Origin: Polynucleobacter meluiroseus
GTDB lineage: Bacteria > Pseudomonadota > Gammaproteobacteria > Burkholderiales > Burkholderiaceae
Length of the DNA stretch: 35,852 nucleotides
Direction of reading: 5' to 3'
Assembly: GCA_945867755.1 (NCBI GenBank)
Contig: CAMBJN010000002.1
Span: 1-35,852 of the forward strand
Position numbers and translations under genes: made by a program. Under the pieces are notes generated by a model. The model was not told the origin of the DNA and searched no databases. It saw only the letters and a list, made by a program, of their open reading frames with translations. This document shows, piece by piece, positions 1 through 35,852 of this stretch (the first letter of the stretch is position 1; every line of letters starts with the position of its first letter).

Positions 1-10
1 TACCAATCAA

Positions 11-829
11 TTAAATTTTTATTTGCTTAAGCCCTAAGACATCTTGCATGTCAAATAAGCCATTCGTTTGCTTGGCTAAGAAACGTCCAGCCCTCACAGA
101 GCCCTGTGCGTAGGACATTCTACTGGCAGATTTATGCGTCACTTCAATGCGCTCACCGTCGCCACAGAACATGACCGTGTGATCACCCACAATGTCGCCA
201 CCACGGATGGTGGCAAAACCAATGGTGCCCTCTTCACGCTCACCCGTATGACCTTCTCTGGCGTAAACAGCACAATCTTTGAGCTCTTTACCCAAAGCCT
301 TCGCGATCACTTCGCCCATCCCAATTGCAGTTCCTGATGGAGCATCCACCTTATGTTTGTGATGGGCTTCAACAATCTCAATGTCATAACCTGAGTTCAA
401 AATCTTGGCCGCCACTTCTAATAATTTAAATGTGGCATTAACGCCCACACTCATGTTTGGGGCAAAAACAATGGCAATTTTTTCACTGGCTTTTTTAAGC
501 CTTGCTTTTTGCGCATCAGAAAACCCAGTAGTGCCAATGATCATCTTCACACCTAAAGCTTCAGCAACTTCAAGATGCGCCAAAGAACCTTCAGGTCTTG
601 TGAAGTCAATTAAAAAATCAGCACCTTTTAAACCTTCTTTGATATCTGCAGTGATTTTGATACCCGTACTTTTACCTAAAAAAGCTGCCGGATCTTGGCC
701 CAGCTGGGCACTTCCTGAAATATCCAAAGCACCCACCAATTGAGCATCAGTAGTATTCAAGACCGTTTCAATCAACATACGACCCATGCGACCAGATGCA
801 CCTGCAATGGCAAATTTCAAAGTTGTCAT
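11..829 (-). CDS. dapB: 4-hydroxy-tetrahydrodipicolinate reductase
   Basis: 272-aa ORF; N-terminal GASGRMGRM nucleotide-binding motif, [15 protein letters not shown] catalytic motif. Confidence 0.97.
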
Positions 830-899
830 TTTTTATCTCTGCTTTTTATTTTTTGTTCGTTCTTTGGTTTGTTATTTTAAGTATTTTATGTTGTTTTAA

Positions 900-1475
900 T
901 TAATTTCTAGTGTCGCCAGGCGGTATTCCAATGCCTTGCGTTGGGTTTGGAACCGTTTGTACTGTTGGAGCAGCATGCTCGCTTTCTAACTCTGGTGCAA
1001 CTGCTTTGCGCTGGACTCGACGAGAAGACTTAATGCCATCAATCTCAGCAATCAATTCATATTCTGTAGGCAAATCATCAGCATTGATTTTTTTTAATAA
1101 ATCTTTTTCAAACATCAATGTCACCTGACGCTGTTCGACTAATTGAGTGTCGCCTCGCTTAAATGCGAACACGTAATCCCAACGATTTGGGTGCATCACA
1201 CTAGTGATTAATGGCGTACCTAAAATAACTTTGACCTCTTCTCGATCCATGCCAAGTCTGAGTCTTTCTAATTGCTCTTTAGAAATAAAGTTACCTTGAA
1301 CCATGTCTGGTCTGTATGGCTTTAAAACTTTACCTAATTTACTTTTGGAATCCTCAGAGAAAGTTGTCATACTTTTACAAGCAGTTAAACCTACTAAGGC
1401 GCAAGCCAATAAGGCCCACTTACCTAGAGTAAAAGTAAGGCCCGTTGTATTTCTGATGTTTGAGTACATTTGCAT
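900..1475 (-). CDS. bamE: Outer membrane protein assembly factor BamE (SmpA/OmlA family lipoprotein)
   Basis: Lipoprotein signal (LVGLTACKS), then GNFISKEQLERLRLGMDREEVKVILGTPLITSVMHPNRWDYVF typical of SmpA/OmlA; adjacent to dapB. Confidence 0.93.
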   Translation of the reverse strand: MQMYSNIRNTTGLTFTLGKWALLACALVGLTACKSMTTFSEDSKSKLGKVLKPYRPDMVQGNFISKEQLERLRLGMDREEVKVILGTPLITSVMHPNRWDYVFAFKRGDTQLVEQRQVTLMFEKDLLKKINADDLPTEYELIAEIDGIKSSRRVQRKAVAPELESEHAAPTVQTVPNPTQGIGIPPGDTRN

Positions 1476-1784
1476 AGTAAGCCGTGTTTTGTAGATGATT
1501 GATTTTACCGCTATGAGATGTACTTTATATCCAAATATTTAGAGCCTTTTTGAGGATTTATGTTTTAGCTAGTGCCATTTTGAAGTTACTTAGCAATCTA
1601 TGGCCCAAATGCCTCGACGTAAGCATCAAAAATAGTCTTATAAAGGAAGCTTTAATAAGATTTTCTTAATTAAAGAAGTCTTTAATAAGCAAACAACCCT
1701 CAAATATAAAAATAAAATACATATAAATCAATGGCTTAATCAATAAATTAGTCTGCAGAGAGATTATTAAAATGAATTAACCAT

Positions 1785-1812
1785 AAAAAAAGACCTGCGA
1801 ACAGGTCTTTTT
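1785..1812 (-). terminator. Rho-independent terminator downstream of gap
   Basis: Perfect inverted repeat AAAAAGACCTG-CGAA-CAGGTCTTTTT, U-tract on the minus strand just after the gap stop codon. Confidence 0.85.
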
Positions 1813-1830
1813 AGGCAATAAAGAAAAAGC

Positions 1831-2847
1831 TTACTTCGCAGCCATCAATGCCTTTGTCGCATTCAACATCTGGCAGCTATAACCCCATTCGTTGTCATAC
1901 CAAGAGAGGATTTTGACCAGCTTGCCATCTTTGGAGACGCGCGTTTGAGTACTATCAAAAATACTTGGGCGTGGATCATGATTGAAATCAATAGAAACCA
2001 AAGGTAAGGTGTTGTAGCCCAAGATGCCTTTCAATGGACCGCTTTCGCTGGCCTTTTTGATGAGCTCATTCACTTCTTCAACTGTTGTGACTTTGCTTGG
2101 TGTGAATGTCAAATCAACCACTGAGACGTTGATTGTTGGTACACGCATCGCAAAACCATCAAACTTACCTTGTAGCTGTGGCAATACCAAACCAACCGCT
2201 GCCGCAGCACCTGTTTTCGTAGGAATCATACTCATCGTGGCTGAACGAGCGCGACGCATATCCTTGTGATAAACGTCCGTTAAAACCTGGTCATTGGTAT
2301 ACGCATGAATCGTGGTCATCAAACCTGATTCAATGCCGATCGAATCCAACAATGGTTTTACAACCGGTGCCAAACAATTGGTGGTGCAGCTCGCGTTTGA
2401 AACCACTTGATCACCGGCTTTAAGAACTTGATGGTTGACGCCATAAACAATCGTGGCATCCACATCTTTTTCACCAGGGGCAGAAATAAGAACCTTCTTG
2501 GCGCCTTGCTGAATGTGCACCATGGCTTTTTCTTTCGAAGTAAAAGCACCAGAACACTCTAAAACAACATCCACACCCAAATCACCCCAGGTTGTCTCTA
2601 AAGGATTGCGTGTTGAAAAAATCTTGATGCGGTCACCATTGATCACCATGTGATCACCGTCCACCGTCACAGTACCTGGGAAACGACCATGCGCTGAATC
2701 ATATTGGGTTAAGTGAGCATTGATATCAATACCGCCTAAACCATTGATCGCAACCACCTTGATGTCATCGTGTTTCTCTTCATAAATAGCGCGAACCACC
2801 ATGCGCCCAATACGACCATAACCGTTAATTGCGACTTTGATTGTCAT
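1831..2847 (-). CDS. gap: Type I glyceraldehyde-3-phosphate dehydrogenase
   Basis: 338 aa; [26 protein letters not shown] active-site motif, [10 protein letters not shown]-terminus. Confidence 0.97.
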
Positions 2848-2901
2848 TGCAAATCCCTTTTATCTAAATTCTTTTAAAAACAATTTTTTAATTAATTATT
2901 T

Positions 2902-4881
2902 TCAAATACATTGACGCACTGTTTTGGCCACTGACTCGGCCGCCAAACCAAAATGCTTGTATAAAACGCCTGCTGGAGCTGACTCACCAAAGGTATCCAC
3001 GCCATGCACTGCTGCACAGGCATACTTCCACCAGTAGTCGGTCACACCAGCTTCAATCGCAATTCGTGGTAAACCTGCTGGCAAAACTGAATCTTTATAA
3101 GCTTTGCTTTGGCGATCAAACACGGTAGTGGATGGCATCGACACTATGCGCACCGAGATACCTTCTTGTTTTAATAGTTCTGCTGTTTCCAAGGCAATCG
3201 CAATTTCAGAACCAGTTGCCATCAACACAGCTTGGGCATTCTTATCATCACGCATCACGTAAGCACCCTTCTGAATCGCTTCAGTTTGCTTAGCATCACG
3301 TTTAACAAATGGGCAGTTTTGACGACTGAAAATTAAACTGGATGGGCCGTTCTTACGCTTGACGGCAAAAGCCCAAGCCACAGCACTTTCAGTGGTGTCA
3401 CAAGGACGCCACACATCCATATTAGGGATCAAGCGCAAGCTGGCCACATGCTCAACCGATTGATGCGTTGGACCATCTTCCCCCAAACCAATCGAATCGT
3501 GTGTGAACACAAAAATGCTGCGCAACTTCATCAAAGCCGCCATGCGCAAAGCATTGCGGCTGTAATCTGAGAAGGTTAAGAAAGTGGCGCCAAATGGAAT
3601 ATAGCCGCCGTGTAGCGCAATGCCGTTCATGATCGCGCTCATACCAAATTCACGAACGCCATAATTGATGTGATTACCCCACTGGTCTGCACGAACCGCT
3701 TTGCAAGTTGACCAGTTGGTTAAGTTTGAACCTGTTAAGTCAGCTGAACCACCCATGAACTCGGGTAATGCTGGCGCTAAAGCCTCAATCGCATTTTGGC
3801 TGGCTTTGCGGGTGGCAATCGTTTCAGCTTTTTGCGCACAAATGTCTAGGTAAGCGCTGACAGTTTTATCAAAGTCACCCGGCAAGTCTCCTGACATACG
3901 ACGCACAAATTCTTGGGCTTCTTTTGGATATTTGGCGCGGTAAGCACCAAACTTGCTGTTCCACTCCGTTTCTACATTAGCGCCTTTGATCTTTGCATCC
4001 CATGCTGTATAAACATCAGCAGGTATTTCAAATGGACCGTGATTCCAACCAATTGCTGCACGTGTTGCAGCAATCTCTGCTGCACCCAATGGTGCGCCGT
4101 GAACCTTATCAGTGCCCGCTAAATTTGGAGAACCTTGACCAATCGAAGTTTTGCAACAAATGAATGTTGGTTTGTCACTATTTTTAGCTTTGGCAATTGC
4201 AGCGGCCACTGCATCAGCATCGTGACCATTGATATCACGAATCACATTCCAACCATAAGCCTCAAAACGCTTCGGCGTATCTTCAGCAAACCAATTAACT
4301 ACTTTGCCATCGATTGAAATACCGTTGTCATCCCATAGTGCAATTAATTTATTGAGCTTTAGAGTGCCAGCCAATGAACAGGCTTCATGACTCACACCCT
4401 CCATCAAACAACCATCACCTAAAAATACATAAGTGTGGTGATCGACAATATCCAAACCAGGACGATTGAATTCTTCTGCCAACAACTTCTCAGCCAGCGC
4501 CATACCTACTGCATTTGTAATGCCTTGACCCAATGGACCAGTGGTTGTTTCTACACCTGGGGTGATGCCGTATTCAGGATGACCCGCTGTTTTGCTGTGC
4601 AATTGACGAAAGTTTTTTAACTCCTGCATCGGTAAGTCATAACCGGTTAGATGCAATAAGGCATACAACAGCATGGAGCCGTGACCATTGGATAAAACAA
4701 AACGGTCGCGGTTCATCCACAGTGGATTTTTAGGGTTGTGTTTGAGATGCTGCCCCCACAGACCTACCGCAATTTCCGCCATTCCCATCGGCATACCTGG
4801 GTGTCCAGAATTGGCTTGCTGAACTGCATCCATTGCTAATGCACGAATTGCATTAGCCATATTTTTTTGCTGTGACGACAT
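2902..4881 (-). CDS. tkt: Transketolase
   Basis: [35 protein letters not shown] start (ATG at 4881 preferred over the longer ORF start at 4956); [13 protein letters not shown] thiamine-diphosphate motif; adjacent to gap. Confidence 0.96.
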
Positions 4882-5001
4882 GTTTTTCCCTGCGGCTTGT
4901 TTTTGGATGAAAGCCATTTTTCCGCTAAAAACGCAGAAAAAGTCTCTATCCCTCAAAACTCAGCATTTTATCATTGGCGCCTCATCGCTTATGATTGTTT
5001 T

Positions 5002-5754
5002 ATGTCTCATTTTTATCTTCCTGGCCTTTGGCCAAAACCTGGCGTCGACATCAGCGATGAAATACCCTTAGATGTCAAATTAGCCCATCATTTGCGAGTT
5101 CGCAGAATTGAGCCGGGCGAAACATTTAAAGTCTTTGATGGCAAGGGATTAACCGCCAATGCTTGTTTGGTAGTCCTGGATAAAAAGAATGCCGCCGTGC
5201 GCCTCTCAGAGATTTCAGAAAATCGTCGCACCGAAACAAAATCCCCCATCACCCTGGCCCAAGGTATGGCTAGTAGCGACAAAATGGACTGGTTGATTGA
5301 AAAATCAGTCGAACTGGGCATTGCTCATATGATCCCACTTCACACCGAACGATCAGTGGTGAGGTTGGATGGCGAACGTGCCACAAAAAAAGTCACCCAT
5401 TGGGAGGGTATTTTGGTAGCCGCATCAGAACAATCGGGCAGAACCGTGATCCCCCAACTGGCGCCTATACAAAATTTACCTTTGTGGTTAGCCAGTCTTA
5501 ATCCACATGATCAGGCCTTGCGCATCATGCTGTCGCCTCGCGCAGATCAAGCCATGCTGGGCGTTCTTAAACGCTGCACTCCCCAAGCATTGACCTTACT
5601 GATTGGCCCCGAAGGTGGTTTGAGTGAATCAGAAGAAGAACAAGCCAAACGTGCAGGATTTATTCCAGTCTCAATGGGGCAACGTATTCTTCGCACAGAA
5701 ACTGCCGGCATTGTTGCCTTGGCAGCGATTCATACAATTTGGAATCAGTTTTAA
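5002..5754 (+). CDS. rsmE: 16S rRNA (uracil(1498)-N(3))-methyltransferase
   Basis: Start MSHFYLPGLWPKPG inside the longer ORF 4897..5754; C-terminal LLIGPEGGLSESEEEQA...LGQRILRTETA-type SPOUT/RsmE motif (here MGQRILRTETAGIVAL). Confidence 0.95.
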   Translation: MSHFYLPGLWPKPGVDISDEIPLDVKLAHHLRVRRIEPGETFKVFDGKGLTANACLVVLDKKNAAVRLSEISENRRTETKSPITLAQGMASSDKMDWLIEKSVELGIAHMIPLHTERSVVRLDGERATKKVTHWEGILVAASEQSGRTVIPQLAPIQNLPLWLASLNPHDQALRIMLSPRADQAMLGVLKRCTPQALTLLIGPEGGLSESEEEQAKRAGFIPVSMGQRILRTETAGIVALAAIHTIWNQF

Positions 5755-5769
5755 TAAAAATTAAGTCGC

Positions 5770-5797
5770 AAAAAAAGCCGCTCAGCGGCTTTTTTTA
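5770..5797 (+). terminator. Bidirectional Rho-independent terminator between convergent rsmE and barstar-like gene
   Basis: AAAAAAGCCGC-TCA-GCGGCTTTTTT perfect hairpin with T tail. Confidence 0.9.
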
Positions 5798-5843
5798 TTT
5801 GTTCTAACTCTCCATTGAGATCTAAAATTTAGAAACTTGGGAA

Positions 5844-6386
5844 TTACGCGAAAGAGTAAAACACCCTGCAAGAGACGCGACGATCCGCCCAAAACTCAAC
5901 GGCGTCTCTGAAAACGTCTAAAAGAGTTTCTCGTGCTTCTTTGTCAAACTTGTGGGTGCATGGCAAACCTTCAAGCACGATCACGAAACCAGGTTGCGAT
6001 CCTGAACGATCAATCAAAGTTGTTAATGAATCCAATAAGTTGTCAAAATTTTTCGCCTGCTGCCTTGGGAAATAAAAACCCTTGGCAATACGATCCAAAA
6101 CTTCTGACTTGGTAATAGCCTCGGTTGCATTGGCATAAATAAAATGATTGCCCAATTCTTCAGCCGCTTCCATCAAGTCAGCGGTTCTGAATGCACGAAT
6201 CGACTGAACAATGTTGGTACGAACGGCACGTAAAGCGGCTGTAGGGCCTGCTTCGCGTGCAGCAAGGGCAGTGCGCCAAGTGGGCGCAGTTTTTGACCTC
6301 AAGGCCTGCGTATTGGCAACAGACGCCCTCAGATTGGCCAGAGCAGGCTCACCGTAAAGATTGTTTTCTGAAATATTCGTCATCAT
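5844..6386 (-). CDS. Barstar-family (barnase inhibitor-like) protein with N-terminal extension
   Basis: C-terminal half GFYFPRQQAKNFDNLLDSLTTLI...FVIVLEGLP...LLDVFRDAVEFWADRRVSCRVFY resembles the barstar fold family (PF01337-like); about 90-aa Ala-rich N-terminal extension. Confidence 0.75.
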   Translation of the reverse strand: MMTNISENNLYGEPALANLRASVANTQALRSKTAPTWRTALAAREAGPTAALRAVRTNIVQSIRAFRTADLMEAAEELGNHFIYANATEAITKSEVLDRIAKGFYFPRQQAKNFDNLLDSLTTLIDRSGSQPGFVIVLEGLPCTHKFDKEARETLLDVFRDAVEFWADRRVSCRVFYSFA

Positions 6387-6475
6387 GATGGAGGTAGAGT
6401 ACCCTTTTTAACCCCCAAAAACAAGTCATGCAATGGCTTAATTATAATAAGTCATTGTTTTTTATAACAAAATAA

Positions 6476-6499
6476 ATATGTGAGCATTCGCTCACATAT
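6476..6499 (-). terminator. Hairpin/terminator downstream of maeB
   Basis: Perfect inverted repeat ATATGTGAGC-ATTC-GCTCACATAT followed on the minus strand by TTATTTTG. Confidence 0.6.
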
Positions 6500-6511
6500 A
6501 GTATTTAAGAG

Positions 6512-8833
6512 TTATTTCTGCTGCGCTGCCTCTACAACTGCCAAGGTTGTCATATTCACAATTCGGCGTGGCGTGGCTGACGGAGTCAAAATATGGACTG
6601 GTTTTGCAGCCCCCAACAAAATTGGCCCAATTGCAATACCATTACCCGCAGCAGTTTTTAACAAGTTATATGAAATATTGGCAGCATCGATGTTTGGTAA
6701 GACCAATAAATTGGCATCGCCCATCAATGTTGAGTCAGGCATGATTGATTTACGAATCGACTCATCTAATGCGCAATCACCGTGCATTTCACCATCCACT
6801 TTTAGTTCAGGTGCTTTTTCACGCAAGATCGCCAAGGTATCCCGCATCTTTAGAGCTGATGGCGCATCACTTGAACCAAAATTCGAATGTGACAATAAAG
6901 CAACTTTCGGTTCAATACCCAAGGCACGCAATTCTTTAGCGGCCAAAATCGTTAGCTCTGCCAATTGCTCAGCACTTGGATCGATATTGATGTGAGTATC
7001 TACCAAGAACACTTGGCGACCAGGCAATACAAGCGCATTCATGGCACCGTAAGTTTTAGCGCCCACTTCATGACCGATGACTTGATCAATGTAATGCAAG
7101 TGCGCGCCTGTTTGTCCAATCGTGCCGCAGATTAAACCATCTGCCTCACCTTTTTGAACCATCAAAGAACCAATCAAGGTATTGCGACGACGCACTTCTA
7201 AGCGAGCGTAGGACTCGGTCACACCTTTGCGCTCAGTCAAACGGTGATAGGTTTGCCAATAATCGCGATAACGACCATCATCTTCAGGGTTACAAATTTC
7301 GATATCGACGCCAGGTGTCATTCTCAAACCAAAACGCTCGATGCGGCGCTCGATTACTGCCGGACGCCCAATCAAAATCGGATTGGCAATCTTTTCGTCG
7401 ATCAAGACTTGAACTGCTCTTAATACGCGCTCGTCTTCACCTTCAGAGAAAACAATGCGCTTGTTAGCCATTGGTACTTTTTTGGCAACTGAGAACAAAG
7501 GCTTCATGATCGTGCCAGAGTGGTACACGAACTGCTGTAACTGATCTTTGTAAGCGGCAAAATCTTTGATCGGACGAGTCGCAACCCCAGAATCCATCGC
7601 AGCTTTAGCCACTGCTGGAGCAATGATGGCAATCAAGCGAGGGTCGAATGGTTTTGGAATTAAATATTCAGGACCAAACGATAAATTACTTGCGCCATAG
7701 GCAGAAGCAACCACATCGCTTTGCTCTACCTGAGCCAATTCAGCGACAGCGGTCACTGCAGCAATTTCCATCTCACGGGTGATGGTGGTTGCACCAACAT
7801 CCAAAGCGCCACGGAAAATAAATGGGAAGCACAAGACATTATTTACTTGATTTGGATAGTCTGTGCGACCTGTTGCGATGATCGCATCATCACGCACGGC
7901 TTTAACTTCTTCAGGCAAAATTTCTGGCGTTGGATTGGCCAAAGCAAAAACCAAAGGCTTTGCTGCCATCTTTGCCACCATCTCAGGCTTTAAAACACCG
8001 CCGGCAGATAAACCTAAAAATATATCGGCTTTTTCAATCACTTCAGCCAAAGTACGCTGATTGGTTTCTTTGGCAAATGGATCTTTATCTGGGTCCATCA
8101 ATTCTTTACGGCCCTTGTAAACCACGCCAGCCAAGTCAGTCACCCAAATATTCTCGATGGGCATACCCAAGTCAACCAATAAATCCAAACATGCCAATGC
8201 AGCGGCGCCAGCACCTGAAGTGACCAGCTTCACTTTTTTAAGATCTTTACCAACAACTTTTAAGCCGTTCATGATCGCAGCGCCGACCACGATCGCTGTG
8301 CCATGTTGATCATCGTGGAAGACCGGAATCTTCATGCGCTCACGCAACTTGCGCTCAATGTAGAAGCAATCTGGGGCCTTGATGTCCTCTAGATTGATAC
8401 CGCCAAACGTTGGCTCCATCGAGGCGATGATTTCAATTAATTTATCAGGATCTTTTTCATTGATTTCAATATCGAACACATCAATACCAGCGAACTTCTT
8501 AAAGAGCACGCCCTTACCCTCCATCACCGGCTTACTGGCCAAAGGACCAATGTCCCCCAAACCCAAAACAGCCGTGCCATTAGTCACCACACCCACGAGG
8601 TTGCCACGGGATGTATATCGAAAAGCATTGCTAGGATCTTTAACGATTTCTTCACATGCGGCTGCCACACCTGGTGAATAAGCCAAAGCCAAGTCGCGCT
8701 GATTGGTTAACTGTTTGGTGGGCGTGACTGCAATCTTGCCTGGTGTTGGAAACTCGTGATATTCGAGAGCGGCTTTGCGCAGCGCTTCTTTTTGTTGATC
8801 AGCAGAACTTTTTTTACTATCAGATGTTGTCAT
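6512..8833 (-). CDS. maeB: NADP-dependent malic enzyme with C-terminal phosphotransacetylase-like domain
   Basis: 773 aa; malic enzyme domain ([34 protein letters not shown]) plus PTA-like domain ([19 protein letters not shown]). Confidence 0.96.
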
Positions 8834-9045
8834 TAAATAATTCTTTCAATCCCAAACAAAGTGGGTGCGTTGAGTTTTATTTTGAATGCTTGTCTCGTAC
8901 TCTTATGTCTTGCTATTTTTGATATTTTTGTGCTTTGTAGGTAGATTCTAGTCCTCTTCTAAGAAAACAGTCCAAACTCTGAGATTCTGAGGCTTATTTT
9001 GAGGGGGGGAAGATCCCTTTTGAGCAATGGTCATACAATTAATAC

Positions 9046-10092
9046 ATGGGTCAAAAACAAACTCAAATACGCACATCCCCCTCCAACACTGGTAGCACGC
9101 CCGGAGAGTTTGATTTGATCGAACGCTTTTTTAAACAGCGCTCAGTCGATCATCCAAACTCAGCCATTGCGTTTGGTATTGGTGATGATTGTGCACTGAT
9201 CAACCCCAGTAACAACCAACAAATCGCCATCAGTACTGATATGCTGGTTGAAGGTCGTCACTTCTTGCTGGGCGCAGACCCTTACCTGCTTGGGCGCAAA
9301 TGTTTGGCAGTTAATTTATCTGATCTTGCAGCCATGGGTGCAAGCCCCGTGGGATTTACCTTAGCAATTGCCATGCCAGAGGTCAAAGTTGACTGGCTAG
9401 AATCCTTCGCCAATGGCGTGTGGGATATCGCCAACGAACATGACTGCCAATTGATTGGTGGCGACACCACGGCAGGGCCACTGACCATCAGCATCACAAT
9501 TTTTGGACATGTTCCAAAAGATCAATCTTTGGGTCGACATAAGGCAAAAGTGGGTGACGATATCTGGATCTCTCATCAAGTGGGTGATGCGAGATTAAGC
9601 TTGGGCGCTTTGCGCCAAGAATGGGCTTTGTCTGCTGAAGAGTTTTCCGCAGTCAGTCAACGCATGCACAACCCCACACCCAGAACTGCACTGGGTAAAC
9701 ACCTGGTCGGTCTTGCTCATGCAGCGATTGATATTTCTGATGGATTGCTTGGTGACTTAAACCACATCTTGCATCAATCATCGGTCAGCGCAGATATTTT
9801 GATTGATCAAGTGCCAGGCTCGAAGACCCTCAATAGCAAATCCATTGAACTTCAGCGTTTATGCAAATTGACCGGTGGTGATGACTATGAATTATGTTTC
9901 ACAGCACCCAAGGATAAGTTTTCACAATTAGAAGATTTATCTTCACGCTTAGGTCTTACATTGACCAAGATTGGGTCGATCATCGAGCAAGCGCCCACTC
10001 AAAGATTGATTCGACTGATTGATAGCAATGGTCAGGAGCTATCGAGTTCACTGAGTGAGCAATACTTAAAGTCTTTTGATCACTTTAAGTAG
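9046..10092 (+). CDS. thiL: Thiamine-phosphate kinase
   Basis: 348 aa; GEFDLIERFF...IGDDCALI, ISTDMLVEGRHF, AVNLSDLAAMGASP, AIDISDGLLGDL, TGGDDYELCF. Confidence 0.96.
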   Translation: MGQKQTQIRTSPSNTGSTPGEFDLIERFFKQRSVDHPNSAIAFGIGDDCALINPSNNQQIAISTDMLVEGRHFLLGADPYLLGRKCLAVNLSDLAAMGASPVGFTLAIAMPEVKVDWLESFANGVWDIANEHDCQLIGGDTTAGPLTISITIFGHVPKDQSLGRHKAKVGDDIWISHQVGDARLSLGALRQEWALSAEEFSAVSQRMHNPTPRTALGKHLVGLAHAAIDISDGLLGDLNHILHQSSVSADILIDQVPGSKTLNSKSIELQRLCKLTGGDDYELCFTAPKDKFSQLEDLSSRLGLTLTKIGSIIEQAPTQRLIRLIDSNGQELSSSLSEQYLKSFDHFK

Positions 10093-10108
10093 TTGCCCAA
10101 ACCAAGAC

Positions 10109-11074
10109 TTATTTCATCCAACCTTTTTTGCGGAAATAAATCAACGGTATCGCTGATGAAATCAGCATCACGATGATGGCCATTGGGTAACCAATGGTCG
10201 AACGCAGTTCAGGCATATGCTCGAAGTTCATACCCCAAATGCTGGCCAAGAGGGTTGGCGGCATCAAAGCAACCGATACCACGGAGAAGATCTTGATGAT
10301 CTTGTTCTGATTGATGTTGATAAAACCACCCGTGGCATCCATCAAGAAGTTGATCTTGTCGAACAAGAAAGCCGTATGGTTTTCCAGTGAGTCAATGTCT
10401 CGCAAAATTTGACGAGCCTCTTCTTGCTGCTCATCAGACAGCAACTTGCTGCGCATCAAGAAAGACAAGGCACGACGTGTGTCCATCACGTTGCGACGAA
10501 TGCGGCCATTCAAATCTTCTTCTTTGGCAATTGTTTCTAAAACACCAGCAGCATCACTATCGGTCACGTCATGAGTTAAAACACGCTTACCTGCCTCTTC
10601 AAGGTTTTCATAAACCTCTTCCAAAGCATCCGCAGAATATTCAGCGTCCGTTGAATACAAATCTAATAAAACATCTTTAGCGTTTCTCACTGAACCAGGG
10701 CGCAAGCGTGCACGCAAGCGAACCAAGCGGAACACAGGTAAATCTTGCTCATGAATAGAGAACAAAATATTGTCAGTTAGAACAAACGCGACTCGCACGT
10801 TGCGTGGGTTTTCATCATCATCCAAAATGAAATCCGTGCGAATATGCAAATGGCCATCTTCCGCTTCGAAATAACGAGCGGATGCTTCTAAATCGCCTAG
10901 ATCTTCTAATTCGGGCAGGGAGACGCCAAAGGCTTCCTTGATCCACTGAAGCTCTTCCTCTTCAGGGTCAACAACATCAATCCAAATAGGGTTATGGTGC
11001 TTTAGCAGTTCTTGACGGTCATCCACCTGCTCCTGGGCTAGGCGACCTTTTTGTAATACGAATAGGTTGATCAT
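10109..11074 (-). CDS. corA: Magnesium/cobalt transporter CorA
   Basis: 321 aa; two C-terminal TM helices with the YGMNF-type signature present here as SIWGMNFEHMPEL. Confidence 0.95.
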   Translation of the reverse strand: MINLFVLQKGRLAQEQVDDRQELLKHHNPIWIDVVDPEEEELQWIKEAFGVSLPELEDLGDLEASARYFEAEDGHLHIRTDFILDDDENPRNVRVAFVLTDNILFSIHEQDLPVFRLVRLRARLRPGSVRNAKDVLLDLYSTDAEYSADALEEVYENLEEAGKRVLTHDVTDSDAAGVLETIAKEEDLNGRIRRNVMDTRRALSFLMRSKLLSDEQQEEARQILRDIDSLENHTAFLFDKINFLMDATGGFININQNKIIKIFSVVSVALMPPTLLASIWGMNFEHMPELRSTIGYPMAIIVMLISSAIPLIYFRKKGWMK

Positions 11075-11238
11075 GCCGGGGCTCCGATCTTGTTTTTCAA
11101 CTATTTATGTTGGGGAGTTAGCCACAGGGGTTCGCGGAGTTTATCCTATAGTCTGAGAAAACTAAAGCATCACATTCAATTCTTTAGAGATTTTCATGAG
11201 ATATTAATGTGACTAAATGAAAGATTGATGAAATAGCC

Positions 11239-12090
11239 ATGAAAAATCGCCCTTTATTCACAGAACAACTGGCCCATGCTTGGTCTAGCCAAGACAGCAT
11301 GTTGTGCGTTGGACTGGACCCAGATCCAAAACAGTTTCCCGCATCAATCAAGGGCAAGGGTGGTGCTATTTTGGCTTTCTGCCGAGAAATCGTTGATGCC
11401 ACCGCCGACTTGGTTTGTGCGTTTAAACCTCAAATCGCTTACTTTGCTGCACATGGGGCCGAAGATCAGTTAGCGCAACTGATTGATCACATCCATCGTC
11501 AACACCCACAAGTCCCTGTGATCCTTGACTCTAAGCGTGGTGACATTGGCAGTACTGCTCAACAATATGCGATTGAAGCATTCGATCGCTATCAAGCAGA
11601 CGCAGTGACCGTGAACCCTTACATGGGCTTTGATTCGGTGGAACCTTATTTGAAATACGCCAACAAAGGTGTGATTGTTTTATGTCGCACTTCCAATCCA
11701 GGTGGATCAGATTTGCAGTTTTTAGAAGTGAATAAAAAAGATCACACTGAAAAAGAATTGCTTTACCAACGTGTGGCTCGTTTGGCCAGCAGTCAGTGGA
11801 ACAAAACAGGCCAATTAGGTTTGGTTGTAGGTGCCACCTTCCCAGAAGAAATTGCCAAGGTACGAGAAATTGTGGGTGAAATGCCCCTACTGATTCCAGG
11901 CATCGGCGCTCAAGGTGGCGATATTCCCGCAACTGTTCAAGCAGGCACGGTTCCGAATGCTCCAGGCATAGGCATGATCATCAATTCTTCAAGAGCCATT
12001 CTGTACGCAAGTCAAGATGGAAATTTTGCAGATGCTGCAAGACAAGCTGCAATCGCCACGCGTGATGCACTGCGTGCAGCCAAGCAATGA
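11239..12090 (+). CDS. pyrF: Orotidine-5'-phosphate decarboxylase (type 2)
   Basis: 283 aa; [62 protein letters not shown]. Confidence 0.96.
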
Positions 12091-12632
12091 AGATTCAACC
12101 GCAACGCACCTGGATTTGGTCTAGACCAGATCGTGCCTTGGCTTTTGGATTTGGCTCAGGTCTTTCAATCAGAGCGCCTGGCACAGTTGGAACACTCTAT
12201 GCCTGGGCGTTCTATTTGCTATTTGAAATACTTTTCACCACTCACACGATTGCTTGGATCATTGCCGTAGGTGCCATTGCCGGTATTTGGATTTGCGGCA
12301 AAGTCGGTGAAGAATTGGGCGTGCCTGATCACGGTGGCATTGTTTGGGATGAGTTCATTGCCTTTTGGTTGATTCTATTCATGATCATGCCAACAGATAT
12401 TTGGGGTCAATTAGGCGCATTTTTATTGTTTCGATTTTTTGATGCAGTCAAACCAGGCCCCATCAAAACAATTGATCGCTATTTCAAAACATGGCAACCA
12501 ACGCTTGAACGCTTAGATCAACCTAAAAAAATACCTACATGGGTGGTACGTGGGTTTGGTGTGATGATTGATGATGTCGCTGCAGCCATCGCCACTCTCT
12601 TGGTGATTGCGATTTGGGTTAGAGTTTGGTGA
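12087..12632 (+). CDS. pgpA: Phosphatidylglycerophosphatase A
   Basis: 181 aa; [58 protein letters not shown] overlap with pyrF. Confidence 0.95.
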
Positions 12633-13150
12633 TGAGCAGTAAAAATTCACCCCCTCAAAAATCTACTGTTGATCTTGATGACATCATTGCAACAATGGCT
12701 AAAACGCTTATAGCCAAGGGGTGGCGCCTAAGCACTGCAGAATCCTGTACAGGTGGGTTGGTATCAGCAAGCATCACAGCATTATCAGGATCTAGTGAAT
12801 GGTTTGAGCGTGGTTACATCACGTATAGCAATCAAGCCAAATCTGAAGATATTGATGTTTCACAAAACCTGATTGAACAATATGGCGCAGTCAGCGATCA
12901 AGTCGCACGCGCGATGGCGCTTGGAGCCAAACAAAACAGTGGCTCTGATATTGCCCTATCAATCACTGGAATCGCAGGGCCCACTGGTGGTAGTCCAGAA
13001 AAACCAGTTGGCACAGTTTGTTTTGCATGGGTGTTGGCCAATGATCAAATGATCAGTGAAACAAAACACTTTGAAGGCGATCGTCAGCAAATACGTCAGC
13101 AAGCTTGCAATTTTTCCTTAAGGAAGCTTCTGAGCTTAGTTATTGCTTAG
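12632..13150 (+). CDS. pncC: CinA C-terminal family / nicotinamide-nucleotide amidohydrolase
   Basis: LSTAESCTGGLVSASIT, SGSSEWFERGYITYSNQAK, SITGIAGPTGGSPEKPVGTVCFAW. ATG at 12632 overlaps the pgpA stop; the ORF track start at 12626 uses TTG. Confidence 0.9.
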   Translation: MSSKNSPPQKSTVDLDDIIATMAKTLIAKGWRLSTAESCTGGLVSASITALSGSSEWFERGYITYSNQAKSEDIDVSQNLIEQYGAVSDQVARAMALGAKQNSGSDIALSITGIAGPTGGSPEKPVGTVCFAWVLANDQMISETKHFEGDRQQIRQQACNFSLRKLLSLVIA

Positions 13151-13195
13151 TTATTACTTGGTCATTGCCTAGTTTCTACATTGCAGCAATAAAAA

Positions 13196-13891
13196 TCACT
13201 TATTCATTCGTTCCAAAATGAAATCGATCCTTGCCGGAAAATTCACCCTGGCTTTACTGCAGTATTTCACTTTGTCATAACACTTAGGGGCTGGCAAAGC
13301 GGATGCTAATGATGCAGCCTCGTCAACACTGAGTTGATCAGGCCTGACTGCAAAGTAATGTTGTGAGGCCGCCGCAACACCAAATACCCCTTCGCCCCAC
13401 TCAACACTATTGAGATAAATTTCAAATATACGATCTTTGGATAAAACCAATTCCAACATACCTGTAATGATAAATTCTTGCGCCTTGCGCACATAACTTT
13501 TTTCACCAGATAAGAATAAATTTTTTGCCAGCTGCTGCGTGATGGTTGAGCCGCCTCTTAGATGCTTGTTATTTTTTTGATTTCTATCCCAAGCATCTTT
13601 CATCGCTTGCGGCTCAAACCCTGGATGGCGATAAAAGTCACTGTCTTCACTGATGGTGATTGCGCGCTTTAAATGCTTGGGTATTTTTTCAAACTCGACC
13701 CACTCCCGCTTAATCTCGCAAGGATGAATATAAGGAATGCTCCAGCCACACAAACGATGACGCTCAGCCAATTGAAACGCCGTGACAGTGGGATTGACCC
13801 ACTGCCAAGCGACTGTCTGTAATAAGAAAAAGACTTGTAAAGCAAGAATGCTGGAAATAAAAACAATGATGAAATAACGCAAGTATTTCAT
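13196..13891 (-). CDS. mtgA: Monofunctional biosynthetic peptidoglycan transglycosylase
   Basis: 231 aa; N-terminal TM, ISEDSDFYRHPGFE, RGGSTITQQLAKNLFLS, YLNSVEWGEGVFG (GT51). Confidence 0.96.
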   Translation of the reverse strand: MKYLRYFIIVFISSILALQVFFLLQTVAWQWVNPTVTAFQLAERHRLCGWSIPYIHPCEIKREWVEFEKIPKHLKRAITISEDSDFYRHPGFEPQAMKDAWDRNQKNNKHLRGGSTITQQLAKNLFLSGEKSYVRKAQEFIITGMLELVLSKDRIFEIYLNSVEWGEGVFGVAAASQHYFAVRPDQLSVDEAASLASALPAPKCYDKVKYCSKARVNFPARIDFILERMNK

Positions 13892-13895
13892 TGAA

Positions 13896-14816
13896 TTAAT
13901 AACTGGCTCTGACGGCAGCTAGCGCACCATTGATATCTAAAGGAGTCTTTTGAAGATCCAATTTTCGCCAAGTTTCAAATGCAAGGGCAGCTTGCTCGAC
14001 CAACATACCTAAACCATCCACTACCAGAATGCCTAGGGCTTTGGCATCTTGCATAAAACATGTTTCTTTACCATAGACCATGTCATAAGCCAAAGTATCA
14101 GGATGAACGATGGCCCGCAAAACATCTTTGGAAATTGGTGACACATCGCTCAAGCCAGCGGCTGTTGCATTGATGATCAAATCATATGAGGCAGGATGAG
14201 TTTGGGGATCAGTAAGCGCAGTTAAAGACATCACCTTTAAAGTCATTTTGGCTTTAGATGCCAGCTCTGAAAATTGCTGTACCAATGCTTCGGCTTTTTC
14301 ATGGGTGCGATTAGCAATGCTGATGCTTGCAACACCAGCGCCGATCAACGGCTCGATCACTCCTTGAGCTGCACCACCGGCACCCAAGAGCAACACGCTG
14401 ATGCCACTCAAAGACGCGTCTCGCTCTTTAAGTAAGCGTCGCAAGTCTCGCGTCAACCCTTCACCATCAGAGTTGTCACACCACCACTGACCATTTTCGA
14501 CCCACAACATATTTGCAGCTTTTGCAGACTGTGCACGCAGCGTCTTATGTTGAGCCAATTCATAGGCCTGTAATTTGAATGGGATCGTCACATTCAACCC
14601 CTTGCCCCCACACTCAAAAAACTCCAAGGTTGTTTTCTTAAACTCATTGAGCTCTGAAAAGATTCGACCGTAATGAATTGCCTGATTGGTTTGGTTAGCA
14701 AAAATCTCATGAATCAAGGGTGACTTGCTGTGCGCAATAGGATTCCCAATCACGGCGTAGACATCTTTGCCTGGGTAATCCTTGGGGTTCACTTGGTCAG
14801 TCATCGCTTGGCTCAT
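13896..14816 (-). CDS. aroE: Shikimate dehydrogenase
   Basis: 306 aa; VIGNPIAHSKSPLIHEIF, GGKGLNVTIPFK, LLLGAGGAAQGVIEPL, NATAAGL. Confidence 0.96.
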   Translation of the reverse strand: MSQAMTDQVNPKDYPGKDVYAVIGNPIAHSKSPLIHEIFANQTNQAIHYGRIFSELNEFKKTTLEFFECGGKGLNVTIPFKLQAYELAQHKTLRAQSAKAANMLWVENGQWWCDNSDGEGLTRDLRRLLKERDASLSGISVLLLGAGGAAQGVIEPLIGAGVASISIANRTHEKAEALVQQFSELASKAKMTLKVMSLTALTDPQTHPASYDLIINATAAGLSDVSPISKDVLRAIVHPDTLAYDMVYGKETCFMQDAKALGILVVDGLGMLVEQAALAFETWRKLDLQKTPLDINGALAAVRASY

Positions 14817-14842
14817 GGTGTTTATCTGTTTGAATCAGTGTA

Positions 14843-15691
14843 TCAATTTTTCAAATCTAACTTTAGCTCACCACCATCTCTGGTGAAGTCAAAGGTTGAC
14901 ACCCAATCTAAAATATCAATTTGCTGTCTCATCGCATCTGTGAATCGCCCAAAAGGCGCAGCAGAACGAATGATGGCAATGGCTTGACGATCTAATTCTT
15001 GATTACCAGAAGACTTCATCACCGTGACGCCCTCTTTACTTAGTCTGCCACGCTGATCAATACTGACCATCAACACCAAACTACCGTACAAAGCTCTACC
15101 CCCAACCCTTGGAAAGTGAGTGGTGCCGTGCGCTTCAATTTGACGACGCATGGCATCGTAATACTGCGCAAATACCACCGACTTCGCACTGGTTGCTGTC
15201 ACCGCAGTGCGTCTTGGTTGCTGACCTTGTTTTTGTAAACGCTTTGCCAACTCTGCTTCAAGTGGATCAGCCTCTGATGCAGCCAAAGAACTTTTGCCTT
15301 GTAAGGTACTTGCTTGATTTTCTCGTCCAGCATTGATTTGCGACAGTAATCGTTTTTGATCCGCCTGTATCTTTTCAAGCTGCTCAGCCAACTTAGGATC
15401 GGCACGGCGCAGAGCACTTGCTTGGCCTTCTGTTAATTCACCACCCCCATTTAAATTAACTTGAGCCAATCGCTTTGGATTGATGGGTGCTGTTGGACTG
15501 CTGGCATTTACCAAGACCACACTCAATGGGGTTTTTAAGCGTCGCTCTTGCTCGGATTCGGCGTGCCATTTGAACGCCAATAGAACTGCATGCAATACCA
15601 ATGAAGCAAGCAGGGCATACACCATTGGCTTTTTCCAATTTTGCCAATCAATAGTAAAAAACTTATTCAGCGGTACTTGGCTTGACATCAT
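14843..15691 (-). CDS. TonB-like energy transducer family protein
   Basis: N-terminal TM (MVYALLASLVLHAVLLAF), coiled linker, C-terminal TonB-like SLVLMVSIDQRGRLSKEGVTVMKSSGNQELDRQAIAIIRSAAPFGRF; start overlaps the 3' end of the RNB gene. Confidence 0.85.
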   Translation of the reverse strand: MMSSQVPLNKFFTIDWQNWKKPMVYALLASLVLHAVLLAFKWHAESEQERRLKTPLSVVLVNASSPTAPINPKRLAQVNLNGGGELTEGQASALRRADPKLAEQLEKIQADQKRLLSQINAGRENQASTLQGKSSLAASEADPLEAELAKRLQKQGQQPRRTAVTATSAKSVVFAQYYDAMRRQIEAHGTTHFPRVGGRALYGSLVLMVSIDQRGRLSKEGVTVMKSSGNQELDRQAIAIIRSAAPFGRFTDAMRQQIDILDWVSTFDFTRDGGELKLDLKN

Positions 15692-17774
15692 TTTCAGGAA
15701 CCGCTTCTAGTGAATCAGTATCTTGTGGATTGTTTGAATCTTCGAATTCATCTAATTCTTCCAATTCTTGATTGCCAATTGAATCAGATTGTATTAAACC
15801 CAAATAACGCACACTTGCAACAAGGGTCAAGAAATCAATATCCACCACTTCAACTTCAGCTCTGGCGCCTCTTGCTTGTTCCGCTAATTCCGGAATACTC
15901 AAACGCAAAGGAATTTCTTCAATCCGTGCCTGCCCTTCTTTGAGATGTCTGACGACACCCCTCCAAGGTAAACCTTTTTGTTTTAAATACTGTAAACACC
16001 AATAACTTTCCATTTGATTTTGATGTTCAGCATAAGCCGCATAGGTTCCATCAAAATCTGCTGCAATCGCCATCAAATCGGCATCCTTTGGCTTGAAGGG
16101 TGCAACTAACTTGGCAGTCACGCCATGTTGTGCCATGGCAATCAATTGCCACTGATTCACCAAATCAACATATCGTCTTAACGGTGAGGTGCACCAAGCG
16201 TAGTTTTCAACCCCTAAGCCTTCATGCGGCCCAGGCATTGTTTGCATGCGTGTGCGCTGGGGACCCCAGCCTTTTTGCGCACGATAAATTCCAGGCACAC
16301 TGTGGCTGGCCAATTGATTGCCCCACGTGCTATTGCAATAAATCATCCATTCAGCAACGATCGAATCCAGTACTGAACCTCGCCCACGAGCAGTGATTTC
16401 AACCACACCATCAGTGACCTTGAAATTAAAGTCACGAGGCAAGGCTTGCGGATCAGGTAAACCCAAGGACTCTTCCCTTAGGCCATTCATCACACGCTGC
16501 TCTTGACGCTTAGCGTGCAACTGCTTTGCAGACTGCCAAAGAATGTTCAACTCAGCTTGGTAAGGAATCGATGCAGTATTTTTTTCATCAAGCAACGATT
16601 CTTCAGTGACCAAATGCTCTAAATCATCCAAACGAAGATTTGATGCCATGAGCACCCTCTCAACCTTGGTGACCGGTGCATGCTCACCCTCTAAGATTGG
16701 AAGGCCCTCACTGTTCAAAGTGACATACAAAGACACAGCGGGTCTTAAAGGCAAATCAAGCGACGTTGCCTCTGCAGCGTGTAAAGAAAATACTTCAATC
16801 ACTTCATCTGGCAACATGGTAATCTTGCCGCCAGGGAAATAGACCGTTGATAATCTTTTTCGACCAACCTCATCCAAGGCACTGCCTCGATGGATTGCTA
16901 AAGCTGGTGCAGCAATGTGAACGCCAACGCGATGACATTGACCAAGACCTTCAATTTCAATACTACTCACAGAAAACGCATCATCAATTTCTGTGGTACT
17001 GGCATCATCAATTGAAAAAGCTTTGACGTTAGCCGCGGGCAGCTTTAAAAGCGCCTCCTCCCAAGCCGACTGCTCATTCGCCTCCAATTGCACTTGAAAG
17101 CCAACGCCTTTAGGAAAATGTTCCCTTAGGAACTTACCTTCGTGATAAGCCAAAGCAGAACTCAAAACACCACAAGTTAAAAATAACTCAGGTATTCCAC
17201 CTTTTAAAGTCTGCGCGGCACTTGCAACAGCTTTATAAGCCGTTGTATTTTTATCAGGATTGAATAAAAGAGTATTGACCAGCGGTGCGATCTCTTCAGG
17301 CAACTGACCAAGCTTTAATTGTTCTTCCCATGACTCTTGTTTGATCAGCTCAGCTTTTTTTCTTTCAACCGCTAAAATTGCTGCCTTCAACTGATCTTCT
17401 GGTGCACGCATGAACTGACCACGACCCTTGCGTCGAAAATAAATCGGTGCGCCCTGCAAGGCCATGGCCAAACTGATTTTTTCAATAGCACTGGGTGTCT
17501 CGCCAAAATATTCTTTCGCTAAATCAGCAAAAAAGAACTCATCTGCTCCAGCACATTCCCACAAAAAATCTAAATCAATTTCTTCAGCTTGCTTTTTGGC
17601 TGATGCCAATAACTCTTCTGGTTTGGGGTCCTCAAAACGCAACCAAACATCTTTGGCTTTTAGCTTGCTGCGTTTACCTCCCAAAGTTTCAACAGCTAAA
17701 GACTCACCCTCTGTGGCTTGCACCATCAGGGTGGCAATTTTTATGTCGCCGCCATCTTCATGCAACAAACGCAT
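15663..17774 (-). CDS. RNB-domain (RNase II/R family) ribonuclease
   Basis: 703 aa; AFSIDDASTTEIDDAFSV and VGVHIAAPALAIHRGSALDEVGRKRLSTVYFPGGKITMLP are RNB signatures; YAWCTSPLRRYVDLVNQWQL. Confidence 0.92.
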   Translation of the reverse strand: MRLLHEDGGDIKIATLMVQATEGESLAVETLGGKRSKLKAKDVWLRFEDPKPEELLASAKKQAEEIDLDFLWECAGADEFFFADLAKEYFGETPSAIEKISLAMALQGAPIYFRRKGRGQFMRAPEDQLKAAILAVERKKAELIKQESWEEQLKLGQLPEEIAPLVNTLLFNPDKNTTAYKAVASAAQTLKGGIPELFLTCGVLSSALAYHEGKFLREHFPKGVGFQVQLEANEQSAWEEALLKLPAANVKAFSIDDASTTEIDDAFSVSSIEIEGLGQCHRVGVHIAAPALAIHRGSALDEVGRKRLSTVYFPGGKITMLPDEVIEVFSLHAAEATSLDLPLRPAVSLYVTLNSEGLPILEGEHAPVTKVERVLMASNLRLDDLEHLVTEESLLDEKNTASIPYQAELNILWQSAKQLHAKRQEQRVMNGLREESLGLPDPQALPRDFNFKVTDGVVEITARGRGSVLDSIVAEWMIYCNSTWGNQLASHSVPGIYRAQKGWGPQRTRMQTMPGPHEGLGVENYAWCTSPLRRYVDLVNQWQLIAMAQHGVTAKLVAPFKPKDADLMAIAADFDGTYAAYAEHQNQMESYWCLQYLKQKGLPWRGVVRHLKEGQARIEEIPLRLSIPELAEQARGARAEVEVVDIDFLTLVASVRYLGLIQSDSIGNQELEELDEFEDSNNPQDTDSLEAVPENDVKPSTAE

Positions 17775-18532
17775 TAAAGAGATATCCCGCCACTGGCCTC
17801 TAAAGCGATGCCATTGATATAACTAGATTCATCGCTGGCCAAGAAAGCGTAAACATTGGCCAACTCTTCAGGTTGACCTAAGCGGCGCAACCATGAGCGA
17901 TCTTTCATCCCCTTTAAAACATCCTCAGGCATAGAAGTCAAAATATTGGTTTCTATAAACCCAGGACAAACAGCATTTACGCGGATACCTTTAGGTCCTA
18001 ATTCTCTGGCCCAAGTGGTTGTGAAGCCAATCACACCATATTTGCTGGCTGCATAATTTGTCTGACCAAAGTTGCCATACAAACCAACCACGCTTGATGC
18101 GCTCACAATTGAACCGCACCCTGCTTTGAGCATATGAGGGACAACCGCTTGCGTGCAATTAAATACGCCCTTGAGATTGACATCAATCACGGCATCAAAT
18201 TGCTCTTCCGTCATATTGACTAACCGTGCATCTTTGGTGATGCCAGCATTGTTTATCAAAACATCAATTCGGCCATGACGATCCATCACTGCTGCCACAA
18301 CCTCGTCAATATTTTTGCGATTCGTGACATTCATCACAAAGCCATCCGCCTGACCACCGGCTGATTTAAGTTGATTAACAGCGGCTTGAACCTGTGTATC
18401 GTTCATGTCACAAATAATAGAAATGCCACCTTCATCACAAAACTTTTGCGCAGTAGCAAAACCAATGCCATTCGCACTGCCAGTGATGATGCAAACTTTA
18501 TTCTCTAAACGCTTGGCCATATTTTTAGTCAT
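17774..18532 (-). CDS. SDR-family oxidoreductase, FabG-like 3-oxoacyl-ACP reductase
   Basis: 252 aa; [11 protein letters not shown] (TGxxxGxG-like), NNAG, S...YAASKYG catalytic motif, NVNLKGVFN. Stop overlaps the start of the RNB gene (TAATG). Confidence 0.9.
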
Positions 18533-18592
18533 TTTTTTACCTTCTTAAATTCAGTCAAACAAAGAATGAATCTCCACCCAAGAAAAATTTTC

Positions 18593-20011
18593 TTATTTTA
18601 ATAACTCTAAAAGCTTGCGATGCACACCACCAAAACCACCATTGCTCATCACCAAAATATGGTCTCCAGGTTTTGCTGATTGCTTCACTGCTGCCATGAG
18701 AAGATTTAAATCATCAAACGCTTGAGCTTTTTCTCCTAATGGAGCCAAAGACTCTTTCAAATCCCACCCCAAAGCATCTTTACCAGTTGCCGAGCCGTAA
18801 CCAAAAACCAAATCAGCATCTTGCAAACTATTGGGTAACTGGCTTTTCATCACACCCAACTTCATCGTATTAGAGCGTGGTTCTAATACGGCCAAAATAC
18901 GAGTATTGGCATCACGTCCCACTCGACGTCGCAAGCCTTCAACCGTGGTGGTGATCGCCGTTGGATGGTGCGCAAAATCATCGTAAATCGTGATGCCATT
19001 GACTCGCCCAACCATTTCCATTCGGCGTTTCACATTCTTAAATGTGCCTAAAGATTTGGCGGCATCTTGCGTAGAAATACCCACATGATGGGCAGCAGCG
19101 ATCGCAGCCAAGGCATTCAATTGATTATGTCGACCAGTGACAGATGCGTCTTCGTCCCAAGAAACCTCGGCCACATGCTTGCCTTGGTAAATCACTTTGA
19201 AGCCATCTTTGACTGTATCAACCAAAGACCAATCTTCAGGTTTGATCGATTGATTCGGCAAACTAAATCGCTCAAGACTTGACCAACATCCGCGCTGTAC
19301 CACTCGCTCTAAACTTTGCTCAGTACCATTCACAATCAAACGACCCGCAGCTGGAACCGTTCGAACCAAATGATGAAATTGGGTTTCAATGGCAGTGATA
19401 TCAGCAAAGATATCCGCATGATCAAACTCCAAATTATTCAAAATAGCTGTGCGTGGTCTGTAATGAACAAATTTGCTGCGCTTATCAAAAAATGCCGTGT
19501 CATATTCATCAGCCTCAATCACAAAGTAATGAGGTGCATCCGCTTTATTCCCCGTTTTTTTACCCAAACGAGCAGACACATCAAAGTTGTTTGGCACTCC
19601 ACCAATCAAATAACCAGGTTCCAATCCATTCGCTTGCAAAATCCATGTGAGCATCGCCGTGGTGGTGGTTTTTCCATGAGTTCCTGCAACGGCTAAAACA
19701 TGTTTTCCTTGCAAAACCTGTTCGCCCAGCCATTGAGGGCCAGATTGGTAAGGTAAGCCTTGATCCAAAATAGCTTCCATCAAAGGGTTGCCACGAGAAA
19801 CCACGTTACCGATTATGAATAAGTCGGGCTTTAAAGCAATTTGATCTGAAGAAAAGCCTTCGATCAGTTCAATGCCTTGAGCCTCGAGTTGAGTGCTCAT
19901 GGGTGGATAAACATTGGCGTCACAACCGGTCACTCGGTGACCTGCTTGACGAGCGATGGCGGCAATACCGCCCATAAAAGTACCGCAAATACCTAAGATA
20001 TGAAGATGCAT
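18593..20011 (-). CDS. mpl: UDP-N-acetylmuramate:L-alanyl-gamma-D-glutamyl-meso-diaminopimelate ligase
   Basis: 472 aa; MHLHILGICGTFMGGIAAIARQAGHRVTGCDANVYPPMSTQLE; AGTHGKTTTTAMLTWIL; DDFAHHPTAI. Confidence 0.96.
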   Translation of the reverse strand: MHLHILGICGTFMGGIAAIARQAGHRVTGCDANVYPPMSTQLEAQGIELIEGFSSDQIALKPDLFIIGNVVSRGNPLMEAILDQGLPYQSGPQWLGEQVLQGKHVLAVAGTHGKTTTTAMLTWILQANGLEPGYLIGGVPNNFDVSARLGKKTGNKADAPHYFVIEADEYDTAFFDKRSKFVHYRPRTAILNNLEFDHADIFADITAIETQFHHLVRTVPAAGRLIVNGTEQSLERVVQRGCWSSLERFSLPNQSIKPEDWSLVDTVKDGFKVIYQGKHVAEVSWDEDASVTGRHNQLNALAAIAAAHHVGISTQDAAKSLGTFKNVKRRMEMVGRVNGITIYDDFAHHPTAITTTVEGLRRRVGRDANTRILAVLEPRSNTMKLGVMKSQLPNSLQDADLVFGYGSATGKDALGWDLKESLAPLGEKAQAFDDLNLLMAAVKQSAKPGDHILVMSNGGFGGVHRKLLELLK

Positions 20012-20075
20012 GCCAAGATTTTATCCAAACATCCGTGCAAAATAAGGTAATTCATTGAAAAACGGAAAGAAAAAC

Positions 20076-20615
20076 ATGAATAAACGCCAATGGGGTTTGA
20101 TCTTGATTGCTGGAGCACTCGCCGCTGTTTTGGGCATGGGTTTGTCGAGCTATAAATACAGAGTCGAAAAAGCCAGCGATACCGCTATCGAAGAATTGCT
20201 CACCAGAGAATTACGCTCTCCGGACGGGAAAATTCATCAAACATCTGATTGGCGAGGAAAGATCCTCATCATCAATTACTGGGCATCGTGGTGCCCACCC
20301 TGTGTTGAAGAAATGCCAGAATTGGTTAGATCACAGACCAAATATGCCGCTAAAAATGTACTATTTGTCGGTATTGGAGTCGATTCACCATCTAACATAC
20401 GTGAATTTCTTGAAAAAACACCGGTCAACTACCCCATTGTTTTAGGTGGCTTAGATGGCGCAACTTGGGCAAAAAACATGGGAAATCCCAGTTCTGGCCT
20501 GCCTTTTACTCTGATGGTTGACCGCAAAGGGGCCATTACTAAGACCAAACTAGGCAAAATAAGCGAAGATGAGCTAAGTTCATGGATAGATAACGCTATA
20601 ATCGCTTCTCAGTAA
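20076..20615 (+). CDS. TlpA/ResA-family thiol-disulfide reductase, membrane anchored
   Basis: N-terminal [21 protein letters not shown] thioredoxin-fold CxxC; ATG at 20076 preferred over TTG at 20055. Confidence 0.9.
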
Positions 20616-20635
20616 AAAATTACAGGAAGGGCATC

Positions 20636-21097
20636 ATGGATTTACGAAAACTCAAGACTTTGATCGATTTAGTAGCCGAATCTGGTGTTTCAGAATTAGA
20701 AGTAACAGAAGGTGAAGACAAAGTCCGAATCGTTAAAAATCCAGCCCCAATTGCAGCACCAGCCCAACAATTTTATGCAGCAGCGCCAGCAGCTGCTCCA
20801 GCTCCAACCCCAACTTCTGCAGCAGCGGCACCTACAGCAGAAGCTGCGCCAGCAGAACCTACCGGTCATGCTGTTAAATCTCCGATGGTTGGCACCTTCT
20901 ACCGCTCTCCAACACCAGGTGCTGATTCTTTTGTGAAGATTGGCGACACAGTCAAAGAAGGTCAAACACTTTGCATCATCGAAGCGATGAAGTTATTGAA
21001 CGAAATTGAATCTGATAAATCAGGTGTCGTTAAAGAAATTTTGTGTGAGAACGGCCAAGGCATTGAATTTGGTCAGGCTCTATTCATTATTGGCTAA
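20636..21097 (+). CDS. accB: Acetyl-CoA carboxylase biotin carboxyl carrier protein
   Basis: 153 aa; [23 protein letters not shown], Ala/Pro linker, biotinylation motif [10 protein letters not shown]. Confidence 0.98.
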
Positions 21098-21126
21098 TTC
21101 AAGCTAAAGCTCACAAAGGTTACCCA

Positions 21127-22497
21127 ATGTTTGAAAAGATTCTTATCGCCAACCGTGGCGAAATCGCACTTCGTATTCAAAGGGCCTGTCGCGAGATGGG
21201 CATCAAAACCGTGGTTGTCTTCTCAGAAGCCGATCGCGACGCCAAGTACGTCAAATTAGCTGATGAAGCAGTTTGTATTGGCCCAGCACCTTCGGCCCTG
21301 AGCTATCTGAACATGCCAGCGATCATTTCTGCAGCTGAAGTGACTGATGCGCAAGCGATTCATCCTGGTTACGGCTTCTTATCTGAAAATGCAGACTTTG
21401 CTGAGCGCGTTGAACAGTCTGGTTTTGTGTTCATTGGGCCAACTGCCGAATCTATTCGCTTGATGGGTGACAAAGTATCCGCCAAGCAAGCCATGATTCG
21501 CTCAGGTGTGCCATGCGTTCCAGGCTCAGAAGGCGCTTTGCCTGACAACCCAAAAGAAATTTTGGCCACCGCTAAAAAAGTTGGTTATCCAGTCATCATT
21601 AAAGCAGCGGGGGGTGGTGGTGGACGAGGCATGCGCGTGGTGCACACCGAAGCGCACTTGATCAATGCGGTCAATATGACTCGAGAAGAAGCCGGACGAG
21701 CTTTTGGCAACCCCGAAGTCTATATGGAGAAGTTCCTAGAGAATCCTCGCCACGTAGAAATTCAGATTTTGGCTGACACTTATAAAAATGCGGTGTACTT
21801 GGGTGAGCGCGATTGCTCCATGCAACGTCGTCACCAAAAGGTCATTGAAGAAGCTCCAGCCCCTGGCATTGATCGTCGTTTGATTGCAAAAATTGGTGAG
21901 CGTTGCGCTGAGGCCTGTCGAAAAATTGGCTATCGTGGTGCTGGTACTTTTGAGTTTTTATACGAAAACGACGAGTTCTACTTCATCGAGATGAATACCC
22001 GCATTCAGGTTGAGCATCCTGTCACCGAATTGATTACTGGCATTGATCTGGTTCAGCAACAAATTCGCATCGCATTTGGCGAAAAGCTACCTTTCCGTCA
22101 AAAAGACATTGAATTCAGAGGTCATGCCATTGAATGTCGTATCAATGCCGAAGATCCTGTGAAGTTCATGCCAAGCCCAGGCCGTATTCAATCTTGGCAC
22201 ATGCCAGGTGGTCCTGGCATTCGCGTTGACTCACATGCTTACGCCGGTTACTTTGTTCCGCCAACCTATGACTCAATGATTGGCAAATTGATCGCCTATG
22301 GCGCTACCCGCGAACAAGCCATTCGCCGCATGCGGATCGCCTTGTCTGAAGTAGCGATTGATGGCATTTTGACTAACATTCCATTACATCGCGAACTGAT
22401 GCTAGACCCAAAGTTTGAACAAGGTGGTACAAGCATTCACTACCTAGAGCACAAACTTGAGGAGCAAGCAGCTTCACGTCGTGGTAACACGAAGTAA
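21127..22497 (+). CDS. accC: Acetyl-CoA carboxylase, biotin carboxylase subunit
   Basis: 456 aa; [53 protein letters not shown]. Confidence 0.98.
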
Positions 22498-22517
22498 TTG
22501 ATAGCCATCATTCATCC

Positions 22518-24053
22518 ATGGCCTTTCGTGAACTTGTATTTACCGTCTCCGAAGATTTTGCTGAAGATCTTGGAGATGCCCTCATGGAATTGGGTGCACT
22601 ATCCATTTCGGTCAGTGATGCTGCTGCCGATACTGAATCTGAAAAACCCTTGTATGGGGAACCAGGTTTAACACCTGATCGACAAGCTTGGGAGCAATCT
22701 CAAGTTATTGCCCTTTTTGATGAACAAGGTTTGAGTGCGGTAGAAATTTCATTGGCTTTGACTGAAGCGGGTTTTCAGGTCAACGCCCCTTCACAAAGAA
22801 GTGTTGAGGAACAAGACTGGGTGCGTCTCACGCAATCACAGTTTGAGCCTATTCAAGTGGGTCAGCGTTTATGGGTAGTTCCATCATGGCATGACGCACC
22901 CAAAGATCCGAATGCAGTTTGTTTGGCAGTTGATCCTGGCCTGGCTTTTGGGACTGGCAGTCATCCAACTACCAAGTTGTGTATGCAATGGTTAGAAGAG
23001 CACTCTGGCTTAGCCAGCAAGTCGCTTCTAGATTATGGTTGTGGTTCAGGTATTTTGGCAATTGCGGCAAAACGTTTGGGTTGTGGTGATGCGCTTGGGG
23101 TGGACATTGATCCGCAAGCAGTCATGTCTGCCAAAGATAATGCAGAGCGTAATGAAGTGACTGTTGACTTTCGCTTACCAGAGGAAGATAGCGCCAAGAG
23201 CCGGCATGACGTGGTTGTTGCGAATATCTTGGCCAATCCTCTCCAAGTGCTTGCTCCAGCACTTTGCCAACGCATTGCACCGAATGGTCACATTGTTTTA
23301 TCAGGCATTCTCGAGCGCCAAGCGCAAGAGGTGATTGACACCTATCAACCCTGGATCAAACTTCATGTTTGGCGTGAGTGTGATGGCTGGGTGTGTCTAA
23401 CGGGTCAATTAATATCAGATGACACCAACCAAACCTCGTCGGGCATTCAAAAAAAAACGATAAAACCCAACCCGAGCTCAGCTAACTCATCAAAAAATAA
23501 GAAATCGCTCACTTCAATTGGCTGGATCAGCCTAGCTGTATTGATGGTGGTGATTGCTTTACAGCTCTTTCATCTTGGTAGGCATGTGATTGCATTGCAG
23601 CTCACCAAAACACCGGCTGCTATTCAAGAACCCTTATTTAAGGCATTTAAATCTCTAGATTCTTTACTGTGCAAACGGTTTTCTTGCCAAGATATGCCCC
23701 TAAGGGACTTTTCTGCATGGGCCATTGAGTTAGCCAATCTAAAAATTGCCGCCAATAGCCAAACTACTACCGGAGTACTAGAACTTCAAATCCGCAATAA
23801 ATTGCCACTCATGATCACCTGGCCACACGTATTGCTCACCATCACCGATGCTAACGATGCTGTAATCTCGGAAAAACTTCTTGGGCCCAAAGATTGGTTA
23901 CCAGCTGATGATTCCAAAATCATTACAGCGGGATCACAAGCGCTTCAGGAGGTCTCGTGTAACATTTTCTTGAGCTTACCCCAACAAGCTGCCGGATTTA
24001 GAGTGCGTCTGCTCTATGTTGATGACAAGGCAACAGATGGATCTTCAGAATAA
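22518..24053 (+). CDS. prmA: Ribosomal protein L11 methyltransferase fused in frame to a TM + DUF3426-like C-terminal domain
   Basis: 511 aa. Residues about 1-297 are PrmA (AVDPGLAFGTGSHPTTKLCMQWLE, LDYGCGSGILAIAAKRLG, VVVANILANPL); then a basic linker spanning A9 (23449..23457), TM SIGWISLAVLMVVIALQLF and a DUF3426-like region. Domain naming is from memory of the families. Confidence 0.88.
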   Translation: MAFRELVFTVSEDFAEDLGDALMELGALSISVSDAAADTESEKPLYGEPGLTPDRQAWEQSQVIALFDEQGLSAVEISLALTEAGFQVNAPSQRSVEEQDWVRLTQSQFEPIQVGQRLWVVPSWHDAPKDPNAVCLAVDPGLAFGTGSHPTTKLCMQWLEEHSGLASKSLLDYGCGSGILAIAAKRLGCGDALGVDIDPQAVMSAKDNAERNEVTVDFRLPEEDSAKSRHDVVVANILANPLQVLAPALCQRIAPNGHIVLSGILERQAQEVIDTYQPWIKLHVWRECDGWVCLTGQLISDDTNQTSSGIQKKTIKPNPSSANSSKNKKSLTSIGWISLAVLMVVIALQLFHLGRHVIALQLTKTPAAIQEPLFKAFKSLDSLLCKRFSCQDMPLRDFSAWAIELANLKIAANSQTTTGVLELQIRNKLPLMITWPHVLLTITDANDAVISEKLLGPKDWLPADDSKIITAGSQALQEVSCNIFLSLPQQAAGFRVRLLYVDDKATDGSSE

Positions 24054-24074
24054 TTCACCCACCCAAGGAACTTT

Positions 24075-25034
24075 ATGTCTAGCTTAATTTGTGGCTCCAT
24101 CGCCTATGACACCATCATGAATTTTGAAGGTCGCTTTCAAGATCAAATCTTGGCAGACCAGATTCATATATTGAATGTTGCCTTTTTGGTACCCAGTATG
24201 CGTAGAGAATTTGGTGGGTGCGCTGGCAATATTGCTTACAACCACAAACTATTAGGTGGCGAGCCCATCATCATGGCCACCGTTGGTGGCGATGCTGGCT
24301 CTTATTTTGATCAATTAGCTAAATACAAGATCAGTGCCGATCATATTCGTGAACTACCAGAGGCCTTCACTGCTCAAGCAATGATTACGACCGACCGCGA
24401 TAACAACCAAATCACAGCCTTTCATCCTGGCGCCATGGGTCAATCGCACCTCAATACAGTGGCAGAGGTAATCAATCATCGCCAGAAGAAACAACTTGGA
24501 TTGCCAAAAATTGCGATTGTGGCCCCAGATGGCAGACAAGGCATGGTTGAACATTGCCAGCAATTGGCAGATGCCAAAATTCCATTCATTTTTGACCCAG
24601 GCCAAGGTTTGCCGATGTTCGATGGTCAAGAACTCTTAGCTTTTATTGAACAAGCCACTTATTTGGCCGTGAATGACTACGAAGGTGAAATGCTAGCCCA
24701 AAGAACTGGCCTATCTTTAGAAAAGATTGCGGAACGGGTTTCAGCTTTGATTGTTACCAAAGGTGCTCAGGGTGCAGAAATACACTCTCAAGGTAAGAAA
24801 ATTGAAATTCCAGTAGTTCCTGTCGGAAATGCCATTGATCCAACCGGTTGCGGCGATGCTTTCAGGGGTGGATTGCTATATGGTATCGAACAAGGATTTG
24901 ACTGGGTGGTTACTGGTCGTTTAGCAAGTTTGATGGGATCCATCAAAATTGCCAGCCAAGGCCCCCAGAATCACTGCTCATCTCAAGAGGCCATTCAAAT
25001 GCAGTTCAAGCAAGCATTTGGCTATAGCTACTGA
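24075..25034 (+). CDS. PfkB-family carbohydrate/nucleoside kinase
   Basis: 319 aa; GGCAGNIAYNHKLLGGEPIIMATVGGDAG and C-terminal NAIDPTGCGDAFRGGLLYG. Confidence 0.92.
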   Translation: MSSLICGSIAYDTIMNFEGRFQDQILADQIHILNVAFLVPSMRREFGGCAGNIAYNHKLLGGEPIIMATVGGDAGSYFDQLAKYKISADHIRELPEAFTAQAMITTDRDNNQITAFHPGAMGQSHLNTVAEVINHRQKKQLGLPKIAIVAPDGRQGMVEHCQQLADAKIPFIFDPGQGLPMFDGQELLAFIEQATYLAVNDYEGEMLAQRTGLSLEKIAERVSALIVTKGAQGAEIHSQGKKIEIPVVPVGNAIDPTGCGDAFRGGLLYGIEQGFDWVVTGRLASLMGSIKIASQGPQNHCSSQEAIQMQFKQAFGYSY

Positions 25035-25074
25035 TTCTTAAGCTACCAATTTGCATCAAGACTTACAAAAGAAA

Positions 25075-25107
25075 AAACCCGCTAAGGCGTTAAGCTCTAG
25101 CGGGTTT
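25075..25107 (-). terminator. Rho-independent terminator downstream of histone H1-like gene
   Basis: Stem AAACCCGCTA / TAGCGGGTTT; stronger T tract (TTTTTTC) on the minus strand. It lies about 30 nt past the stop of the -1-frame extension, rather than the zero-frame stop. Confidence 0.75.
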
Positions 25108-25137
25108 GATTCCCTCTGGGAACCGGTCCCTAATAAA

Positions 25138-25251
25138 TTAAGGACGAGAACCCGTTGGGAAAGGCCAAGCAGCAGCCGGATTTAAAACTGTCTTTGCTGA
25201 TGAAGCAGGAGCAGCTTTAGCAGCCGGCTTTTTAGCAGCAGGCTTACTTAC
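25138..25251 (-). other. -1-frame C-terminal extension of the histone H1-like gene (candidate frameshift product or sequencing-indel-displaced 3' end)
   Basis: In the -1 frame after A_AAA_AAG: VSKPAAKKPAAKAAPASSAKTVLNPAAAWPFPTGSRP then TAA (25138..25140). Same Lys/Ala composition continues uninterrupted and then enters a non-repetitive C-terminus. Confidence 0.85.
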
Positions 25252-25505
25252 TTTTTTTTTACTACTTTTTTAGCAGCTTTTTTAGCAGCAGGCTTCTTCT
25301 TAGCAGCAGGCTTCTTCTTAGCAGCTTTTTTAGCAGCAGGCTTCTTAGCAGCTACTTTTTTCTTAGCAGCAGGCCTTTTAGCAGCAGCTTTTTTAGCAGC
25401 AGGCTTCTTCTTAGCAGCTACTTTTTTCTTAGCAGCAGGCTTTTTAGCAGCAGCTTTTTTAGCAGCTGGTTTCTTTGCAGCAGGTTTTTTCTTGGCGATT
25501 GCCAT
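25248..25505 (-). CDS. Histone H1-like Lys/Ala-rich DNA-binding protein (zero-frame product)
   Basis: MAIAKKKPAAKKPAAKKAAAKK... repeats; RBS AAGGAG upstream of ATG at 25505; ends GTA AAA AAA AAG TAA. Confidence 0.85.
   Translation of the reverse strand: MAIAKKKPAAKKPAAKKAAAKKPAAKKKVAAKKKPAAKKAAAKRPAAKKKVAAKKPAAKKAAKKKPAAKKKPAAKKAAKKVVKKK
25347..25478. repeat. 66-bp direct tandem duplication inside the histone H1-like gene
   Basis: Unit beginning agcagctacttttttcttagcagcaggc(c/t)ttttagcagcagcttttttagcagc at 25347 and again at 25413; encodes the 22-residue PAAKKAAAK(K/R)PAAKKKVAAKK(K) repeat. Confidence 0.8.
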
Positions 25506-25635
25506 ATTAAACTCCTTCACGTGAGAGTGATTTACAAATACTACTGATTAAAGAAACCCGACCACACCAACTTCGTGTGAGCGAGCCATTCATCGGCGCG
25601 CCACTCACTACACGTCGCACGCTAATGAATCTTGG

Positions 25636-25671
25636 AAAAAAAGCCGTGACCCCAAGAGGCGACGGCTTTTT
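25636..25671. terminator. Bidirectional hairpin with A/T tails between nrdB and the H1-like gene
   Basis: AAAAAGCCGT ... ACGGCTTTTT inverted repeat. Confidence 0.75.
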
Positions 25672-25704
25672 AAATACGGAAGAGGATTGTTTTGAACGAT
25701 TAAA

Positions 25705-25727
25705 AGAAAGAGATAACAACTCTTTCT
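25705..25727 (-). terminator. Hairpin downstream of nrdB
   Basis: AGAAAGAG-ataacaa-CTCTTTCT, TTTTAATC tail on the minus strand. Confidence 0.5.
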
Positions 25728-25859
25728 GAGATATCAGAGCCTGGGTATAAAACACGTATTGTTGGCTACTACCTATCAACCGTTTCCTCTCTTTAGTTTT
25801 GCAACTTTCGTGATAGTACAACTTAAGAGATGCGTTGTCATCAATTATTTTAAAAATAA

Positions 25860-27047
25860 TTACTCCCAGTTCAACGCACCGCCAGTTTGATATTCAATAA
25901 CGCGAGTTTCAAAGAAGTTTCTCTCCTTCTTCAGGTCGATCATTTCGCTCATCCATGGAAAAGGATTTTCTTCGTTGGGGAACATTACTTCAAGACCAAT
26001 TTGCATGCAACGGCGATTGCAAATGTAGCGCAAGTAACCTTTGAACATTGGCGCATTCAAGCCCAGAACCCCTCTAGGCATGGTGTCTTCAGCGTAGCGA
26101 TACTCCAACTCAACCGCCTTTTCGAACAAACCGCGCAACTCTTCTTTGAACTCTGGCGTCCACAAGTGTGGGTTTTCTAACTTGATCTGATTGATCATGT
26201 CGATACCAAAGTTGCAATGCAATGACTCATCACGCAAGATGTACTGATACTGCTCTGCAGCACCGGTCATCTTATTTTGACGGCCCATCGCCAAAATTTG
26301 CGTAAAACCAACATAGAAGAACAAACCTTCCATGATGCAAGCAAACACAATTAATGAGCGCAATAGCTTCTGATCGTTCTCAGGAGTGCCTGTTTTGAAT
26401 GATGGATCAGTCAAAACATCGATGAATGGGATCAAAAACTCATCTTTGTCACGAATTGACTTCACTTCATGGTACGCATTGAAGATTTCAGCCTGGTCTA
26501 GGCCTAAAGACTCCACAATGTATTGGTAGGCATGCGTATGGATCGCCTCTTCAAAAGCTTGACGCAATAAATATTGACGGCATTCTGGGGCTGTAATCTG
26601 GCGATAGGTGCCCAAAACAATATTATTGGCGGCTAATGAGTCAGCCGTCACAAAGAAACCAAGATTGCGCATGATGATGCGGCGCTCGTCCTCAGTTAAG
26701 CCATTAGGGTCTTTCCAAAGAGCAATATCTCGAGTCATATTGATCTCTTGAGGCATCCAGTGGTTTGCGCAACCTGCTAAATACTTCTCCCAGGCCCATT
26801 TATATTTAAATGGCACCAATTGGTTCACATCTGTTGAGCCATTGATGATGCGCTTGTCAGCCACGTTCACACGGCGAGCAACAGCATCTTCTGGATCAAT
26901 CGTTGCTGAAGGGGCTGATGCGGATGACATTGGCATCGGCATTGGGCGGTTTGGCAACAAAGTGCTTTCTGCAGCAACGGATGGGTTCATTGCTGGGGCA
27001 ACTTTTGCAACCGGTGCAACAGCAGTTTCTTCTTCCCAGTTCAGCAT
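25860..27047 (-). CDS. nrdB: Class I ribonucleotide reductase beta subunit
   Basis: 395 aa; [18 protein letters not shown] (Glu/His metal ligands and Tyr-radical position), SDE-type [13 protein letters not shown]. Confidence 0.96.
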
Positions 27048-27102
27048 AATGTGTTCTCCAAATTCTTTTTAAATTGCATTTTTATAATCATTAATATACG
27101 AC

Positions 27103-30048
27103 TTATTGGCATGCTTCGCATTCGTCAAAGCCAGCATCACCTGGGCGCATCGTACAAACAGGACCGTCTGCTGCTGCAGCTGCAGCTGCAGCCAAAGTTG
27201 GATCACCATTCGATACTGAATTCAAAGCGCCGCCCTTGACAGTTGATTTCTCAACGTGTGTGGCTGAAATCGTGCGCAAGTAATATGTTGTTTTTAAACC
27301 ACGTAGCCAAGCTAACTTGTAGGTGTCATCCAACTTCTTACCAGATGCGCCAGCCATATAAATATTCAATGACTGAGCTTGATCGATCCATTTTTGACGG
27401 CGTGACGCAGCTTCAACTAACCACTGAGGCTCAACTTCAAACGCTGTCGCGTACAAATCACGCAAATCTTGAGGAATGCGATCAATTTTTGACAATGAAC
27501 CGTCAAAGTACTTCAAGTCAGCAATCATGACTTCATCCCACAAACCACGGGCCTTCAGATCCCGAACCAAATAATCGTTTACCACGGTGAATTCACCTGA
27601 AAGGTTAGATTTCACGAAAAGATTCTGATAAGTTGGCTCGATACAGGCTGAAACACCAATGATGTTAGAAATTGTGGCTGTTGGCGCAATCGCCACACAG
27701 TTTGAATTGCGCATACCGAACTGCTTGATGCGATTGCGCACCGGCGTCCAATCCATCTTAGATGACATGTCAACTTCAACATAGCCACCGCGCTGCTCAG
27801 CCAATAATTTCACTGAATCCTGTGGCAGGATGCCGCGATCCCACAAAGAACCCTTGTAAGTCTCGTAAGTACCGCGCTCTTCGGCCAGTTCTGTTGAGGC
27901 CAAGTAAGCGAAGTAGCAAACAGCTTCCATGGATTCGTCAGCGAATTGAACCGCTGCATCGCTGGCGTAAGGTATGCGCAACATGTGCAAGCAATCCTGG
28001 AAGCCCATGATGCCCATGCCAACTGGACGATGCTTCATGTTTGAGTTGCGGGCTTTAGCCACGGCGTAATAGTTAATATCAATCACGTTATCCAACATGC
28101 GCATCGCTGTGCGGATGGTTTTTTGGAGTTTTTCGTGGTCAAGCATCAAGTTACCGCTGGCATCTGTCTTCAAATGAACAGCTAAGTTGACTGAACCCAA
28201 GTTACAGACAGCGATTTCTGTTTCGTTGGTGTTCAACGTGATTTCTGTACACAAGTTTGATGAGTGAACCACGCCAACGTGCTGCTGAGGGCTGCGAACG
28301 TTACATGGGTCTTTGAAAGTGATCCATGGGTGGCCTGTTTCAAACAACATGCCTAACATCTTGCGCCACATATCCAAGGCATTGACCTTCTTGAATGGCT
28401 TGATTTCACCATTGGCAGCTTTTTGCTCATAAGCCAAATAAGCTTTTTCGAACTCCAAACCAAATTTGTCATGTAAGTCTGGACAAGTTGATGGTGTGAA
28501 CAATGTCCACTCACCTTTTTCCATCACGCGCTTCATGAACAAGTCTGGAATCCAGTTAGCAGTATTCATATCATGTGTGCGGCGGCGGTCATCACCGGTG
28601 TTCTTACGCAACTCTAAGAATTCTTCCACATCTAAGTGCCAAGTCTCCAAATAAGCGCAAACTGCGCCCTTGCGCTTACCACCTTGGTTCACCGCAACAG
28701 CTGTGTCGTTCACCACCTTCAAGAACGGAACAACGCCTTGAGATTTACCGTTGGTTCCTTTGATATGACTGCCCAAAGAACGCACATTCGTCCAGTCGTT
28801 ACCCAAACCACCAGCAAACTTAGACAACAAAGCGTTTTCTTTCAAACCTTCATAAATTCCATCCAAATCATCTGGAATCGTTGTTAAGTAGCAGCTAGAC
28901 AACTGTGAGCGCAATGTTGCTGAGTTGAATAAGGTTGGCGTACTGGACATGAAATCAAATGTTGACAAGATTTCATAGAATTCAATCGCACGATCTTCAC
29001 GATTCACTTCATTCAATGCCAAACCCATCGCCACACGCATGAAGAATGCCTGAGGCATTTCAATGCGGTGATCTTCAATGTGCAAGAAATAACGGTCATA
29101 CAAAGTCTGCAAGCCCAAATAGTTGAACTGTAAATCGCGATCAGCTTTCAGGGCGGCGCCCAATTTGACCAAGTCATAAGTCAATAAACGCTTGTCTAGT
29201 AACTCTGCATCCACGCCTTGCTTGATAAATTGCGGGAAGTAATTGATATATTCAGCAGCCATAGCACCTTGTGGTACTTCACGGCCTAAAATTTCTTTGC
29301 GGATGGTGTGCATCAAAATACGTGCAGTCACCTGGCTGTAGGCTGGGTCGTTTTCAATCCATGTGCGTGACGCCAAAATAGCTGAGTCATACACTTGAGC
29401 CATTGGAACGCCTTCGTACAAACCCTTGATGGTTTCTTTGATGATCGGCTCTGCATTCACCGCATTACCCAAACCTTCACAAGCCGCCTGAATCACCATT
29501 TGCAATGCTGCCATGTCTAATGGCTTGATCACACCATTGTCACTGACATTAACGCCTGGGTGCTCGACGATTTGAGCCACAGGCTGAGCAGCCACTTGTG
29601 CTGCACGCTCTTGATTGCGCTTTTCGCGATAAAGCACATAAGCACGGGCCACATTGTGCTCACCACTGCGCATCAAAGCCAATTCAACTTGGTCTTGGAT
29701 ATCTTCAATGTGGAATGTTCCACCATTTGGACGGCTGCGCAATAAGGCATGCACAACCACCTGGGTCAATTGTTCCACTTGCTCACGAACTCGAGCAGAT
29801 GCTGCGCCTTGGCCACCATTAACTGCTAAAAAAGCTTTGGTCACAGCAATCGCAATTTTGGATGGCTCGAACGCTACAACTGAACCATTACGGCGAATGA
29901 TTTTGTAATCTGTTAATTGTGTTGTTTGAGTACCACCGACACCACCTGCCACAAATTCCTCTGACGGACTTTGACTAACTTGACCAGTTGATTGGCCAGA
30001 AAATGGATTGGATGCTTGGCCAGAAACTTGTGGGTCTGCGTAGGTCAT
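27103..30048 (-). CDS. nrdA: Class I ribonucleotide reductase alpha subunit with two N-terminal ATP-cone-like regions
   Basis: 981 aa; IIRRNGSVVAFEPSKIAIAVTKAF (ATP cone), second cone-like block after residue about 150, SSCYLTTIPDDLDGI, NLCTEITLNTNETEIAVCNLGSVNL, C-terminal redox CEACQ. Confidence 0.96.
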   Translation of the reverse strand: MTYADPQVSGQASNPFSGQSTGQVSQSPSEEFVAGGVGGTQTTQLTDYKIIRRNGSVVAFEPSKIAIAVTKAFLAVNGGQGAASARVREQVEQLTQVVVHALLRSRPNGGTFHIEDIQDQVELALMRSGEHNVARAYVLYREKRNQERAAQVAAQPVAQIVEHPGVNVSDNGVIKPLDMAALQMVIQAACEGLGNAVNAEPIIKETIKGLYEGVPMAQVYDSAILASRTWIENDPAYSQVTARILMHTIRKEILGREVPQGAMAAEYINYFPQFIKQGVDAELLDKRLLTYDLVKLGAALKADRDLQFNYLGLQTLYDRYFLHIEDHRIEMPQAFFMRVAMGLALNEVNREDRAIEFYEILSTFDFMSSTPTLFNSATLRSQLSSCYLTTIPDDLDGIYEGLKENALLSKFAGGLGNDWTNVRSLGSHIKGTNGKSQGVVPFLKVVNDTAVAVNQGGKRKGAVCAYLETWHLDVEEFLELRKNTGDDRRRTHDMNTANWIPDLFMKRVMEKGEWTLFTPSTCPDLHDKFGLEFEKAYLAYEQKAANGEIKPFKKVNALDMWRKMLGMLFETGHPWITFKDPCNVRSPQQHVGVVHSSNLCTEITLNTNETEIAVCNLGSVNLAVHLKTDASGNLMLDHEKLQKTIRTAMRMLDNVIDINYYAVAKARNSNMKHRPVGMGIMGFQDCLHMLRIPYASDAAVQFADESMEAVCYFAYLASTELAEERGTYETYKGSLWDRGILPQDSVKLLAEQRGGYVEVDMSSKMDWTPVRNRIKQFGMRNSNCVAIAPTATISNIIGVSACIEPTYQNLFVKSNLSGEFTVVNDYLVRDLKARGLWDEVMIADLKYFDGSLSKIDRIPQDLRDLYATAFEVEPQWLVEAASRRQKWIDQAQSLNIYMAGASGKKLDDTYKLAWLRGLKTTYYLRTISATHVEKSTVKGGALNSVSNGDPTLAAAAAAAADGPVCTMRPGDAGFDECEACQ

Positions 30049-30136
30049 TCGAACTCCTGTATCTATATATATGTATGTATTAATTAGGTAAAAAGTCTAT
30101 TTGTTAGTTTTTTTCAACAGCTATTCGCTCTTAAAA

Positions 30137-30152
30137 ACACTACATTTAGTGT
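30137..30152. promoter_or_regulatory. NrdR-box-like palindrome upstream of nrdA
   Basis: ACACTACATTTAGTGT; perfect outer arms ACACTA/TAGTGT, close to the NrdR-box consensus (ACACWATATATWGTGT as I recall it), 89 nt upstream of nrdA start. Confidence 0.7.
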
Positions 30153-30349
30153 TTTTTCTGCGACAACATTACTAAGTATAGGGTATTTGTGATTATTTTG
30201 ATAAATATTTTTTACTAAAAATACCTATCGGAATCCCTAATTCGAGCCTGTTTTTAATGATTTTTTGGCGCTACTTGAGGGCTTTTTAGTATAAAAACTT
30301 AGATGGTTAGCGCTTACTAACCCAACGAGACAAGACTTATTTGAAAAAA

Positions 30350-31159
30350 CTAACTTCTGTTTTTAAGACCGTAGGGGAATTGTCTAATTGGGATATTGGC
30401 ATCATTGGAAAATCGTTGCCAATCAAAATGAATCCCTGGGTCTGTTTTTCGACCAGGAGCTACATCGCTGTGACCTGCATAAGCAGAGATTGGGTGAAAT
30501 TTTTGTAAAGCGACGACCAATTCTTTCAGTGCTATATATTGAGCTGGACCAAACGGCACATCATCGCTACCCTCTAATTCAATACCAATTGCAAAGTCGT
30601 TGCAACGCTCGCGCCCAAAATAATCAGAAACGCCCGCATGCCAAGCACGCTTCAAGGTTGATACAAATTGCTGCACATGTCCATCGCGACGAATTAAAAA
30701 ATGACTAGACACTTGTCGATCCGCAATTTCTGCAAAATAAGGATGTGCTTTCGGATCTAATTTGTTTTGAAAGAATTCAACAATGTGATTTCCACCAAAT
30801 TGACCTGGCGGCAAACTAATATTATGAATCAGCACCAACTCAACAGGGAACCCCTCGGGTCGTGAATCATAGTTAGGTGATTTGATCCACTCTGCCTCAC
30901 CCCACCAACCTTTCGGATCGATGTTGGAGCGATGCTCACGAGAGCAATAGGTTCCCACTCCCTCGCCTTGTGGAAACCTTAAACCACAATGAGGGCACTG
31001 CTCCATATTCTTGGACTCAACTGGTTTGGCTGATGACGAGGTTTTCGATGTCGCTTTGGGTGGCGGCTTGGCGCTCGATCGATTATTTTGAGAAATTTGC
31101 GCGTAACGCCACCAAATGATCAAACCCGTGAGAATCAAGGTGAAGAGTAACCACTTCAT
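30350..31159 (-). CDS. ampD: PP0621-like TM/zinc-ribbon module fused to AmpD-type N-acetylmuramoyl-L-alanine amidase
   Basis: Residues 1-20 TM; CPHCGLRFPQGEGVGTYCSREHR; then GWWGEAEWIKSPNYDSRP...VLIHNISLPPGQFGG...WHAGVSDYFGRERCNDFAIGIELEGSDD...AGHSDVAPGRKTDPG (Amidase_2/AmpD). Confidence 0.88.
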   Translation of the reverse strand: MKWLLFTLILTGLIIWWRYAQISQNNRSSAKPPPKATSKTSSSAKPVESKNMEQCPHCGLRFPQGEGVGTYCSREHRSNIDPKGWWGEAEWIKSPNYDSRPEGFPVELVLIHNISLPPGQFGGNHIVEFFQNKLDPKAHPYFAEIADRQVSSHFLIRRDGHVQQFVSTLKRAWHAGVSDYFGRERCNDFAIGIELEGSDDVPFGPAQYIALKELVVALQKFHPISAYAGHSDVAPGRKTDPGIHFDWQRFSNDANIPIRQFPYGLKNRS

Positions 31160-32013
31160 CGTTGAATCAATACTTCTAAAACAAAACGGCTACCCACATA
31201 GGCCATCAATAAAACTCCAAAGGATCCTAGCACCCAACGAACTGCTGTTAAGCCTCGCAAACCAACGCGCCAACGCGCGATCAACAATCCAGCAAACATC
31301 ACCCAAGATAAAAATCCGAAGATTGTTTTGTGATCCCAAAATAAGGCACGGCCAAACAATGCTTGGCTAAAAAATAATCCAGAAAAAACAGTCAAAGTTA
31401 ACAAGACAAACCCAACCGTGATGATTCTGAAAAGAATGCTTTCCATGCTCATCAGTGGCGGTAAACGATTGCCCCACTTAGCAAAAAAACTATTGGCCTT
31501 GTCTTGTGTGGGCATGTGCAAATGACGATCTTGCCAATGCATCAAAATGGCATGAAGGGCAGCCAAACTTAGCAAACCATACGCCACATTCGCCACGATG
31601 AAATGAGCCCTGAACCATGGATCTTCAATTGAGCGAGCTGATAGCAATGATCCAGAAAAAATGATGGGTAAAACGGCTGTGACACATGCTGCCAACAAAA
31701 TGATGGCCCTCAATCCCTTGATGGGCAGATACCAACTTTCAAACCAAAAGAAAGTGACGCCTATCCAAGCCATGGTTGATAAAGCCTGCGCAAAACCAAA
31801 AACAAAGCCTTGTTGCGTAAAGATAGACTCGTGCAGGGTGACGCCATGCAAAATGATGATCGGCAACAACAACCATTGGGATAGACTCGAAACCGATGGG
31901 GAGTCTTGATTCTTTTCAGAATTTTGCGAGTAAACCCTGATTTCTCGTAAAAAAAACAAGAAATATAAAGCGCTGGGTATCCATGCGAAGCTGGGGTGAC
32001 CTAAAATGTTCAT
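31156..32013 (-). CDS. Inner-membrane cytochrome c assembly-like protein (CcsA/YpjD/HemX type)
   Basis: 285 aa, multiple TM helices, HFIVANVAYGLLSLAALHAILM and LFWDHKTIFGFLSWVMFAGLL. Confidence 0.85.
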   Translation of the reverse strand: MNILGHPSFAWIPSALYFLFFLREIRVYSQNSEKNQDSPSVSSLSQWLLLPIIILHGVTLHESIFTQQGFVFGFAQALSTMAWIGVTFFWFESWYLPIKGLRAIILLAACVTAVLPIIFSGSLLSARSIEDPWFRAHFIVANVAYGLLSLAALHAILMHWQDRHLHMPTQDKANSFFAKWGNRLPPLMSMESILFRIITVGFVLLTLTVFSGLFFSQALFGRALFWDHKTIFGFLSWVMFAGLLIARWRVGLRGLTAVRWVLGSFGVLLMAYVGSRFVLEVLIQR

Positions 32014-32033
32014 GTCTACAGTTTAATGCTCAT

Positions 32034-33398
32034 ATGTTTCAAAATCTAACAGATCGTTTAAGTCGTGTGGTTAAAACCATGCGAGGTCAAGCCAGGCTGA
32101 CCGAAGAAAATACCGCCGAAATGCTTCGTGAGGTGCGCTTAGCCCTATTAGAGGCTGACGTTGCACTTCCTGTGGTCAAAGAGCTCATCAATAATATTAA
32201 ACAAAAAGCTCTTGGCGCTGAGGTTCTTGATAGTTTAAGCCCTGGTCAAGCCTTGGTGGGAGTTGTTCAAAAAGAACTCACCGCCATCATGGGCAATCCA
32301 AGTGCTGGTCGACTGAATTTAGCCGCTCAACCACCGGCCATTATTTTGATGGCAGGCCTTCAAGGTGCAGGTAAAACAACCTCTGTTGGTAAATTAGCCA
32401 AATGGTTGAAAGACACGCAAAAGAAAAAAGTTTTAACCGTATCTTGCGACGTTTACCGCCCGGCCGCTATTAAACAATTGCAAATGGTCAGCGAGCAAGC
32501 TGGCGCAGATTTTTTTTCCAGCGATGAAAACCAAAATCCCAAAGACATCGCGCGCGACGCTTTGGACTGGGCAAAACGACACTATCACGATGTATTGATT
32601 GTCGACACCGCCGGCCGCTTGGGTATCGATGAAGTCATGATGCAAGAGATCAGTGCTTTGCACCAAATCTTGAACCCAATCGAAACATTGTTTGTGGTCG
32701 ATGCAATGTTGGGTCAAGATGCTGTGAACACCGCCAAAGCATTCAATGAAGCACTTCCATTAACAGGTGTGATTTTGACCAAGCTAGATGGTGATGCACG
32801 CGGTGGTGCAGCACTCTCAGTTCAACACATCACCGGCGTTCCAATTAAATTTGCTGGTGTGGCTGAAAAACTGGATGGTCTTGAACCATTTGATGCAGAC
32901 CGCATGGCCAGCCGTATTCTGGGTATGGGCGATATTCTGGCATTGGTTGAACAAGCGCAAAAGAATGTTGATTTTGACCAAGCTCAAAAATTAGCTGACA
33001 AAGTTAAAAAAGGTGGATTTGATTTAAATGACTTTCGCATGCAAATCAGTCAAATGCGCCAAATGGGTGGCTTAGGTAACTTGATTGATAAATTGCCTGC
33101 AAAGTTTGCTCAAGCAGCAGCCAAACAAGACATGGGAGTTGCCGATAAACAAGTTGCTCGCACGCAAGGCATCATCGATAGCATGACGCCAGAAGAGAGA
33201 AGAAAGCCTGAGCTTCTAAAAGCGAGCAGAAAACGTCGTATCGCTGCGGGTGCTGGCGTGCAAGTTCAAGAAGTGAATCGAGTCTTAGCTCAATTCGAAC
33301 AAATGCAATCCATGATGAAACAATTCAAAGGCGGCAAAATGGCCAAGATGCTTGGTGGTATGGCAACCAAGGGCATGGGAAATATGCTCAAGCGTTAA
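32034..33398 (+). CDS. ffh: Signal recognition particle protein Ffh
   Basis: Start MFQNLTDRLSRVVKTMRGQARLTEENTAEMLREVRLALLEADVAL inside ORF 31983..33398; GLQGAGKTTSVGKLA, DTAGRL, TKLDGDARGGAALS, Met-rich M domain. Confidence 0.97.
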   Translation: MFQNLTDRLSRVVKTMRGQARLTEENTAEMLREVRLALLEADVALPVVKELINNIKQKALGAEVLDSLSPGQALVGVVQKELTAIMGNPSAGRLNLAAQPPAIILMAGLQGAGKTTSVGKLAKWLKDTQKKKVLTVSCDVYRPAAIKQLQMVSEQAGADFFSSDENQNPKDIARDALDWAKRHYHDVLIVDTAGRLGIDEVMMQEISALHQILNPIETLFVVDAMLGQDAVNTAKAFNEALPLTGVILTKLDGDARGGAALSVQHITGVPIKFAGVAEKLDGLEPFDADRMASRILGMGDILALVEQAQKNVDFDQAQKLADKVKKGGFDLNDFRMQISQMRQMGGLGNLIDKLPAKFAQAAAKQDMGVADKQVARTQGIIDSMTPEERRKPELLKASRKRRIAAGAGVQVQEVNRVLAQFEQMQSMMKQFKGGKMAKMLGGMATKGMGNMLKR

Positions 33399-33425
33399 TG
33401 TGCAGCAGCATTCTTTTATTAATAC

Positions 33426-35159
33426 TTAAGATGCCAACTGAGCTTTCACTAAATCAATCACTTTTTTAGCCACATCACCCACTGGTATTGCGGATGCCTC
33501 AGCATCAGTGCGAGCCTGAAACTCCAACTGACCTTCCTTCAAACCACGCTCACCAATCACCACGCGATAAGGTACACCGATCAATTCCCAATCAGCAAAC
33601 ATCGCACCAGGGCGCTCGCCGCGATCATCTAAGATCACCTCTATACCTGCAGACAACAAGTCTTGGTAGAGCTTGTCAGAGGCTTCACGAACCATGTCAG
33701 AACGGTCATAACTCATTGGGCATAAAACTACTTGGAATGGTGCAATCGATACTGGCCACATGATGCCGCGATCATCGAAACGTTGTTCAATGGCAGCACC
33801 CAATAAGCGTGTCACACCAATACCATAACAACCCATCACCATCGGCTGAGACTGGCCTTTTTCATCTAGATAGACGGCATTCATCGACTCTGAATAACTG
33901 GTACCTAACTGAAACACATGTCCCACTTCAATACCACGGCAAATTTCTAGGACACCCTTGCCATCTGGTGATGCATCGCCCGCAATCACATTGCGCAAAT
34001 CAGCCACGAGGGACTCAGGCAAATCACGCCCCCAATTAACGCCTGTTAAATGATGACCCTCTTGGTTGGCGCCGCAAATAAAATCACTCATATTGGCAAC
34101 CGTTCTATCCGCCACAATCGTCAAAGACTTTTTAGTTTTAACTGGGCCCAAATACCCAGGGGGAGCACCAAAGTATTCAATGATTTCCGCTTCAGTTGCA
34201 AAACGGAAATCTGTCAAACCTGGGACTTTTCTTGCCTTGATTTCATTTAATTCATGATCGCCACGAATCAACAATAAAAATAACTTTGCGCCGCCCTCTT
34301 GATCAACTGCCAACACAATTGATTTAACTGTTTTCTCAATCGAACACTTCAAAAATTTCGCCACCTCTTCGCACTTCACTTGACCAGGTGTAGGCGTTAA
34401 AGCCATAACTTGAGAAGCAGCAACTCTCTTTGCAATCAATGAAAGCGCTTCTGCGGTTTCAATATTTGCTGCGTAGTCAGAACTTGGGCAGTATGCAATT
34501 GCATCCTCTCCCGTATCTGCGATCACGTGGAACTCTTGGCTGCCAGTTCCCCCAATAGCACCGTTATCTGCATTGACGGCTCTGAAGTTAAGTCCTAAAC
34601 GCTGAAAAATGCGGGTGTAAGCATCAAACATTTTGGCGTAAGACACTTTCATGCCGTCGACATCACGGTCAAACGAATAGGCGTCTTTCATGCTGAATTC
34701 ACGACCACGCATGATGCCAAAACGTGGGCGACGCTCATCTCTGAATTTTGTTTGAATTTGGTAAAAATTGACTGGTAATTGTTTGTAACTCTTGATTTCA
34801 TGACGAGCGATGTCAGTGACCACCTCCTCAGAGGTTGGCTGAATCAAAAAGTCGCGGTCATGACGATCCTTGATTCTCAATAATTCTGGGCCCATCTTAT
34901 TCCAGCGACCCGTTTCTTGCCATAGTTCGGCTGGCTGAACCACTGGCATTAAAAGCTCGATGGCTCCAGCTTTGTCCATTTCTTCACGGATGATGCCCTC
35001 GACCTTTCGAATAACCTTAAGACCCATGGGCATATAGTTGTAGATGCCGGCGCCCAGCTTTCGAATCAAGCCAGCACGCATCATGAGTTTATGGGAAACG
35101 ATTTCCGCATCAGCTGGGGCTTCTTTTAAAGTACGGATAAAAAATTGGCTGGCTTTCAT
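33426..35159 (-). CDS. proS: Prolyl-tRNA synthetase
   Basis: 577 aa; [75 protein letters not shown], editing-domain insertion. Confidence 0.97.
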
Positions 35160-35198
35160 GGTTCACTTTATAAAATAATGGTTTGGCTATATAGCTAT

Positions 35199-35214
35199 AA
35201 TCAATTAATTGATT
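35199..35214. promoter_or_regulatory. Perfect 16-bp palindrome in the proS/rppH divergent intergenic region
   Basis: AATCAATTAATTGATT, overlapping a TATAAT-like hexamer. Confidence 0.45.
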
Positions 35215-35243
35215 TTAAAGGATTAAAGGATTAAGGCACGAAT

Positions 35244-35834
35244 ATGCTCGACAAAGAAGGGTACAGACCCAACGTCGGCATCGTTCTACTCAATCAACGT
35301 AACGAAGTATTTTGGGGGAAACGTGTTGGCCAGCACTCTTGGCAATTCCCGCAAGGTGGTATCCAACACGGCGAAAACCCAGAACAAGCAATGTATCGCG
35401 AGTTGCATGAGGAGATCGGTCTAGAGCCGCAACATGTCCAAATTATTGGACGAACCCGTGAATGGCTACGTTATGACGTGCCACAGGAGTTCTTGCGCCG
35501 CCCATCTGCAGCAAATGCAACTCGTCGTTCGACGCGTCAAGCTTATCGTGGCCAAAAGCAAATTTGGTTCTTACTGCGCATGGTGGGTCGTGATAGCGAT
35601 GTCTGTTTGCGTGCAACAGATCATCCAGAATTTGATGCTTGGCGCTGGAGTCCTTATTGGATTCCATTGGATGTGGTGATTGATTTCAAGCGCGAAGTTT
35701 ATGAATTAGCTTTATCGGAGTTGGCCAGATATATCTCACGGGGGCCTCGCATGATGATGATGCCTTGGGGCTCCCCATTAGATCTTTATAAATCAACACT
35801 GCATGAACCAAAACAAGATTCGGAGCCCTCTTGA
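35244..35834 (+). CDS. rppH: RNA pyrophosphohydrolase (Nudix)
   Basis: [55 protein letters not shown] Nudix box; divergent from proS. Confidence 0.95.
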
Positions 35835-35852
35835 GCCATCGTCGATCACCTC

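Follow-up and report, generated by a model that had tools for sequence, protein, structure and literature searches.

We analysed a 35,852-nt window (contig CAMBJN010000002.1, positions 1 to 35,852) of Polynucleobacter meluiroseus, in which the gene for the ribosomal protein methyltransferase PrmA continues without a stop into a second coding sequence. As the initial annotation had proposed, a single 511-aa open reading frame joins PrmA, a linker, a transmembrane (TM) helix, and a DUF3426 domain, and matches to Pfam and TIGR00406 together with the hydropathy profile bore this out (Table 1). The Pfam PrmA model matched residues 3 to 297 over its full length (287.5 bits versus a curated cut-off of 22), TIGR00406 scored 248.9 bits versus a curated cut-off of 183.15, and this part of the protein aligns with the Thermus thermophilus PrmA structures 1ufk and 2nxc. 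These matches place the protein in the PrmA family and predict L11 methyltransferase activity. The DUF3426 model matched residues 340 to 497 (57.4 bits versus a cut-off of 27.7). A hydrophobicity peak around residues 330 to 360, called from Kyte-Doolittle 19-residue windows above 1.6 that start at residues 329 to 342, lies behind a lysine-rich stretch. A short overlapping ORF with an ATG near 23421 (MTPTKPRRAFKKKR) looks incidental.

Table 1. Features of the prmA locus and of its histone-like neighbor, in window coordinates. Frames -1A, +1A, and +2A are those read after the loss of one A or the gain of one or two A's in the A9 run.
Feature	Coordinates	Strand	Remarks
prmA–DUF3426 fusion ORF (predicted unslipped product)	22518..24053	+	511 aa, open frame
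PrmA methyltransferase, complete (residues 1-297)	22518..23408	+	PF06325, E = 1.7e-85; TIGR00406 above cut-off
Putative slippery A9 run in linker (CAA AAA AAA ACG frame)	23449..23457	+	Exactly A9 in 130/153 congeneric loci
TAA, -1A frame	23461..23463	+	Would end a 314-aa free PrmA (...GIQKKR, stop); the +2A frame also ends here (315 aa)
TAA, +1A (= -1 ribosomal) frame	23483..23485	+	Would end a 322-aa free PrmA
Predicted TM helix behind Lys-rich linker	23511..23573	+	Kyte-Doolittle; N-in, C-out expected
DUF3426 domain match without zinc ribbon	23535..24008	+	PF11906, E = 2.2e-15
+1A-frame extension of histone-like gene	25138..25251	-	37 aa, ends in LNPAAAWPFPTGSRP and a stop; conserved in congeners
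Histone-H1-like Lys/Ala-rich gene, frame-0 short form (...KKVVKKK, stop)	25248..25505	-	
Second A9 run, immediately before the histone-like gene's frame-0 stop	25252..25260	-	

The fusion was not confined to the window. Among 60 relatives, most of those that are congeners had one open frame of about 500 aa, and a genus-wide search of 186 congeneric genomes found the in-frame fusion in the majority, including many that are single-contig. Across the order, where 299 genomes were sampled, the full-length matches among those listed came from genus members only; the match in family mates outside the genus covered only about residues 1 to 300, and no PrmA–DUF3426 fusion was seen outside the genus in this sample. 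Three congeners (G003, G015, and G025) carry separate prmA and DUF3426 genes. We conclude that the fusion is real and is the normal state in the genus. The initial annotation would have given up the fusion if close relatives all had separate genes and the A run at the junction had another length here; most congeners proved to be fused, and 130 of 153 loci have a run of precisely nine A's. Sequencing errors are common in homopolymers, and the genome behind the window is fragmented, at 80% completeness; however, the same run and frame recur in more than 120 assemblies made independently, a good number of which are single-contig. Because the in-frame fusion recurs in most of the 186 genomes, an assembly or sequencing error as its origin has next to no chance of being right, and we regard it as effectively refuted by the comparative data. 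In two loci, L150 (G017) and L151 (G023), the DUF3426 half is broken and PrmA is intact; the G017 genome is a single contig of 1.55 Mb, perhaps that of an endosymbiont.

The initial annotation had also stated that prmA is commonly followed by a separate DUF3426 gene with a zinc ribbon, and such a gene, with a PF13719 ribbon, does adjoin prmA in most outgroup genomes and most other genera. The reported lack of a CxxC segment at the junction held in every frame. We found no zinc ribbon anywhere in the window's genome with the PF13719 profile, and so rejected the idea of a ribbon concealed in a different frame or at some other site, and none above the cut-off in 25 genus members in one survey or in 7 in another. 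Since the short separate DUF3426 frames of G003, G015, and G025 also lack the ribbon, its loss is, by these profile searches, genus-wide and more than a side effect of fusing the genes; the absence noted at first stands, but the fusion event does not explain it.

What is conserved at the junction is the length of the A run. Exactly A9 was found in 130 of the 153 congeneric loci and A10 in one, so that 131 carry the coding-region run of at least nine A's expected of a slippage gene. The linker varies in length and sequence across the 153 loci; the run begins 3 to 70 nt after the PrmA core and takes any of the three codon phases (0, 1, or 2), which argues that run length, and not a peptide, is conserved. 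Genome-wide, A9 runs number 3 to 14 per genome on both strands, whereas an order-2 model of the window predicts about 91 per 2 Mb. On the PrmA tree, there were about 8 changes of the state "A9 or more". The ninth A was kept against codon usage, with AGY used for serine in 94 of 94 cases (usage about 31%) and AGR for arginine in 10 of 10 (usage about 16%). These loci were, however, chosen for A9, so the pattern is more fairly put as 117 loci that share the state and a departure from it in just one A8 and a few A7 relatives. Twenty-two of the 153 loci lack a run of at least nine A's, and most of them are fusions with a shorter run or none (those without any run being L115, L127, L129, L132, L134, L136, L139 to L141, and L146); any dual output is therefore not universal. 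A subclade in which the run has been shortened to A6 to A8 (L055, L072, L073, L082, L105, L116, and L121) mostly has a G-rich stretch after the run. The base two positions 5′ of the run (23447-23448 in the window, and its equivalents) is nearly always T, the dinucleotide being TC in 111 of 127 loci; this T changed 5 times on the tree versus a median of 40 for third bases of alanine codons in the core, independently of phase.

Stop codons in the alternative frames lie close behind the run. In the commonest arrangement, CAA AAA AAA AGT CTT AAG, one extra A brings up a stop two codons on, and a +1A stop at the second codon was present in 99 of 117 phase-1 loci versus the 34.5 that codon usage would predict for the encoded amino acids. 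The codon that forms this stop varies freely in its amino acid (L, P, F, I, V, S, or T), with a third base that is nearly always T: its third base changed 7 times on the tree, versus 20 changes at the first base, 10 at the second, and a median of 30 for third bases of leucine codons in the PrmA core. In 62% of the 127 in-frame A9/A10 fusions, each alternative frame has a stop no more than 12 nt from the run, as compared with 8.7% under synonymous resampling, 2.4% elsewhere in these same genes, and 4% in run-less linkers. Among 65 representatives with less than 85% identity, both stops were found in 36 versus 5.1 expected, a count reached in none of 500 nulls; among 8 representatives with less than 75% identity, a set with little power, 3 of 500 nulls reached the observed count. 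The excess over chance, another mark of a slippage gene, indicates that the stops beside A9 are under selection. In the window species the +1A stop comes 25 nt after the run, a looser arrangement than that of the main clade, and many members of the window clade have their tight stop in the -1A frame.

In one clade (G005, G083, and G078) the frames are exchanged. PrmA ends 9 nt after A9, and the DUF3426 part forms an ORF of about 190 codons in the +1A frame, whose dN/dS of 0.10 to 0.20 between the three species shows it to be under purifying selection. In G078 the +1A frame offers no ATG, GTG, or TTG until past the TM segment. Re-initiation or translational coupling was considered for this clade and rejected: the three species do not agree in their start codons, and G078 lacks one before the TM helix. 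Translation of this ORF would most simply need a frame change at A9. Taken together, the normal and the swapped arrangements indicate that both products are wanted.

A second A9 run lies nearby, in a histone-like gene 1.2 kb downstream of the fusion gene on the opposite strand. Wherever the motif was detected, frame 0 of this gene stops at once (AAAAAAAAAGTAAGTAAG) and the +1A frame runs on for 37 to 44 codons, ending in AAAWPFPTG(S/T)RP, in most cases with LNP before it. Outgroup genera and several other congeners, four of the latter with a run of 10 to 11 A's, encode this tail in frame as part of one ORF. This gene is likely a second programmed-slippage gene and, as an independent candidate, supports a slippage reading of the prmA site.

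We consider it probable that programmed slippage, most likely by RNA polymerase, yields both a free PrmA and a membrane-tethered PrmA–DUF3426 protein. A faithful A9 mRNA would give the 511-aa PrmA–TM–DUF3426 protein, with the methyltransferase in the cytoplasm and DUF3426 in the periplasm. RNA polymerase slipping at A9 would produce mRNAs with 8, 10, or 11 A's, on which the ribosome would stop just past the run and release a soluble, complete PrmA with a tail of 17 to 25 residues. From the window gene one would expect proteins of 511 aa without slippage, 314 aa with -1A, 322 aa with +1A, and 315 aa with +2A; all would hold the complete PrmA, and only the 511-aa form the membrane anchor and DUF3426. 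In the G005, G083, and G078 clade the roles would be exchanged, with the unslipped mRNA encoding free PrmA and +1A slippage the fusion. The earlier suggestion that PrmA would be tethered to the inner membrane thus survives in part: an anchored form is predicted, but because the A9 run with its adjacent alternative-frame stops also predicts a free pool, PrmA is probably not simply tethered. We infer slippage, its transcriptional nature, the ratio of the products, their topology, and a function for both forms from comparative sequence data. Simple slippage at A9 requires no RNA structure and depends on the RNA polymerase. RNAalifold gave no consensus structure near the run, around which local folding was weakest. 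Polymerase slippage fits best because the run is nine long whatever its phase, its ninth A has been retained, and no conserved RNA structure was found. A limited literature search found no prior link of prmA or of the genus to slippage.

Three other readings of the site were weighed against polymerase slippage. Both products could come from -1 ribosomal frameshifting on A_AAA_AAA, a heptamer of the X_XXY_YYZ type that the common phase places in frame. In favor of such a shift, it would end at the +1A stop, the best conserved of the stops, and E. coli dnaX offers a precedent (PMC5009743). However, eight A's would suffice for the heptamer in the common phase, and retention of the ninth runs counter to codon usage; exact A9 is maintained in all three phases, the RNAalifold analysis gave no conserved downstream structure, and stops have also been preserved in the -1A frame, for which -1 frameshifting has no use, with the tight stop lying in that frame across much of the window clade. 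We therefore hold ribosomal frameshifting to be fairly unlikely.

It is very unlikely that the locus is a plain fusion with an incidental A run, in which the 511-aa protein is the sole product and PrmA is wholly tethered. The frame is open in 127 A9/A10 loci and some species are fused without any run, as that reading would have it, but it leaves the conserved exact A9, the selected alternative-frame stops, and the intact DUF3426 ORF of the swapped clade unaccounted for. The homopolymer tract inside an ORF, with a frame that differs between the G006 (A10) and G005 (A9) lineages, might also suggest phase variation, with slippage in DNA replication toggling the DUF3426 part between cells. An on/off switch should leave many out-of-frame alleles, however, and the run has the in-frame length in 127 of 131 loci; the selected stops beside it also fit co-production better, so that phase variation is hardly credible here.

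If RNA polymerase slippage does operate at prmA, recoding would decide between the free and the membrane-tied state of a ribosomal-protein methyltransferase, and would link PrmA to the uncharacterized DUF3426 domain that is encoded beside prmA across many Burkholderiales. The host genus is an abundant group of freshwater bacteria, and the second A9 site nearby suggests a regular use of slippage in it. A9 slippage might even be a shared device of the genus that sets the ratios of soluble to tethered PrmA and of tailed to tail-less histone-like protein, possibly with a joint response of both to nucleotide levels or to the state of RNA polymerase, a proposal we regard as rather doubtful.

In a large proportion of bacterial genomes, selection against A/T runs shows once these reach nine nucleotides, and slippage that yields truncation has been deemed hard to recognize by comparison (PMC1088944). 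At prmA, dense sampling of the genus reveals a candidate of this type through its selected stops and its swapped-frame clade. Among the closest known systems is T. thermophilus dnaX, where transcription slips at nine A's and stops lie in both nonzero frames (PMC5009743, PMC1088944). As there, the long product is encoded in a single ORF, A9 lies late in the gene, and nearby stops would give a shorter product; in contrast, at prmA the short form would be a soluble methyltransferase and the long form membrane-anchored, and the arrangement is conserved across the genus, with one clade in swapped frame. E. coli dnaX, which uses a -1 ribosomal frameshift (PMC5009743), shares an A-rich shift site, a stop about one codon later, and a truncated second product, but the prmA run keeps to A9 whichever phase it is in, and the search for a conserved stimulatory structure gave none. 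In Citrobacter rodentium tssM, transcriptional frameshifting at A11 makes two forms that are both needed (PMC4256274). The likeness, here from sequence comparison, is poly-A slippage giving two length variants of an inner-membrane protein; however, the unslipped tssM product is the short one and slippage restores its C-terminal domain, and the short form of PrmA would lose the membrane anchor itself. As for the domains, Caulobacter ZitP consists of a zinc ribbon, a TM helix, and DUF3426 (PMC5182063). By profile match and hydropathy, the window protein likewise has a TM helix followed by DUF3426, so that a cytoplasmic domain, a TM segment, and a periplasmic DUF3426 would follow one another as in ZitP; it lacks the N-terminal CxxC ribbon (PF13719), and PrmA, unlike in ZitP, stands where that ribbon would be.
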